Assembly (NCBI GenBank): GCA_035192965.1
Contig: CP136571.1
Location: 1,322,501 to 1,386,500 of the forward strand
Source: Fuscovulum sp.
GTDB taxonomy: Bacteria > Pseudomonadota > Alphaproteobacteria > Rhodobacterales > Rhodobacteraceae
Direction of reading: 5' to 3'
DNA: 64,000 bases
Positions 1-64,000 of this stretch are shown here, one piece after another (within the stretch, counting starts at the first letter, position 1; the number at the start of each line of letters is the position of its first letter). The translations under genes and the position numbers were made by a program. Below the pieces are notes generated by a model, which saw only the letters and a list, made by a program, of their open reading frames with translations, was not told the origin of the DNA and ran no database searches.

Positions 1-767
1 AAGGGTTTGCCGCAGTCATAGGCGGCGTCGGGGTTCAGGCCGACCGCCGGATCGGTATAGCATTCGGGCGTGTAGGGCGGGAATTCGACGAACTCGCCTT
101 CGAATTTGGCAGGGGCCCAATGCGGATCATAGATCCACAGGATGATGGGGGCCTTGCGCTGATAGGCGCTTTCCAGTTCGGCAAAGAGGGCGGCATCGGT
201 ACCGGCATGGATCACCTCGAACGGCAGGTCGAGCGCGGCGATGCGTTCCTCATCATAGCCGCCCCAGGTGACGGGGCCGCCCAGATAGCGCCCCTTTGGG
301 GCGGTTTCGGCGGTGGCAAAAGCCTCGGCGCAGGCGGGTTCTTTCAGCGCTTCCCAATTGGGCAGGCCGGGGCAAAGCTCTTTCATATAGGTGGGATACC
401 ACCATTCTTCCTTGGCCTTCATGCCCGTCGGACCGAAGTTTTCGGTGTTGCCGGTGGCGACAGAGGCATCCAGCGCCTCGCGCGCGGTGGTGTCCCACAG
501 CTCCATGGCGACATGGAGATCGCCGGATTCGAGGCCGGGGAATTGCGCCAGATAATCGGCCTGCACGTATTCAACGCTGTAGCCGGCTTTCTTCAGCACC
601 TCGCCCATCAATTGGGTGGTGATCAGCTGACCGGTCCAGTCATGCAGGGTGAGCTTGATCGGGTCGGGCGACTCCTGGGCGGCGGCGGTGAAGGCGGTGG
701 TTGCCGCGATCAGGGTGGCAAGGCCAAAGGGGCGGAAACCGGACAGCAACGGTGTGGAACGGCGCAT
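1..767 (-). CDS. Glycine betaine/proline-type ABC transporter substrate-binding protein (3' end outside window)
   Basis: The gene starts at 767 and runs off the left edge, so about 255 residues are visible. A signal peptide (basic start, hydrophobic stretch, cleavage near residue 30 after an Ala run) indicates a periplasmic protein. The mature part begins with the IKLTLHDWTGQ pattern and continues with an LESGDLHVAMELW motif and Trp-rich segments (KEEWWYPTYM, PVTWGG). These are typical of the OpuAC/ProX family, whose aromatic residues cage quaternary amines. It should deliver a betaine-like compound to an ABC importer. The permease and ATPase genes would lie to the left, outside the window. 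It is divergent from the DeoR gene. Substrate identity is inferred from the family only. Confidence 0.88.
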   Translation of the reverse strand, partial: MRRSTPLLSGFRPFGLATLIAATTAFTAAAQESPDPIKLTLHDWTGQLITTQLMGEVLKKAGYSVEYVQADYLAQFPGLESGDLHVAMELWDTTAREALDASVATGNTENFGPTGMKAKEEWWYPTYMKELCPGLPNWEALKEPACAEAFATAETAPKGRYLGGPVTWGGYDEERIAALDLPFEVIHAGTDAALFAELESAYQRKAPIILWIYDPHWAPAKFEGEFVEFPPYTPECYTDPAVGLNPDAAYDCGKP

Positions 768-994
768 CGTGAACTCCCTGCGATTGATTTTTTGGGGCAG
801 TTGTCCGGGCGGCGCGGGCCGTGCCGGGATATCGCTTGACCCAAGGTTACGCGAAGGGGTCGGCAAGCTGTCAAATGGAATCTGACGGGGTTTGGAATTT
901 TGGTGACCGGGTTCTTGGCGATAGCTGATGGATCGGGCATGTTGTCCACAGAAAGCGGTCAGGATCGGCTGCGGGATGCGGTGATCGGGGTGTC

Positions 995-1750
995 ATGGTT
1001 TCACGGCGGCGGGCAGAATTGTTGAAGCTGCTGGATGGGCGCGGGATGCTGCCTATCGCGGAAGTGGCTGAAAGACTGGGCATTTCGGCCGAAACGGCGC
1101 GGCGCGACATCCGCGCGCTTGTCGATGCGGGATCGGCGGTGCGCAGCCATGGAGCGGTGGGGCTGGCCGGGCAGACGGGTGAGGCGCCCTTCGACAGGCG
1201 GATGCGCGAAAATGCGGCGGCAAAGCGGACGATTGCGCGGGCTGTGGCGGCAGGGATCGGCGATGGCGCATCGGTGATGCTGGATACCGGCACGACCACA
1301 AGCTTCATCGCGCGTGAGTTACTGCGGCACCGGCGGCTGACAGTGGTGACAAACTCATCCGACATCGCGCGCATTCTGGCCACGGTGAACGGCAATCGCG
1401 TCTACATGGCGGGGGGCGAGTTGCGCCGGGATTCCGGGGCCGCGCTGGGGGCTTCGGCGCTGGAGTTCATCGGACGGTTTTCGGTGGAACATGCGGTGAT
1501 TTCGGCAGGCGCGGTGGATGCGGGCGGGGTGATGGATTTCGATTTGCAGGAGGCGGAATTCGCCCGCGCCGTTCTGGCCTGTGGCGCAAGGCGGATCGTG
1601 GCGACAGATGCCACGAAATTCGGGCGGCGGGGGTTCATCCGGGTGACGGATTTCGCGCAAGTCGATGTGCTGGTGACCGACCGCGCCCCGCCCGATGATC
1701 TGGCTGCGGCGATAAAGGCTGCGGGCGGTCAGGTGATGACTGTGGGCTGA
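995..1750 (+). CDS. DeoR/GlpR-family transcriptional regulator
   Basis: This 251-residue protein has the family's usual length. Residues 1-57 form a DeoR-type winged helix-turn-helix: a basic start, then PIAEVAERLGISAETARRDI as the recognition region. Residues 75-230 match the DeoRC sensor fold, including the DTGTTT motif (about residue 92) that binds a phosphorylated sugar or related effector. Members usually repress carbohydrate or polyol genes and release DNA when the phosphorylated effector binds. It is transcribed away from the betaine-type binding protein, and the 227-bp gap may hold both promoters. No sugar transporter lies beside it, so the target is unknown. Confidence 0.9.
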   Translation: MVSRRRAELLKLLDGRGMLPIAEVAERLGISAETARRDIRALVDAGSAVRSHGAVGLAGQTGEAPFDRRMRENAAAKRTIARAVAAGIGDGASVMLDTGTTTSFIARELLRHRRLTVVTNSSDIARILATVNGNRVYMAGGELRRDSGAALGASALEFIGRFSVEHAVISAGAVDAGGVMDFDLQEAEFARAVLACGARRIVATDATKFGRRGFIRVTDFAQVDVLVTDRAPPDDLAAAIKAAGGQVMTVG

Positions 1751-2017
1751 ACGAAGGCACGGGAACGGGGGCCAGCTTTAGCTGCGGCGCCGATGTCGGA
1801 TCGTTGGCATTTGGGTGCAGAGACTGGGACGCGGATGCTCGGGTTCTCAGAAGAGGGCACTTAGACAGGGGTGCGCGAAGTTGACCGGCCCACCGGAAGG
1901 CTGAGGCAGCTTTCGCGTGGCACTGGCCACGTGTGCGCTTTCCGCGGCAGGCAGGCTACCGGATCGTGATAAGCGCGACGGGCGGCAGGGCAGCCCGTCG
2001 CGGCATCAGGTGGCGGG

Positions 2018-3973
2018 TCAGAACTCGGCCCAGGCGGCGTTTTGACGGACCGGATTTGCGCGCGGGCCATTGGCTGCGGCTGCGGCTGCGGCGGCCCAAT
2101 CCACGACATTCGCCTCGATCATCGCGCCTGGCCTTTCGCTTGCACGTGGCGGCGCATCGTTGGAAATGGAGGCCGGCCTTTGCCGGGTTCGGAACCCTGC
2201 CAGCGCAAGGATCAGTTCTTCCGAACGCGACTTCAGCGCCGCAGCGGCGGCAGAGGTTTCCTCGGCCACGGCGCTGTTTTGTTGCGTGACGGTGTCAAGC
2301 TGATTGACGCCCGCATTCACTTCGGCCAGGCCGCGCGCCTGTTCCGACGCCGCCATGGCGATATCAGCCACCAGACCTGCCGCATCATTCGCGCGCCCCA
2401 GAATCTCTGCCAGGCTTTCGCCCGTGCGGCGAACGAGGACGGACCCGTCTTCGACACCCTTGGTGCTGTCAGAGATCAGCGACTTGATTTCGCGCGCAGA
2501 TTCCGAGGCGCGCTGGGCCAGAAGACGCACTTCCGAGGCAACGACCGCAAAGCCCCGCCCGGCATCACCGGCGCGCGCGGCCTCGACCCCGGCATTCAGG
2601 GCAAGTAGATTGGTCTGAAAGGCGATGTCTTCGATCACGCCGATGATCCGGGTGATCTGTTCGGCACCCTTTTCGATCCCCTGCATGGCAGAGACCGCTT
2701 CTTTTACGATCTCTGCTCCGCGTTCGGCCCCCTTGCGATTGCCGAAGCTGGCCTCTTGCGCCATTCCCGCGCGCTCGGCGGTCGAGGCGACCGATTGTGT
2801 TAGCTCTGTCAAGGCGGCGGCGGATTGTTCCAGCGTGGCGGCCTGGGTTTCGGCGCGGGTTGAGAGTTCCCGGCTGGCATCGGTGATTTCCGCCGCGCTG
2901 TCGCGCACGCTGCGGGCGATGTTGTTGACCTGATCGATCACCACACCGAACCGGTCGGTGACAGCGTTAAAGCTTTCGCGCAAGGCATCATAGGCAGGCG
3001 GGAATGGATTGTCGGGCGTGCTGGGGATCGTGCTCATCAGGTCGCCATCGGCAAAGCGTGCCAACCCGCCCCGCAGGTCTGTGACGACGCGGGACAGGTC
3101 CGCCTGTTGCTGGGCGCGTTCCTGTTCCAGAGCCGCGGCCGCCTCTGCCAGCCCGGCCCCTTTGACCAGTTCGTCGCGCAGCCCGATGCAGGCGCCAGCG
3201 AGCGCGCTGATTTCATCATTCGTGGATGGTGGGGTGATCACCACATCATAGTCACGCCGTTCCAGCCGGTTGACGATGTCGACCATGCCACGCACAGGCG
3301 CGAGGGCGCGATTGATCATGAATCGGCTGGCAAAGTAGGCCGCGAACAGAAGGCCGATCGTCGGCAGGCCGAGCTTGGTCAGGTAGCCGACGAGAATGTC
3401 ATCGATCGCGGCGACCGAAACCCCGGCAAACACCGCCCCGCTCACCTGACCCGTGCTGTTGAAGACGGGCTCATACCGGGCAATATAGGGGAGAGTGAGG
3501 ATATCTGTGCTGCCCTCATAAACCTGACCGGCAAGCAAGGCCTTGTAGGCGGGCCCTTCCGCATCAAGCATCGTCCCCACGGCGCGCGTGCCGTCGCCCG
3601 AACGGATGCTGGTCATGACGCGCTTGAACTGCTGCGATTCCGGGATGAAGTGAAAATAGGTGACATGCACACCCAGCGTGTTCAGCACGCGGTCCACCAT
3701 CCACGGCTCGATTTTCACATCTCCTGCGGTTCGCTCCAGACTGGTGATCGCGTCGGCGCGCGTTGGACCCGACAGAAAACCCTGCGCGGAACTGGTCAGA
3801 TCCGCGGCAAAACCGGTCAGGCCGAATTCCACCCTGTCTTGCGCCAGATGCCGCATCTCTTCGCGCTCCATCAAAAGGGCGAGGACCGAAATCAGGATCG
3901 CAAGAACAGACAGGAAGGTGACAAGAATGGTCACCAGCCTTGATTTGAGCGACATGCTAGCAAAAAAATCCAT
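2018..3973 (-). CDS. Methyl-accepting chemotaxis protein, membrane-bound, with periplasmic Cache-type sensor
   Basis: 651 residues. A first transmembrane helix (about 12-34), a periplasmic region (35-195) resembling a single Cache/Cache_3 sensor, a second helix (about 196-215) and HAMP segments lead into the MA signalling domain (about 360-600). The hairpin tip is fully conserved ([23 protein letters not shown]). The protein ends in AWAEF, which fits the xWxxF pentapeptide that tethers CheR/CheB, so this receptor is probably adaptation-competent. It lies 38 bp downstream of cheD in a cheB-cheD-mcp unit. The ligand is unknown; Cache domains commonly bind small organic acids or amino acids. Confidence 0.95.
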
Positions 3974-4011
3974 GGTTTACCTCCTGGATCGGGCTTCGGA
4001 TTGCCCGGTGT

Positions 4012-4530
4012 TCAGAACAGTTCGATAGAGCCACTGCCCGTGGGCGATGGCGGTTGGCTGATGGCGATATCGCGGGTGTCGACGAGAAGCAGTTGCTGTG
4101 CCCTGCCCGTTGCCGGCCAGAAGCGGACGCGCCGCGCCTGCGTGCCGCCCAAGCTGTGGGCGGAAACGCTGATCCCTTCGCCGCGGAGGAATGCCAGCGC
4201 CGCCTCGCCGTTGCGGTGGCCGATATCCGGTAACCCCTTGATCATGCGGGCGCCGCCGAACAGTTTGGCGACCATCCGGTCGCGCCGACCACCCATCTTG
4301 AGCAGGCTGTTGACCAGTTGTTCCATCGCCGCCGAGGCGTAGCGGATATCGCGCGTGTCCGGCCCATCGGGCAGAAGAAAGTGGTTCGTGCCACCAATCT
4401 GGCGGACCGGGTCGTGCAGACAGGCCGCGACACAGGAGCCGAGAACGGTTGTCAGCACCAGATCGGGCTGATCTGAAATGCCGTGCTCCCCCTGGATGAC
4501 GTGAATGGTTTGCGTCGCCGGTGCCGTCAT
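4012..4530 (-). CDS. cheD: Chemoreceptor glutamine deamidase CheD
   Basis: 172 residues. CheD deamidates specific glutamines on chemoreceptors and in some bacteria interacts with CheY-P phosphatases. The catalytic Cys lies in TVLGSCVAAC (about residue 32) and the catalytic His in the TNHFLLP segment, the canonical CheD pair. The C-terminal GGTQARRV segment also fits the family. The chosen start overlaps the cheB stop as ATGA, indicating translational coupling. Longer readings of this frame extend into cheB and are not plausible. Confidence 0.95.
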   Translation of the reverse strand: MTAPATQTIHVIQGEHGISDQPDLVLTTVLGSCVAACLHDPVRQIGGTNHFLLPDGPDTRDIRYASAAMEQLVNSLLKMGGRRDRMVAKLFGGARMIKGLPDIGHRNGEAALAFLRGEGISVSAHSLGGTQARRVRFWPATGRAQQLLLVDTRDIAISQPPSPTGSGSIELF

Positions 4531-5549
4531 GTTGCGCGACCCCGTGATGAAGTGAGGCTGGCCTGGCCGTGACCGGCCAACAGGGCGGGACCGATCCGGT
4601 CGATGGGCAGCACGGTGGCGGCCGCCCCGGCGGCAACCGCCGCGCCAGGCATCCCCCAGACGATGCTGGTGGCACGGTCCTGCGCGATTGTGTGCGCCCC
4701 GACCCGCCGGAGCGCGCCCAGGCCGCTGGCACCATCTGCGCCCATCCCCGTGAGCAACGCGGCGGAAACACGGTCCCCCCAGGGGAGGGCGGATTCGAAC
4801 AGCGGGTTTACGGCAGGCCTGTGGCCCTGATGCGGGCCGTCTGCCACAAGCGTACAGCGCGGCACGCCCGGCCCCGAGACGGTGAGGTGCCGTTCGGCAT
4901 CGGCGGCAAAATAGATGGTGCCACGATGCAGCGGCAGGGAATGGGTTGCCGCAACGACACGCGGCCTGCACCGCATGTTCAGCCGATGGACAAGGCCGGG
5001 AACGAACCCATCCCGGATATGCTGCACGACCAGCGTCGGCGGGCAATCTGCAGGAAAGGCCATCAGGACGGTTTCAATCGCCGCGATGCCGCCGGTTGAG
5101 GCCCCGATCAGCACAAGGTCCGGCAAGGGCGAATCGTCCCCCTTCGGGGATGGCGTCGCCTGTCTTTCGGTGTTGCGGGCAAGCAGATCCTCGATCCGGT
5201 CATTCGGGCCCATAACGACCGTCCGAAGACGATCACGAAGGGGGGTGCGAACCGGGCTTGTTCCCTGTTCCGCATAGAGAAAAACCGCCGTGCCGAGCAT
5301 ATCGGCTAGGCGAATGACCCCTTCCATTTCCGGTTCGATCAGGAAATCGGCCGACATGGCCAGCACGTCGGGGACCGCTTCCTCGGCCGTTGGATAGATT
5401 TCGTTGAGCGAGGCTGCCTCTATCACGTCATGGCGCAGCGGCCCCCGCACAAGATGCCGACGGCGGGCGGTTTGCGGATCGGCCACCAGAACGACCGGCC
5501 GCGGGCGGTTGTTCCTGCCTACGCCATGGAGGGGGGTGTGATCTGACAT
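4527..5549 (-). CDS. cheB: Protein-glutamate methylesterase CheB with degenerate receiver domain
   Basis: 340 residues from the ATG at 5549, which has an AGGGAC ribosome site; an ATG 36 bp further upstream lacks one. The C-terminal methylesterase domain has the full catalytic triad: Ser in GASTGG, His in VVQHIRDG and Asp in GMGADGA. It removes methyl groups from receptor glutamates. The N-terminal 110 residues resemble a receiver (VVLVADP start), but where CheB normally has the phosphorylated Asp (PDVLTLD) this protein reads PDVLAMS. Activity may therefore be uncoupled from CheA phosphorylation. It is the first gene of cheB-cheD-mcp. Confidence 0.93.
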   Translation of the reverse strand: MSDHTPLHGVGRNNRPRPVVLVADPQTARRRHLVRGPLRHDVIEAASLNEIYPTAEEAVPDVLAMSADFLIEPEMEGVIRLADMLGTAVFLYAEQGTSPVRTPLRDRLRTVVMGPNDRIEDLLARNTERQATPSPKGDDSPLPDLVLIGASTGGIAAIETVLMAFPADCPPTLVVQHIRDGFVPGLVHRLNMRCRPRVVAATHSLPLHRGTIYFAADAERHLTVSGPGVPRCTLVADGPHQGHRPAVNPLFESALPWGDRVSAALLTGMGADGASGLGALRRVGAHTIAQDRATSIVWGMPGAAVAAGAAATVLPIDRIGPALLAGHGQASLTSSRGRAT

Positions 5550-5770
5550 GCGGGTCCCTGTTCGCTGACAGGGCAACCGTTGCATGAGGCCGTAAAGGAA
5601 GTGTTTCTTGCCTCAGGAACCTATCGATCGAATTTTCTGCGTTCCGGCGGAGTTGGCAACCAACCCTTAATCACCTGCGGGCAAGTCTTGATCTGACAGG
5701 CGGCAGTTCCTGCCTTGGCGGGGCTTTTGCGGCCGTGCCGGTCTGAAACTTCGCGTTGAGGGGATTGCAT

Positions 5771-6079
5771 ATGACGCAGCATTTCATCCTGCCCGATCGA
5801 CTGGACAGCTCGGCCGCGCCGGGGCTGGTGACGGCCCTGCTGGACCGGATCGGCAAGCCGCTGATTCTGGATGCCGGACAGGTGGAGGTGATCGGCGCGC
5901 TGGCCCTCGAGGTGATCATCGCGGGCGGGCGGCAATGGGAGGCGGATGGCCAAAGCCTGACGATTGCCCAGCCCTCGGCACGGTTTTCAGCGGCCTGCCA
6001 GACGCTTGGCCTGCCTTGTGTTGCACCTTGGCGCAGCGCGGCGCGCCCGGCGCCAACGGAAAGGACAGGAAAGAAATGA
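5771..6079 (+). CDS. STAS-domain protein, first gene of the chemotaxis operon
   Basis: 102 residues from the ATG at 5771, preceded by GAGGGG; a TTG 15 bp upstream is possible but less likely. The whole protein is one STAS domain: FILPDRLDSSAAPGL, then a LDAGQVEVIGALALEVI segment in the region of the anti-sigma antagonist phosphosite. The usual DxSG[ST] Ser is not obvious. Small STAS proteins commonly head che operons of Rhodobacterales and may modulate the signalling array. It overlaps cheY by ATGA. Confidence 0.8.
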   Translation: MTQHFILPDRLDSSAAPGLVTALLDRIGKPLILDAGQVEVIGALALEVIIAGGRQWEADGQSLTIAQPSARFSAACQTLGLPCVAPWRSAARPAPTERTGKK

Positions 6080-6444
6080 CGATCCGGATCCTTGCCATCG
6101 ATGACAGCCCAACGATGCGCGGCCTTGTCGCCGCCGCGCTGGAGCCCAGCGGGTTTGAGCTTCACCTAGCCGAAGACGGGATGAAGGGTCTGGATATCCT
6201 GTCCAAGGCCGACCCCCATCTGGTGATCACCGATATCAACATGCCGCGCCTTGATGGGTTCGGGGTGATCGAAGGGGTTCGGTCCAGCGCGGCCTATGCC
6301 AGTGTGCCGATCCTCGTGCTCACGACGGAAAGCGGCAATGACCTGAAGGATCGCGCGCGCCGGGCCGGAGCAACCGGGTGGATCGTCAAACCCTTTGATG
6401 ACAGCCGCCTGATTCAGACGATCAACCGTGTGCTGGGGCTGTGA
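6076..6444 (+). CDS. cheY: CheY-type single-domain response regulator
   Basis: 122 residues, entirely a receiver domain. The acidic pair is in LAIDDSPTMR, the phospho-acceptor Asp in LVITDINMPRLDG, the switch Thr in ILVLTTE and the conserved Lys in VKPFD. It is predicted to take phosphate from CheA and act on the flagellar motor or as a phosphate sink. It overlaps the STAS gene by ATGA and cheA-N by GTGA. A second CheY at 9969-10355 has a different surface, so the two may have separate roles. Confidence 0.94.
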   Translation: MTIRILAIDDSPTMRGLVAAALEPSGFELHLAEDGMKGLDILSKADPHLVITDINMPRLDGFGVIEGVRSSAAYASVPILVLTTESGNDLKDRARRAGATGWIVKPFDDSRLIQTINRVLGL

Positions 6445-7343
6445 CGATGACAAGCATCGATGCCTTGCGACCTGCCTTTTTTGAAGAATGTGAAGATCTG
6501 CTCCTGCGGATGGGCGAAGGCCTTGGCCGCATCCCCGAAGCGGTGCAGCGCAATGAGTTGGAGACGATCCACGATGTTTTTCGCGCCGTGCATTCCATCA
6601 AGGGCGGCGCGGGCGCCTTTGGGCTGACATCGCTTGTCGGCTTCGCGCATGCCTTCGAGACGGTGCTGGATCTGATGCGCAGCGGTGCGCTCCATCCGGA
6701 TGCGGCCGCGATGCATACCCTATTGCGGGCCTCGGATGTTCTGGGTGACCTTGTTGCTGCAGCACGCGACGGCTCGGCAGAGCCTGTGCAGATGGGGCAA
6801 CTGCTGGTCGAGCTTGATCTTTTGGCCGAAGGAAGCCCCGCGCAAGAGGATGAGGAGGCGGCCTTTGCCTTCGTGCCGATGCAGATCGAAATTCTGCCCC
6901 TTGGCGATGCCGAAGCGGCGCAAGGCCCGGACTGCGGCGGATTTGCCATCAGCTTTGAGCCGAGTGTCGCGCTTTACGCGGCTGGCCATGAGCCATTGGC
7001 ACTTTTTCGGGCGATCGCCGAACTGGGCGATACAGAGGTGGTGGCGGATACTTCGGCCGTCGCCCCCTTGGCACGTCTTGATCTGTCAGATCCGCAGTTG
7101 TTCTGGCATCTGAATGTCAAAACCGCCGCGCCGGAAGACGAGGTCATGTCGGTCTTCGCTTTTGTGGGTGACATGGCCCGGATCGCAATCCAGCCACACC
7201 CTGCAGGCACCTCCCAGCCAGAGCCTGATCTTCCTGCCGCAGCGCCGCCGCCAGAGAATCCGGCCCCCGCGCCAACGTTTGCCAAGTCAGGCGCCGAAGG
7301 CTTGCGCGCTGTTGCCAAAGCCCCGGCGGCGCTTCTGTCATGA
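6441..7343 (+). CDS. cheA: CheA N-terminal half: HPt (P1) domain plus P2-like region
   Basis: 300 residues from a GTG overlapping the cheY stop; an ATG six bases on is an alternative. Residues 1-110 form a P1 phosphotransfer domain with the phosphorylated His in AVHSIKGGAGAFGL. Residues about 165-245 resemble the ferredoxin-like P2/CheA regulatory domain. A Pro/Ala-rich linker follows, then TGA at 7341-7343. The dimerisation, ATPase and CheW-like domains that normally continue are encoded by the next gene, which starts at the overlapping ATGA. Together the halves have about 698 residues, a normal CheA length. This is either a natural split kinase or a one-base frameshift. Confidence 0.9.
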   Translation: MTMTSIDALRPAFFEECEDLLLRMGEGLGRIPEAVQRNELETIHDVFRAVHSIKGGAGAFGLTSLVGFAHAFETVLDLMRSGALHPDAAAMHTLLRASDVLGDLVAAARDGSAEPVQMGQLLVELDLLAEGSPAQEDEEAAFAFVPMQIEILPLGDAEAAQGPDCGGFAISFEPSVALYAAGHEPLALFRAIAELGDTEVVADTSAVAPLARLDLSDPQLFWHLNVKTAAPEDEVMSVFAFVGDMARIAIQPHPAGTSQPEPDLPAAAPPPENPAPAPTFAKSGAEGLRAVAKAPAALLS

Positions 7344-8536
7344 CAACGATCCGCGTCAACCTGGACCGCGTTGATCGGCTGATCAACCAGATCGGCGAAC
7401 TGGTCATCATGGAAGCCATGCTGTCGCAGGCCATTTCGACCGCAGGCCTGCGCGATGATGGCGATATCTCCAGCAGCCTTGAGGGGATCAAGCAGCTGGC
7501 GGCCAAAATCCAGGAAAGCGTGATGGCGATTCGGGCCCAGCCGCTCAAATCGGTGTTTCAGCGTCTGGAAAGGATTACGCGGGAAGCGGCGGATGCAACG
7601 CACAAACAGGTGCGGCTGGAAACGGTGGGCGAAGCGACAGAGGTCGACAAGACTGTCATCGAACGGCTTGTCGATCCCTTGACCCACATGATCCGCAATT
7701 CGGTGGATCACGGCATCGAAACCACCGAACTGCGCCTTGCGGCGGGAAAGCCGGCAGAAGGCACCATCACCCTTTCAGCGGCCCACCGCTCAGGCCGGGT
7801 GATCATCGAAGTGGTCGATGACGGTGCGGGCATCAACCGCCCCAGGGTGCGGGAAGTGGCCGAAGAAAAGGGGCTGATCCCGCCCGGAGCACAGCTTTCC
7901 CCGGCCGATATCGACAATCTTCTGTTTCTTCCAGGCTTCTCGTCCAAGGAGGAGGTTTCGGCGCTGTCCGGCCGTGGCGTCGGGCTGGATGTGGTACGGC
8001 GCGAGATACAGTCGCTGGGCGGGCGCGTATCGATCCAGTCCACCCCGGGGCAGGGGACCAGTTTCACCATCGCCCTGCCGCTGACCCTGGCCGTGTTGGA
8101 GGGTATGCTGATCGGTGTTGGCGGTGAGACGATGATCCTGCCGATTTCTTCGATCATCGAAACCCTCAGACCAAACGAATCCGAGATCCATCGCCTTGGG
8201 CGGAGCGGCCGGTTGATCGCAAAACGCGGCGAAATGATTCCGATCATAGACCTTGCCCAAAGCTTTGGCTTTGCATCGACAGAAGACGATCAGCGCAGGG
8301 TTCTGATCCTTGTCGAATGCGATTCCGGGCGGCGCGCTGCGCTGGCTGCAGACCGGATATTCGATCAGCGGCAGGTCGTCATCAAAAGCCTGGAAGACAA
8401 TTACGGAACCGTTCCCGGCATTTCGGCAGCCACCATCCTTGGCGACGGCAGGATCGCCCTGATCGTGGACCCCGAAGAAATCGTTCAGCGCGCCATCGTT
8501 GAAGCCCCGTCCCTGCCCTTTGCAGCCAATGGATAG
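7340..8536 (+). CDS. cheA: CheA C-terminal half: dimerisation, ATPase and CheW-like domains (P3-P4-P5)
   Basis: 398 residues. It opens directly at the canonical P3 motif (TIRVNLDRVDRLINQIGELV). The ATPase domain has N box HMIRNSVDHG, G1 VVDDGAGI, F box FLPGFSSKE and G2 GRGVGLDVV, so it should bind and hydrolyse ATP. The last 130 residues are the CheW-like P5 domain that docks to receptors and CheW. It has no phospho-accepting His of its own and must phosphorylate the P1 domain of the preceding product in trans. There is no clear ribosome site; translation is likely coupled through the ATGA overlap. Confidence 0.94.
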   Translation: MTTIRVNLDRVDRLINQIGELVIMEAMLSQAISTAGLRDDGDISSSLEGIKQLAAKIQESVMAIRAQPLKSVFQRLERITREAADATHKQVRLETVGEATEVDKTVIERLVDPLTHMIRNSVDHGIETTELRLAAGKPAEGTITLSAAHRSGRVIIEVVDDGAGINRPRVREVAEEKGLIPPGAQLSPADIDNLLFLPGFSSKEEVSALSGRGVGLDVVRREIQSLGGRVSIQSTPGQGTSFTIALPLTLAVLEGMLIGVGGETMILPISSIIETLRPNESEIHRLGRSGRLIAKRGEMIPIIDLAQSFGFASTEDDQRRVLILVECDSGRRAALAADRIFDQRQVVIKSLEDNYGTVPGISAATILGDGRIALIVDPEEIVQRAIVEAPSLPFAANG

Positions 8537-8542
8537 ACCATC

Positions 8543-9013
8543 ATGCACCAGATGATTCTTCAAAACGCAGCCGATCAAAGCGACTTTGTCTGCTTCCGGA
8601 TCGGAGAACAGGATTACTGCATCGACATCGAAGTGGTCCGCGAAATCCGGGGTTGGACCCCGGCAACGGTCCTGCCTCATGCGCCCGGTTTTGTCACCGG
8701 AGTGATCAATCTGCGCGGGTCGGTCGTGGCTGTCGTCGATCTGGCCGCGCGGCTGGCCATCGGCAAAACCGATCCGACCCCGCGCCATGTCGTCATCATC
8801 GTGGCCTTCGGCAACCAGACGGTTGGTCTGCTTGCGGATGTCGTGTCCGACATCATGGGGATCGACGAGGCCGCGATGAAACCGGTGCCCGACGTCGCGT
8901 CTGATGGGGCGGGTGTTTTCATCACCAAAGTGATCACGCTTGAGGACGGGCGAATGCTGCGCAAGCTGGACCTTGCGGCGGTTCTTCCGGGCAAAGACCA
9001 AGAGGCCGCGTGA
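8543..9013 (+). CDS. cheW: Chemotaxis adaptor protein CheW
   Basis: 156 residues, one CheW domain with two SH3-like subdomains: FVCFRIGEQDYCIDIEVVREI at the start, then GVINLRGSVVAVVDLAARL and VGLLADVVSDI. It links receptors to CheA P5 in the signalling array. It lies 6 bp after cheA, and its stop overlaps the cheR start. Confidence 0.95.
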   Translation: MHQMILQNAADQSDFVCFRIGEQDYCIDIEVVREIRGWTPATVLPHAPGFVTGVINLRGSVVAVVDLAARLAIGKTDPTPRHVVIIVAFGNQTVGLLADVVSDIMGIDEAAMKPVPDVASDGAGVFITKVITLEDGRMLRKLDLAAVLPGKDQEAA

Positions 9014-9966
9014 TGGTGATGGCAACAGGCCATGTTTACCGGGAGGACGGGTGTTTGACCGATTCCGCTCTGGATCGGGGCGGTGCGCTTTCTGCCGTTC
9101 TGTCCGATGCCGATTTCGTTGCAGTAACCGGGCTTATACACCGAGAAACGGGAATTCTGATCACGCCAGCCAAGAAAAGCATGCTGGTATCGCGGTTGTC
9201 TCGCCGATTGCGGAGCCTGGGCCTGACATGTTTTTCGGATTACGTGGCGCTGCTTCACGGCCCTGCGGGTGAAACCGAACGCGGCGCCCTTGTGTCGGCC
9301 GTGACCACCAACGTGACCGGCTTTTTCCGAGAGCCCCATCATTTCAAGGTGTTGGGTGAAATCGGCCAGGCGCTTGTTGCGCGGGCGCGGTCGGGCGGGC
9401 GGGTGCGGCTGTGGTCCGCGGGCTGTTCGACGGGACAGGAAGCGTTCAGTATCGCTGCGACGCTGCTGTTGATTGCGCCCGATATCGCGCGTCATGACCT
9501 GCGGATTCTCGCCACGGATATCGATCCTTCAGTGATCGAAACCGCCCGGGCGGGCGTCTTTGATCGCAAAACCCTTGGCGATATGCCACCCGAACAAATC
9601 CGGCGCCACCTGAGGGATGGGCCTGCGCCCGGTCAGGTGGTCATCTCCGACAGTTTGCAGGACCTGATCCGGTTCGAAGAATTGAACCTGCTGCAACCCT
9701 GGCCGTTTCAGGGGCATTTCGATGTGATCTTCTGCCGCAACGTCGTGATCTATTTCGATGTCGAAACCCGCCTCACCCTGTGGACGCGCTTTGCCTCCCG
9801 GATGCCGGAAGGCGGTTCGCTTTTCATCGGTCATTCCGAACGGATGGATCCCCGGCTGGACCCATTGTTCGCCCCGTCTGGCGTCACCCAGTACCGCCGC
9901 ACGGCCCTTCGGGTTGCTGAAGGGGCCGCTGTCGGGGACCCGAAACCTGTTGCAGGAAAGGTATAG
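9013..9966 (+). CDS. cheR: Chemotaxis protein methyltransferase CheR
   Basis: 317 residues from the ATG that overlaps the cheW stop as TGATG; a GTG one codon earlier and an ATG at 9019 are alternatives. It uses S-adenosylmethionine to methylate receptor glutamates. The N-terminal helical domain carries SRRLRSLGL. The catalytic domain shows TTNVTGFFREPHHF, the SAM-binding VRLWSAGCSTGQEAFS, LATDIDPSVI and DVIFCRNVVIYFD. All key CheR features are present. It opposes CheB and, together with the AWAEF tail of the nearby receptor, should support methylation-based adaptation. Confidence 0.96.
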   Translation: MVMATGHVYREDGCLTDSALDRGGALSAVLSDADFVAVTGLIHRETGILITPAKKSMLVSRLSRRLRSLGLTCFSDYVALLHGPAGETERGALVSAVTTNVTGFFREPHHFKVLGEIGQALVARARSGGRVRLWSAGCSTGQEAFSIAATLLLIAPDIARHDLRILATDIDPSVIETARAGVFDRKTLGDMPPEQIRRHLRDGPAPGQVVISDSLQDLIRFEELNLLQPWPFQGHFDVIFCRNVVIYFDVETRLTLWTRFASRMPEGGSLFIGHSERMDPRLDPLFAPSGVTQYRRTALRVAEGAAVGDPKPVAGKV

Positions 9967-9968
9967 AG

Positions 9969-10355
9969 ATGTCGCTCAGGTTTTCGCTGACGATGATGGT
10001 TGTCGATGACATGACGGTGAGCCGGGGTCTGGTGGAACAGGCGCTGGACGAGATTGGAATTCAGAAGGTGCAATATGAAAACAACGGTGAAGCGGCCCTG
10101 AAAAAGCTGGCCAGCAATCCGGTTCATCTTGTTCTGTCTGATTTCAACATGCCGGGTATGGATGGGCTTTCCTTGCTGGAAGCGCTGCGGATGAACCGCT
10201 CCACGCAGCGGATCGGGTTCATTCTGATGACCGGTCGCGCCAGCAAGGAGATGATCACCCGTGGCCATTCGCTGGGCATGAACAATTTCATCAGCAAACC
10301 CTTCACGACGCTGAGCCTGAAGGTCTGCATCGAGAAAGTGGTCGGAACACTATGA
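9969..10355 (+). CDS. CheY-like single-domain response regulator
   Basis: 128 residues, receiver only. VVDDMTVSR holds the acidic pair, LVLSDFNMPGMDG the phospho-Asp, LMTGR the switch Thr and ISKPF the Lys. It differs clearly in sequence from the cheY at 6076, so the operon encodes two distinct CheA partners. It starts 2 bp after cheR and overlaps the next gene by ATGA. Confidence 0.93.
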   Translation: MSLRFSLTMMVVDDMTVSRGLVEQALDEIGIQKVQYENNGEAALKKLASNPVHLVLSDFNMPGMDGLSLLEALRMNRSTQRIGFILMTGRASKEMITRGHSLGMNNFISKPFTTLSLKVCIEKVVGTL

Positions 10356-10798
10356 TCTTTGAAGGGCTCGAAGCCGAGGCTGCGGCTCCGGCCGCGGCGC
10401 CATCTGAAATCGTTGCGCGGGATCTGCTGGCCGCCTGCTCATCCGAGATCCGGCGTCAGGCGGGGGCGATGGCATCGCTGGATGCGTCGCTTGGTGCCAT
10501 GTTGGACATCTGGCGCAGGTCATCCGACCCGGCGGAAACGAAAACGCTGATGACACCGGCACTTTTGGCCGAACTGCAACGCGCCGATCAGTTACGCCAA
10601 GAGATGGAAGGAATAGCCAGGACGTTGGAGCTGTTGGTCGCGGCCGGGTCACTGATCCTTCCGATCCGGTCCGAGACTGTGCGCGCCTGCACGCCGTTGG
10701 GGGATTTGCAAGGCAGGCTCCTTTGTGGACCCGGGCGCATGGGCGGGCTGGAAGGCGAGGCAGTTCCTGATCTGCTTCTGGGTGATGTGGCGCAGTAG
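10352..10798 (+). CDS. Uncharacterised protein at the end of the chemotaxis operon
   Basis: 148 residues, not recognised. It is helical and Ala/Leu-rich, with a possible amphipathic helix around LAELQRADQLRQEMEGIARTLELL. There is no signal peptide and no membrane segment. Translation is coupled to the preceding cheY by an ATGA overlap, which suggests a role with that response regulator. A CheZ- or CheT-like auxiliary protein is conceivable by position and helicity, but I see no diagnostic motif. Confidence 0.6.
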   Translation: MIFEGLEAEAAAPAAAPSEIVARDLLAACSSEIRRQAGAMASLDASLGAMLDIWRRSSDPAETKTLMTPALLAELQRADQLRQEMEGIARTLELLVAAGSLILPIRSETVRACTPLGDLQGRLLCGPGRMGGLEGEAVPDLLLGDVAQ

Positions 10799-11185
10799 CG
10801 ACCGGCATTCGCCGCTGCCCGTACAAGCATCCGGTCACTTCCCGGCCATATCCAGAGCCCGGTTCGGCGCGCGCGGATCGTCGTGTGGTGCCACCCCTGG
10901 GCTTAGGACGGAATTCTGGAGTTGCCGCACGTATCATGTTGAGGCAGGGACGCCTGTGTTAGACCCTGCCGCCTTGTGCCACGCTCTTGATTTTGCGGGC
11001 GTTGCGGGTGGGAGCGTCACGCAAAAAATTCCTTCGGGGATTGTAGTCACCAAGGACAAGGCCGCAGCCTTTCTATCCCGATGATCCATTTGAGGCGTGC
11101 ACCTGCCCCAAGCACCGCCCGCTGTTGCAGGCAACCGTCAAAACGTCGAACTAAGGCTCAGAAGACCCGTTACCCGGGCGTGCGA
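10799..11185. other. Intergenic region between the chemotaxis operon and the second chemoreceptor
   Basis: These 387 bp lie between convergent genes. I see no convincing coding sequence, RNA gene or strong hairpin-plus-T terminator here. Open frames crossing it lack ribosome sites and family features. Confidence 0.5.
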
Positions 11186-12919
11186 TCACCCAAATGCACG
11201 TTGAACAGTCGCGGCAGCAGGTGCCGAACTGTCGGCCGATGCGCGGCTTTCCTGCCCCGATGGCGCGGTTGATGGTGGGCCAAGGCGGAACGTCATCAGA
11301 ACCGTGTTCATCTGGGCCGTTTCGCGATCAAGGTCAGAGGTGATCGTGGTCGCACTTTGCGCCATCGCCGTGTTCTGGCGGGTCACCTCGTTAAGGCGGT
11401 CCACGCTGGAGGCGATCTGCGACAATCCGGATGCCTGCTCTTCGGCGGCCTCGGCGATGTTCACGACGATATCCCGGATGTTGGATATGCCCACTACCAT
11501 TTCGCCGATGGCATTTCCCGTTCTGTCCACCAGAGCCACGCTTTCGCCGACATTGCGCGTGCTGTCGCCAATCAGCCGCTTGATTTCCTGCGCCGCTTCG
11601 GCCGAACGCTGGGCCAGATCGCGGACCTCCAGCGCGACGACGGCAAAGCCGCGACCGCTTTCGCCGGCGCGGGCCGCCTCGATCCCGGCATTCAGTGCAA
11701 GGAGGTTGGTCTGGAAGGCAATCTCGTCGATCGCGCCAATGATGCGTTCGATCTTGCCCGAAGATGATTCCAGGCTTTTCATTGCGACAACCGTCTGCTG
11801 CATTACATTCGACACGTGATGCGCGTTTTCCGTGACAGAGCCGACAAGCTTGCGCGCCTCACGCGTGCTTTCGGTGGTTTGCTGCACGGTCGAGGTGATC
11901 TGCGTCAGCGCCGCAGCGCTTTGGTCGATCGACGTGGCTTGCTGTTCTGTCCTGTGCGTCAGGCTGTCCGACGATCGCCGCAATTCCTGTGATCTTCCCC
12001 GCACGTTCAGCGAACTGTCGCGGATCTGCTGCATTGTGGATTGCAGCCGATCCAGCGCGCTGTTGAAGTCGGTCGACAGCCTGTCGAACAAGGGCGACAG
12101 TTTCAGCACCGGCACACGTTGTTCCAGATCGCCATCTGCCAGAGCGCTGAAGGCAGGGCCGATGGTATCGAGGAAAGCAATCCTGTCGGTGATGTCGGTG
12201 CAGAATTTGGTGAACTTGACGATATTGCCCTCTTCATCGCGGATGGGGGTGTAGGCGCCATCTATCCAGACCGCGCGGCCCGATTTCGTTCTGCGCTTGA
12301 ACTCTGACTGGATATGTTCGCCGGACAGCAGATTGTTCCAGAACACCTTTTATTCGGGCGAGCGGACCTCGACCGGATCCACGAAGATCGAATGATGCTT
12401 GCCGATGATTTCGTCGAGGGCGTACCCCATCAGTCTGAGGAAATTCTCGTTCGCGGACAGAATGCTTCCGTTCAGATCAAAATCGATCTTGGCTTGCCTG
12501 CGGCTGATGGCGCGCATCTGTTCGCCGAAATCGACATTTTCCAGCCGTGTGCTGGCATCGGCCCATTCGACAACATATCCGGATATTCCCCAAAGGGACC
12601 GGATCGGCGTGGCGATCAGGTCAAAGGATCTTGCCCCGATCCGGATGGTGGTGCGATGCGTGGCCTGCAGGGCGGGCAGCATGCTGCGCTGGTGCGAAGC
12701 TATCTTGTGAAAGATGTCGATCTTTTGGCCCATCAGCCGGTCGACCGAAAACTGTGGCATGTCGCGGCGCAGCTGTTCTTCTGACTGGCGCAGAAAGGCC
12801 CGCAACGACGGATTGACATAGGTGATGCGCAACCCGCGGTTCGCGATCATCACAGGGGCCTGCATCGACTGGACGGCCTTGTAGACGAGACGGCCTTTGG
12901 GAACCAACCTGGACAACAT
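11186..12919 (-). pseudogene. Soluble PAS-type methyl-accepting chemotaxis protein interrupted by an in-frame stop
   Basis: One continuous frame of 578 codons is broken by a single TAA at 12352-12350. The first 189 residues hold a PAS domain (about 10-115) and the first part of a second PAS (from about 130, ending KHHSIFVDP...RSPE). The frame resumes as KVFWNNLLSGEHIQ, the normal continuation of that PAS, then a coiled region and the MA domain with an intact tip ([19 protein letters not shown]). There is no membrane segment, so the intact protein would be a cytoplasmic receptor. Related PAS domains usually have Tyr at this spot, so one base change explains the stop. Readthrough, re-initiation at the GTG at 12346, or a sequence error are alternatives. 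Confidence 0.88.
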
Positions 12920-13204
12920 GCGCTGTTTCCTCCCTTTCGTGCGGGGTCGACGCGGCGACCCTTCACGACGAGCATAAGATCTGCGGGTAAAAGCCGGCTT
13001 AATGCCGTCGAGATATCATGCAGGCCGACAATCAGACTGCGGCAACAACCCTTGCCCCGGAGTGAAGACTTGGGCCTTGCAGATGGGGCCTCTGGCCTTT
13101 TCGGTCAGATCAAGGACATTCCTGCCAAACCTTGGCAGAGAGATGGCGATCAAACGCTGCGCGACAGGGATGAGGGGGTCGGGTGGCAATCGGCCGGGTA
13201 TTTG

Positions 13205-15109
13205 TCACTCGGGCTTGGGCAGAACGCTGACGCTGGTCCGTCCGAATGCTTCTGTGGTCGGCACGGGCGGGTGCTGGGTGAGCGCCTCTGTCTGGCGACT
13301 GGGGGCGTGGATGGCGCGGGCGACGGCCAATCCGGCGAAGGCAAGGGCGGGCAGGGTGGTGCTGGCGATATAGCGACGTTCCCAGCGGGGCCGGAAGGCC
13401 TGTTTGAACTGGGCCAATCCGGCGCTTTTCCGGGTCAGGCGGGTGGCGACTTGGCCGATCAGGCCGGGCAGTCCCCAGCCGGATTCCGGCACGCAGGCCA
13501 GCGAGACGCGCCGGGCTTGGCCTTGGTGGGCGATGTCGATCGCGTGGCAGAGCATCAGGTAAAGCGTGCCATCCGGCATGTCGCGGCGGGATCGGATCAG
13601 GTCAAGAACCCATTCCGTTTCGGTCGCATGGAAGCTGAGAAAGGCGAGCAAGCTGCCTTTGGCATCGCGGGCGAGGATGACAGGTTGATGGGTCAGAGTG
13701 GCGGGCAGGAAGCGGGCCATCGAGAAGCCGCGCTCGCCCCCATGGGCCTGTGACCATTGGCGGGCCACTTCGGCCATTTCCGCAAGGGGAAGGTGTTCTG
13801 CCAGCGCAACCGTGACGCCTGCGCCGGTCGCATGCCGCAGCTTTCGGCGCAGGCCCGATTTTTCGGCCCCGGCGGTGGTGAAAGCGGCCGGATCGATCAC
13901 TGCTTCACGGGCGAGGGGAAGAACCCGCATGCCGGACCGGCGCGCCTCGGCCGCGAGGCGGGGGCCGATACGGTAGAGGCAGGCGACCGTGCCCTCGCGC
14001 TGGGCGTCGGTCCGGGCGGCATGAAGGGCGGCCGCGGGGGCGACCGGGCCAGCGACCGGCTGGACGGGATCGCCCAGATGGACAGTGACGCCCGGCAGAT
14101 CGGCCCTGAGCCAGAGGTCAGCGGTGGGGAGGCGGATGAGATCAACCTCTCCCTGCAGGGCAAGCTGCAACTCGGCCCGCGGCAAGTGGCGCAGCCAACC
14201 CGGAGAGGGGAGCACAGGGGCAAGCCTTGGCGGAAGGATGTGGAGCGGCCGGATTTGGCTGGATGCCGGGCGGTGATCGGTTCCGAAACCGGCCCAAAGT
14301 GCCCCAAGCAGGGCGGGAAGGGCATAGGCCACGCCCCGGAAGGCGACGATTCCCGCCATCAGTTGGCTGGGGTCGGTGGCGGGGAAGCCCGACAGCATGA
14401 CGGTTTCAAAAACGCCGGTGCCGGCCGGGCTGCCAGAGGCCAGTCCGCCTGCAAAGGCGGTGAGGAAGCCGGGAAGGAAGTCGCCAAAGCCCAGTGTCGC
14501 CGTTACCTGCGCGGGCATCACTACCCAGGCCGCAAGGGCAAGGCCAAGCACATCCACCATCAGCCATCCGCCGAAGCGGGCGATGGTAACCCAGCCCGGC
14601 ACATGGGCAAGCCAGCGTGCGGGCAGGATCAACCGGGCGGGCCGCAGGAGGCCGGCGAGCAGGACAGCGGCCAGCAGCCCCTGAAATCCTGCCAAAGCCA
14701 CGGCTTGCACCACCCCCCAAAGCAGGGCGATCCCGGCAAAGAAGCAAAGAGTGATTGCGGCAGAGATACCGAAGGAGTGCCGCAGCGACAGTTCCGGCAA
14801 GAGCCGCCTGCGGACGACGGCACCAACGACCGGGCCGAAACCAACGGTCTGGGAAATTGCGGCGGCTGCCATCGCGGCACGGCGGCCCCGCCTAACGCAA
14901 ATCTGCATCCCGAGATGCGCCATGACGGCGCGTTCCTGCCCGGCTGCACCGATAAAGGCTATTCCTGCTGCAAGCATGCCGGCCAACCATTGCCAGACCG
15001 TCAGCTCTTGCAAAGCGGCGAGGATCAAATCCAACCGAAGATCGGCAAAGAGACCCGCACCAAACCAGAGGCAAAGGCCGACAATGACGCCAACAAGGCC
15101 CAGCCGCAT
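13205..15109 (-). CDS. MprF-like membrane protein with DUF2156 aminoacyltransferase domain
   Basis: 634 residues from the first in-frame ATG (15109); a TTG at 15196 would add 29 hydrophilic residues. About 310 N-terminal residues form many membrane helices of the flippase type. The C-terminal half is a soluble GNAT-like DUF2156 domain as in phosphatidylglycerol lysyltransferases: VDLIRLPTADLWLRADLP, RKLRHATGAGV, WVLDLIRSRRDMPDGTLYLML. Such enzymes transfer an amino acid from tRNA to phosphatidylglycerol and flip the product, lowering surface negative charge. Whether Lys, Ala or another residue is used cannot be told here. Confidence 0.85.
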   Translation of the reverse strand: MRLGLVGVIVGLCLWFGAGLFADLRLDLILAALQELTVWQWLAGMLAAGIAFIGAAGQERAVMAHLGMQICVRRGRRAAMAAAAISQTVGFGPVVGAVVRRRLLPELSLRHSFGISAAITLCFFAGIALLWGVVQAVALAGFQGLLAAVLLAGLLRPARLILPARWLAHVPGWVTIARFGGWLMVDVLGLALAAWVVMPAQVTATLGFGDFLPGFLTAFAGGLASGSPAGTGVFETVMLSGFPATDPSQLMAGIVAFRGVAYALPALLGALWAGFGTDHRPASSQIRPLHILPPRLAPVLPSPGWLRHLPRAELQLALQGEVDLIRLPTADLWLRADLPGVTVHLGDPVQPVAGPVAPAAALHAARTDAQREGTVACLYRIGPRLAAEARRSGMRVLPLAREAVIDPAAFTTAGAEKSGLRRKLRHATGAGVTVALAEHLPLAEMAEVARQWSQAHGGERGFSMARFLPATLTHQPVILARDAKGSLLAFLSFHATETEWVLDLIRSRRDMPDGTLYLMLCHAIDIAHQGQARRVSLACVPESGWGLPGLIGQVATRLTRKSAGLAQFKQAFRPRWERRYIASTTLPALAFAGLAVARAIHAPSRQTEALTQHPPVPTTEAFGRTSVSVLPKPE

Positions 15110-15196
15110 CAGCACGACGCGCAGGCCCCGAAACGGCCGCCGATCGCACGGCCAAACACCTTCGCTTCCCCCGTGCCATGACCCATCACCCGACAA

Positions 15197-15654
15197 AGGG
15201 CGAAGAGAAAGGAAAAGCAGCCACGAGCCCCGACTTGGGTGCGATAGGGAAGGGCGGAACGCCAGTCATGCCCGAGAAAGCCGATCCCTGCCGCCTTGCC
15301 CATTCCGTATGTCCCACACAGCAAATACATTTCTAGGACGGTAATCGACTCGGGTTTCCGGTTCCTTACTGGCGCATCAGAAATCGGGGGGAACGCGGAT
15401 GAAGCCGATGCGGCCCGGATCAATGGGCGGATTGCGTCACCACGGATGGCGGTGACGTCGCAGCGGGGCACCGGGCGCGCGTCACGTTCCCGTTTTTTCC
15501 TATGCATCCGGTGCGGCAGCAATTGCCATGTAAAGGTGGAGTTAGCTGTCAGCCACGATCCGTGCGGGGTCTGTCATGGCTTGCTCCGTCTGCACCAACG
15601 CGCGGCGCAAATCCGAGAGAGAAAAGATGCTGTCTTTATTTCAGGGGGAAAGGA
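15197..15654. other. Intergenic region between the mprF-like gene and tRNA-Thr
   Basis: Both flanking genes are on the minus strand. I see no gene with a credible ribosome site or protein family in these 458 bp. A T-run near 15490 and the AT-richer stretch around 15330 could belong to a promoter, but no confident -10/-35 pair stands out. Confidence 0.4.
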
Positions 15655-15729
<75 letters not shown>

Positions 15730-15768
15730 GCCGGGGCCGGGTGCGGGTGTCCCGCGCGGCGTGGCGGG

Positions 15769-15797
15769 TGAATAGCCGCGTTCGGATGGCGGTGCAA
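15769..15797 (-). promoter_or_regulatory. Candidate sigma-70 promoter for tRNA-Thr
   Basis: On the minus strand, TTGCAC (15797-15792) and TATTCA (15774-15769) are separated by exactly 17 bp. The -10 lies about 40 bp before the tRNA 5' end, leaving room for a short leader. Confidence 0.6.
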
Positions 15798-15863
15798 GTG
15801 CAAACTCGCCGCTTTGCGTGGCGCATTCTGGACCCTTGCGATGGCTTCGTATAGGAGGGGGCC

Positions 15864-16058
15864 ATGAACCCGAAATCCCAGGAACCGAAGGCTGCAGGAA
15901 CTGTGCGCCCGGCGTCGGATGCGACGCGGGAGGCGCGGCTGAAGGCGGCATTGAAGGCCAATATGGCGCGGCGCAAGGCGCAGGCCAAGGCACGGTCCGG
16001 GGTGCGGGATGGGGCAGAGACGGGGGAGGCGCAAGCAAGCCCCCCAGAGAACGAGTGA
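15864..16058 (+). CDS. Small basic conserved-type protein upstream of murA
   Basis: 64 residues, very Ala/Lys/Arg-rich, with a central predicted helix (TREARLKAALKANMARRKAQAKAR). A strong AGGAGG ribosome site sits just before the ATG. There is no signal peptide. It lies 9 bp upstream of murA and is probably co-transcribed with it. I do not recognise a function; the basic helix could bind nucleic acid or membranes, but that is speculation. Confidence 0.75.
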   Translation: MNPKSQEPKAAGTVRPASDATREARLKAALKANMARRKAQAKARSGVRDGAETGEAQASPPENE

Positions 16059-16067
16059 GGCGGGCAG

Positions 16068-17339
16068 ATGGATTCGATACTGGTCAAGGGCAATGGCGCG
16101 TTGAACGGGGTGATCCCGATTGCAGGGGCAAAGAATGCCTGTCTGACGCTGATGCCTGCCACGCTGCTGACCGAGGAGCCGCTGACGCTGACCAATGCGC
16201 CGCGGCTGTCGGATATCCGGACGATGACCCAGCTTCTTCAATCACTTGGCGCGGAAGTGGCGAGTTTGCAGGACGGGCTGGTGCTGGCGATGTCGTCGCA
16301 TGACATCGACAATCACCGTGCCGATTATGACATCGTGCGGAAGATGCGGGCGTCGATCCTTGTGCTGGGGCCGATGCTGGCGCGGGATGGGCATGCAGTG
16401 GTGTCGCTGCCGGGGGGATGTGCCATCGGGGCGCGGCCGGTGGACCTGCATCTGCAGGCGCTGGAGGCGATGGGGGCGGAGCTGGACCTGCGCGAGGGCT
16501 ATGTTCATGCCAAGGCGCCCGGTGGGCGGTTGCGGGGGGCGGTTGTCGATTTCCCCTTCGTCTCGGTCGGGGCGACAGAGAATGCGCTGATGGCGGCGAC
16601 GCTGGCCAAGGGGACCACCGTGTTGAAGAACGCGGCGCGGGAGCCAGAAATTGTTGATCTGGCGCAATGCCTTAGGAAGATGGGCGCGCAGATCGAGGGC
16701 GAGGGGACATCAACCATCACCATTCAAGGGGTGGACCGCCTGAACGGGGCGACCCATCCGGTTGTAACCGACCGGATCGAGTTGGGCACCTATATGCTGG
16801 TGCCTGCGATCTGTGGCGGTGAGGTGGAATGTCTGGGCGGGCGGATCGCGCTGGTGGGTGCCTTTGCCGAAAAGCTGGACGAGGCCGGGATCAGCGTGAC
16901 CGAGACGGAGCGGGGGCTGAAAGTCAGCCGCAAGAATGGCCGGGTGAAGGCTGTGAATGTGACGACAGAGCCGTTTCCGGGCTTTCCGACCGACCTGCAG
17001 GCGCAGATGATGGCGCTGCTTTGCACGGCGGATGGCGTGTCGGTGCTGGAAGAAAAAATCTTTGAAAACAGGTTCATGCACGCGCCCGAACTGATGCGGA
17101 TGGGGGCCAAGATCGACGTGCATGGCGGCACGGCGACGGTGACGGGGGTGGCCAAGCTGAAGGGGGCGCCGGTGATGGCGACGGACCTGCGGGCATCGGT
17201 CAGCCTGATCCTTGCGGGGTTGGCGGCAGAGGGTGAGACGGTGGTGAACCGGGTCTATCACCTGGACCGCGGCTATGAGCGGGTCGAGGAAAAGCTGCGG
17301 GCCTGTGGCGCGCAGATTGAACGGATCAAGGGGAACTGA
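16068..17339 (+). CDS. murA: UDP-N-acetylglucosamine 1-carboxyvinyltransferase (MurA)
   Basis: 423 residues, the usual MurA length. It transfers enolpyruvate from PEP to UDP-GlcNAc, the first committed step of peptidoglycan synthesis. The N-terminal motif IAGAKNACL and the loop [15 protein letters not shown], with the catalytic (fosfomycin-target) Cys, are both present. The C-terminal [14 protein letters not shown] segment also matches. It runs with the small protein upstream and the DUF2948 gene 5 bp downstream. Confidence 0.97.
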
Positions 17340-17344
17340 CCAGA

Positions 17345-17821
17345 ATGACCGACGCGCGATTTGAAGACGGGGAGGCCGGGCCGCTGAACCTTGTCGCGCG
17401 GGATGCGGATGATCTGGGCATCCTTTCGGCGCTGGTGCAGGATGCGGTGCTGACCGGGGCAGACCTGACATGGAAGCGGGGGCAGCGGCGATTTGCCTGT
17501 CTGATCAATCGCTTCCGCTGGGAAGACCAGAGCGCCGCCGAGGCAGCAAGGCGGCCTTATGAGCGGGTACGGGCGCTGTTGGTGATCGAGGATGCGCTGA
17601 ACGTGCGGTCGCAGGGGATTGACCGGGGCGATCCGGAAACGGTGCTGTCGATCCTGTCGCTGGACTGGCAGCCCGGCGAGGATGGCACCGGGCGATTGAC
17701 GCTGGTGCTGGCGGGTGATGGGGCGGTGATGGTCGAGGTCGAGGCGTTGGAAGTGACGCTGCACGATGTGACCAAGCCCTATGTGGCACCCAGCCGCAAG
17801 AAACCCGAGCATCGGGATTAA
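17345..17821 (+). CDS. DUF2948 family protein
   Basis: 158 residues. The sequence (ARDADDLGILSALVQDAVL, then TWKRGQRRFACLINRFRWED) fits DUF2948, an alphaproteobacterial family of unknown function. It is probably cytoplasmic, with no signal or membrane segment. It starts 5 bp after murA and precedes hisD, a frequent order in Rhodobacterales. No catalytic motif is evident. Confidence 0.85.
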   Translation: MTDARFEDGEAGPLNLVARDADDLGILSALVQDAVLTGADLTWKRGQRRFACLINRFRWEDQSAAEAARRPYERVRALLVIEDALNVRSQGIDRGDPETVLSILSLDWQPGEDGTGRLTLVLAGDGAVMVEVEALEVTLHDVTKPYVAPSRKKPEHRD

Positions 17822-18263
17822 CAAGCCTTTGGGATTGCTGGATTTGTCGCGTTCGGACCGTGCAACACACGGTGCAGATGATGGTGCAGACGGCTGTGCA
17901 TACAAATTTCGGCAGGGTGATGGGGCGGGGCGTGGTTAACGGTGCGCCGCCGCACAGGGTTTGGCGGATGTGGGGGTGGTGACGTTGTTTGCCGCCATAT
18001 CTGGGGTGTCCCTCGGATAAACCCAATGGTTTGACAACGTAGGTCCAGATGCACGCCGAGAGGGCGAAATTTGACGCAAATTTCGCGACGATTTTTGACG
18101 CAAAAATCGGTGGGACACCGGCGGACCCGAGATTGCCTGCCGCAGGCAGGCGCGGAATTTGCGTCAAATTCCGTTCCGGGCTCGGAAGTCAGAAACCGTC
18201 TTGGCGCGGGTTGAGTGGGAGCGGTCGCCGCGCTAGATGGGGCGAACGTTTTGGAGAGCCGCA
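17822..18263. other. Intergenic region upstream of hisD with hairpin array
   Basis: 442 bp between DUF2948 and hisD. The first half shows no gene I can support. The second half holds three perfect hairpins (18064-18086, 18089-18109, 18153-18173), listed separately, plus a GC-rich hairpin at about 18135-18147. A ribosome site GGAGAG lies just before hisD. Confidence 0.6.
18064..18173. repeat. Three hairpins with complementary GACGC/GCGTC loops
   Basis: Hairpin 1 (18064-18086) has stem GCGAAATTT and loop GACGC. Hairpin 2 (18089-18109) has stem CGATTTTT and loop GACGC. Hairpin 3 (18153-18173) has stem CGGAATTT and loop GCGTC. Each stem is perfectly complementary, and loop 3 is the exact reverse complement of loops 1 and 2. 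The shared core is TTTGACGCAAA in one orientation or the other. The set lies 91-200 bp before the hisD start. Confidence 0.85.
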
Positions 18264-19565
18264 ATGACCTTTTTCCTGACCACCGATGCGCCGGATTTTG
18301 AAGCTGCTTTTGTGCAGCTTCTGTCCATGAAGCGCGAAGAGGCCGAGGATGTGGATCAGGCCGTGGCGGCCATCATCGCCGATGTGCGGGCGCGGGGCGA
18401 TGCGGCGCTGATCGACCTGACGGCGCGGTTTGACCGGATGGAGGTGACGGCGGAGCGGCTGGCCTTTACCGAGGCCGAGATCGAGGCGGAGATTACCAAG
18501 GTTTCGCCCGAGGATCGGGCGGCGCTGGAACTGGCCGCCGCGCGCATCCGCGCCTATCACGCGCGGCAACTGCCCGAGGATCAAAGCTGGACCGATGCGA
18601 GCGGGGCGACGCTGGGCTGGCGTTGGACGGCTGTATCGGCGGCGGGGCTTTACGTGCCGGGGGGGCAGGCGTCCTATCCTTCTTCCGTGCTGATGAATGC
18701 CATTCCGGCCAAGGTGGCGGGGGTGGAGCGGCTGGTGGTGACCTGCCCGACGCCGGGGGGCGTGGTCAATCCGCTGGTGCTGCTGGCGGCGCGGATTGCC
18801 GGGGTGGATACGGTCTATCGCGTGGGCGGCGCGCAGGCGGTGGCGGCGCTGGCCTATGGCACGGCGACGATTGCGCCAGTGGACAAGATCACCGGGCCGG
18901 GGAACGCCTATGTTGCGGCGGCCAAGCGGCGGGTGTTTGGCCGCGTGGGGATCGACATGATTGCCGGGCCGTCGGAGATTCTGGTGATTGCGGACGGCGA
19001 CAATGACCCGGATTGGGTGGCGCTGGACCTGCTAAGCCAAGCCGAGCATGACGAAAGCGCGCAGTCCATCCTGATCACCACCGATGCCGCATTCGGGCAG
19101 GCGGTGGCGCGGGCGGTGGAGGCGCGTCTGGAAACGCTGGAGCGGCGGGCGATTGCGGGGGCAAGCTGGCGCGACAATGGCGCGGTGATCGTGGTGCGCG
19201 ATCTGGCAGAGGCGGCGGCTTTGGCCAACCGCATCGCGCCCGAGCATCTGGAATTGCTGGTGGCGGACCCAGAGGCGCTGGCTGCACGCATTCCCCATGC
19301 GGGGGCCATCTTCCTTGGCGCGTGGACACCAGAGGCGATTGGCGATTACGTGGGCGGGCCGAACCATGTGCTGCCGACGGCGCGGTCGGCGCGGTTTTCT
19401 TCGGGGTTGAATGTGCTGGACTTCATGAAGCGGACGACGATGGCGCGCATGACGCCCGAGGCTTTGGCGGCGATTGGCCCTGCGGCGGAGCGGCTGGCCA
19501 TCAGCGAAAGCCTTGAGGCGCATGGGCTGAGCGTGCGGGCGCGGTTGGATCGGTTGAATGGGTAG
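18264..19565 (+). CDS. hisD: Histidinol dehydrogenase (HisD)
   Basis: 433 residues from the ATG after GGAGAG; an upstream GTG-like extension is not needed. It catalyses the last two steps of histidine synthesis, L-histidinol to L-histidine, with NAD and zinc. Signature segments are present: YVPGGQASYPSSVLM, YRVGGAQAVAALAYGT, KITGPGNAYVAAAKR, AGPSEILVIAD, QAEHDESAQSILIT and GPNHVLPTARSARFSSGL. The length is typical. Confidence 0.97.
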   Translation: MTFFLTTDAPDFEAAFVQLLSMKREEAEDVDQAVAAIIADVRARGDAALIDLTARFDRMEVTAERLAFTEAEIEAEITKVSPEDRAALELAAARIRAYHARQLPEDQSWTDASGATLGWRWTAVSAAGLYVPGGQASYPSSVLMNAIPAKVAGVERLVVTCPTPGGVVNPLVLLAARIAGVDTVYRVGGAQAVAALAYGTATIAPVDKITGPGNAYVAAAKRRVFGRVGIDMIAGPSEILVIADGDNDPDWVALDLLSQAEHDESAQSILITTDAAFGQAVARAVEARLETLERRAIAGASWRDNGAVIVVRDLAEAAALANRIAPEHLELLVADPEALAARIPHAGAIFLGAWTPEAIGDYVGGPNHVLPTARSARFSSGLNVLDFMKRTTMARMTPEALAAIGPAAERLAISESLEAHGLSVRARLDRLNG

Positions 19566-19569
19566 GGCG

Positions 19570-19596
19570 CGCCCCGATGGGGCGGGGCGGGCTTTT
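19570..19596 (+). terminator. Weak candidate terminator after hisD
   Basis: A short CGCCCC-GAT-GGGGCG hairpin follows the hisD stop within a GC-rich stretch that ends in TTTT. The spacing between stem and T-run is longer than ideal. Confidence 0.35.
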
Positions 19597-19652
19597 CAAG
19601 CGAGGACGGGTCTGGCAGGCTGCAGCCTGAGGTTGTTTCTGTTGGTGTCGTC

Positions 19653-20306
19653 GTGCTGTCAAAGTTTTCCCGCGCCTATCCGCTCATATCGGTTGGTGTC
19701 TGGTCCGGTCTGTTAGTGCTGTTTTACCTCGTGTGGCGCTGGGTCTATCCCCGCGATCACGTCCTGCCGGTGCTGTCCGGGGCGGCGTTCCTTTTTGCCG
19801 GGACGTTCAATGCCTTCCTTGTCGGCAGCGCGCTGCTTGTCGAACGGGCTGTTCGCGCCGACCCGCCCCTTTGGCGGACGAGATATGCCTTGGCCCTGTC
19901 GCTCTTTTGGTTCGTGAGCCAGGTCATCTTGACCGGGACAGCATTGCCTTCCGGTCAGGCGCTGGTGCAAATGGGCGCGGGGCTGATCTTCGGCGCGTTC
20001 ATGGCGCGTCTTGTGCGGCATGAAGAGATGGTCGTGGGCGATGGGGCCTTTGATCTGGAGCGGCCGTTCTGGGCGACGCGGACAGGTGATGTGGTCATCA
20101 CCTATGCGGGCTTTGCGCCGCTTGGCGTGGCGCTTCTGATGGCGCTGTTCGCGCCCGGTACGGCGATAGGGATTTTCCTGTTGGTCCTGTTGATTCTGGT
20201 CATGTTGCCGCTTGGCCTAAGGAACCGGACCCGCTGGCGCGAAAGGGAGATGCTGGCGTTGGCGGGGGTGGCGGCGCTGGTGGTTGGGTTGTACGCGGCG
20301 AGGTGA
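19653..20306 (+). CDS. Integral membrane protein of unknown function
   Basis: 217 residues from a GTG. About six hydrophobic segments are visible (around 10-28, 38-62, 80-100, 105-118, 150-170, 172-190, 200-215). I do not recognise a family. The codon bias matches the neighbours. It lies between hisD and the UPF0262 gene, which are often adjacent in related bacteria, so it may be an insertion into that block. The start is uncertain because the ribosome site is weak. Confidence 0.6.
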   Translation: MLSKFSRAYPLISVGVWSGLLVLFYLVWRWVYPRDHVLPVLSGAAFLFAGTFNAFLVGSALLVERAVRADPPLWRTRYALALSLFWFVSQVILTGTALPSGQALVQMGAGLIFGAFMARLVRHEEMVVGDGAFDLERPFWATRTGDVVITYAGFAPLGVALLMALFAPGTAIGIFLLVLLILVMLPLGLRNRTRWREREMLALAGVAALVVGLYAAR

Positions 20307-20495
20307 GGCTGTCGCAACGTTCTGTGCAAAGGCGAGACAGTGCCTATGCGGACCTTGCGGCGGATGTCGGAGCCGCAGCACGGGCGCTTTCAGGCTTCCT
20401 CGCTCTGCCGTTAGGGCGCAGTAGCCTTCCCCATCGCCCTTGCGCTGCGGGTTGAGGTCGGGCATCACCCTTCGGGTGAGAGAGGGGTCTGCCGG

Positions 20496-20972
20496 ATGAA
20501 CCGCATCTGCCATATCGAGATTGACGAGAAGGGGTTGGCGCGGCCGACGCCCGAGATCGAGCAGGAGCGGCGGGTCGCGATTTTTGATCTGCTGGAGGAA
20601 AACTCATTCGCGCTGCCCCGGCGCGAGGATCGGGCCGCGCCGGAGGGGCCGTATCGGCTTGGCCTTGCGATCCGCGAAGGGCGGCTGGTGTTCGACATCG
20701 GGTCGGAGGCGGGGGTGAAGGTGGGGGAGTTCCACCTGAGCCTGGGGCCGTTCAAGCAGGTGGTGAAGGATTACTTCCAGATCTGCGAGAGCTATTTCGA
20801 GGCGGTCAAGCGCCTGCCGCCCAGCCAGATCGAGGCGATCGACATGGCGCGGCGCGGCATTCACAATGAGGGCGCGCGGGTGTTGCAGGAGCGGCTGGAG
20901 GGCAAAGCCGAGGTGGATACCGATACGGCGCGGCGGCTGTTCACGCTGATCTGCGTCCTGCATTGGGGTTGA
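20496..20972 (+). CDS. UPF0262 family protein
   Basis: 158 residues from an ATG after GAGAGGGG. The sequence RICHIEIDEKGLARPTPEIEQER at the start and the IEAIDMARRGIHNEGARVLQERL region near the end match UPF0262, a conserved alphaproteobacterial family without known function. It is probably cytoplasmic. Its stop overlaps the following phosphatase-like gene, which is the usual partner. Confidence 0.9.
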   Translation: MNRICHIEIDEKGLARPTPEIEQERRVAIFDLLEENSFALPRREDRAAPEGPYRLGLAIREGRLVFDIGSEAGVKVGEFHLSLGPFKQVVKDYFQICESYFEAVKRLPPSQIEAIDMARRGIHNEGARVLQERLEGKAEVDTDTARRLFTLICVLHWG

Positions 20973-21445
20973 TCTTGGGAGACAGCTTTCCCACGTCGGT
21001 TCTGTTCTGCTGCGACCACAATGCCGTACGGTCACCCATGGCCGAGGGGCTTATGAAACAGATGTATGGCCAGCGGGCCTATGTCCAATCGGCGGGCGTG
21101 AAGAATGACATGGAGGTGGACGGCTTCTCGATCGCGGTCTGCAAGGAATGGGGGATCGAATTGTCGCGGCACCGGTCGCGCAGTTTCGAGGAAATGCAGG
21201 AATGGGGCGACGATCTGAGCCAGTTTGATCTGATCGTCGCGCTGTCGCCGGCAAGCCAGCGCACGGCGCTGGAATTGACGCGGTTCTATCATCTGGATGT
21301 GGAATATTGGCCGATCCTGGACCCGACGGGGCTGGGCGAAAGCCGCGAAGCGAAGCTGGCGGCCTATCGGCAGGCGCGCGACCAGATCCGGGAACGGATG
21401 ATCGGGCGGTTCGGGCCGCCCACGGAAGAGGATAAAAGACCATGA
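20969..21445 (+). CDS. Low-molecular-weight protein tyrosine phosphatase-like protein
   Basis: About 158 residues from a TTG overlapping the UPF0262 stop; TTG codons at 20963 and 20975 are equally possible. The N-terminal P-loop reads CDHNAVRSPMAEGL, a CX5RS phosphate-binding loop. The general-acid Asp is likely in WPILDPTG near residue 115. The fold is shared by LMW phosphatases and ArsC-type arsenate reductases. The paired Cys residues needed for arsenate reduction are not evident, so phosphatase activity is more likely. Confidence 0.85.
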   Translation: MILGDSFPTSVLFCCDHNAVRSPMAEGLMKQMYGQRAYVQSAGVKNDMEVDGFSIAVCKEWGIELSRHRSRSFEEMQEWGDDLSQFDLIVALSPASQRTALELTRFYHLDVEYWPILDPTGLGESREAKLAAYRQARDQIRERMIGRFGPPTEEDKRP

Positions 21446-21852
21446 GCCGGACGGAAGCGGAGGCGCTGATCGCGCGCTATTATGCGGCCTTCAATGCGGG
21501 CGATGCGGGCGGCATGCTGGATTGCGTGGCCGAGAATGTGGAGCATCGGGTGAATGAGGGCGGCGTGCGGCGGGGGCGGACGCTGTTCGCCGAGTTCTGT
21601 TCGCATATGGGGGTGAGCTATCGCGAAGAGCTGAAGGATCTGGTGATCTTTGCCAATGCAGACGGCACGCGGGGCGCGGCGGAATTCGTGGTGCATGGCG
21701 AATATCTGCAAACCGATCCCGGCCTGCCGGAGGCGAAAGGCCAGCGCTATATCCTGCCGGCGGGCGGGTTCTTTGACATCCGGGGTGGCAAGATCGCGCG
21801 GGTGACCACCTTCTACAATCTGAACGACTGGATCGCACAGGTTTCCGCATGA
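21442..21852 (+). CDS. SnoaL/NTF2-like (ketosteroid isomerase-type) protein
   Basis: 136 residues. The pattern EALIARYYAAFNAGDAGGMLDCVAENVEHRVNEG, followed by a sheet-rich half ending FFDIRGGKIARVTTFYNLNDW, is the SnoaL-like cone fold. Such proteins are small isomerases, hydrolases or binding proteins, and the substrate cannot be predicted. It overlaps the phosphatase gene upstream and the GNAT gene downstream by ATGA, so the three are translationally coupled. Confidence 0.85.
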   Translation: MSRTEAEALIARYYAAFNAGDAGGMLDCVAENVEHRVNEGGVRRGRTLFAEFCSHMGVSYREELKDLVIFANADGTRGAAEFVVHGEYLQTDPGLPEAKGQRYILPAGGFFDIRGGKIARVTTFYNLNDWIAQVSA

Positions 21853-22454
21853 GCCGCGACCTGCCGGAGGGGATTTCCGTCCGGGCGCTGCGCGGTGCGG
21901 CGTTGGAGGCGGCGCTGGACGATGTGGCGCGGCTGCGCATCGCGGTGTTCCGGGATTGGCCGTATCTGTATGACGGGTCGCTGGACTATGAGCGGGAATA
22001 TCTGAGCACCTATCGTGACAGTCCGGGGGCGCTTTTGGTGGGGGCGTTCTTTGGGGATGTGCTGGTCGGGGCATCGACATCCACCCCGATGGAAGATCAC
22101 GCCGAAGCCTTCGCCGCGCCTTTTGCAGGCCGTGGGGTGGCGCTGGAGGATATCCTTTACGGTGCGGAATCGGTGCTGCTGCCGGAATATCGCGGCAAGG
22201 GGATCGGGCATCGCTTCGTCGACCTGCGCGAGGAACACGCGCGGGCGTTGGGGCGGGGGCATGTGGCCTTTTGTTCGGTGATGCGGCCGGAGGATCACCC
22301 GCTGCGGCCTGCGACGTACCGGACCAATGATGCCTTCTGGCAGGGCCGGGGCTATGCCCCTCTGCCGGGGGTGGTGGCCGAGTTTTCGTGGAAGGATATC
22401 GGGCAGGCGGGCGAAAGCCTGAAGCCGTTGCAGTTCTGGATGCGGGTGGTGTGA
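21849..22454 (+). CDS. GNAT-family N-acetyltransferase
   Basis: 201 residues. The acetyl-CoA-binding region is around AESVLLPEYRGKGIGHRF (residues 98-115; core R-G-K-G-I-G). The preceding strand GALLVGAFFGDVLVGAST is typical of GNAT motif A. The C-terminal half contains CSVMRPEDHPLRP and a possible acceptor pocket. The substrate is unknown. It starts in ATGA overlap with the SnoaL-like gene. Confidence 0.87.
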   Translation: MSRDLPEGISVRALRGAALEAALDDVARLRIAVFRDWPYLYDGSLDYEREYLSTYRDSPGALLVGAFFGDVLVGASTSTPMEDHAEAFAAPFAGRGVALEDILYGAESVLLPEYRGKGIGHRFVDLREEHARALGRGHVAFCSVMRPEDHPLRPATYRTNDAFWQGRGYAPLPGVVAEFSWKDIGQAGESLKPLQFWMRVV

Positions 22455-22590
22455 TGCCCCGGTCGCTCTGCTGTGGCGGGGCGGGCACGGCGGGGGGCGG
22501 GATCGGCAGAACGGGTTTGACGCTGCGCCGCCGGGGCAGTGATATGGGGCTGTGTTGGTGCCCTTGCGGGGGATCGTAGCGAGGTGCGGG

Positions 22591-23667
22591 ATGGCCCGAT
22601 CACCCTATCAGAAACTGGAGCGGCGGGCCTTTTGGCGGTTCGGGGTTGAGGGGCGGCGGTCCTTTGCCGAGGCGGAGATGTTTCGCCCGCGCTTTGGCAT
22701 TGATGCCGCGACGCGGGTGGCGACGGCGGGTTCGTGCTTTGCCCAGCATGTCGGGCGGGCCCTGCGCGCGGCGGGGGTGGATGTGATCGACGCCGAGCCG
22801 GTGCCGAATTTCGTATCCGATCAGATGGCGCGGGATCATGGATACCGGCTGTTTTCAGCCCGGCATGGCAATATCTATACCGCCGCCCATCTGGCGCAGT
22901 TGGCGCGCGAGGCGTGGGAGGGGTTTCGCCCGGCAGAGCCGGTATGGTCGCTTGGGGAGCGGTTCGTCGATGCGCAGCGCCCTTCGGTGGAGCCGTTGGG
23001 CCATGCCACGGCGGAAGAGGTGATCTGGCATCGGGACCGGCATCTGGAACGGATCCGCGCGGCCTGGGGTGCGGCGGATGTGTTCGTGTTCACCTTTGGG
23101 CTGACCGAGGCCTTTCGTCATCGCGAGAGCGGGACGGTCTTTCCCATGGCGCCCGGTGTGCTGGGTGGGGAGTATGATCCGGCGCTGCACGGCTTTCACA
23201 ACTTTACCGTATCCGAGACGGTGGCGGCTTTTTCCGAGTTCATGGCACTGGCGCGGGCGGTCAATCCGGGGCTGCGGTTTCTGATCACCGTGTCGCCCGT
23301 GCCATTGGCCGCGACGGCGAGTGGCGATCATGTCGAGGTGGCGACAGTGCGGTCGAAATCCATCCTGCGGGCGGCCTGTGACGAGATTGTGCGGGCGCAG
23401 GAGGGGGTGGATTACTTTCCATCCTACGAGATCATCACCTCGCCTTCGACCGGGGGGCGGTTCTACCGCGAGAACCTGCGCGACGTGACCGAAGAAGGCG
23501 TGGCCACGGTGATGGCGACGTTGAAGGCCTGCTATGGGTTGTCGCAGGCGGCTGTAGCAGGCGCAGGCCCGACAGTTGAGCAGGACGCGGCGCGCGAAGA
23601 GGCGGCGGATGACCTGCGCTGCGAAGAGGTGCTTCTGGGCCGCTTTGCCGCCACGGCGGTGCCGTGA
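22591..23667 (+). CDS. GSCFA-domain protein
   Basis: 358 residues from the ATG at 22591; an upstream start would add 13 residues. The defining GSCFAQHVGRAL motif is at about residue 46, with the HGNIYTA, FTFGLTEAFRH and SPVPLAATA segments of the GSCFA family, an SGNH-hydrolase relative. In this family the GSCFA Ser and a later His are the presumed catalytic residues. Function is not established; a role in surface glycan acyl or sulfate ester chemistry is often suspected. It overlaps the next gene as TGATG. Confidence 0.85.
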   Translation: MARSPYQKLERRAFWRFGVEGRRSFAEAEMFRPRFGIDAATRVATAGSCFAQHVGRALRAAGVDVIDAEPVPNFVSDQMARDHGYRLFSARHGNIYTAAHLAQLAREAWEGFRPAEPVWSLGERFVDAQRPSVEPLGHATAEEVIWHRDRHLERIRAAWGAADVFVFTFGLTEAFRHRESGTVFPMAPGVLGGEYDPALHGFHNFTVSETVAAFSEFMALARAVNPGLRFLITVSPVPLAATASGDHVEVATVRSKSILRAACDEIVRAQEGVDYFPSYEIITSPSTGGRFYRENLRDVTEEGVATVMATLKACYGLSQAAVAGAGPTVEQDAAREEAADDLRCEEVLLGRFAATAVP

Positions 23668-24452
23668 TGCGGATCATGGTTTACGGCAATTCGCATGTGA
23701 TGGCCTGGCGCGAGGCTTGGGCCGGAATGGCGGCAGAGGTGCCGGGGGTGGAGATGGTCTTCTTCAGCCTGCCCGAGAAGATCCGCCAGCGGTATCGCTT
23801 TCGGGCGACGGGGCTTTTCGCGCCCCGGCGCAGCGTGACGCCGGATGAGCTGGAGCGTGTCGGCGCGATGAATGAGGGGCAGACAAGCTGCGCGCCGGGG
23901 GCGGCGGATGTGGCCGTCTGTGTGGGCGCGGCGTGGTATCCCGAACGGGCGATGGGCTTTGCCGCGCTGGGCGACCCGCCCGATGCAGCGCTGGCATCCG
24001 GGGGGAGGATGGCCTTTGGCCCGGGCCTTGTGCAGGCGGCGCTGGACGAGGCGAGTGCGGCTGCGCTGGGTGAATGGCAGATCGGGGCGGGGGGCGCGCG
24101 GCGGCCCATCGTCTTTGGCCGCCCGGTCTATGCGGTGACCTGTCTGCAGGCAACACATCGGCTGTATGCGCCATGGGTGGCGGCGGCGGCCTATCCCGAG
24201 GCGGCGGCGTGGTTCGCTCAGGCCCATCGCGACAGGCTGGTGGCCCATGCGGCAGAAAAGGGCGTGGATTTCATGGCCCCTCCCGCCGCATTGCACGGTG
24301 AACTTGGCCTGACGCGGGCGGAGTTTCTGGCGGAAGGGGGCGGCATCGTCGATCCGCAGAACGCTGCGCTGCGGGGGGATCACAGCCATATGAATGCCGC
24401 CTATGGCCGGGCCTGTATCCAGCAGCTTTTGGCGGGGCTGGATGCGGGCTAG
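23667..24452 (+). CDS. SGNH-like protein coupled to the GSCFA gene
   Basis: 261 residues from the ATG that overlaps the GSCFA stop. The start VYGNSHVMAWREAW resembles the nucleophile block of SGNH proteins, with GNSH replacing GDSL. The end has DHSHMNAAYGR, which fits the block V catalytic D-x-x-H. The middle is not recognised. There is no signal peptide. The pairing with GSCFA suggests the two act on the same substrate, perhaps a glycan ester. Confidence 0.65.
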   Translation: MRIMVYGNSHVMAWREAWAGMAAEVPGVEMVFFSLPEKIRQRYRFRATGLFAPRRSVTPDELERVGAMNEGQTSCAPGAADVAVCVGAAWYPERAMGFAALGDPPDAALASGGRMAFGPGLVQAALDEASAAALGEWQIGAGGARRPIVFGRPVYAVTCLQATHRLYAPWVAAAAYPEAAAWFAQAHRDRLVAHAAEKGVDFMAPPAALHGELGLTRAEFLAEGGGIVDPQNAALRGDHSHMNAAYGRACIQQLLAGLDAG

Positions 24453-24467
24453 GGCCTGCGGCTTGTG

Positions 24468-25247
24468 TCACGCCCCGGCCATTTGCGGCAGCAGGTAGGG
24501 GCCGTTCAGCGGTGTCTGATTGGTGCGGATGGCGCAGTGATAGGCCTGCGACAGCAGCGTGTCGGTCAGCACCTCGGACGGGGGGCCTGCGGCAATGAGG
24601 CGGCCGTCCGTGAGTAGGATCACGTGATCGGCGGTCATGGCGGTGAGGTTGAGGTCGTGCAGGACGGTGACCACACCGCCGCCCTCGGTCGCGAAGCGGC
24701 GGGCGCGGCGCATGACCAGAAGCTGATGCGCGATATCGAGGCTGGAGACCGGTTCATCGAGGAACAGCCACATCGGCCCCTGATCGCCGCGCGGGCGGCG
24801 GGCCTGGGCAAGGGCGCGGGCGAAGTGGATGCGCTGGCGTTCGCCGCCCGACAGGGCATGGATGGGGCGGTGGGCGAACCCGGAGAGATCAACCTCGGCC
24901 AGCAGGCGGTGGATCAGGGCGGGGTCAGCCGGACCGGGCCCGGCCTCGATGCCGAGTTGCAGGATTTCCGCTACGGTGAAGGGAAAGGCGACCTGCGTTT
25001 CCTGCGCCAGCACGGCGCGGCGGGCGGCGAGGGCACGGGGATAGAGGCGGGCAATGTCATCCCCGTTCAGGGTGATGTGGCCCGTGAGCGCGGGCAGGTC
25101 GCCCGTCAGCGCGGCCAAGAGCGTGGTCTTGCCCGATCCGTTGGGACCGATGATGGCGGTGACCTGTCCGGGGCGGGCGGTGAGGGTGATGCCCGTCAGG
25201 ATCGTGCGGCCATCGCGGGCGAGGGTGAGGTTGGTGGCGGTGAGCAT
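24468..25247 (-). CDS. hmuV: Heme ABC transporter ATP-binding protein HmuV
   Basis: 259 residues. The Walker A is GPNGSGKTTL, the ABC signature LSGGERQRIHFARAL, and Walker B WLFLDEPVSSLD with the switch His in VLHDLNL. The overall sequence fits the HmuV/BhuV branch of the FecCD-type ATPases. It powers heme import across the inner membrane. It is the last gene of hmuSTUV and ends 15 bp from the convergent SGNH-like gene. Confidence 0.95.
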   Translation of the reverse strand: MLTATNLTLARDGRTILTGITLTARPGQVTAIIGPNGSGKTTLLAALTGDLPALTGHITLNGDDIARLYPRALAARRAVLAQETQVAFPFTVAEILQLGIEAGPGPADPALIHRLLAEVDLSGFAHRPIHALSGGERQRIHFARALAQARRPRGDQGPMWLFLDEPVSSLDIAHQLLVMRRARRFATEGGGVVTVLHDLNLTAMTADHVILLTDGRLIAAGPPSEVLTDTLLSQAYHCAIRTNQTPLNGPYLLPQMAGA

Positions 25248-25250
25248 GGG

Positions 25251-26312
25251 TCAGATCCCGGCAAGGCCCCGGCGGCGCAGCAGGATCCACAGAAACACGG
25301 GCGCGCCAAGTGTGGCGGTGACGATGCCGATGGGAAGCTCGGCCGGGGCGGTGAGGGTGCGGGCGATCATGTCGGCCCCGATCAGGAGGGTTCCGCCCAG
25401 AAGGGCGGCGTGGGGCAGCAGGGCGCGGTGGTCGGGTCCGGTGGCAAGGCGCAGAAGGTGGGGCACGACGATGCCGACAAAGCCGATGCCGCCCGCGATG
25501 GCCGTGGCCGCGCCCGCGGCGGCGGCGGTGGCGAGGATGGTCAGCCGTTTGGTGCGTTCGACATGGATGCCGAGGTGGGCGGCTTGCGGTTCTCCGAGTG
25601 CCAATGCGTTGAGCGCGCGGGCGAGGAGGGGGGAGAGGAGCAGGACGGGCAGGATCAGCGGCAGGGCGGTGGCGATCTTGGCCCAGCTGGCCCCGGCGAG
25701 CGAGCCCATGGACCAGAAGGTGAGGTCGCGCAACTGCTGATCATCGGCGAGGAAGGTGAGGATGCCCGTGGCCGCGCCTGCGATGGCACCGAGCGCGATA
25801 CCCGCCAGCAGCAGCGTGGCGATGGCGGTTTGCCCGCCTGAGGCGGCAACGCGGGTGAGGATGAGCGTGGCGATCCAGCCGCCAAGGAAGGCCGCGAAGG
25901 GGATGAGATGCGCGCCGGTGAGCGCGGCGAGGGCGGGGGGCAACAAGCCGCCCAGCACGATGGCGCTGACCGCGCCAAGGCCCGCGCCTGCGCCGACGCC
26001 GACGATGCCGGGATCGGCGAGGGGGTTGCGGAACAGGCCCTGCATCAGCGCGCCTGCAACAGCCAGTGCCGCGCCGACCATCAGGCCCATGGCGAGGCGG
26101 GGAAGGCGGATGTCGTAAAGGATGAGAGTTTCGGCCCGTGTCAGCGCCTCGCCCCCGGTGAAGGCGGCGATCAGGCGGGTGGGCGAGAGGCCCGCCGCCC
26201 CGGTGCCGAGCGACAGCAGCGAGACGGCGAGGAGGAGCGCCACGAGGGTGAGCGTCACCGCCCGCGGTTGCGGGCGGCTGCGGGCGCGAAGCGGGAGGGG
26301 GAGGGCAACCAT
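25251..26312 (-). CDS. hmuU: Heme ABC transporter permease HmuU
   Basis: 353 residues with about ten membrane helices, the FecCD/BtuC permease layout. Conserved segments include LPRLAMGLMVGAALAVAGALMQGLFRNPLADPGIVGVGAGAGLGA and the C-terminal GIGFVGIVVPHLLRLATGPDHR that contacts the ATPase. It starts 3 bp after hmuT stops and is followed 3 bp later by hmuV. Confidence 0.95.
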   Translation of the reverse strand: MVALPLPLRARSRPQPRAVTLTLVALLLAVSLLSLGTGAAGLSPTRLIAAFTGGEALTRAETLILYDIRLPRLAMGLMVGAALAVAGALMQGLFRNPLADPGIVGVGAGAGLGAVSAIVLGGLLPPALAALTGAHLIPFAAFLGGWIATLILTRVAASGGQTAIATLLLAGIALGAIAGAATGILTFLADDQQLRDLTFWSMGSLAGASWAKIATALPLILPVLLLSPLLARALNALALGEPQAAHLGIHVERTKRLTILATAAAAGAATAIAGGIGFVGIVVPHLLRLATGPDHRALLPHAALLGGTLLIGADMIARTLTAPAELPIGIVTATLGAPVFLWILLRRRGLAGI

Positions 26313-26315
26313 CGC

Positions 26316-27158
26316 CTAGCCCTGACCGGGGTAGAGGAGCGCGTGTAGATCTGCGGCGGCCTGCGGGGTGCGTGGGCCAAAGCCGAGCAGCAGGAGGCCA
26401 TCCATGCGCAGGATTGCGCCCGTCTTGGCGGCGGGGGTTTGCGACAGGGCGGGATGGGCCAGCACCATGTCGTTGTTGATGGCGAGGTCGCCTTCACGGT
26501 CCATCATCAGGATCACGTCGGGGGCGGCGGTCAGGACCGCCTCATCCGTGATCTGCTTGTAGCCATCGAACCCCATGCCTGCGTTGATGCCGCCTGCCAG
26601 TTCGATGATGCTTTCGGCGGATGAGCCTTCGCCGCCTGCCATGACGCGGCCGCCTTGCAGCGACAGGATGAACAGGACACGTTTCGGGGATTCCACAGTG
26701 GCGGCGCGGGCGCGGGCCTGTTGGAGGCCTTGCGCCACGTCGGCGGCGAGGGCCTTGCCTTCGTCGGGCAGGTCGAGCGCGTTGGCGATGGTGGTGATCT
26801 TGGCGATCAGGCCATCGGGGGAGGTGTCGGGGCCGGACATGGTGAAGGGGATGCCTGCCGCGTTCAGCACATCCAGCGCTTCCTGCGGGCCTGCGCCGGA
26901 TTCCGACAGGATCAAGTCGGGGTTCAGGGCGAGCACGCCTTCGGGCGAGAGGGCGCGGAAATAGCCGACATCGGGAAGAGCGATGACTGAGGGCGGGAAG
27001 GTGGAAGTGCTGTCGCGCCCGATCAGCCTGTCCTGTGCGCCGAGGGCGACGGCGATTTCGGTGACAGAGCCACCGAGGGTAAGGACGCGTTGGGCGGGAT
27101 CGGCGAAGGCCGGGGTGGCAAGCGCAAGCGCGAGGGTGAGAGAGAGGCGGAAGGTCAT
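26316..27158 (-). CDS. hmuT: Periplasmic heme-binding protein HmuT
   Basis: 280 residues from the ATG overlapping the hmuS stop; a longer frame start is not credible because it would extend into hmuS. A signal peptide (FRLSLTLALALATPAFA) precedes RVLTLGGSVTEIAVALGAQDRLIGRDSTSTFP, the typical start of HmuT/BtuF-like class III binding proteins. The Tyr/His ligand region matches GYFRALSPEGVLALNPDLILSE. It passes heme from the receptor to HmuUV. Confidence 0.94.
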   Translation of the reverse strand: MTFRLSLTLALALATPAFADPAQRVLTLGGSVTEIAVALGAQDRLIGRDSTSTFPPSVIALPDVGYFRALSPEGVLALNPDLILSESGAGPQEALDVLNAAGIPFTMSGPDTSPDGLIAKITTIANALDLPDEGKALAADVAQGLQQARARAATVESPKRVLFILSLQGGRVMAGGEGSSAESIIELAGGINAGMGFDGYKQITDEAVLTAAPDVILMMDREGDLAINNDMVLAHPALSQTPAAKTGAILRMDGLLLLGFGPRTPQAAADLHALLYPGQG

Positions 27159-28207
27159 GCGGGCACCCCTTCGACAGCGGGCAGCGTGGCGATGAAGGCG
27201 TTCCATGCGGTAGGGGCGGCATCCTTGCGATAGCCGAAGATTTGCAGGATCAGGCCACCGTCCCTGTCAAACGCCTCGATGCTGTTGGCATCGCCCGTGC
27301 GGGTGGGTTTCCAGACGCGCCAGACCTGCGCAATGTGATCGCTGCGCAGGTGCAGGTTAAAGCGCGGGTCCATGACGTTGATCCATGGCCCCATGGGGAC
27401 GACCTTGGCGATGGTGCCGCCGTGGATCTGGATGCAGCCCTGATTGCCCACGAAGATCATCAGCGGGATGGCGGCATCGGCGGCGCCGTGCAAAGCGCGG
27501 GTGATGCTGTCCGGCGCGATACGTTCGGCGCGGGGTTGGCCGGCGAGTTGGTAGGCACCCAGACGGTTCATCTTCAGCCTGCGGGTGAGGGTGTTGAACT
27601 GATGCGTGTCGGTCATCGCGTCCCAGTCGCGGCGCAGATCATCGGCGCGGGCAGGATTGCCCCGGGGGCTTTCGGTCGGGATGCGGGGCGCGAGGATCAG
27701 CGATTGCGGCTGGTCGGGCAGGCCGAGCGTGGCGGTGAGGCTGTCGAAGGCATCGGCGTTCGATTCGGGTTTAAGATGCACCTTGTGGACGGCGTCCCCT
27801 GCCGCATCAAAGATTTGCAGGCTGCGTTTCGGGCCATCTTCGGCCTGATCCACTACGGCGAAGGCGTGGGTCCAGTGGTCGGGGAAGATGCGCAGGTCAA
27901 TCTCGGGGTCGAGCACCATCGCGGCATGGGGGCCGGAGCGGTAATCGGAATAGACGCCGCGCCGTTCATGGACGCAGGATTCGTTGCGCGTCAGCGCCAT
28001 GACATCCCCCAGATCGCGGATCAGCGGGAAAAGACGGTCGGGTGTGGCGTCGATGGCCACGGCCCCGTGGCCGACATGGGCGGCGACGAGCGTGGCCTCG
28101 GTCACGCCATGGGCATGGGCGAGATCGCGGGCGCGGGCCTTAGGGTTTGCCGCGCGCAGGGCGCGCAGGTCGGCGGGGGTCAGCAGGGGGGATTGGCCGT
28201 CAGCCAT
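27155..28207 (-). CDS. hmuS: Heme-handling/degrading protein HmuS
   Basis: 350 residues, the HemS/HmuS/ChuX tandem-repeat fold. Two related halves are visible, each with a pattern like DLGDVMALTRNESCVHERRGVYSD and GNQGCIQIHGGTIAKVVPMGPWINVMDPRFNLHLR. Family members bind cytoplasmic heme and release iron or pass heme on. It is the first gene of the leftward operon and faces the heme receptor across a 233-bp promoter region. Confidence 0.94.
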   Translation of the reverse strand: MADGQSPLLTPADLRALRAANPKARARDLAHAHGVTEATLVAAHVGHGAVAIDATPDRLFPLIRDLGDVMALTRNESCVHERRGVYSDYRSGPHAAMVLDPEIDLRIFPDHWTHAFAVVDQAEDGPKRSLQIFDAAGDAVHKVHLKPESNADAFDSLTATLGLPDQPQSLILAPRIPTESPRGNPARADDLRRDWDAMTDTHQFNTLTRRLKMNRLGAYQLAGQPRAERIAPDSITRALHGAADAAIPLMIFVGNQGCIQIHGGTIAKVVPMGPWINVMDPRFNLHLRSDHIAQVWRVWKPTRTGDANSIEAFDRDGGLILQIFGYRKDAAPTAWNAFIATLPAVEGVPA

Positions 28208-28299
28208 GGGATGCTCCAGACAGGAAAGGGCGCGTCTGGCGGTCGGCGGGGCCGGGGCTGGTGCGCGTGGATCAAGGATCGGGCAGGTTTCGCGGATAC

Positions 28300-28328
28300 T
28301 TGACAGTTACAGTCAGGCTTTCTAGAAG
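28300..28328 (+). promoter_or_regulatory. Candidate promoter for the heme receptor operon
   Basis: TTGACA (28300-28305), 17 bp, then TAGAAG (28323-28328) on the plus strand. The -10 overlaps the palindrome TTCTAGAA, a possible operator. The site lies in the divergent hmuS-receptor gap, about 110 bp before the receptor start. An iron-responsive regulator such as Irr, RirA or Fur is expected, but no consensus box can be assigned with confidence. Confidence 0.45.
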
Positions 28329-28440
28329 CCATTTCCTGACAGATCAAGTCGGAATATCCGCCACGGCGGACCGACCTGCCGCCAGCCACGCGATCCGCCC
28401 GGCCAGCCCTTCAGAAAAACAAAGACAAAAGGGGTTATCC

Positions 28441-30540
28441 ATGCCGATCCGCACCCGTGCCCAGAGGGCGCAGCTTCTGTGTTCCGTGCCTTTGATCCTG
28501 ATCTGCGCCGGGCCTGCCGCCGCGCAGGAGAATGAGGGGTTTTTTCAGGTTCTGGGCCGCATCATCCTTGGCACCGGGACGGCGAAGGTGGCCATCGACA
28601 CCCCGCAAGCGGTAAGCACGATCGAGGCTGAAGAACTGGAACGCGATCAGCCTGCCACCATCGGCGATCTGTTCAAGGCGGTGCCGGGCGTGCAAGGCGC
28701 GGGGGCATCGGCCCGGCCCTTGGGGCAGGCGTTCAACATCCGGGGCATCGGCAACAGCGAGCAGACCGCATCCGAGGCGCGCATCATCGTGACGGTGGAT
28801 GGCGCGCCGAAGTTTTATGAAAGCTATCGGATGGGGTCGTTTCTGGGCGATCTGGACCTGTACAAGCGGGTGGAGGTGCTGAAAGGGCCTGCATCTTCGA
28901 CGCTGTACGGGTCGGGGGCGATTGGCGGGGCGGTGAATTTCACCACCAAGGAGGCCGGCGATTTTCTGGAGGAGGGCGAGACGCAGGCGCTGCGCTTTTC
29001 CAGCACCTATGACAGCAATGGCGATGGGGTGAAGCTGGGCATCATTTCCGCCACGCGGGCGGGCAGTGCCGAATATCTGGCCGGGTTCAACGTCACCACC
29101 GGGAATGACAAGGTGGACGGGGCAGGCAACCGGCTGGCGGGGACGGCTTATGACGGCTGGTCGGGGCTGGTGAAGGGCAAGTGGTATCTGGGGGCAGATG
29201 ACGAGCAGAGCCTGACACTGAGCCTGTCGCGGACGGACAGCGATCTGGACGGCACGCCGGTGGCGCAGACCGGGGGCGCGACGGTGGGGGCGTTTGGCCT
29301 GCATGACATGCATGCGGTGGATGACACGCTGACACTGGCCTGGCGGCATGAGTTCCGCGACAACCCGTTGCTGGATGTGACGGCGCAGCTGTCCTTTACC
29401 GATACGAGCGTGGAGAAGGAGAATTTCTCGCTGGGCGCGTCCTGCGCGCCGGGGACGTTTCAGGTTCTGTGCGACAGTTCTTATGGCTATGCGACCACCA
29501 CGCTGAAGCTGGAGAACACCGCCGATCTGAGCGCGGGAGCGTGGGAGAATTACCTGACCGTCGGGGTGCAGGTGTCAGAGCAGGAGCGCAGCGCGACATC
29601 GTCGCTGGGGGCTTTGGGGTTCCACCCCGAGGGGTCGGATCGGCGGGTCGGCCTTTATGCGCAGGGCGAGTTCACCTATGGCGAGCGGCTGACGATCATT
29701 CCGGGCCTGCGCGTCGATATGGGCGAGCAGACGCCGGGTGCGGCGGCGGTGGCAGCGGGGGCGTTGGCACAAGAGGACACCGCCGTGTCGCCCAAGATCG
29801 CGGCGATGTATGAGCTGAGCGACAGCTTTGCCATCTTTGGGTCGCTGGCGCGGACAGAGCGGATGCCGACGCTGGATGAGTTGTATTCCAGCGAGGCGGC
29901 GGGGGCCTTGCCGGCGCGGACACCCAGCCTGAACCTGCTGAAGGAAGAGGCGGATACGGTGGAGCTGGGCTTTACCTGGCAGCGAGAGGGGCTGTTGGCC
30001 GAGGGCGACAGTTTGCAGATGAAGGTGACAGCGTTTCACAACGATCTGACAAACATGATCGCCACCACACCGCGCGTGGCGGGCGGGCCTGCGGTGCCGT
30101 ATTTTTCCAACATCGCGGCGGCGGAGTTGTGGGGGGCCGAGGTGGAGGCCGCCTATGATGCGGAGCGGTGGTTCGCGCAACTGGCCTATTCCCACGTGAA
30201 ATCGAAGAACGCGGCGACGGGGCTGACATTGCCGGACACGCCGGCGGAGAATGTGGTGCTGACCTTGGGGGCCAAGCTGCCCGATCAGGGGCTGACGGTG
30301 GGCTGGCGGGCGAGTTACTTTGACAAGATCCGCACGTCATCCGCCACCACGACGGGCGCGTCATATGACACGCATGATGTGTTCCTGACCTGGTCACCCG
30401 AGGAGGGGCCATTGGCGGGGCTGGATGTGAACCTGTCGGTCGAGAATGTGTTTGACCGGGCCTATCGCAACAACCTGAGCCTGGACAATGCGGCGGGGCG
30501 GACGGCGAAACTGTCGGTTGCCAAGCGGATCGCGTTCTGA
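28441..30540 (+). CDS. hmuR: TonB-dependent heme/hemoglobin outer-membrane receptor
   Basis: 699 residues from the ATG at 28441 after AAAGGGG; longer frames upstream enter the promoter region. A signal peptide ([18 protein letters not shown]) precedes the plug domain ([23 protein letters not shown], then [25 protein letters not shown]). The barrel ends in an aromatic residue (RIAF). The invariant barrel motif NPLL...F and a YxxxRNNLS-like end ([14 protein letters not shown]) fit heme/hemoglobin receptors. It brings heme into the periplasm using the ExbB-ExbD-TonB complex encoded directly downstream. Confidence 0.93.
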
Positions 30541-31322
30541 TGCGGGGGCTGGTGGGGCTGGCCTTGGTGCCGGGGGTTGCCTTGGCGCAAGAGGGGGGCG
30601 ATGCCGCCCCCCTGACCCCCCTTGCGGGCATTGCGCCCCCGCTGCACGCGCCCGTGCCGGTGGTGGAGATGATCCTTGCCGCGCATTGGGTGGTGCAGGG
30701 GGTGAGCCTTGTGCTGGCGCTGGGCTTGTTTGCAGTGGTGACGGTGCTGGTCTTCAAGGCCGGGGAATTGTGGCTGGCGGGGCACCGGCTGCGCCAGAGC
30801 CTGCTGTCGCTGGGCGGGGCGGGCACGCTGGACGAGGCGGCGCGGATGCTGGCGGGGCGGCGCTGCGCGGGGGCGGCGATGGCGGCGGCGGCGGTGGAGG
30901 AATATGCGTTGGCCTTGCCCGTGCTGGCGCAGGCGGGGCCCGCGGGCGTGAAGGAACGGGTGCGCGCGCGGGTGGAGCGGATCGCAGGCCGCGATGCGGC
31001 GCGGCTGCGGCGCGGGACGGGGGTGCTGGCCACGGTGGCGGCGACGGCGCCCTTCATCGGGCTGTTCGGGACGGTGTGGGGGATCATGTCATCCTTTCTG
31101 GCGATCAGCGCAGAGGGGACGACGAACCTTGCCGTTGTGGCACCGGGGATTGCCGAGGCGTTGCTGGTGACGGGGTTCGGGCTGGTGGCGGCGATCCCGG
31201 CGGTGGTGGTCTATAACGCGGTGCAACGGCGCATTGCGGGCCTGCGGCAAGCGATGGCGGATGTGGCGGTGGCGCTGGAGGTGCTGCTGGGCCGCGATCT
31301 GGACCGGAGGGCGGCGGCATGA
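30540..31322 (+). CDS. exbB: Biopolymer transport protein ExbB (MotA/TolQ/ExbB family)
   Basis: 260 residues. A short signal-like N-terminus ([15 protein letters not shown]) is followed by a membrane helix near 60, and a C-terminal helical pair with the family signature [22 protein letters not shown] and [18 protein letters not shown]. It forms the proton channel of the TonB energy system. It overlaps the receptor stop as TGATG and exbD as ATGA. Confidence 0.94.
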
Positions 31323-31741
31323 GCGGGGGGTTTCCGCGCGATGGCGATGAGGATGACGTTGCGGCGGAAATCAACGTCACGCCGTTCATCGATGTGATGC
31401 TGGTGCTGCTGATCGTGTTCATGGTGGCGGCCCCCCTGTCGACAGTGGATGTGCCGGTAACGCTGCCCACCAGTTCCGCCGCGCCGGCGGAGCGGGTTGC
31501 GGACCCCCTCTGGCTGACGGTGACGGCAGAGGGGGCGTGGTCTCTGGGCGATGTGGCCGTGGCGCGCGAGGGGTTGGCGGCAGCGCTGGAGGCGGCAAGC
31601 GACGGGGATCGCGGGCGGGCGGTGCTGATCCGGGGCGATGCCGCGCTGCCTTATGCCGAGGTGATGGCCGTGCTGGATGCGCTGCGCGATGCGGGGTGGA
31701 TGAAGGTGGCGCTGGTGGCCAAGGAGGCCGCAGGGGGATGA
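31319..31741 (+). CDS. exbD: Biopolymer transport protein ExbD
   Basis: 140 residues. The N-terminal cytoplasmic stretch is followed by [22 protein letters not shown], the single membrane helix with the proton-carrying Asp. The C-terminal periplasmic domain follows ([25 protein letters not shown]). It works with ExbB to energise TonB. Overlaps on both sides are ATGA. Confidence 0.95.
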
Positions 31742-32610
31742 GCGGCCAGTTCAACCGGGGGCGCGATCTGGCGGGGTGGGCGGCGGCGGCAGGGGTCGCG
31801 GCGGCACTGTTTGCCGGTGCGGCAGTGGCGGCCTTGCGAGCTGCGCCCGGTACGGCGGGCGCGGGGCCGGTAGAGGCGGTGGCGATGGACCTGTCGGTGG
31901 GGGTGGTGCCGCTGTCGGCGGTATTGCCATCGGAACCGCCCGCAGTGGCGATGGCCGCGCCTGTGCAGCCGGAGGCCCCGCTGACCGAGGCCACGCCTGA
32001 CCTGCCTGCGATGCCGGAACCGGTGGCCATGCCGCGCCCGGATTTGCCGCCTGCGATGGACCTGCCGCAGGCGGAAGCACCGCCTGTGATGGCGGCGGCC
32101 CCGCCTCCTCCGGAAGCGCCGCCGTTGACCATGGCGCAGAGCCCGCGCCCGGTGGCGCGGCCCGATCGTTCGCAGCCTGAGCGTGCGAGAGATGAGGTCC
32201 AACCGGCCGAGGCTGCGCGGCCCGCCGCGCCGGAGACGGAGGCGCAGGCTGAAGCCAAGCAACGCGCGCCGAGCGCGGCTGCGCCTGCGCAGGCGGCGGG
32301 ATCGGATCAGGCGGCGCGGCCTGCGCAGGAGCGTCGAGTTGCGGGCGGACAGGCGGCGGCGCGGTATGGCGATCAGGTGATGCGCCAGATCGCGCGGCTG
32401 CGGCGGCAAAAGGCGCCCGAGCGGGGGGTGGTCGTCGTGGGGTTCGAGATCGGGGCCGATGGCGGGCTGCGGCGGGTGGCGGTGGTATCATCGTCGGGAT
32501 CTGAGGCGCTGGACCGTGTGGCGCTGGACCATATCCGCCGCGCCGCGCCCTTTCCGCCCCCGCCCGAAGGGGCAGCGCTGCGCTTTGCCTTTGAGTTCGT
32601 GGGGCGGTGA
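31738..32610 (+). CDS. tonB: TonB energy transducer
   Basis: 290 residues from the ATG overlapping exbD. A single N-terminal membrane helix (about 11-33) leads to a long Pro/Ala/Glu-rich spacer (about 40-205) that spans the periplasm. The C-terminal TonB domain (about 210-290; VVVVGFEIGADGGLRRVAVVSSSGS, then ALDHIRRAAPFPPPPEG) contacts the receptor TonB box. The gene's place in the heme operon suggests a dedicated TonB for heme uptake. Confidence 0.93.
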   Translation: MSGQFNRGRDLAGWAAAAGVAAALFAGAAVAALRAAPGTAGAGPVEAVAMDLSVGVVPLSAVLPSEPPAVAMAAPVQPEAPLTEATPDLPAMPEPVAMPRPDLPPAMDLPQAEAPPVMAAAPPPPEAPPLTMAQSPRPVARPDRSQPERARDEVQPAEAARPAAPETEAQAEAKQRAPSAAAPAQAAGSDQAARPAQERRVAGGQAAARYGDQVMRQIARLRRQKAPERGVVVVGFEIGADGGLRRVAVVSSSGSEALDRVALDHIRRAAPFPPPPEGAALRFAFEFVGR

Positions 32611-32731
32611 GGCCAATGGTCCAAGGTGAGGGCGACCAAGGTCTCGGCCCTTTTCGGGAGGGCTGTGTCCATTGTCTTTGGTGCTGTTAACATATATTAA
32701 CATTTAGAAAATAAAGACGGATTTTACACAG

Positions 32732-32911
32732 ATGTACGACCGGGATTTGACGGAGCTTCAGACACTCATCGGGCAATGGGCCCAGACCGGACGGGTCGAT
32801 GTCGGCGGTTGGGGCGCGAATGAGGTGATGACGATTCTGTCAGGCCAACCGGAGTTTCGGGAAAAGTTCGTGGCGCTGTTGCAGTGCCGCCTGGGTGAAC
32901 CGATCCACTGA
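32732..32911 (+). CDS. Small protein of unknown function (59 residues)
   Basis: A 59-codon frame from ATG 32732 to TGA 32909-32911. The translation starts MYDRDLTELQTLIGQWAQTG and ends ALLQCRLGEPIH; it looks like a compact amphipathic helical protein with normal composition. The upstream 60 bp are unusually AT-rich (TTAACATATATTAACATTTAG), fitting a promoter, though the ribosome site is weak. It lies between tonB and a convergent sensor kinase. No family is recognised, and coding status is likely but not certain. Confidence 0.5.
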   Translation: MYDRDLTELQTLIGQWAQTGRVDVGGWGANEVMTILSGQPEFREKFVALLQCRLGEPIH

Positions 32912-33015
32912 CATCTGCTGAGGCGCGGTCCGGAACGGAACGGGCGGCGGGTGCTTTTCGCAGACGTATTTTGCAGAGCTGGCGGAAAACGGGCTGATGC
33001 CACCTGCGGTTTGCG

Positions 33016-34368
33016 TCAGGTGGCGGCGGGCAGGCGCAGGGTGACGCGCAGTCCGCTGCCTTTGCTGTCAAAGGCCAGTTCCCCCTTGGCGCGGGTCAGG
33101 ATTTCATCCGCGATGGCCAGACCCAGACCATTGCCATCGTTGCCCGGACCTGCCGTATCAAGCCGCTGGCCGCGTTGGCGCAGGCGGGCGATCTGATCCG
33201 GTGGCATTCCCGGCCCGTCATCCTGAAGCGTCATCACGATCTCGGCCCCGTCGCGCCGGGCGGTGAGCGTGATGCGCGCCTTTGCGTGGGCCACGGCGTT
33301 TTCCAGAAGCGCGCCCAGCGCCTCGGTCAGGTCGGCGCTGTCGATGCGGGCGGAGAGGCCTTCGGCGGCGTTGATCTGCCAGACAAGCGCTGCACCGCGT
33401 GGGGTGCGTTGCAGCACGGCCACCACACCGCGCAGGGCGCGGGCGGCATCGGCGGTGGTGCCGGGGGTGCCGCCTGCCAGAGTGGCGCGGGTGAGTTCGC
33501 GGTCGACTTGCAGGCGGATGGAACGGACCACGGCTTCGATCCCCGCCGCCTCGGTCTGGCGGTCGGTGTCGCGCAGGCGTGCGGCGTCGCCCAGCAGGGC
33601 CTGCAGCGGGGTTTTCAGGCCATGCGCCAGATCGGCGGCGCGGCGGCGGGAGCGGTCAATCTCGGTCGCGCGGGCATCGAGGAGGTGGTCGATCTGGCGC
33701 GCGAGCGGGGCCAGTTCCTGCGGCACGCTGTCGCCGATCCTGTCTTGCGCGCCGGAGGTGAGGGATTGCAGGCGCTGGCCCAGTGTGGCCAGCGGGGCAA
33801 GGCCCACGCGGATTTGGACGGCCCCGGCGGCGAGGATTGTCAGTCCAAGGACAGCAAGCCAAGGCAGCATATCGGCACCAAAGGCGGCGCGGGCGGCATC
33901 TATCCGCGCGCGGTCCAGCGCGGTGGTGATGCGGACCTGCTTTTCACCCGCCGGGGTGGGGCGGATGACGGTGCGGTCCAGCGCAAGAAGCGCGGTGTCC
34001 TGCGGGCCGGGCAGGGTAAGCAGAACGCCCGCGCCGGGCGGCGGGGCAGGGGGCAGGGTGAGCGTGAAATCCCACAGTGATCGCGAGGACCATGTCTGAT
34101 CGCCCACGGACACCGCCCAGTAGCGGCCGGAATAGGGGCGGTTGAATGCCGGGTCAGGGGGCGGGGTGGCCAGCGTCAGGCTGCCATCGGGGGCAGGGTC
34201 GAGCGTGACGACGAGGTAATCCGACAGATCCGCCAGATCGGTGGCGATGGCGCGTTCGGCATGGCGGTTGAACAGGATCGACAGGCCGAATTGCGCCGCG
34301 ATCAGCGTGACGATGAGGGCCAGGCCCCCCGCCAGCGCCAGACGCAGGCGCAGGGAGCCGCGTGTCAT
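33016..34368 (-). CDS. Sensor histidine kinase (PhoQ/QseC-like architecture)
   Basis: 450 residues. Two membrane helices (about 10-30 and 167-187) flank a periplasmic domain of about 135 residues, followed by a HAMP-like segment. The phospho-accepting His is in DLAHGLKTPLQALLGD (about residue 250). The ATPase has N box LLENAVAHAKARI, G1 QDDGPGM and G2 GNGLGLAIADEI. It overlaps the response regulator gene by ATGA. With acidic PepSY proteins next door, a cation or envelope signal is a reasonable guess. Confidence 0.94.
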   Translation of the reverse strand: MTRGSLRLRLALAGGLALIVTLIAAQFGLSILFNRHAERAIATDLADLSDYLVVTLDPAPDGSLTLATPPPDPAFNRPYSGRYWAVSVGDQTWSSRSLWDFTLTLPPAPPPGAGVLLTLPGPQDTALLALDRTVIRPTPAGEKQVRITTALDRARIDAARAAFGADMLPWLAVLGLTILAAGAVQIRVGLAPLATLGQRLQSLTSGAQDRIGDSVPQELAPLARQIDHLLDARATEIDRSRRRAADLAHGLKTPLQALLGDAARLRDTDRQTEAAGIEAVVRSIRLQVDRELTRATLAGGTPGTTADAARALRGVVAVLQRTPRGAALVWQINAAEGLSARIDSADLTEALGALLENAVAHAKARITLTARRDGAEIVMTLQDDGPGMPPDQIARLRQRGQRLDTAGPGNDGNGLGLAIADEILTRAKGELAFDSKGSGLRVTLRLPAAT

Positions 34369-35027
34369 GGATCGCCGCCCAGCCTGTAGCCAAAGCCGCG
34401 CCGGGTTTCGATGGCGGCGGACCCAAGTTTGCGGCGCATCCGGGTGATGACAGCCTCGACCGCGTTCGCCTCGCGCCCGTCTTCTGTGCCGTAGAGATGG
34501 TCAAGCAGTTCGGTCGGGGGAACCGTGCGGTCGCGGTTCAGAAGCAGATAGGACAGGAGCCGGAATTCCAGCGGGGTCAGGGCGACGGGCAGGCCGTCGC
34601 GCTGCACGGTCATGCGGTTAAGGTCGATGGCAAGGCCGCCGATGTGGTGCAGCGGCTGCGCCTGCCCGGCGGCGCGGCGGATCAGGGCGCGGGCGCGGGC
34701 GGTCATTTCCTCGACCATGAAGGGTTTGGGAAGGTAGTCGTCGGCCCCGGCCTCGATCCCTTCGACGCGTTCGGACCATGTGCCACGGGCGGAGAGGATG
34801 AGGATGGGGAAACCCCGCCCCTCGGCCCGCCAGCGTTTCAGCAGGGTCAGGCCATCCAGCCGGGGCAGGCCCAGATCGAGGATGACCAGATCGTAATCTT
34901 CCGTCCCGCCCTGAAACCATGCGGTTTCGCCATCGGTCACGGTTTCGGCGCGGAAGCCGGCGGCGGTGAGGGCGGTGGAGACCATATCCGCGATGCGGCT
35001 ATCATCTTCGACGACAAGGGCGCGCAT
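34365..35027 (-). CDS. OmpR/PhoP-family response regulator
   Basis: 220 residues. The receiver (1-115) has VVEDDSR, the phospho-Asp in LVILDLGLPRLDG, LSARG and KPF. The C-terminal winged helix (125-218) has LTPLEFRLLSYLLLNRDRTVPPTELLDHLYG and VEAVITRMRRKLG, matching the OmpR/PhoB DNA-binding fold. It shares one base with the preceding PepSY gene (TGATG) and overlaps the kinase by ATGA, so PepSY-regulator-kinase form one unit. Confidence 0.95.
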   Translation of the reverse strand: MRALVVEDDSRIADMVSTALTAAGFRAETVTDGETAWFQGGTEDYDLVILDLGLPRLDGLTLLKRWRAEGRGFPILILSARGTWSERVEGIEAGADDYLPKPFMVEEMTARARALIRRAAGQAQPLHHIGGLAIDLNRMTVQRDGLPVALTPLEFRLLSYLLLNRDRTVPPTELLDHLYGTEDGREANAVEAVITRMRRKLGSAAIETRRGFGYRLGGDP

Positions 35028-35440
35028 CAGTCATTGATCCGGATGACACGCGCCGTGGCAGCATCGACCGACACGCCCAGAACCCGCCCTGCGGGCGTGA
35101 TCAGTTCCAGTTCATAGATCAGGCGGCCGCTCTTGCGGTGAAGTTCGGCGTTGATCATGCGCGCACCGAAGCGGTTTTCGACCCCGCCCAAGATGGCCGC
35201 GAGGGGCAGGATCGCCCCGGAGGACACGCCCGCGCGGGCGCGGTCGCTGTCATCGTCGTCGTTGTCGTCGTCATCGGCGCTGTCGTCGCCGTTGCTGTCG
35301 CCGCCATTGTCATCACCACCACTGTCACCACCACTGTCACTACCGCTGTTGCCGCCACCATCATCGCTGCCGTCCTTGGCGAAGACGGGCGTGGCGACGC
35401 TCAGGATCGCGAGGAGGAGGAGGAAGGAATAGCGGGTCAT
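35027..35440 (-). CDS. PepSY-domain protein with Asp/Gly/Ser-rich segment, leftward copy
   Basis: 137 residues from the ATG at 35440; a longer start would enter the shared promoter. A signal peptide (RYSFLLLLAILSVATPVFA) is followed by about 45 residues made almost only of Asp, Gly, Ser and Asn. A PepSY-like domain follows (about 85-137; LHRKSGRLIYELELITPAGRVLGVSVDAATARVI). It is predicted to be periplasmic. The acidic stretch could bind divalent cations. It is the first gene before the response regulator and kinase. Confidence 0.85.
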   Translation of the reverse strand: MTRYSFLLLLAILSVATPVFAKDGSDDGGGNSGSDSGGDSGGDDNGGDSNGDDSADDDDNDDDDSDRARAGVSSGAILPLAAILGGVENRFGARMINAELHRKSGRLIYELELITPAGRVLGVSVDAATARVIRIND

Positions 35441-35463
35441 GCACGCGATGTACCGGATGGAAG

Positions 35464-35501
35464 CTGACAATTGGCTGACAGGTCCGGTCAGGAGGCTGTC
35501 A
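35464..35501. promoter_or_regulatory. Phased CTGACA-type direct repeats between the two PepSY genes
   Basis: CTGACA (35464-35469), CTGACA (35475-35480), GGTCAG (35486-35491) and CTGTCA (35496-35501) recur at 11, 11 and 10 bp. Helical-turn phasing of short direct repeats is the usual arrangement of PhoP/OmpR-type binding sites. The array lies in the divergent gap and could serve both genes, under the response regulator at 34365-35027. Confidence 0.6.
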
Positions 35502-35567
35502 GACGACTCATGTCAAAGCTGGTCCATCCCGAGAGTTGGGGCAATTGAAAAACGAGAGGATGAACCA

Positions 35568-36086
35568 ATGGACGCCAAAGACCTGAACCGTGCTGGACAC
35601 ATTTCGATGGGCATCGCCATGGTTGCGGCCGTGGTGGGGGCGCTGTCGCTGGCATCGGTGCCGACGCCGACCTTTGCGGGCAGCGATGACCGGGGCAGCG
35701 ACGACCGGGGCGGCAGCAGCAGCAGCAGCGACGACCGGGGTGGCGATGACAACGGTGGCAACAGCAGCGGCAGCAGCAGCGACAGCAATGGCGACAGCAC
35801 CAGCGATGGCAATGGCGGCGATACCAGCGGCCATGGCAGCGACGATGTCGGCTATGACGACAAGGGCGGCAACGGGGCGGGCTATGGCTCGCAGAACGGT
35901 GTGCTCCTGCCGGTGCTGACCGAAGTGGTGGCCGATTGGGAAACGCGTGGCTACCAAGTGCTGGAGATCGACCGCGAGGATGGAACGGTGGTGGAGATGA
36001 AGGTCATCACCCCGGAAGGCAAGCGGGTCGAGATGTATGTCGACGCGGCCACCAACACGATCCTGAGCCAGCGTCTGGACTACTGA
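35568..36086 (+). CDS. PepSY-domain protein with Asp/Gly/Ser-rich segment, rightward copy
   Basis: 172 residues from the ATG after GAGAGGA. An N-terminal hydrophobic signal segment (ISMGIAMVAAVVGALSLAS) is followed by about 70 residues of DDRG, SSSS, NGG and similar low-complexity sequence. The C-terminal PepSY-like domain (about 112-172) has WETRGYQVLEIDREDG and MKVITPEGKRVEMYVDAATNTI, clearly related to the end of the leftward copy. It is probably exported and regulated by the neighbouring two-component system. Confidence 0.85.
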   Translation: MDAKDLNRAGHISMGIAMVAAVVGALSLASVPTPTFAGSDDRGSDDRGGSSSSSDDRGGDDNGGNSSGSSSDSNGDSTSDGNGGDTSGHGSDDVGYDDKGGNGAGYGSQNGVLLPVLTEVVADWETRGYQVLEIDREDGTVVEMKVITPEGKRVEMYVDAATNTILSQRLDY

Positions 36087-36111
36087 GATCACGACCGCGC
36101 TGCAGGCGGGG

Positions 36112-36137
36112 GGGGTGGGCGCAGGCCCACCCCTTTT
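36112..36137 (+). terminator. Intrinsic terminator after the rightward PepSY gene
   Basis: Perfect 9-bp stem GGGGTGGGC (36112-36120) with GCCCACCCC (36125-36133), loop GCAG, followed by TTTT. It lies 26 bp after the PepSY stop. Confidence 0.8.
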
Positions 36138-36303
36138 GCATTGCGGGGTGCGGTGCGGGGGCACGGGCGCTGCCCGGGATCCGGGGTGAGCTGCGGCCCG
36201 GTGCGGAAAATCTTGTGCTGAAAATCTTGCTCGGGGGAATGGACAAGGGCGCGCGCTTGCTGCGGTATGGCGGCGGGTGGGATCGGCTGATCCGGGGGGC
36301 AAG

Positions 36304-36945
36304 GTGACGGCATCCTTTATCGACATGGACGCGCTGGCGGCGCTGTTGGTGAAAAAGGCAGCGGGGGGCGGGCGCGTGATCGCGGCACTGGCCGGGGCGC
36401 CGGGATCGGGCAAGTCCACCGTGGCCGAAGGGTTGGTGGACCGGCTGAATGCAGGGCAGGCGGCAATGGCGGCAGTGCTGCCGATGGACGGGTTCCATTA
36501 CGACGACCTGCATCTGGTGCCGGCGGGGCTGCGGCCAAGGAAGGGCGCGCCGGAGACGTTTGATGTGGGCGGGCTTTATCACACGCTGCGCCGCATCCGG
36601 GCGCGGGATGAGGATTTCGTCGCCGTTCCGGTCTTTGACCGCGATATCGAGATTGCGCGGGCGGGGGCGCGGATGATTTCCGCCGACGTGCCAGTCATCA
36701 TTGTCGAGGGGAATTATCTGCTGCTGGGGCAAGAGCCATGGTCGCGGCTGCGGCCGTTGTTCGATGTGGCGGTGCTGGTCGATGTGCCGGAGCCTGTACT
36801 GCGTGCGCGGCTGACGGCACGGTGGCGGCATTATGACCTGACGCCTGAAGAGATTGCCTGGAAGCTGGATGGCAATGACCTGCCGAACGGGCGGTTCGTG
36901 ATGGCCGAGAGCAAGAACGCGGATTTCCGGCTGGTGAACGGATAG
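36304..36945 (+). CDS. P-loop nucleoside/nucleotide kinase-family protein
   Basis: 213 residues from GTG 36304; ATG 36325 is an alternative. The Walker A is ALAGAPGSGKSTVAEGL (near residue 35), with LPMDGFHYDDLHL and a Walker-B-like VIIVEGNYLLL. It resembles the uridine kinase/pantothenate kinase-like proteins often found beside sugar transport genes (annotated as fructose or sugar transport kinases). It starts 3 bp upstream of an FGGY kinase, so a sugar or polyol substrate is likely. The exact substrate is unknown. Confidence 0.85.
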   Translation: MTASFIDMDALAALLVKKAAGGGRVIAALAGAPGSGKSTVAEGLVDRLNAGQAAMAAVLPMDGFHYDDLHLVPAGLRPRKGAPETFDVGGLYHTLRRIRARDEDFVAVPVFDRDIEIARAGARMISADVPVIIVEGNYLLLGQEPWSRLRPLFDVAVLVDVPEPVLRARLTARWRHYDLTPEEIAWKLDGNDLPNGRFVMAESKNADFRLVNG

Positions 36946-36948
36946 CGC

Positions 36949-38355
36949 ATGACGGGGCCGGGCAGCATCGCGGTTCTGGATGTTGGCAAATCCAACGTGA
37001 AGTTGTCGGCCTGTGATGCCGAGGGGCACGTCCTTGAGACATTGACGACGCCGAACCCGGTCTTACCGGGGCCGCCCTGGCAACACCATGACCTAAAGGC
37101 GCTGAACCTTTGGGTGATCGATGGGCTGGCGGCGCTGGGGCGACGGCATCCGCTGGCGCGGTTCGTGGCGTCTGGCCACGGGTCGGGTGCGGTGCTGGTG
37201 GGGGATGATCCCGATGCGGGCGGCGACGGGGCCGTGCTGCCGATGATGGATTATGAGCAGTCCCTGCCCGAAGGGCTGGACGCGGAATATGCCCCTTTGA
37301 CCGGGGATTTCCTTGACCGGGGATCGGCCATGATGATGGGGGCCAGCCATGCGGCGCGGCAGATGTTCTGGGCCGCGCGCGACAGGCCTGCCGAATTTAC
37401 CCGCGCGCGGTGGTGCCTTGGCATCCCGCAATACTGGGCGTGGCGGTTGAGCGGGGTGGCGGTGAGCGAGGTGACGATCCTGGGTGCGCAGTCGCATCTG
37501 TGGAACGTGGCGCGGGCGCGGTGGTCGCCCATTGTGGCGGCGCGGGGCTGGGGGCGGCTGATGCCGCCCTTTGCGCGGGCATCGGATGATCTGGGTCCGG
37601 TGCGTGCGGCGCTGGTGGCGCGTGGGGTGCCGCAGATGCGGGTCCATGCGGGGGTGCATGATTCATCGGCCAATTTCCACCGCTATCGCGCGGCGGGGCT
37701 GGACGGCATCTGCGTCATTTCGACGGGGACATGGATCGTCGCCATCGCCGACCGGATCGCGCCCGAACGTCTGGACCCGCGCTTTGGCATGACGCTGAAC
37801 GCCGATGTCGGCGGTGCACCGGTGGGGGGCGCGCTGACGATGGGCGGGCGGGATTATGCGGTGCTGGCCGGGACGCAACCCGAGGGCGCGCGGGCCGATC
37901 CGGCAGTGCTGGCGCGGCTGATCGTGCGGGGAACGATGGCGCTGCCCGCTTTTGGGCCGAGTGAAGGGCAGTTTCCCGGCACTGCGGGCAAAGGGCGGAT
38001 CGTCGGGCCACCGCCCGAGGGCGCGGCAGAGCGGCTGGCGCTTGCGGTGCTGTACGTAGCGCTTCTGACGCTGGAATGCGGCAATCGGCTGGACGCGGAG
38101 CGACCGTGGATTCTGGATGGCAGTTTCCTGCGCGATCCGGCCTTTGCCGCGCTGGTGGCTGCGTTGCGGCCGGGGCGCGAAACGCGGACCCATGCGGAAA
38201 GCTATGGCATTGCCGTTGGGGCCGCAGCCCTGTGTGCGCAGGGTGAGGTGATGCCGCCCCTGCACCTGACCGAACCGCAGCCCCTGCCCGGGCTGCCCGA
38301 CCTAACAGATTACGTCGCGCGCTGGCGCGCGCTTGCCAAGGAAGCCATGACATGA
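36949..38355 (+). CDS. FGGY-family carbohydrate kinase
   Basis: 468 residues. The first ATPase motif is IAVLDVGKSNVKLSACD and the second VISTGTWIVAI, with the adenosine-binding C-terminal region TLECGNRLDAERPWILDGSFL. This is the FGGY fold of gluco-, xylulo-, fuculo- and rhamnulokinases. The class II aldolase in ATGA overlap downstream points to a ketose 1-phosphate product of the fuculose or rhamnulose type. No isomerase is present in the window. Confidence 0.88.
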   Translation: MTGPGSIAVLDVGKSNVKLSACDAEGHVLETLTTPNPVLPGPPWQHHDLKALNLWVIDGLAALGRRHPLARFVASGHGSGAVLVGDDPDAGGDGAVLPMMDYEQSLPEGLDAEYAPLTGDFLDRGSAMMMGASHAARQMFWAARDRPAEFTRARWCLGIPQYWAWRLSGVAVSEVTILGAQSHLWNVARARWSPIVAARGWGRLMPPFARASDDLGPVRAALVARGVPQMRVHAGVHDSSANFHRYRAAGLDGICVISTGTWIVAIADRIAPERLDPRFGMTLNADVGGAPVGGALTMGGRDYAVLAGTQPEGARADPAVLARLIVRGTMALPAFGPSEGQFPGTAGKGRIVGPPPEGAAERLALAVLYVALLTLECGNRLDAERPWILDGSFLRDPAFAALVAALRPGRETRTHAESYGIAVGAAALCAQGEVMPPLHLTEPQPLPGLPDLTDYVARWRALAKEAMT

Positions 38356-39044
38356 CCGATGCCGAACTGACCCTGCGCCAACAGATGGTGCGGACCTGCC
38401 GCAAGATGAACGAGACGGGGATCAATCAGGGCACGGCGGGCAACCTGTCGGTGCGGTTTGGCGACGGGTTCCTGATCACGCCGTCGTCGCTGCCCTATGA
38501 CGGGATGGAGCCGGACGATCTGGTGGAGATGGGGTGGGACGGCACCTATGCAGGGCGGCGGCCATCGTCGGAGTGGCGGTTCCATCGCGACATTCTGAAG
38601 GCGCGACCGGATGTGAATGTGGTGCTGCATTGCCATTCGGCCTTTGCCACATCGGTTGCCTGCCACCACCGCACGATCCCGGCTTTTCATTACATGGTGG
38701 GCGTGATGGGGGGCAACACGCTGCGCTGTGCGCGCTATGCGACCTTTGGCACGCAGGCGCTGTCGGATGCGGCGATCGAGGCGCTGGAGGGGCGGATGGC
38801 CTGCCTTCTGGGCCAGCATGGGCAGATCAGCCTTGGCACCACGCTGGAGGGCGCGTTGTGGATGGCGGTGGAGGTAGAGACGCTGGCGCGCATGTATGTG
38901 CAGGCGCTGGCGCTGGGCGAACCGCCCGTGCTGCCGGAGGAGGAGATGGAGCGGGTCATCGCGCAGATGAAGCGGATGAGCTATGGTCTGGGCCCCGAGG
39001 AAGAGGGCGCCAATGATGTGGCGCGGCCGCGCAAGCCGGCCTGA
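38352..39044 (+). CDS. Class II aldolase/adducin-family protein (fuculose-phosphate aldolase-like)
   Basis: 230 residues. INQGTAGNLSVRFGDGFLITPS is the substrate phosphate-binding region. The zinc ligands fit HCHSAFATSVACHHRTIPAFHY (the H-x-H pair and a later His), with LGQHGQISLGTTLEGAL near the C terminus. Members cleave L-fuculose or L-rhamnulose 1-phosphate, or epimerise ribulose phosphates. Here the upstream FGGY kinase supports the aldolase role. It is translationally coupled to the kinase. Confidence 0.9.
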   Translation: MTDAELTLRQQMVRTCRKMNETGINQGTAGNLSVRFGDGFLITPSSLPYDGMEPDDLVEMGWDGTYAGRRPSSEWRFHRDILKARPDVNVVLHCHSAFATSVACHHRTIPAFHYMVGVMGGNTLRCARYATFGTQALSDAAIEALEGRMACLLGQHGQISLGTTLEGALWMAVEVETLARMYVQALALGEPPVLPEEEMERVIAQMKRMSYGLGPEEEGANDVARPRKPA

Positions 39045-39184
39045 GAGGCGGCGCCGCAGGGCGTGACCAGGCGGCAGCCGGATTGACCGAAAGTCGCACC
39101 TGATCTTGCATCAGCACGGCTTGCCCTTGGCGCATTGTTTACGCAAACATGTCGCCGAGGACCGGAGAGTCTTGGGGGGAATGT

Positions 39185-40324
39185 ATGCTGAATCTGCCGG
39201 AAGAGGGCCTCTTCGTCGGCCGCGTTTGGCGGCGCGGGATTGGCCCATCGGTGGTTGTGGTGCGGGGCGGCGAGGTGGTGGATATCACCACGCGCGAGGC
39301 GCCAACGATGCGCGATGTGTTGGAACAGCCCGATATCGGGGCCTTTGTGGCAGGAATCGCCGGCGAAAGCATCGGATCGCTGGAGGCGCTGGCCCAGGCT
39401 TCGGTGGAAGGGACGGGCGGGATCACGCGGCTGATCGCGCCGGTTGATCTGCAGGCGATCAAGGCCTGTGGCGTAACCTTCGCGCGGTCGATGATCGAAC
39501 GGGTGATCGAGGAACGCGCAGGCGGAGATCCGGGCCGGGCGGATGCGATCCGGGGCCGCGTGGCGCGGGTGATCGGTGACAGCCTGCGCGATCTGGTGCC
39601 GGGATCTGATGAGGCGGCCGAGGTCAAGCGGCTGTTGCAGCATGAAGGGCTGTGGTCGCAATACCTTGAGGTCGGGATCGGCCCGGATGCCGAGGTGTTC
39701 ACCAAGGCGCAGCCGATGGCGGCGGTGGGCTGGGGCGCGAGCGTGGGGCTGCACCCCGTCAGCCATTGGAACAACCCCGAGCCCGAGGTGGTGCTGGCGG
39801 TGGATTCCACGGGCCGGATCGTGGGCGCGACGCTGGGCAATGACGTGAACCTGCGCGATGTCGAGGGGCGGTCGGCGCTGCTGCTTGGCAAGGCTAAGGA
39901 CAATAATGCGGCGGCAAGCCTTGGGCCGTTCATCCGTATCTTTGATGATGGTTTCTCGCTGGATGATGTGCGGCGGATCGAGTTGTCGCTGCATGTGCAG
40001 GGCGAAGACGGGTTCGTGCTGGAAGGCCGGTCCTCCATGGCCGAGATCAGCCGCGATCCGGCCGATCTGGTGGGGCAGGCGCGGGGGCGGCATCATCAAT
40101 ATCCGGACGGGTTCGTCCTGTATTGCGGCACGATGTTCGCGCCTGTGCAGGATCGGGGCGCACCGGGGCAGGGCTTTACCCATCACCTTGGCGATGTGGT
40201 GACCATCGCCGCGCCAGAGCTTGGGGCGCTGACCAATACGGTGCGGCTGGCGACCGAAGCGCCGGAATGGACCTTTGGCACAGCGGCCTTGATGCGGAAT
40301 CTTGCAGGTCGCGGCCTTATTTGA
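39185..40324 (+). CDS. Fumarylacetoacetate hydrolase (FAH)-family protein
   Basis: 379 residues from the ATG at 39185; an ATG 36 bp earlier has a poorer context. The FAH core has NNPEPEVVLAVDSTGRIVGATLGNDVNLRD, with the metal-binding Glu/Glu/Asp set, and GTMFAPVQDRGAPGQGFTHHLGD. The longer N-terminal region resembles AraD1-type proteins of sugar acid degradation. These cleave or dehydrate 2-keto-3-deoxy acids. It lies between the aldolase and a bona fide ilvD, so the reaction is not fixed by context. Confidence 0.85.
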   Translation: MLNLPEEGLFVGRVWRRGIGPSVVVVRGGEVVDITTREAPTMRDVLEQPDIGAFVAGIAGESIGSLEALAQASVEGTGGITRLIAPVDLQAIKACGVTFARSMIERVIEERAGGDPGRADAIRGRVARVIGDSLRDLVPGSDEAAEVKRLLQHEGLWSQYLEVGIGPDAEVFTKAQPMAAVGWGASVGLHPVSHWNNPEPEVVLAVDSTGRIVGATLGNDVNLRDVEGRSALLLGKAKDNNAAASLGPFIRIFDDGFSLDDVRRIELSLHVQGEDGFVLEGRSSMAEISRDPADLVGQARGRHHQYPDGFVLYCGTMFAPVQDRGAPGQGFTHHLGDVVTIAAPELGALTNTVRLATEAPEWTFGTAALMRNLAGRGLI

Positions 40325-40394
40325 CGGGTCCTTCCCTTGACCCGCAAAGGCGTGAATGCCATGTCGCGTTGACATGTCAGCCGGAGGAGCCGCT

Positions 40395-42236
40395 ATGCCC
40401 GTCTATCGTTCCCGCACGACCACCCATGGCCGCAACATGGCCGGGGCCCGTGGCCTCTGGCGCGCGACGGGGATGAAGGATGGCGATTTCGGCAAGCCGA
40501 TCATCGCCATCGTCAACAGCTTTACCCAGTTCGTGCCGGGCCATGTGCATCTGAAGGATCTGGGCCAGCTTGTCGCGCGCGAGGTCGAGGCGGCGGGTGG
40601 CGTGGCGAAAGAGTTCAACACCATCGCGGTGGATGACGGCATCGCCATGGGCCATGACGGGATGCTGTATTCGCTGCCATCGCGCGAGATCATCGCCGAT
40701 AGCGTGGAATACATGGTCAATGCCCATTGCGCCGATGCGATGGTCTGCATTTCCAACTGCGACAAGATCACCCCCGGCATGCTGATGGCCGCGATGCGCC
40801 TGAACATTCCGGTGGTCTTTGTTTCGGGCGGGCCGATGGAGGCCGGGAAGGCCATCATCAAGGGCAAGGAAATCGCACTCGATCTGGTGGATGCCATGGT
40901 CGTGGCGGCGGACGAATCCTATACCGATGCCGAGGTGGAGGAGATCGAGAAAGCCGCCTGCCCGACCTGCGGATCGTGCAGCGGCATGTTCACCGCCAAT
41001 TCGATGAACTGCCTGACCGAGGCGCTGGGCCTGTCGTTGCCCGGCAACGGATCCACCCTTGCCACCCATGGCGACCGCAAGCGGCTGTTCGTGGAGGCGG
41101 GGCATCTGATCGTCGATCTGGCCAAGCGCTATTACGAACAGGACGATGCCAGCATCCTGCCGCGCAATGTGGCCAACAAGGCGGCGTTCGAGAATGCGAT
41201 GGCGCTGGACATCGCGATGGGCGGGTCGACCAACACCATCCTGCATATCCTTGCCGCCGCGCATGAGGGCGGGATCGATTTTGACCAGGACGATATCGAC
41301 CGGCTGAGCCGCCGCATCCCCTGCCTGTCCAAGGTGGCCCCGGCCAAACAGGATGTGCATATGGAAGATGTCCACCGCGCGGGGGGGATCATGGCGATCC
41401 TCGGCCAACTGGATGTGGCGGGCCTCTTGAACCGGGATTGCGTGACGGTGCATTCGCCCACCATGGGCGCGGCGCTGGATCATTGGGATATCAGCCGCAC
41501 CACCAATGAAAGCGTGCGCAAGTTCTTCAAGGCGGCGCCGGGGAATGTGCGGTCCGCCACCGCGTTCAGCCAGGACAAGCGCTATGTCGAGCTGGACCTT
41601 GACCGTGAAAAGGGTGTGATCCGGTCGGTCGAGCATGCCTTTACCAAAGAGGGCGGTCTGGCGGTGCTGAAAGGCAATATCGCGCTGGACGGCTGCATCG
41701 TGAAGACGGCGGGCGTGGACGAGTCGATCTTCGTCTTCTCCGGGCCGGCCAAGGTCTATGAATCCCAGAACGCCGCCGTTGCCGCGATCCTGAACAACGA
41801 GGTCAAGGCAGGCGATGTGGTGGTGATCCGCTATGAAGGGCCGAAGGGCGGGCCAGGGATGCAGGAGATGCTCTATCCGACGAGCTATCTGAAATCCAAA
41901 GGGCTGGGCAAGGTTTGCGCGCTGCTGACGGATGGCCGTTTTTCGGGCGGGACATCGGGCCTGTCGATCGGCCATGCCAGCCCCGAGGCCGCGTCGGGTG
42001 GCGCAATCGGGCTGGTGCGCGAGGGCGACATGATCGACATCCACATTCCCAACCGCACCATCAACCTGCGCATCAGCGAGGCCGAACTGGCCGCCCGCCG
42101 CGCCGAGCAGGACAAGCTGGGCTGGAAACCCGCCAAGCCCCGGTCGCGCAAGGTGAGCCAGGCGCTGCGGGCCTATGCGCTGTTTGCGGCATCGGCCGAC
42201 AAGGGCGCGGTGCGCGTACTGCCCGGCGAGGAGTGA
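40395..42236 (+). CDS. ilvD: Dihydroxy-acid dehydratase (IlvD)
   Basis: 613 residues from the ATG after GGAGGAG. It converts 2,3-dihydroxy-isovalerate and -methylvalerate to 2-keto acids in valine, isoleucine and leucine synthesis. The start [20 protein letters not shown] is nearly the classical IlvD start. The Fe-S cluster Cys residues are in [11 protein letters not shown] and [14 protein letters not shown]. The C-terminal [17 protein letters not shown] is also present. The sequence favours true IlvD over sugar-acid dehydratases, despite the sugar-type neighbours. Confidence 0.96.
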
Positions 42237-42318
42237 TCGGGCCGGGTCGATAACCGGCAGAGGTCCGTCTGCGGCCCCGGCCCCGGAAAGGGCTGTCTGC
42301 CCTCTCCGGACCTCTCCC

Positions 42319-42383
42319 GAGGATATTTCCGCAGAGAAGATAAGGCAAAACCCTGCCCCTATCTTCTCTGTTCAAATATCCTC
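42319..42383. repeat. Long inverted repeat (24-bp arms) between ilvD and an aldo/keto reductase
   Basis: Left arm 42319-42342 (GAGGATATTT, CCG, CAGAGAAGATA) pairs with right arm 42360-42383 in 21 of 24 positions; only the central triplet differs. The 17-bp loop separates them. It sits between convergent genes and could act as a bidirectional terminator. The left arm recurs as a single copy at 43502-43525. Confidence 0.8.
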
Positions 42384-42435
42384 AGGGGTGAGGAGCGCAA
42401 GCGACGAGGGGGGTGAAGCCCCCCTGCAACGGTCA

Positions 42436-43428
42436 TCACCAGCGCTGGTGGACGTGGGGTGCGATAAGGCGCTGATAGATGTCGCGGCAGGCGTCCATCG
42501 TGGCAGCGGGCAGCGGGGCCAGTGCATCGGCCCCGGCATTGGCGGTGCTTTGCGCCGCCGTGCGCGCGCCGGGGATGACGACGGTTGCGGCATCTTCCAT
42601 CAGGATCCAGCGCAGGGCGAATTGCGCCATGCTTGCGCCCTGGGGAACGAGGGCGCGCAGTTCGTCCACCGCGGCCAGCGCCACATCATAGGGAACGCCG
42701 GAGAAGGTTTCGCCCATGTCAAACGCCTCGCCATGGCGGTTGAAGGCGCGGTGATCGTCAGCGGCGAAGGTGCTGTCCTTGGTCATCTTGCCCGTCAACA
42801 TGCCCGAGGCGAGGGGCACGCGGATGATGGTGGCCACGCCGCGCGCCTTTGCCTCGAGGAAGAACAGGGTCGCGGGTCGCTGGCGGAAGATGTTGTAGAT
42901 GATCTGAACCGAGGTGCAGCCGGGATATTCGATGGCCTTCAGCGCCTCTTCGACCTTTTCGACAGAGACGCCCCAATTGGCGATCTTGCCCTTGGCCTTC
43001 AGATCTTCCAGCCCGTCGAAGAGGGCGGGGGTGTAGTAGACGTCCCAAGGCGGGCAGTGGAGTTGCACGAGATCGAGGCAGTCGATGCCGAGATTGGTCA
43101 GGCTGCGGTCGATGAAGGCTTCGATGTTCTGGATCGTGTAGCCTGCCGCGACATGGGGCGACAGGCGGCGGCCGGCCTTGGTGGCGACATAGGGGCGGTC
43201 GCCGCCGCGGTCCGACAGCACGTCGCGGATGATCCGTTCCGAACGGCCATCGCCATAAACGTCAGCGGTGTCGATGAAGGTCATGCCTGCATCTAGGGCA
43301 GCGTGGAGCGTGGCCTTGGCATCCGCCTCGGACACGTCGCCCCAGCTGCCGCCGATGGCCCAGGCGCCAAAGCCGATGCGGGTGACAGCGCGGCCAGTGC
43401 GGCCGAAATGGGTGGTCGAGAGCGTCAT
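42436..43428 (-). CDS. Aldo/keto reductase, sugar dehydrogenase-like
   Basis: 330 residues from the ATG at 43428, after AAGGAACC. The (beta/alpha)8 AKR pattern is clear: GFGAWAIGG, the catalytic Asp/Tyr in DTADVYGDGRSE, Lys in VATKAGR and His in VQLHCPP. The C-terminal MEDAATVVIPGARTAAQ binds NADP. It could reduce an aldehyde or oxidise a sugar such as L-fucose or D-galactose. It is convergent with ilvD. Confidence 0.88.
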   Translation of the reverse strand: MTLSTTHFGRTGRAVTRIGFGAWAIGGSWGDVSEADAKATLHAALDAGMTFIDTADVYGDGRSERIIRDVLSDRGGDRPYVATKAGRRLSPHVAAGYTIQNIEAFIDRSLTNLGIDCLDLVQLHCPPWDVYYTPALFDGLEDLKAKGKIANWGVSVEKVEEALKAIEYPGCTSVQIIYNIFRQRPATLFFLEAKARGVATIIRVPLASGMLTGKMTKDSTFAADDHRAFNRHGEAFDMGETFSGVPYDVALAAVDELRALVPQGASMAQFALRWILMEDAATVVIPGARTAAQSTANAGADALAPLPAATMDACRDIYQRLIAPHVHQRW

Positions 43429-43501
43429 CGCGTGGTTCCTTTGGCTATGGGGGAGGGGGGCTTTCCGCCCCCCACGGGCCGCGTGCCGCGACCCTCCCCC
43501 C

Positions 43502-43525
43502 GAGGATATTTTCGCAGAGAAGAAA
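43502..43525. repeat. Single copy of the GAGGATATTT...GAGAAGA extragenic repeat
   Basis: The 24-bp element is nearly identical to the left arm of the 42319-42383 inverted repeat. It lies 4 bp beyond the metG stop, between metG and the aldo/keto reductase gene. Confidence 0.75.
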
Positions 43526-43528
43526 GGG

Positions 43529-45247
43529 TCAGGCGCGGACGCCGGAGAAGCGCGTTTGCCAGTCGGCGCGTTCCTCATCCGTGATCTTGCGGAACAGGTT
43601 TTCCGGCACGCTGAAATCATGCCCCGCAGGCAGCGCGCGCATGGCGGCGGCGGTGTCTTCGGGCCATGTCCAATCGTCCGACCCCATCGCTGCCATCATG
43701 GCGGCGGCGGCATCGGGGATGAAGGGCTGCGACAGGATGGCATAGACGCGGATGAGGTTCAGCGACAGGCGCACGATCGCCTCGGCCCGGGCGGGATCGG
43801 TTTTCACGGCGGACCAAGGTGCGGCGGCTTGGAGGTATTCGTTGCCGATGACCCAGATGGCGCGGAGTTCTGCTGCGGCTTTGCGCACCTCCATCTGCCC
43901 CATCAGGGTTTCATAGTCGCGGATGCGGGCGCCCAGATCGGCGATCAGCGCGGTTTCGTCGGGCCCGAAATCACCGCCTGCGGGGACGGTCTCGCCCAGT
44001 TTGGACTTGGCGAATTTGGTGACGCGGGAGACGAAGTTGCCCAGCACATCAGCCAGATCCTTGTTCACCGAGGCCTGGAAGTTTTCCCAGGTGAATTCGC
44101 TGTCGGAGCTTTCGGGGGCGTGTGAGAGCAGCCACCAGCGCCAGTAATCGGCGGGCAGGATCGACAGCGCCTGATCCATGAAGACGCCGCGCCCTTGGCT
44201 CGTGGAGAACTGGCCGCCGTCATAGTTGAGGTAATTGAAGGACTTCAGGTAATCGACAAGCTTCCACGGCTCTCCCGACCCGAGGATCGTGGCGGGGAAG
44301 GACAGGGTGTGGAAGGGGACGTTGTCTTTGCCCATGAACTGGTAATAGGTCACGTCCTGCGCGCCCTTGTCGGTGCGCCACCAGCGTTCCCATGCGGCAT
44401 CGTCAAGGCCATTGGCATCGGCCCATTCGGCGGTGCCTGCGATGTATTCGATGGGGGCGTCGAACCAGACGTAGAAGACCTTGCCTTCCATCCCCGGCCA
44501 GGGCTGATCGCCCTTTTTCACCGGGATGCCCCAGTACAGATCGCGGGTGATGCCGCGATCCTGCAAGCCGTCACCGTCGTTGAGCCATTTCTTGGCGATT
44601 GAGGTGGTCAGGATCGGCCAATCGGTTTTGGAATCGATCCAGGCCTCCAGCTTGTCGCGCAGCGAGCGCTGGCGCAGGAAGAGGTGTTTGGTTTCGCGCA
44701 CCTCCAGATTGGTGGAGCCGGAGATGGACGAGCGGGGATTGATCAGATCGGTCGGATCAAGCTGTTTGGTGCAGTTTTCGCACTGGTCGCCGCGCGCGGC
44801 CTCATAGCCGCAATTCGGGCAGGTGCCGGTGATGTAGCGGTCGGGCAGGAAGCGGTTGTCGTCGATGGAAAAGACCTGCTTTTCCGACACTTCCTCGATC
44901 AGGCCATTCTCGGCCAGTTTGCCGGCAAAATGCTGGGTCAGGCGGTGGTTGCGCTGGCTGGAGGAGCGGCCGAAGTGATCGAAGGACAAGCGGAAGCCTG
45001 CGGCCAGGTCTTTCTGGACCTGATGCATCTCGGCGCAGTAGACCTCCACCGCTTTGCCGGCCTTGGCGGCGGCAAGTTCGGCGGGGGTGCCGTGTTCATC
45101 GGTGGCGCAGATGAACATCACCTCATGTCCGCGGGCGCGCATGTAGCGGGCGAACAGGTCGGCGGGCAGTTGGCTGCCCACGAGGTTGCCCAGATGCTTG
45201 ATCCCGTTGATGTAGGGGATGGCCGAGGTGATCAGAATCCGTGCCAT
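43529..45247 (-). CDS. metG: Methionyl-tRNA synthetase
   Basis: 572 residues, class I synthetase. The HIGH-like site is [17 protein letters not shown] and the KMSKS-equivalent is [13 protein letters not shown], a divergent form seen in this MetG subclass. A zinc knuckle ([17 protein letters not shown]) is present near residue 145. The anticodon-binding region occupies the C-terminal 170 residues. It lacks the C-terminal tRNA-binding EMAP-like extension of longer MetG forms. Confidence 0.96.
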
Positions 45248-45370
45248 TTGCGCGCCTTTCGTCCCGATGCGCGCGCTGTTTAGCGCGGGTGCGGGGCGAG
45301 GGCCAGAGCCAAGGGCAACCCCACCGATCCGTCGCGCAAGATTTGCCGGTTTTGCCCCGGCGCGGCGAGA

Positions 45371-46282
45371 TCAGGCGGCGCGGTCGGGGCCATCGGGCAT
45401 CAGCGGATGGGGGACCGGGTCCTTGGCGCGAAACAGGTAGGCGCGGAAGATATCGAGGTAGGAGCGGTAGACATAGCCATCATTGCGCCGCAGATAGTGA
45501 TCGCGGTTGGCAGCATAGACGGCAGGCAGGCGATACCATGGCACGTTGGGGTGCATGTGGTGGACGACGTGCAGGTTGTTGTTCAGAAACAGCAGCGCCA
45601 GCGGGCCGCGATCTTCGACCACCACGGTGCGGGCGCGGGCGGATTCATGCGCGCGGTGTTCGAGGAAGGTGCGGATCTTGAGCAGGCCGTGCCCGATCCA
45701 GGCGGCCAGCAGATAGGCCCACCATGGCATGGCCGCGACCCAGAGCCAGGCCACCACCAGCGCCAAGCCACCCATATGGAGTGCCCAGTCGCGCCGCAGG
45801 CCTGCATCACCCCTGCGCAGCCCGGCCAATTCCGTGACCAGCCAGCGCAGATTGCCCAGGATCGATCCCACCACAACCCGCCCAAACAGCGTATTGTTCA
45901 AACGATACAGCAGCTTGAGCCATGTGGGCATCCGCGCCCAGACGACCGGATCAAGATAGTTCGACTCGGGATCGTCATAGGGATCGGTTAAGACCGGATC
46001 ATGGTGATGGGCGAGATGCGTGTCACGGAAGCGGCCATAGGGGACTGTCAGGGTCAGGGCGGGAAAGGCCAGCGCCTCATTCGCCCGGCGTGACGGGAAG
46101 GGGTGGCCGTGCAGGATTTCATGCTGGAGAGAGGAGAATTGCGCGATGGCGATGCCCGTCAGGAGGATGCCAAGGAGAGGTGAGAGGCCAAAGGCGACTG
46201 TGGTGCCAAGCGTCCATGCCCCATAGGTGGCGGCAAGCAGAAGAAGGGTCGGCCATTCGATGGCTGGGGCGTCGCTGCGCAA
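45371..46282 (-). CDS. Fatty acid desaturase family protein
   Basis: 303 residues with about four membrane helices. The three His boxes of membrane di-iron desaturases are visible: HEILHGHP, HLAHHHDP and HVVHHMHP. It introduces a double bond or hydroxyl into an acyl chain; the exact product is unknown. It is divergent from the XRE regulator at 46399, and a 117-bp gap with an inverted repeat separates them. Confidence 0.92.
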   Translation of the reverse strand: MRSDAPAIEWPTLLLLAATYGAWTLGTTVAFGLSPLLGILLTGIAIAQFSSLQHEILHGHPFPSRRANEALAFPALTLTVPYGRFRDTHLAHHHDPVLTDPYDDPESNYLDPVVWARMPTWLKLLYRLNNTLFGRVVVGSILGNLRWLVTELAGLRRGDAGLRRDWALHMGGLALVVAWLWVAAMPWWAYLLAAWIGHGLLKIRTFLEHRAHESARARTVVVEDRGPLALLFLNNNLHVVHHMHPNVPWYRLPAVYAANRDHYLRRNDGYVYRSYLDIFRAYLFRAKDPVPHPLMPDGPDRAA

Positions 46283-46380
46283 GGTCGGGTGTTTCCCAAG
46301 TCTTTGTTCTGATTGGATTCACCGATATCACTTGCGTTCTGGCAGAGGAATTCAGAGGATAGGCAACATATTATCACTTT

Positions 46381-46398
46381 TGGTGAGGAAAATCACCA
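46381..46398. promoter_or_regulatory. Inverted repeat TGGTGA-N6-TCACCA over the XRE gene's ribosome site
   Basis: TGGTGA (46381-46386), GGAAAA, TCACCA (46393-46398), directly before a TTG start. The first half-site and spacer contain the only plausible ribosome site, TGAGGA. A further TCAC half-site lies at 46374-46377. It could be the regulator's own operator. Confidence 0.65.
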
Positions 46399-47259
46399 TT
46401 GGCCCTTAAAATGGACAAGCGCGACCGGGCTGATCTGTTCCGCGCCCGGTTGGCCGAGGCGATGGCGGATCGCGGCATGACGCGGGCGGCGCTGGCGCGG
46501 GCGGCGGGGGTGGACCGTTCCACCCTGTCGCAGCTTTTGGCCCCCGGCACGCGGCTGCCCAATGCCCAGCTTGCGGCGGATTGCGCGCAGGTTCTGGGCA
46601 TTTCTGCCGATTGGCTGCTGGGGCTGACGGGCAGGCCGGAGCCGATTGCCGATCTTCTGGCGACAAGCCTGACGGTGACAGAAGCGCCCCGCGCGCTGAT
46701 GGATGAGGCGATCTTTGGCTGGCACCGCGAGGCGGCGGGATACAAGATCCGCCATGTTCCGGCGACCTTGCCCGACATGTTGAAAACGCGGGCGATGGTG
46801 GAATGGGAATACCGCCCGCAGCTGGGCCGCACCGCCGAACAGGCGCTGGGCGCGTTCGAGGACCGGCTGCAATGGATGCGCAACGCGCGGTCGGATTATG
46901 AAATCGCCTTGCCGCTGCATGAACTGGCGGCCTTTGCCGATGGTGCGGGCTATTATGAAGGCCTGCCCGCGCGCATCCGGGCGGAACAGATGGACCGGCT
47001 TATCCTGTTGACGGAACAGCTTTATCCGTCCCTGCGGCTGTATCTGTTCGATGCGCGACGGGTGTTTTCCGCGCCGGTCACGATCTTTGGCCCGCTGCTG
47101 GCGGTGGTCTATCTGGGGCGGCATTATCTGGCGTTCCGCGATACGGCGCGGGTGGAACAGATCAGCCAGCATTTCGACTGGCTGGTGAAGGAAGCGGCCT
47201 TCAGCGCCCGCGATGTGCCGGGGCATCTGCGCGGGCTGCGGGCGCGCATTCTGCGGTAA
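46399..47259 (+). CDS. XRE-family transcriptional regulator
   Basis: 286 residues from TTG 46399, which has a GAGGA ribosome site at good spacing; ATG 46411 lacks one. Residues 13-75 are an XRE/Cro helix-turn-helix (GMTRAALARAAGVDRSTLSQLL). The remaining 200 residues (RALMDEAIFGWHREAAGYKIRHVPATLPDML) form an unrecognised effector or ligand domain. It is divergent from the desaturase, and an inverted repeat overlies its start, so autoregulation and control of the desaturase are plausible. Confidence 0.88.
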   Translation: MALKMDKRDRADLFRARLAEAMADRGMTRAALARAAGVDRSTLSQLLAPGTRLPNAQLAADCAQVLGISADWLLGLTGRPEPIADLLATSLTVTEAPRALMDEAIFGWHREAAGYKIRHVPATLPDMLKTRAMVEWEYRPQLGRTAEQALGAFEDRLQWMRNARSDYEIALPLHELAAFADGAGYYEGLPARIRAEQMDRLILLTEQLYPSLRLYLFDARRVFSAPVTIFGPLLAVVYLGRHYLAFRDTARVEQISQHFDWLVKEAAFSARDVPGHLRGLRARILR

Positions 47260-47314
47260 GCGATCGTTAGGGTTAACGCTGTGGCGGAGTGGCGATCTGG
47301 CTTAGCGGCTTCGG

Positions 47315-47374
47315 CAGCGCCCGGTGCAGCGCCCAGTGCAGCGCCCAGTGCAGCGGGCTGTGCAGCAACCGGTA
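47315..47374. repeat. 12-bp tandem repeat (CAGCGCCCAGTG)
   Basis: Five consecutive 12-bp units: CAGCGCCCGGTG, CAGCGCCCAGTG twice, CAGCGGGCTGTG and a divergent CAGCAACCGGTA. The first four are at least 8/12 identical. A short frame across it would give a Cys-Ser-Ala-Gln repeat, but that frame lacks other support. Confidence 0.85.
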
Positions 47375-47430
47375 TGCACGCGGCGGGCGGGGTGTTTACG
47401 CGCCGTTAAGGTTAACGCGCGGCGGCCGGG

Positions 47431-47946
47431 TCAGCGAAAGGTGGCCAGGCGGGCCACATCATAGCCGTTCCAGTCAAGGATATCGCGCGCGGCGGCCAGC
47501 CGGTCGGGCGGCAAGGGGCCGCCCCGGTTCAGGATGAAGCCAAAGCTGCCATCCGGCGTGCCGATGACCAGCGTGCGCAGATCGACATCGGCCCAAAGCA
47601 CCCACCATTCCCGGTTCAGCGGTGCAGGGGCCTTAGCGGCGGGGGTCAGCCGTCCGGGGCCGGAAACCGCCAGCGGGCCGCGATAGCTAACCTCTGATCC
47701 GTTCAGGCAGAGGCGGGCCGACACGGCTAGGCCTGCCGCGCTGCGCGTGAATTCGGCCCCACCCGGGCGGCATGTGCGCCCGTCGCCCGCAAAAGCGGCG
47801 ACCTGCGTCCATTGCCCGGTGATCGTGGTCAGATCCAGCACGGCGTTGGAATAGATGGGCCCTTTGCTGCGGAACCCGTCGATCTGCGCGGGTGGCGCGG
47901 TGCAGGCGGTCAGCAGCAGAAGCAGGGGAAGGATCAGTCGATGCAC
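47431..47946 (-). CDS. Lipocalin-family lipoprotein
   Basis: 171 residues. A lipoprotein signal with lipobox LTAC (Cys at about 15) indicates outer-membrane or periplasmic anchoring. The body matches the Blc-like lipocalin fold: LDLTTITGQWTQVAAF near the start, then a beta-rich region with REWWVLWADVDLRTLVIGTPDG and LNRGGPLP. Such proteins bind lipids or other hydrophobic ligands. It overlaps the preceding lipoprotein gene by 13 bp. Confidence 0.87.
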   Translation of the reverse strand: MHRLILPLLLLLTACTAPPAQIDGFRSKGPIYSNAVLDLTTITGQWTQVAAFAGDGRTCRPGGAEFTRSAAGLAVSARLCLNGSEVSYRGPLAVSGPGRLTPAAKAPAPLNREWWVLWADVDLRTLVIGTPDGSFGFILNRGGPLPPDRLAAARDILDWNGYDVARLATFR

Positions 47947-48446
47947 AGCGATACCTCGGCCCCGTTATCCATCAGCACGGCGTTGCAGCCGAACAGCGGC
48001 TGGATCGGCGCGCAGGTGCGCGACCGGGCCAGACATTCGCCCTGACACTCTGTCTTGCTGTCGCATTGCTTGCCGCCGTCGCGAGTCTGTCGCACGCAGG
48101 ACATCCCGCCGCCCGCGCCAGCGCGCGCCCAGGTGCCGCCATCGTCTTCACAGGCGATCTGGCTGGCGGATTTCAGGGTCTCGGATATCGCGGGCGCGGC
48201 CTCAGCCGGGGCAGCGATCTCGGATGCCGATTGCGCCGGATCGGCCTCAGGGGTTGGCGGTACGGCGGCGGCCGGTGCGGTGGGTGTTGCGGAGGCAGTG
48301 GGTACCGCGTCCAGCGGGGTGGTGGTGATGGTCCCGCCGGTAATCGGGTTTGCCTCGGCCATGGGCCGATCGCGGCCGGGCAGCGACAGCTGGCAGGCGG
48401 CCAGCAGGGGTAGGGCAAGGGCAAGGGTCAGAAAGGCGCGGCGCAT
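47934..48446 (-). CDS. Cys-rich putative lipoprotein
   Basis: 170 residues. The lipobox LLAAC is at about 18, followed by a Pro/Ala/Thr-rich linker (about 30-95). The C-terminal 70 residues contain about ten Cys (CEDDGGTW, SCVRQTRDGGKQCDSKTECQGECLARSRTCAP and FGCNAVL), probably disulfide-bonded in the periplasm. I do not recognise a functional family. It is translationally coupled to the lipocalin. Confidence 0.75.
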   Translation of the reverse strand: MRRAFLTLALALPLLAACQLSLPGRDRPMAEANPITGGTITTTPLDAVPTASATPTAPAAAVPPTPEADPAQSASEIAAPAEAAPAISETLKSASQIACEDDGGTWARAGAGGGMSCVRQTRDGGKQCDSKTECQGECLARSRTCAPIQPLFGCNAVLMDNGAEVSLCID

Positions 48447-48597
48447 CGGTCATCCTGTGGGGGGTTGCGCCAGATGGACAGAAGCGGTGCCGCGATGCAA
48501 GCCCGCGCCTGCGCCGCCGCATCACGATCGGCGGCGCGGGATGCGCCGGCCGGGTCTGTGGGCCAAGGATGAGTCTGCTTGTTTTTGAGACAATGGC

Positions 48598-48623
48598 TTC
48601 ATCTTGGCCCAAATACCCTGGGG
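48598..48623. repeat. Extragenic repeat related to CCCCAGGGTATTTGGGCCAA
   Basis: Reverse strand reads CCCCAGGGTATTTGGGCCAAGATGAA (written in two parts: CCCCAGGGTATTT and GGGCCAAGATGAA). It matches 56551-56571 in 20 of 21 positions, in opposite orientation. A CCGGGGC-AAA-GCCCCGG hairpin follows. It lies between an aldo/keto reductase gene and the Cys-rich lipoprotein gene. Confidence 0.75.
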
Positions 48624-48659
48624 TCCGGGGCAAAGCCCCGGGTGCCGGGGCAGAGCGCC

Positions 48660-49703
48660 TCAATAGGGTTGGGGATGGTCGCGATGCGCGAGGGCGATGT
48701 CGGCCAGCACCTCTTCGGACAGGGTGACAGAGGTCGCGCCAAAGGCAATGCGCAGCTGGTCCAGCGTGGTGGCCCCAAAGATCGGGATGCAGGGGAAGGG
48801 GCGTTGCAGGCAGAAGGCGAGCGCCATCTGCGCCGGGTCCAGCCCATGCCGCGCGGCGATGCCCAGATAGGCCGCGACGGCAGGAAAGACGCGCGGCGTG
48901 ATGCGGCCGCCCAGCAGCGGGTTCAGGCTGCGGCGCGATCCTTCGGGGATCACGTCGCCCGCGTATTTCCCGGTGAGCAGGCCGGTGGCGAGGGGCGAGA
49001 AGGCCAGCAGCGGCAGGTTTTCGGCAACGGACAATTCGGCCCAGTCGCTGTCGAACTGGCGGCAGAGGAGGGAGTATTCATTCTGCACGCTGATCATGCG
49101 GGGCAGGCCGTGCACCTCGGCCAGATGCAGCCAGCGCGCGGTGCCCCAGACGGATTCGTTCGACAGGGCGATGTGGCGGATCTTGCCGTCGCGGATCAGA
49201 TCGGCGGCGGTGGACAGCACTTCGATCATGTGATCGGTGACCTCGGCCTTGTCCAGCGGGCGGGGGTCGTACCCCCAGATCTGGCGAAAGTGATAGCTGC
49301 CGCGATTGGGCCAGTGCAGTTGGTAAAGATCGATCACATCGGTTTGCAGGCGTTTGAGCGAGGCATCCACCGCCGCGCGGAAGGTGGCCCCGGTGATGGG
49401 GGCGCCGTCGCGCACGGCCTTTTGCCCTTCGCCGGTGATCTTGGTGGCGATCACCAGACGGTCGCGCCCACCGCGCGAGGCGAGCCAGGTTCCCATGATC
49501 TCTTCCGTCCGGCCCACCGTTTCGGCGGTGATCGGGTTCACGGGATACATCTCGGCCGTGTCCCAGAAGGTGCAGCCGTGATCCAGTGCCATGTCCATCT
49601 GGGCATGGCCGTCGGATTCGGTGTTCTGGGTGCCCCATGTCATGGTGCCGAGGCAAAGCTCGGACACCATCAGGTCGCTTACGCCGAGGCGGATCTGTTT
49701 CAT
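48660..49703 (-). CDS. Aldo/keto reductase, Tas-like
   Basis: 347 residues from the ATG at 49703 after AAGGACC; a longer upstream frame is antisense to the imuA-like gene. The AKR tetrad is visible: DTAEMYPVNP, IATKITGE and YQLHWPNRG, with CIPIFGATTLDQL in the coenzyme-binding tail. The inserts and the TMTWGTQNTE start resemble the Tas/YghZ-type AKRs. Substrate unknown. Confidence 0.9.
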   Translation of the reverse strand: MKQIRLGVSDLMVSELCLGTMTWGTQNTESDGHAQMDMALDHGCTFWDTAEMYPVNPITAETVGRTEEIMGTWLASRGGRDRLVIATKITGEGQKAVRDGAPITGATFRAAVDASLKRLQTDVIDLYQLHWPNRGSYHFRQIWGYDPRPLDKAEVTDHMIEVLSTAADLIRDGKIRHIALSNESVWGTARWLHLAEVHGLPRMISVQNEYSLLCRQFDSDWAELSVAENLPLLAFSPLATGLLTGKYAGDVIPEGSRRSLNPLLGGRITPRVFPAVAAYLGIAARHGLDPAQMALAFCLQRPFPCIPIFGATTLDQLRIAFGATSVTLSEEVLADIALAHRDHPQPY

Positions 49704-49802
49704 CGCATGGTCCTTTTTGATTCCGGCGAAGCCTAGCGGGGTGGTGGCTGGGGGCAAGGGGATGGGTTGAGAACAAATAAGGAACATGGCAGGATGTGAT
49801 CC

Positions 49803-50453
49803 ATGAGTCTGCCGATCTTGAACAGCACTGGCCCGCATTCGCGCGGGATGCAGCCGATGCCCGGCGGGGCGGCGGCGGGTGTCGCGCTGGCGCGCGGGCG
49901 GGTGCATGAATTTTGCGGCCCGGCGCGGGTGGCGCTGGCGGTGCAGGTGATGGCGGAATGTGCGGGGCCGGTGCTGTGGATCTGCCCCGGCTGGCAGGCA
50001 GAGCGGCTTTATCCCGACGGTGTGGCGCGCTTTGCCGATCCGGGGCGGCTGATCTGCGCGCGGGCACGGCGGCCCGAGGATATTCTCTGGGCGATGGAAG
50101 AGGCGCTGCGGTCGGGCGCGGTGCCGCTGGTGGTGGCCGAGATGGCCGCCGTGCCGGGGCTGACGCCCGTGCGGCGGCTGAACCTTGCCGCCGAGGCGGG
50201 GGCAGAGGCGGCGCATCACGCGGGGCGGGGAATTGTGCCGCTGGGGCTGATGCTGACGCCGGGGGACGGGGGCGCCGCGGGGGCGGAAAGCCGCTGGCGG
50301 ATGCGGCCCCTGCCATCGGGATCGACGCTGCTGGAGGAAAGCGGGCCGGTCTGGCATCTGGCGCGCGAACGCGCGCGGGGCGCGCCGCCCGCGGAATGGC
50401 GGTTGCGCCGCGAGGGGCCCGGTGCGGTGCTGGAGGGCTCCCCCGCCCTATAG
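49803..50453 (+). CDS. imuA: ImuA-like protein (RecA-fold accessory of mutagenic repair)
   Basis: 216 residues. ALARGRVHEFCGPARVALAVQVMAE, VLWICPG, the ARARRPEDILWAMEEALRSGAV block and RRLNLAAEAG all fit ImuA, a RecA/SulA-related protein that works with ImuB and DnaE2 in error-prone repair. A classical Walker A is not visible, as usual for this family. imuB and dnaE2, normally directly downstream, are absent; a NUDIX gene on the other strand follows instead. Confidence 0.75.
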   Translation: MSLPILNSTGPHSRGMQPMPGGAAAGVALARGRVHEFCGPARVALAVQVMAECAGPVLWICPGWQAERLYPDGVARFADPGRLICARARRPEDILWAMEEALRSGAVPLVVAEMAAVPGLTPVRRLNLAAEAGAEAAHHAGRGIVPLGLMLTPGDGGAAGAESRWRMRPLPSGSTLLEESGPVWHLARERARGAPPAEWRLRREGPGAVLEGSPAL

Positions 50454-51107
50454 CAGGCGGCGGAAGGTGGGGATCGGGCCGGAATTGTCGAAGAAGGGGG
50501 TGCCTTCATCGGGGTGGCCCATGGCCAGCGCGGTGACCTCGGCCAACACCACCTCGGTGATGAAGGGCAGGTCGAGCGCGCGGGCGGCATTTGTGCCGAT
50601 CCAGTGCAGATGCGACAGCTCATCCGAGGCGGCAGAGAAATCGTCGGGGTCGCCTGCGATATGGCTGGCGTCGATCAGGAAGAAGCGCGCGTCAAATCGG
50701 CGGGAGCGGCCGGGCGGCGTGATGGCGCGGAAGATGAAGCGCAGGGCGGGGGTCGCGGACGGCGCAAGGGTCAGGCCCGTTTCCTCGACCAGTTCGCGCA
50801 GGGCGGCGGTGGCCAGCGCGGCGGGTGAAGGCGCGGGGTCGGGCAAGTACTGGGTCAGGCGGGCAAGGCAGGCGTCACCCAGCAGGCCCGGCGTGAGCGG
50901 GCGGTGATCGGCGGGGTCCACCCCGCCCCCCGGAAAGACGTATTTCGATGGCATGAAGACCGCGCCAGCGCCGCGCTGGCCCATCAGGACCTGTGGGCCA
51001 TCGGCGGTGCGGCGCAAGAGGACGGTGGTCGCGGCGGGGCGGATCGCATCCGCCTCGCGCCCTTCGGTCAAGGCCTGCCCCCGAAGCCGTGCATCCGTTT
51101 CGCCCAT
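50448..51107 (-). CDS. NUDIX hydrolase
   Basis: 219 residues from the ATG at 51107; longer frames run into the DUF983 gene. The NUDIX box is present with an insertion: VFPGGGVDPAD, then ALRELVEETGLTL (REL-EE-G core). It hydrolyses a nucleoside diphosphate linked to another group; long-linker members often act on CoA or ADP-ribose-like substrates. It overlaps DUF983 by about 40 bp and the imuA-like gene tail by a few bases. Confidence 0.88.
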   Translation of the reverse strand: MGETDARLRGQALTEGREADAIRPAATTVLLRRTADGPQVLMGQRGAGAVFMPSKYVFPGGGVDPADHRPLTPGLLGDACLARLTQYLPDPAPSPAALATAALRELVEETGLTLAPSATPALRFIFRAITPPGRSRRFDARFFLIDASHIAGDPDDFSAASDELSHLHWIGTNAARALDLPFITEVVLAEVTALAMGHPDEGTPFFDNSGPIPTFRRLL

Positions 51108-51481
51108 TGCACCCCCACCAAGGCCCCCTTGAGCCTTGGCAGAAGGTAGAGCGAAAGCGCCACGGTGCCCACGGAAAACACCGAGGCCAGCACCAGCGGA
51201 TCGGGGCGGTAGGTGGTGAAGACCCAAAGGATCATGGGGGCCATCAGGTGGCCCACGATCAGGATGGTCAGATAGGCCGGGCCGTCATCGGCGCGCTGGT
51301 GATGCAGCGCCTCGCCGCAGACGGGGCAGCTTTCGCGCACCTTGAGATAGCCACGCAGCAGCGGGCCTGCGCCGCAATTGGGGCAGCGCAAACGCCAGCC
51401 CCGGCGCATGGCGGGGCCGAGGGGGCGGTCTTCGAGCAGATCGTCACGCAGGCTGTCTTGCGGAAACTGTCCGTCGGGCAT
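51068..51481 (-). CDS. DUF983 family membrane protein
   Basis: 137 residues. A zinc-ribbon-like pair (CPNCGAGPLL and CPVCGEAL) is followed by two membrane helices (about 65-87 and 93-112). This matches DUF983, a small family of inner-membrane proteins in alphaproteobacteria, function unknown. It begins the DUF983-NUDIX pair. Confidence 0.88.
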   Translation of the reverse strand: MPDGQFPQDSLRDDLLEDRPLGPAMRRGWRLRCPNCGAGPLLRGYLKVRESCPVCGEALHHQRADDGPAYLTILIVGHLMAPMILWVFTTYRPDPLVLASVFSVGTVALSLYLLPRLKGALVGVQWAKRMHGFGGRP

Positions 51482-51709
51482 CGGTCGATCCAGTCGGGGA
51501 GGCTGCGGTCAAGCCCGAACTCCTAGCGTGCGGATGCAGCGAAGGGGAGGGGACAGATCGCCACAGCATTTCGCCGTGCGGAAATCCGCACATCGTGGGG
51601 TGGGGCAGAAAAGCGGTGGCGGGCAGCGACGGAACCACGGGTGGGCGGCGTTTGACGGTCAGAAGGGTGGCGGGGATGGCCTGCAGACCCGATCGAGGAG
51701 AAGAGCAAG

Positions 51710-52279
51710 ATGACCAAGAAACGCAATGCCCTGTCGATGCTGGCCCTTGTGGCCGTGTCTGGCGTGATGCTGTCGACCGCTGCCATGGCGCAAGGCATGG
51801 GGGATGGGCCGATGGGCGACGGACCGATGGGCCGTGGCGCGATGGCGGGTCTCGATTTCGCGGCGGTGGACGCCGACAAGGATGGCAAGATCACCACTGC
51901 CGAGATGGACGCCTTTCGCGCGGCCCGTGTGACCGAGATGGACACCGACAAGGATGGCAAGCTGTCCACCGCCGAACTGTCGGCCATGCATATGGCGCGG
52001 ATGCAGGAGCGGGCAGACCAGATGGCCACGCGCATGGTTGAACGCCATGATGCGGATGGCGACGGGATGCTGACGGCGGCGGAATTCGCCACGCCCGCCG
52101 CGCCGGAGCGGATGTTCGAGATGGCCGATGCCGATGGCGATGGTGCCCTGACCGAAGCCGAGATCGAGGCCGCGCGGTCCAAGATGGCCGAAATGCGCGA
52201 CGGTCGCGGCAAGGGTGGCAAGCATGGTCGGGGCGAAGGCCATGGCGAGGGTCATGGAAGCCGCTGGTTCTTTAACTAA
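51710..52279 (+). CDS. Exported EF-hand protein
   Basis: 189 residues after a GAGGAG ribosome site. A signal peptide ends near MSTAAMAQ. Four EF-hand loops follow: DADKDGKITTAE, DTDKDGKLSTAE, DADGDGMLTAAE and DADGDGALTEAE, each with the Asp/Asp/Asp-x-Glu calcium ligands. A Gly/His/Lys-rich tail (KGGKHGRGEGHGEGHG) may also bind metals. It is probably periplasmic and lies just upstream of the ECF sigma operon, from which a terminator separates it. Confidence 0.9.
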   Translation: MTKKRNALSMLALVAVSGVMLSTAAMAQGMGDGPMGDGPMGRGAMAGLDFAAVDADKDGKITTAEMDAFRAARVTEMDTDKDGKLSTAELSAMHMARMQERADQMATRMVERHDADGDGMLTAAEFATPAAPERMFEMADADGDGALTEAEIEAARSKMAEMRDGRGKGGKHGRGEGHGEGHGSRWFFN

Positions 52280-52303
52280 CCCTTTCGGGGGGTCCCGCGC
52301 GCC

Positions 52304-52331
52304 GGTTGCCCGGCGCGCGGGGTTTGCAGGA
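52304..52331 (+). terminator. Strong hairpin after the EF-hand gene
   Basis: 12-bp perfect stem CCCGCGCGCCGG (52304-52315) with CCGGCGCGCGGG (52320-52331), loop TTGC, followed by GTTT. It lies between the EF-hand gene and the ECF sigma gene. Confidence 0.7.
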
Positions 52332-52361
52332 CAAGGGTGAAAGCGGTAAGCCGGACGAAGA

Positions 52362-52970
52362 ATGGACATGCCCCGCGACATGCAGGCCGAAGAACTGGCG
52401 AAGGATACCGACGCGGCGCTTCTGGCCCGCTATGCCGCCGGCGATCCGGCGGCGGCGCGGGCTTTGACGCAGCGGCTGGTGCCGCGCGCGCTGGGCTATG
52501 CTGCGCGTCTGCTGGGCGACGGGGCCGAGGCCGAGGATGTGACGCAAGAGGCCATGCTGCGGCTGTGGCGTGCGGCCCCCGGCTGGCGGGCGGGCGAGGC
52601 GCAGGTGGCGACCTGGCTGTATCGGGTGGTGACCAACCTGTGCACGGACCGACTGCGCGCGCGCAAGCGCCGCCCGGCCAGCGCCTTGGACGATGCGCCC
52701 GAGGTGCCGGATGGCGACCGGGGCGCGGTGGCCGGAATGATCGAGGCCGACCGGATGGCCGCGTTGCAGGCCGCGTTGGATGCGCTGCCGGATCGGCAGC
52801 GGCAGGCGGTGGTGCTGCGCCATATCGAGGGGTTCACGAACCCTGAGATTGCCGTGGTGATGGACATTGGCGTTGAGGCGGTCGAAAGTCTGACCGCCCG
52901 CGCGAAACGGGCGCTGACCGCCATTCTGGCGGGGCGGCGCGAGGAGTTGGGCTATGACGACGAGGATTGA
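52362..52970 (+). CDS. ECF-type RNA polymerase sigma factor
   Basis: 202 residues. Region 2 (about 25-95) has LLARYAAGDPAAARALTQRL and LLGDGAEAEDVTQEAMLRLW. Region 4 (about 135-190) has LDALPDRQRQAVVLRHIEGFTNPEIAVVMDIGVEAVESLTARAKRAL. It directs transcription of a stress or metal regulon. It overlaps the small membrane protein gene (possible anti-sigma factor) by 17 bp, and a periplasmic sensor gene follows. Confidence 0.94.
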   Translation: MDMPRDMQAEELAKDTDAALLARYAAGDPAAARALTQRLVPRALGYAARLLGDGAEAEDVTQEAMLRLWRAAPGWRAGEAQVATWLYRVVTNLCTDRLRARKRRPASALDDAPEVPDGDRGAVAGMIEADRMAALQAALDALPDRQRQAVVLRHIEGFTNPEIAVVMDIGVEAVESLTARAKRALTAILAGRREELGYDDED

Positions 52971-53343
52971 GAAGGCAGAGACGGGCGCAATGCAGGGCAG
53001 CACCGGGCTTGACGATCTGTTCGCCGAGGCGCGCAGCACCCAGCTGCCGCCGTCCGAGGCGTTGATGGCGCGGGTGCTGGCCGATGCGATGGAGGTGCAG
53101 CCGCGCGCGGTCGTTGCGGTTGCGCCAGTAGCGGTACGTGGTCCGGGGCTGTGGTCGCGGCTGGCGGCGCTGTTTGGCGGGGCCGGGGCTTTGGCCGGTA
53201 TGGGGACGGCGGCGATGGCGGGGCTGTTCATCGGCTTTGTCCAGCCCGAGGGTCTTTCGGTGCTGGGCGATGCCGTGCTGGGCACGCCACTGGAGACGGT
53301 GGAGCTGGTATCCAGCGTGGATGCGCTGTTGGCTGGGAATTGA
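52954..53343 (+). CDS. Small one-helix protein, candidate anti-sigma factor
   Basis: 129 residues. The N-terminal 50 residues are hydrophilic, followed by a hydrophobic segment at about 61-88 (LAALFGGAGALAGMGTAAMAGLFIGF). It lacks a zinc-binding HxxxCxxC motif, so it is not a ZAS anti-sigma. Its position between an ECF sigma and a CnrX/ZraP-like sensor resembles CnrY. That role is inferred from gene order only. Confidence 0.6.
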   Translation: MTTRIEKAETGAMQGSTGLDDLFAEARSTQLPPSEALMARVLADAMEVQPRAVVAVAPVAVRGPGLWSRLAALFGGAGALAGMGTAAMAGLFIGFVQPEGLSVLGDAVLGTPLETVELVSSVDALLAGN

Positions 53344-53346
53344 GCG

Positions 53347-53907
53347 ATGAGTGAGACGAAAGATATGGATGCCATCCCGCAGCCGCCCCAGCCCCATGTG
53401 CCGCCGGTTCCCCCTGCGCCGCCTGTGTCTTCGGGCAAGGGGGTGCGGATCGCGCTGGGGATTTCGGTGGCGCTGAATCTGGCCGTGGTTGGGCTGGTGG
53501 CCGGGGCCTTGTTGCGCGACGGAGATCCGCGCGCGCGGATGGTGCGGGATTTGGATTTCGGCCCCTTTACCGAGGCGCTGTCGCCGCGCGACCGTGACGC
53601 GCTGCGGCGGGAGTTCGTGGAGCGCGCACCCGAGATGCGCGATGTGCGCCGCGCGATGCGCGACGATCTTGAGACGTTTCTGACAGTGCTGCGGACCGAG
53701 CCCTTTGATCCGGCGGCGCTGGCCGTGGTGATGGACAATCAGGATGGGCGCATGGCGCGGCGGATCGAATTGGGGCGGGATTTGCTGCTGGACCGGCTGG
53801 CGGCGATGCCACCCGAGGAACGCGCGGCCTTTGCCGACCGGCTGGAGCGGCGGCTGCGCCGGGGTGGCGGCAATGATGGGCCGGGCCGGCCGGGCGGGGA
53901 CGAATAG
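53347..53907 (+). CDS. Periplasmic heavy-metal sensor-like protein (CnrX/ZraP-type)
   Basis: 186 residues. A Pro-rich cytoplasmic start and a single membrane helix (about 32-56) lead to a helical periplasmic domain: ALSPRDRDALRREFVERAPEMRDVRRAMRDDLETFLTVLRTEPFD, then ELGRDLLLDRLAAMPPEERAAFADRLERRL. This matches the CnrX/ZraP heavy-metal resistor family. No His/Met-rich metal site is obvious, so a non-metal envelope signal is possible. Confidence 0.8.
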   Translation: MSETKDMDAIPQPPQPHVPPVPPAPPVSSGKGVRIALGISVALNLAVVGLVAGALLRDGDPRARMVRDLDFGPFTEALSPRDRDALRREFVERAPEMRDVRRAMRDDLETFLTVLRTEPFDPAALAVVMDNQDGRMARRIELGRDLLLDRLAAMPPEERAAFADRLERRLRRGGGNDGPGRPGGDE

Positions 53908-53929
53908 CGGTTCTGCGGCAATCCCGGGA

Positions 53930-55324
53930 TCAGGCGGCCGATCGGCCGACGATCACGCGGTTGCGGCCTTGAATCTTGGCCGCCAGAAGGGCGCGGTCGG
54001 CCAGATCGATTGCCTCATCCGGCAGGGTGCCGGGGCGCGATACGGACAGGCCGATGGAAATGGTCAGCGACACCCGCGCGCCATCGGGCAAGGTGACCGG
54101 TGTGCCGTTGATGGCAGAGCACAGGGCATGGGCCTTGTCCTGCGCCTGGGCGAGGCTGCGGTTGGGCAGGGCGATCAGGAATTCTTCGCCGCCGATGCGG
54201 GCGATCAGATCGGACTCGGCCAGTCCCGCCGACAGGCGTGACGCAACCTCGACCAGCACTGCATCGCCTGCGGCATGGCCGAAGCGATCATTCACCTGCT
54301 TGAAACGGTCGATGTCGACGATCAGCACGGCGGGGCCTGTGCCGCTGTCGACGGCGGCGACAGACATTTCCCCCATGCGGCGCAGGGCAAAGCGGCGGTT
54401 GTAAAGGCCGGTGAGCGGGTCGGTCATCGCAAGGCGGATATTGTCGCGCAGGCTGGCGCGGCGGCTGGCGGCGGCGCGGCTGCGGGTGACCATGGCGGCA
54501 AGGCGCAGGGCGATTTCGGCATCCGATGCTGCGGCGGAAATGGATTCGTCGGCCCCCAGATCATAGGCCATGGCGGCGCTGACAGGGCTGTCTGTCAGCA
54601 GCGCGATGCCCGCATGGCGGCTGTCGGGATCGGAGCGCAGTTCTGACAGCAGGCTGAAGGCGGCGGCGCTGCTGCCCGTGGCATCGATCAGATAGGCGTC
54701 TGGGCCAGCATTGGGGCCAGAATCGGATTGGGCATCGGGGGTGTTCGGCGGCGGCGGGTCTGTAGCATCGCCACCCAGGGCGGCGGCGCGGCCAAACAGG
54801 ATCAGCCGGTGGGGCAGAAGCGGGGCCAGCGCGCGGCGCAGGCGGGGCCCAGCTTCGGGGCGGAATGCGGTGAGCGCGACAAGCCCCGGCCAATCAAAGG
54901 GTGCGGCCTGATCGTGCAGGGCGAGGAGGGGGGTCTGTGCCACCTCGGCCGGGTCGCGGCGGCGCAGCAGGCTGCGGACGCGGGCCAGCAGCAGCTGTTC
55001 ATCTGCGGGTTTGGGGATCACGTCATCTGCGCCTGCGCGCAGGGCGGCGAGGCGGGCCTCGGCATGGGTTGTGGCGGTGTGGACGATCACCGGCAGGTCC
55101 CGGCTGGCGGGATCGGCGCGCAACGCCTGAAGGACGGCGATGCCGTCCATATCGGGCAGTTCCAGATCGAGCAGCAGCAGGTCGGGCTTGCAGTCGCGCA
55201 CAAGGCGCAGGGCGCCCGCGCCATCGGAGGCGAGGAAGGTTTCATGAAACATCGCCCCCAGCCGTACCTTGAGCACGATGCGGTTCGTCGCCACGTCATC
55301 TACGATCAGTATCCTGCCTGCCAT
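53930..55324 (-). CDS. pleD: PleD-type response regulator diguanylate cyclase
   Basis: 464 residues from the ATG at 55324; longer upstream frames overlap the DUF3572 gene. Domain order is receiver (1-120, phospho-Asp in LLLLDLELPDMDG), second receiver-like domain (about 150-285) and GGDEF domain (about 300-464). The active-site motif is RIGGEEFLIALPN, so it should make c-di-GMP. The I-site position reads AESD instead of RxxD, so feedback inhibition is probably weak or absent. It is divergent from the DUF3572 gene. Confidence 0.93.
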   Translation of the reverse strand: MAGRILIVDDVATNRIVLKVRLGAMFHETFLASDGAGALRLVRDCKPDLLLLDLELPDMDGIAVLQALRADPASRDLPVIVHTATTHAEARLAALRAGADDVIPKPADEQLLLARVRSLLRRRDPAEVAQTPLLALHDQAAPFDWPGLVALTAFRPEAGPRLRRALAPLLPHRLILFGRAAALGGDATDPPPPNTPDAQSDSGPNAGPDAYLIDATGSSAAAFSLLSELRSDPDSRHAGIALLTDSPVSAAMAYDLGADESISAAASDAEIALRLAAMVTRSRAAASRRASLRDNIRLAMTDPLTGLYNRRFALRRMGEMSVAAVDSGTGPAVLIVDIDRFKQVNDRFGHAAGDAVLVEVASRLSAGLAESDLIARIGGEEFLIALPNRSLAQAQDKAHALCSAINGTPVTLPDGARVSLTISIGLSVSRPGTLPDEAIDLADRALLAAKIQGRNRVIVGRSAA

Positions 55325-55448
55325 GGCGTGTCTTGTTGGTTTGTCCCTGCTACGGTTCCGGCAGTTTGGTTCGCAAACCCTTACCAAGGTGTTAACGGAA
55401 CCTTTCCAGAACGGGCGCAAGTTGATCTTTTTTGCAGGGGGATGCGGA

Positions 55449-55727
55449 ATGAAGGCAGAGGCGGCGGAAACGGTGGCCTTGCAGGCGCTGGGCTGGCTGG
55501 CGGGGCAGGATGATCTGTTCGGGCAGTTTCTGGGTGCGACCGGGGCCACGGCGGCGAGTGTGGCCGAAGCAGCGGGGCAGCCGGAGTTTCTGGCGGCAGT
55601 GCTGGATTTCGTGCTGATGGATGATGCCTGGGTGGTGGCCTTTTGCGACGCGGCGGGGATCGCGTACGGCCTGCCGATGCAGGCGCGGGCGGCGCTGCCG
55701 GGCGGGCAGATGATGCATTGGACGTGA
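55449..55727 (+). CDS. DUF3572 family protein
   Basis: 92 residues from the ATG after GCAGGGGGATGCGG. AAETVALQALGWLAGQDDLFGQFLGATG and LDFVLMDDAWVVAFCDAAGI match DUF3572, an alphaproteobacterial family of unknown function. It is divergent from pleD, which is its common neighbour in related genomes. Confidence 0.85.
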   Translation: MKAEAAETVALQALGWLAGQDDLFGQFLGATGATAASVAEAAGQPEFLAAVLDFVLMDDAWVVAFCDAAGIAYGLPMQARAALPGGQMMHWT

Positions 55728-55812
55728 TGAGGGCGGACCGGATTGCCAAAGGCAAAACGGCAGACCAAAGATGGCGCAGCGCAATGGACAGACAGGGCAA
55801 GGGGTGCAGGGC

Positions 55813-56508
55813 ATGATTGACGGTGTGATCTTTGACAAGGACGGCACCCTGTTCGATTTCCGCGCCAGCTGGGGCGCGTGGGCGGTGCGGTTGGTGAATA
55901 TGCTGGCGGCCGAGACGGGGATTTCGGCGCAGGTGCTGGGTGCGGCGATCGGGTTTGATCCGGTGGCAGGGCGTTTTGCGCCCGACAGCGTGGTGATCGC
56001 AGGCACCTCGGGCGAGATTTCGGCCGCGCTGGCGGCGACGGTGCCCGGATCGAATGCGCGCGATCTGGAGGACCGGATGAACCAGATGGCCGAGGGCGCG
56101 CCGATGTTGCCCGCCGTGGACTTGCCTGCCGTGCTGGGCGCGCTGCGCGAGCGGGGGTTGAAGATCGGGTTGGCCACCAATGATGTGGAAGGCACTGCCC
56201 ATGCCCATCTGGCGGCGCATGGGATCGGCGGGCTGTTCGACTACGTCGCGGGCTATGACAGCGGCCACGGCGCGAAGCCCGGGCCGGGGATGTGCGCGGC
56301 CTTTGCGCGGCAGTTGGGTCTTGATCCGGCGCGCGTGGTGATGGTGGGCGACAGCCGCCACGACCTTGAGGCCGGGCGCGCGGCGGGGATGCGGGCGGTG
56401 GCGGTGTTGACCGGGGTGGCGGGCGCGGCAGACCTTGCCCCCCATGCCGATGCGGTGCTGCCCGATATCGGGCATCTGGGTGCCTGGATCGACGGGCTGG
56501 CGGGGTAA
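55813..56508 (+). CDS. HAD-family phosphatase (phosphoglycolate phosphatase-like)
   Basis: 231 residues from ATG 55813; an ATG 42 bp upstream is possible. HAD motif I is VIFDKDGTLFD, motif II IGLATND, motif III in the KPGPGMCAAFARQLG region, and motif IV VMVGDSRHDLEAGRAAG. The order and cap size fit Gph/phosphoglycolate phosphatases. Substrate not certain. Confidence 0.9.
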   Translation: MIDGVIFDKDGTLFDFRASWGAWAVRLVNMLAAETGISAQVLGAAIGFDPVAGRFAPDSVVIAGTSGEISAALAATVPGSNARDLEDRMNQMAEGAPMLPAVDLPAVLGALRERGLKIGLATNDVEGTAHAHLAAHGIGGLFDYVAGYDSGHGAKPGPGMCAAFARQLGLDPARVVMVGDSRHDLEAGRAAGMRAVAVLTGVAGAADLAPHADAVLPDIGHLGAWIDGLAG

Positions 56509-56550
56509 GCGCCTGTCCTGCCGCCGTGGTGTGTGTGGCGGGCGTTGATT

Positions 56551-56571
56551 GGGTATTTGGGCCAAGGTGAA
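56551..56571. repeat. Second copy of the GGGTATTTGGGCCAA extragenic repeat
   Basis: GGGTATTTGGGCCAAGGTGAA, one mismatch from the reverse complement of 48598-48618. It lies in the gap between the HAD phosphatase and the methyltransferase. Confidence 0.75.
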
Positions 56572-56780
56572 TGGGCAGGGGCCGCTTTGGCGACAGGCCG
56601 GGGGTTGCCTTTTATTTGACGCGCTGAGGGGGGTGCGGGGGGCGGGATGCCCCCTGCCCGGTGAGCGGGCGCGCGGGCAGTTGCGAAAAACGACATATGC
56701 GCGTCGTGGGTGGAGTGTCCTTTGCCGCCCCGCTTCGCCATGGTGACCCAAAGCGGGACGGTCGCCCGACGGAGGATGCC

Positions 56781-58334
56781 ATGAACGAAGAGCCACGCAA
56801 GCGCCGCGCCGGGGGACGGGCGGGGAACAAGCAGCGGGCCGGCACGGCGGTCATCGACCAGATGCCCTGGCGTATCCCGGTCAATCCAGATGCCCCGGTG
56901 GAGCCGCTGGATGCCGATGGCGTGCAGCGCGTCCACAAGGCGGCGATGCGCATTCTGAAGGAAATCGGGATCGAGTTCCTGAACCCCGAGGCGGTGGCGC
57001 ATCTGAAGCGCGCGGGCTGCAAGGTGGACGGCACCAACGTAAAGTTCGACGAGGATTTCGTGATGGAGATGCTGTCGCATGCGCCATCCGAATTCACCAT
57101 CACGCCGCGGAACCCGGAGCGTGAGATCATCATCGGCGGCAAGCATATGGTGTTCGTCAACGTCTCATCCCCGCCCAATGCCTGGGATCTGGAGCGCGGC
57201 AAGCGGTCCGGGGATTTCGAGACCTTCAAGGAATTCATGAAGCTGACGCAGTATTTCAACTGCATCCATATCGCCGGTGGTTACCCGGTGGAGCCGATCG
57301 ACATTCACCCGTCGGTGCGGCATCTGGACTGCCTGTATGAAAAGCTGACGCTGACCGACAAGGTGGTGCACGCCTATTCGCTGGGTGCGGAGCGTGTGGA
57401 AGATGTGATGGAGATGACCCGCATCGCGGGGGGGCTGACGGAAGAGGAATTCCAGGCCAAGCCGCGGATGTATACCAACATCAACTCGGTCTCGCCGCTC
57501 AAGCATGACTTCCCGATGCTGGACGGGGCGATGCGGCTGGCCAAGCGCGGGCAGCCCGTGATCGTGACGCCGTTCACGCTGGCGGGGGCAATGGCACCTG
57601 TCACCATGGCGGGGGCGGTGGCGCTGTCGCTGGCCGAGGCTTTGGCCGCGATTGCCCTTTTGCAATATATCGCGCCCGGTTGCCCGGTGGCGATTGGCAC
57701 CTTTACATCAAATGTCGACATGAAGTCGGGTGCGCCTGCATTTGGCACGCCGGAATACATGCGTGCGACGCAGATGACGGGGCAGTTGGTGCGGTTCTAC
57801 AAGCTGCCGATGCGGTCATCCGGTGTTTGCGCGGCGAACGTGCCGGACGGGCAGGCGATGTGGGAGACATCCAACAGCCTGTGGGCTGCGGTGCAGTCGG
57901 GGACCAACATGGTCTATCACGCGGCGGGCTGGCTGGAGGGCGGGTTGATCGCATCCCCCGAGAAGTTCGTGATGGATTGCGAAGTGTTGCAGATGATCCA
58001 GCGCTATTTCGAAGAGGCGACCTTTGCGACGGGCGAGGATGACCTTGCCTTTGACGCGATCAAGGAAGTGGGTGCGGGCGGGCATTATTTCGGCTGCCAG
58101 CACACGCAGGAACGCTATTCCACCGCCTTTTATGCGCCCTTCGTGAGCGACTGGCGCAACTATGAGGCCTGGCAGCAGGATGGATCGGTCTGGACGCCGG
58201 AGCGGGCGCACCGGATCTATAAGCAGATTCTTGAGGAGTTTGAGGCCCCCGCGATGGACGGTACGGCGCAAGAGGAATTGCGCCGCTTTGTCGCCCGCCG
58301 CAAGCAAGAGGGTGGCGCGCCCACCGATTTCTGA
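56781..58334 (+). CDS. MttB-family methyltransferase, non-pyrrolysine type
   Basis: 517 residues from the ATG after CGGAGGATGCC; longer frames upstream have no ribosome site. The protein belongs to the MttB/trimethylamine methyltransferase superfamily: SGVCAANVPDGQAMWETSNSLWAAVQSGTNMVYHAAGWLEGGL, and FDAIKEVGAGGHYFGCQHTQERY. No in-frame TAG is present, so there is no pyrrolysine. Such members demethylate glycine betaine or related quaternary amines onto a corrinoid or folate carrier. A betaine-type binding protein gene lies at the other end of the window. Confidence 0.9.
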   Translation: MNEEPRKRRAGGRAGNKQRAGTAVIDQMPWRIPVNPDAPVEPLDADGVQRVHKAAMRILKEIGIEFLNPEAVAHLKRAGCKVDGTNVKFDEDFVMEMLSHAPSEFTITPRNPEREIIIGGKHMVFVNVSSPPNAWDLERGKRSGDFETFKEFMKLTQYFNCIHIAGGYPVEPIDIHPSVRHLDCLYEKLTLTDKVVHAYSLGAERVEDVMEMTRIAGGLTEEEFQAKPRMYTNINSVSPLKHDFPMLDGAMRLAKRGQPVIVTPFTLAGAMAPVTMAGAVALSLAEALAAIALLQYIAPGCPVAIGTFTSNVDMKSGAPAFGTPEYMRATQMTGQLVRFYKLPMRSSGVCAANVPDGQAMWETSNSLWAAVQSGTNMVYHAAGWLEGGLIASPEKFVMDCEVLQMIQRYFEEATFATGEDDLAFDAIKEVGAGGHYFGCQHTQERYSTAFYAPFVSDWRNYEAWQQDGSVWTPERAHRIYKQILEEFEAPAMDGTAQEELRRFVARRKQEGGAPTDF

Positions 58335-58453
58335 GGCGCGTCCCCGGGCGGTGCAAGCTGCCCGAGTTAGCCCTTTTCCGGCGGGCCCGCGCAGGATAGC
58401 CTGCGCGCGGGAAGGCCTGCGTGAGCCAGGCCGCCGAGTGGGGACTTGAGCGA

Positions 58454-60208
58454 ATGAGTGGTCTGATGCAGCGGCGCGGCCTATTGGCGCTGACCGGGGC
58501 GCTGGCGGGGCTTTCGCTCTGGCTGCTGGATGAAGTTGCGCTGCGTGGTGGCCTGCCCGAACGGCTGCATTTCTTTCTGACGGCATATGCGGTGGTCTTC
58601 TTTGGCGGGCTGCTGGCCATGGCGGGGCCATTGCGGCTGGGCCGGGCGGCGCTGTCTGCTGCGCCGCTGGCGGCGGGTGTGGCGGGGCTGTTGCTGCTGG
58701 CATCGCTGCGTTATGACATGGTGGCGCAGTTTCATTTCGCCGACCTGTCCTTTACCGCGGCCTTTGCGCTTTGCTTTCTGGCGTTGCCCTTTCTGATCGC
58801 GGCGGCCGGGCCGGGCTGGCGCGACTATGCGGCGCTGTTTTCGGAAAGCTGGCTTTTGGTGGTGCGGGTCGTGATGGCCTGGATCTTTGCCGGGCTGATC
58901 TGGGGGCTGATCTGGCTGTCGGATGCGCTGCTGGGCCTTGTGGGGCTGGGCGTGATCGACTGGCTGATGGCGGAGGGCGGGCCTTTGCCGGGGATGGTGA
59001 CCGGGGTGGCGCTGGGCGTGGGCATCGCGGTGGCGGTGGAGAATGCCGATCTGCTGTCGCCCGATCTGATCCTGCGGCTGTTGCGGCTGCTGGCGCTGCC
59101 GCTGCTGGGTGTGATGGCGGTGTTTCTGGTCGCGCTGCCGATGCAGGGACTGTCGCGGTTGCCGGAGGGGATTTCGGCGGCGGTCACCTTGCTGTTTCTG
59201 GTGGCCTGCGCGGTGGCGTTGGTCAGCGCGGTGGTGGAGCGGGACGAGGCGCAGGCGGCAGAGGGGGCGGTGATCCCCCGCGCGGCGCAGGGTTTGGCGC
59301 TGCTGCTGCCGGTGCCGGTGGCGCTTGCGGGTTGGGCGCTGATGCAGCGGGTGGTGCAGCATGGATGGACGCCCGGGCGGCTGTTCGGGGTGGTGCTGGC
59401 GGTGATGGCGGCGGGATATGCGGTGCTGTATCTGCGCGCCTTGCTGGCCGGGGCGGGGTGGCGCGGTCTGGTGCGGCAGGCCAATCTGGGAATGGCGCTT
59501 GCGATGATGGTGGCGGCGGCGCTGTGGTTGACGCCCGTGCTGAATGCCGAGGCGATTTCGGCGCGGTCGCAACTGGCGCGGCTGGAGGCGGGGCAGGTGA
59601 CGGCGGCCGATCTGGACCTTGCGGCGCTGGAGCGTTGGGGGCGGGCGGGGGCGCTGGCGCTGGAACGGTTGGAGACGCTGGCGCTGGAGCCGGGGCAAGA
59701 GGTGCTGGCGGCGCGGATGGCGGCACGCACGCAGGAGCGGGCGGAAAGCGGCGATCCGGTGGTGATCGCGCAAGAGGCCGAAACGTTGCTGGCCGATCTG
59801 CGCGCGGTGATGCCGGTGCAGCCTGCCGGGGCCACGGCCACGCGCGATATGCTGCTGGCGGCGATCCCGGCGATGGAGTTGCAAAGCTGGATTGATGCGT
59901 GCCGCAGCCCGCTGCCGGGGACGGAACGGCCCGGCTGCGTGTTCGTGGTGGCCGATCTGTGGACCGATGCGCCGGGCGAAGAGGCGCTGGTCCTGCTGCG
60001 CGAGCCGTCGGGGTTCATCCGCTATGAAGGTCTCGGGATGCGTGGCGGCGAGGTGCAGCGCCGGTCGGCCGCGGCGATGGCGGGCATGTTGCCGGACCGG
60101 ACCGAGGGTGAGGCGCTGATCGGCGAATTGCAGGATGCGCCGGTGGCGCTGGCGCCTGCGCCGCTGAACGCGCTGGGCGTGGCCGGGGGGATCGTGCTGC
60201 TGCCGTAA
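58454..60208 (+). CDS. DUF4153 family membrane protein
   Basis: 584 residues from ATG 58454; a GTG at 58421 would add 11. About ten membrane helices fill residues 1-360, followed by a soluble domain of about 200 residues (ALERWGRAGALALERLETLALEPG onward). The layout matches DUF4153, function unknown. An extracytoplasmic C-terminal domain is likely. Confidence 0.8.
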   Translation: MSGLMQRRGLLALTGALAGLSLWLLDEVALRGGLPERLHFFLTAYAVVFFGGLLAMAGPLRLGRAALSAAPLAAGVAGLLLLASLRYDMVAQFHFADLSFTAAFALCFLALPFLIAAAGPGWRDYAALFSESWLLVVRVVMAWIFAGLIWGLIWLSDALLGLVGLGVIDWLMAEGGPLPGMVTGVALGVGIAVAVENADLLSPDLILRLLRLLALPLLGVMAVFLVALPMQGLSRLPEGISAAVTLLFLVACAVALVSAVVERDEAQAAEGAVIPRAAQGLALLLPVPVALAGWALMQRVVQHGWTPGRLFGVVLAVMAAGYAVLYLRALLAGAGWRGLVRQANLGMALAMMVAAALWLTPVLNAEAISARSQLARLEAGQVTAADLDLAALERWGRAGALALERLETLALEPGQEVLAARMAARTQERAESGDPVVIAQEAETLLADLRAVMPVQPAGATATRDMLLAAIPAMELQSWIDACRSPLPGTERPGCVFVVADLWTDAPGEEALVLLREPSGFIRYEGLGMRGGEVQRRSAAAMAGMLPDRTEGEALIGELQDAPVALAPAPLNALGVAGGIVLLP

Positions 60209-60271
60209 GGAATTGTTGACGCGATTCGGCGATCCTGCTGTCCGCAAGGGCGAGCAGGGGCCGAAGGGGCG

Positions 60272-60856
60272 ATGAACGGGCTGATCAACAAGGCGATCCA
60301 GTGTTTTCTGCGGGATGGCTGGGGAATGCCGGCTTGGCTGGATGCGGCGCGGGCGGCTGGCATCGCGCCGCGTGGGTTTGAGCCGCTGCTGGATTACCCG
60401 CCCGATGTGACAGCGCGGCTGTTGCAGGCGGCGTCTGACCGGCTGGATCGTGGCCGCGATGATTTGCTGGAAGATTTGGGCACCTATCTGGTGTCGCATC
60501 CATCGCGCGCGGCGGTGCGGCGGCTGCTGCGCTTTGGCGGAATGGATTTTCGGGATTTTCTGCAATCGCTTGAGGATTTGCCGGCGCGGGCGCGGCTGGC
60601 GCTGCCCGATCTGGCGCTGCCTGCAATGCGGCTGGAGGCGGTGGGGGGCGATGAGTTTCGCCTGACCATCGCGCCGGGTTTTGCCGGGGCCGGGGCGGTG
60701 GCATTGGGCCTGCTGCGGGCGATGGCGGATGACTATGGCGCGCTGGCGCTGCTGGAGGCGGGGGCAGAGGCGGGGGATGGCGCGGCAGTGCTGACGATCC
60801 GGCTGCTGGATGCCGATCATGCCGAAGGGCGGGCCTTCACGCTGGGGGCGATGTGA
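60272..60856 (+). CDS. H-NOX-like protein lacking the heme-ligating histidine
   Basis: 194 residues, the size of an H-NOX domain. The helical start (INKAIQCFLRDGWGMPAWLDAARAAG), DLLEDLGTYLV, FGGMDFRDFLQSLEDL and a C-terminal RLTIAPGFAGAGAVALGLLRAMADDYG correspond to HNOB-family segments. In H-NOX the proximal His follows the FL...DE(V/L) segment; here Pro104 takes its place (SLEDLPARAR). The heme-propionate YxSxR motif is also absent. It may sense something other than NO/O2 or act as a protein-interaction module. It is coupled to the HNOBA-GGDEF gene. Confidence 0.8.
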   Translation: MNGLINKAIQCFLRDGWGMPAWLDAARAAGIAPRGFEPLLDYPPDVTARLLQAASDRLDRGRDDLLEDLGTYLVSHPSRAAVRRLLRFGGMDFRDFLQSLEDLPARARLALPDLALPAMRLEAVGGDEFRLTIAPGFAGAGAVALGLLRAMADDYGALALLEAGAEAGDGAAVLTIRLLDADHAEGRAFTLGAM

Positions 60857-61857
60857 TGGCGGCGGGGTTCGAACTGGCGGCAGAGGCGTTGGCGCGGCTG
60901 ATGCCGATGCATCTGGCGTTGGACGGGGCCGGGCGCATCCTTTCGGCAGGAAACACGCTGGTGCGGCTTGTCGGGGCGACTGAACCGACAGCGGGCGGGT
61001 TGGTTGGGGCCGCGTTTGGCGATCTGTTCGATCTGCGGCACGGGGGTTCGGTTGGATCCGTTGCGGCGCTGCTGGAGGCGGGTGGCGGCAAGGTGCAGCT
61101 GGAAGTGCGGGGACGGCCCGATCTGGCCTTTCGCGGGCTGGCGGTGCCGATGGGGCCGGGGCAGGGGGCGCTGGTGAACCTGTCCTTCGGGATTGGCGTG
61201 GTCGAGGCGGTGCGGCGCTATGCGCTGACCGAGGCGGATTTCGCGCCGACCGATCTGACGGTGGAATTGCTGTATTTGTACGAAGCAAAGACCGCCGTGC
61301 TGGAGGAGTTGCGCGCGCTGAACGCGCGATTGCACGGTGACAAGGTGGTGGCCGAGGAACAGGCGCTGACCGATGCGCTGACCGGGCTGCGCAACCGGCG
61401 CGGTCTGGATCTGGCGGTGGAAGTGGTGACAGAGCCGGAATTTGCACTGGTGCATCTGGATCTGGACCTGTTCAAGCAGGTGAATGATGCGCTGGGCCAT
61501 GCGGCGGGGGATCATGTGCTGCTGGTGGTGGCGCGCATCCTTTCTGAGGAAAGCCGCCGGGGCGATACCGTGGCGCGGATCGGCGGGGATGAGTTCGTCC
61601 TGCTGATGCCGGGGATGGATCGGGTGGAACCCGCGCTGGGGCGGATTGCGCGGATCATCGCGCGGCTGTCGGAGCCGATTCCCTATGGCGATGCGGTTTG
61701 CCGGATCGGGGCAAGCGCCGGCCTGATCCTGTCGGCGCAGGTGCCGGGGGCAGATGTGGCGCAGATGCTGGCCCATGCCGATGCAGCACTTTACGCGGCC
61801 AAGCGGGCGGGGCGTGGGCAGGTTCTGCTGTGGCGGCCGGATATGGCGGGGGAATAG
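60856..61857 (+). CDS. HNOBA-GGDEF diguanylate cyclase
   Basis: 333 residues from the ATG overlapping the H-NOX-like stop as TGATG. Residues 1-140 resemble the H-NOX-associated PAS-like (HNOBA) domain (LALDGAGRILSAGNTLVRLVG, FGDLFDLRHGG). A helical linker of about 30 residues follows, then GGDEF (about 170-333) with TDALTGLRNRRGLDL and RIGGDEFVLLMPG. An RxxD I-site (RRGD) is present five residues upstream. It should make c-di-GMP under control of the H-NOX-like partner. Confidence 0.93.
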   Translation: MAAGFELAAEALARLMPMHLALDGAGRILSAGNTLVRLVGATEPTAGGLVGAAFGDLFDLRHGGSVGSVAALLEAGGGKVQLEVRGRPDLAFRGLAVPMGPGQGALVNLSFGIGVVEAVRRYALTEADFAPTDLTVELLYLYEAKTAVLEELRALNARLHGDKVVAEEQALTDALTGLRNRRGLDLAVEVVTEPEFALVHLDLDLFKQVNDALGHAAGDHVLLVVARILSEESRRGDTVARIGGDEFVLLMPGMDRVEPALGRIARIIARLSEPIPYGDAVCRIGASAGLILSAQVPGADVAQMLAHADAALYAAKRAGRGQVLLWRPDMAGE

Positions 61858-62100
61858 CGACGGGGGGCGGTCACCTGCGGCAGTGAGGGCGAGGGGGGCG
61901 TTTGTCTGCATGGGCGGAGATGCGTCGCATCGCGGGCGGTTATTTGCCGCTGTTTGTGAAACAATAAGACATACCAACATAGATTGTGACATGTTCCGTG
62001 AACGATGCGCGGGGGGACAGGATGCGCGCACCGGGCGCGCTGCCGCGTCGACATCTGCCGACAGACCCACGTCCAGAAATGCCTTTGGGGGACCACTGCC

Positions 62101-62730
62101 ATGCGCCCGCTGCGATCCTTTATGTCTGCGCTTGCCCTGTGGGCGATGTTCAGCCCGGCCGCCTTTGCGGTTGACTCTGCCCACGGCGCCTATCTGCCCG
62201 CGAAGATGGCAGCACCGACACCGGAAGGGGCAGAGGGGCTGTGCCGGGCCTATCCCTGGGCCTGCGCGGGTAAGACCAGCAATGCGCAACTGACGCCGCG
62301 CGCGCTGGCCAAGGTGGAGCAGGTGAACAAGGACGCCAATGCCGCGATCAGGCCGGTGACCGACAAGGATCAGTATGGCGTGCAGGAATTGTGGGCGCTG
62401 CCCGGCGCGGGGGGCGGCGATTGCGAGGACTACGCGCTGTTCAAGAAGCGCGCGCTGATCCATGCGGGGATTTCGCCGGATCGGTTGCTGCTGACGGTGG
62501 TGCTGGACCGCCGCGATGATCCCCATGCCGTGCTGGTTCTGCGGACGGACAAGGGGGATTACGTGCTGGACAATGTGACCAACCGCATCCTCGCCTGGCA
62601 CAAGACCGGCTACACGTTTGTGGCCAAGCAGAACCCGGACAACCCGTCGCATTGGGTGGCGGTGTTTGAAAAGGGGGCGGGACCGAAGCTGTCTGCCGAT
62701 GCGATGCTGACCGGGCCGCTTGGCCGATAA
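62101..62730 (+). CDS. Transglutaminase-like cysteine protease (BTLCP family)
   Basis: 209 residues from ATG 62101. A signal peptide (LRSFMSALALWAMFSPAAFA) precedes a mature domain with the catalytic triad of bacterial transglutaminase-like cysteine proteases: Cys in GGDCEDYALFK, His in DPHAVLVLR and Asp in VLDNVTNRI. Related LapG proteins cleave periplasmic adhesins when c-di-GMP is low. An HNOBA-GGDEF gene lies directly upstream, but no LapD-like gene is seen here. Confidence 0.9.
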   Translation: MRPLRSFMSALALWAMFSPAAFAVDSAHGAYLPAKMAAPTPEGAEGLCRAYPWACAGKTSNAQLTPRALAKVEQVNKDANAAIRPVTDKDQYGVQELWALPGAGGGDCEDYALFKKRALIHAGISPDRLLLTVVLDRRDDPHAVLVLRTDKGDYVLDNVTNRILAWHKTGYTFVAKQNPDNPSHWVAVFEKGAGPKLSADAMLTGPLGR

Positions 62731-62756
62731 CGCGCGCCTGAAGGGGGCAAATGAAA

Positions 62757-62782
62757 AACGCCCCGGTTTGCACCGGGGCGTT
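62757..62782. terminator. Bidirectional terminator between the BTLCP gene and katG
   Basis: 10-bp perfect stem AACGCCCCGG (62757-62766) with CCGGGGCGTT (62773-62782), loop TTTGCA. An A-run precedes it on the plus strand, so it can serve both convergent genes. Confidence 0.8.
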
Positions 62783-62807
62783 CGTCGTTTTCAGCTTTGA
62801 TGCCGGA

Positions 62808-64000
<1,193 letters not shown>

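Follow-up and report, generated by a model that had tools for sequence, protein, structure and literature searches.

The cheA locus of this genome raises the question of whether a chemotaxis kinase encoded by two overlapping reading frames is a naturally split enzyme or a single gene whose frame has been broken. We examined it in a window of 64,000 nucleotides (the whole stretch of DNA analysed), which is part of a genome assembled as a single contig of 4,225,158 bases. As the preliminary description had stated, an ORF for P1 and P2 ends at a TGA at 7341-7343, and the kinase core is read from an overlapping ATG at 7340. The upstream ORF (6441-7343) opens with GTG and codes for 300 residues; the downstream one (7340-8536) codes for 398, and the two frames lie one base apart. 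Their combined length, given before as about 698 residues and equal to that of a normal CheA, agrees exactly with the fused protein encoded by a genome from the same species.

Domains and codon usage across the junction

Hpt was the sole Pfam match in the upstream ORF (E 3.4e-15, residues 12-107), whereas the downstream ORF matched H-kinase_dim, HATPase_c and CheW. Taken together, the two ORFs thus hold Hpt (P1), H-kinase_dim (P3), HATPase_c (P4) and the CheW-like domain (P5) in the order found in CheA. In the same-species genome these domains are carried by a single polypeptide, but in the window genome the frame is broken. The codon-usage score passes from the 6441 frame to the 7340 frame inside the linker, at about 7200-7300, as is predicted for one gene with a change of frame. 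A second cheA that could serve as a backup was not found, as a search of the genome for H-kinase_dim returned one match only.

The che cluster runs in the order MCP (minus strand), cheD (minus), cheB (minus), STAS, cheY, cheA in two ORFs, cheW, cheR, cheY, a small ORF and a second MCP (minus); cheD, cheB and cheR were named by sequence and synteny and not by Pfam. The small ORF that closes the operon (10352-10798) has a counterpart in relatives and no Pfam match. Native junctions of the operon overlap by GTGA (cheY/cheA, 6441-6444; cheW/cheR, 9010-9013) or by ATGA (cheY/small ORF, 10352-10355), an arrangement that suggests translational coupling. The features of the locus are collected in Table 1.

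Table 1. Features of the broken cheA gene and of the neighbouring chemoreceptor gene (G061, same-species genome)
Feature	Coordinates	Strand	Basis
5' part of cheA, 300 aa, with P1 (Hpt), a P2-like region and the linker	6441..7343	+	Pfam Hpt; aligns with residues 1-298 of the G061 fused protein
5' part of cheA, end	6441..7343	+	Shifted frame leads to an early end at TGA 7341-7343
3' part of cheA: P3 dimerisation, P4 ATPase and P5 CheW-like domains, 398 aa	7340..8536	+	Pfam; protein equals the same-species fused CheA without amino-acid difference
ATGA overlap, stop and possible restart codon	7340..7343	+	In fused relatives the ATG codes for an internal Met
Single-base deletion site (TT-CT; one C fewer than G061)	7332..7335	+	Pairwise alignments with same-species loci L160, L161-L171
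PAS-PAS chemoreceptor (MCP) gene, broken by in-frame TAA at 12350-12352	11186..12919	-	TAC (Tyr) in G061

The junction in a same-species genome and in other relatives

Genome G061 was marked as the same species in a genus-wide rpoB search (99% identity in rpoB) and is about 98% identical to the window genome across syntenic DNA. Its cheA is one fused ORF of 698 residues. When the two loci were aligned, one C was found to be missing from the window at 7333/7334 (GCGCTT-CTGTCATG in the window, GCGCTTCCTGTCATG in G061), with no further indel across 4.1 kb. It had been proposed that one base added ahead of the ATG would fuse the ORFs, and that a frameshift, in the cell or in the assembly, could account for the junction; the extra C of G061 lies there and bears out both points. 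The deletion changes CC to C, and CTTCCTG to CTTCTG, in a context that is not a homopolymer.

The nearest other relative is a genus mate, Paragemmobacter kunshanensis (formerly Rhodobacter kunshanensis HX-7-19; NZ_JAALFE010000001.1), and its cheA is fused as well. The alignment with this genome requires an independent gap of one base close to 7333/7334. That gap, together with the fused gene of G061, indicates that the deletion is derived and confined to the window genome. Over the kinase core (7340-8536) the window and G061 differ by 12 synonymous and no nonsynonymous codons, which indicates that this part was under selection until recently. The stretch coding for P1-P2 and the linker (6441-7331) differs by 6 synonymous and 7 nonsynonymous codons.

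Among 80 CheA loci from named genomes, 76 also hold P1, and in 74 of these 76 loci from other genomes CheA is fused. In the two exceptions, L139 (Yoonia vestfoldensis SKA53) and L132 (a Rhodoblastus MAG), P1 is separated from P3 by an in-frame stop; L151, a relative of the Yoonia locus, is fused. The ATGA junction of the window was absent from all 76 P1-holding loci compared. In the search of relatives, loci with both P1 and P3 had them fused in frame, L029 excepted. L029, from a member of the genus (G006), is a different CheA, about 43% identical, whose P1 and P3 parts change frame in a linker of their own.

Several of the fused relatives have a Met just ahead of the start of P3 (AMPTIRV, LPMSTTIRV, LPMTTTIRV). 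The apparent start codon at 7340 is thus an ancestral internal codon, older than the split, and the TGA at the junction results from reading ATG-A one base out of frame. Some caution is called for here, because an ATGA overlap placed exactly at a domain boundary gives the impression of design, and yet it arose when a single base was lost at an ancestral ATG-A pair of codons. We conclude that the break in cheA is a real property of the window assembly and not of the species or the lineage.

Origin of the break and what may follow from it

Private breaks were counted against G061 over 151 kb of synteny, extended by another 400 kb to about 550 kb, in which 478 genes predicted in G061 were matched. 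P. kunshanensis was dropped as a yardstick for the break rate, since synteny near the window was scant (19-24 ORFs matched). Flags near the N-terminus of long ORFs, where starts are uncertain, were set aside by eye, as was the flag E_147705 (residue 240 of 313), which looks like a wrong-strand ORF. Among the 478 genes, this left two mid-gene breaks that only the window genome has, one in cheA and the other in the chemoreceptor gene 5 kb away. The latter is a TAA stop, in frame and within the second PAS domain, at a position that codes for Tyr in P. kunshanensis as well. Both breaks lie inside the che cluster, which has about 11 genes; by simple counting, done after the result was seen, the chance that two randomly placed breaks would both fall among about 11 of 478 genes is about 0.0005. 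With only two convincing private breaks in about 550 kb, a generally error-rich assembly was ruled out. G061 has breaks of its own, including those in an ExbB-like and a glutamine-synthetase-like gene (both named by eye from sequence). An apparent frameshift of the window near 31014 was discarded, as that break belongs to G061; the ExbB-like gene, at about 30540-31322 of the window, is intact in the window genome and frameshifted in G061. In the window genome flhA is open and the flagellar stretch is without a convincing break, so that motility itself does not seem to be decaying. From the two breaks in the che cluster, one of them a substitution, we infer relaxed selection on chemotaxis in this strain, either in nature or in culture.

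It is thus quite probable that this is an ordinary single-gene CheA whose frame was broken, in the window genome only, by a real and recent mutation that removed one C from the P2-P3 linker. The mutation, in the only cheA found in the strain, would have been tolerated because chemotaxis was presumably dispensable where the strain lived or was cultured. The one certain product of the broken gene would be a soluble P1-P2 fragment. Reinitiation at the overlapping ATGA, if it occurs, would yield a P1-less P3-P4-P5 kinase core in addition, and such reinitiation is plausible given that the cheY/cheA, cheW/cheR and cheY/small-ORF junctions overlap likewise. Even then, P1-P2 would be without a P5 anchor of the CheA3 kind, and signalling to CheY would be expected to be lost or much weakened. 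As counterpoints, the flagellar genes look intact, and the overlap is native-like in form, so that both fragments could be made and function need not be lost.

An error of sequencing or assembly, in which the true gene is fused and one C was dropped, seems unlikely to us. It would fit a difference of a single base from the same-species genome, and a G+C-rich linker is also frame-changed in the assembly of the genus member that carries L029, although in a different CheA. Against it, the missing base sits in CTTCCTG and not in a homopolymer, the assembly is otherwise clean, cheA being the only one of about 478 genes with a convincing private frameshift, and the neighbouring MCP gene is broken by a substitution, something that a base-calling indel would not account for. 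We give still less weight to the idea that programmed ribosomal frameshifting yields a fused CheA from the shifted gene. The frames do overlap, and a shift of -1 would bring them together; however, no slippery heptamer of the form X XXY YYZ was found in the usable overlap (7200-7343), and the same-species genome and the relatives require no shift, which makes this reading close to negligible.

It is also conceivable, though we regard it as very improbable, that the split works in trans: after the TGA, ribosomes would reinitiate at the ATG, and a dimeric P3-P4-P5 would join the receptor array and phosphorylate free P1-P2, with partial or normal chemotaxis. The position of the ATG at the start of P3, the same NTGA overlap at other operon junctions and the finding that P1 phosphorylation in trans can work in Rhodobacter sphaeroides CheA3/CheA4 (PMC3591291) agree with this. 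Yet the split occurs in one genome only and gives no indication of having been maintained by selection; the ATG is present because the ancestral protein has a Met there; the best candidate for a Shine-Dalgarno sequence is GGCGG, which is not strong; and, in contrast to CheA3 (PMC3591291), the P1 piece lacks a P5 that could keep it in the array. There is likewise only a slight chance that this CheA was caught at gene fission, one deletion having produced an ATGA-coupled pair of P1-P2 and P3-P4-P5 that goes on signalling in trans, a natural equivalent of the liberated-P1 experiments done in the laboratory. If the strain does chemotax, it would offer a handy natural test of a CheA working with P1-P2 unlinked. 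Function in trans, even if present, would not make this cheA an evolved split kinase.

Comparison with known CheA systems

The suggestion that this is a natural split kinase like CheA3/CheA4 did not hold, as the same-species genome and all close relatives have a fused CheA, an outcome that the preliminary description itself had named as refuting it. In R. sphaeroides, the P5 domain of CheA3 binds the cluster, and both CheA3 and CheA4 are needed in the working system (PMC3591291). As in the window, P1 and the P3-P4 kinase domains are there on different proteins. In contrast to that system, the P1 piece of the window is without P5 (only Hpt was found by Pfam in 6441-7340), and the split comes from a change of one base that is confined to a single genome, instead of being conserved among strains or relatives, the two loci that are not fused among the 76 being unrelated in-frame stops. 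The cheA of the window is therefore an ordinary strain-specific break and not a new kind of split kinase. The fused CheA proteins of G061 and P. kunshanensis have the same domains and the same neighbouring che genes as the window, and its kinase core protein is identical to that of G061 and 89% identical to that of P. kunshanensis; the difference is that in these two genomes CheA is a single ORF, whereas in the window the P2-P3 linker is one base shorter.
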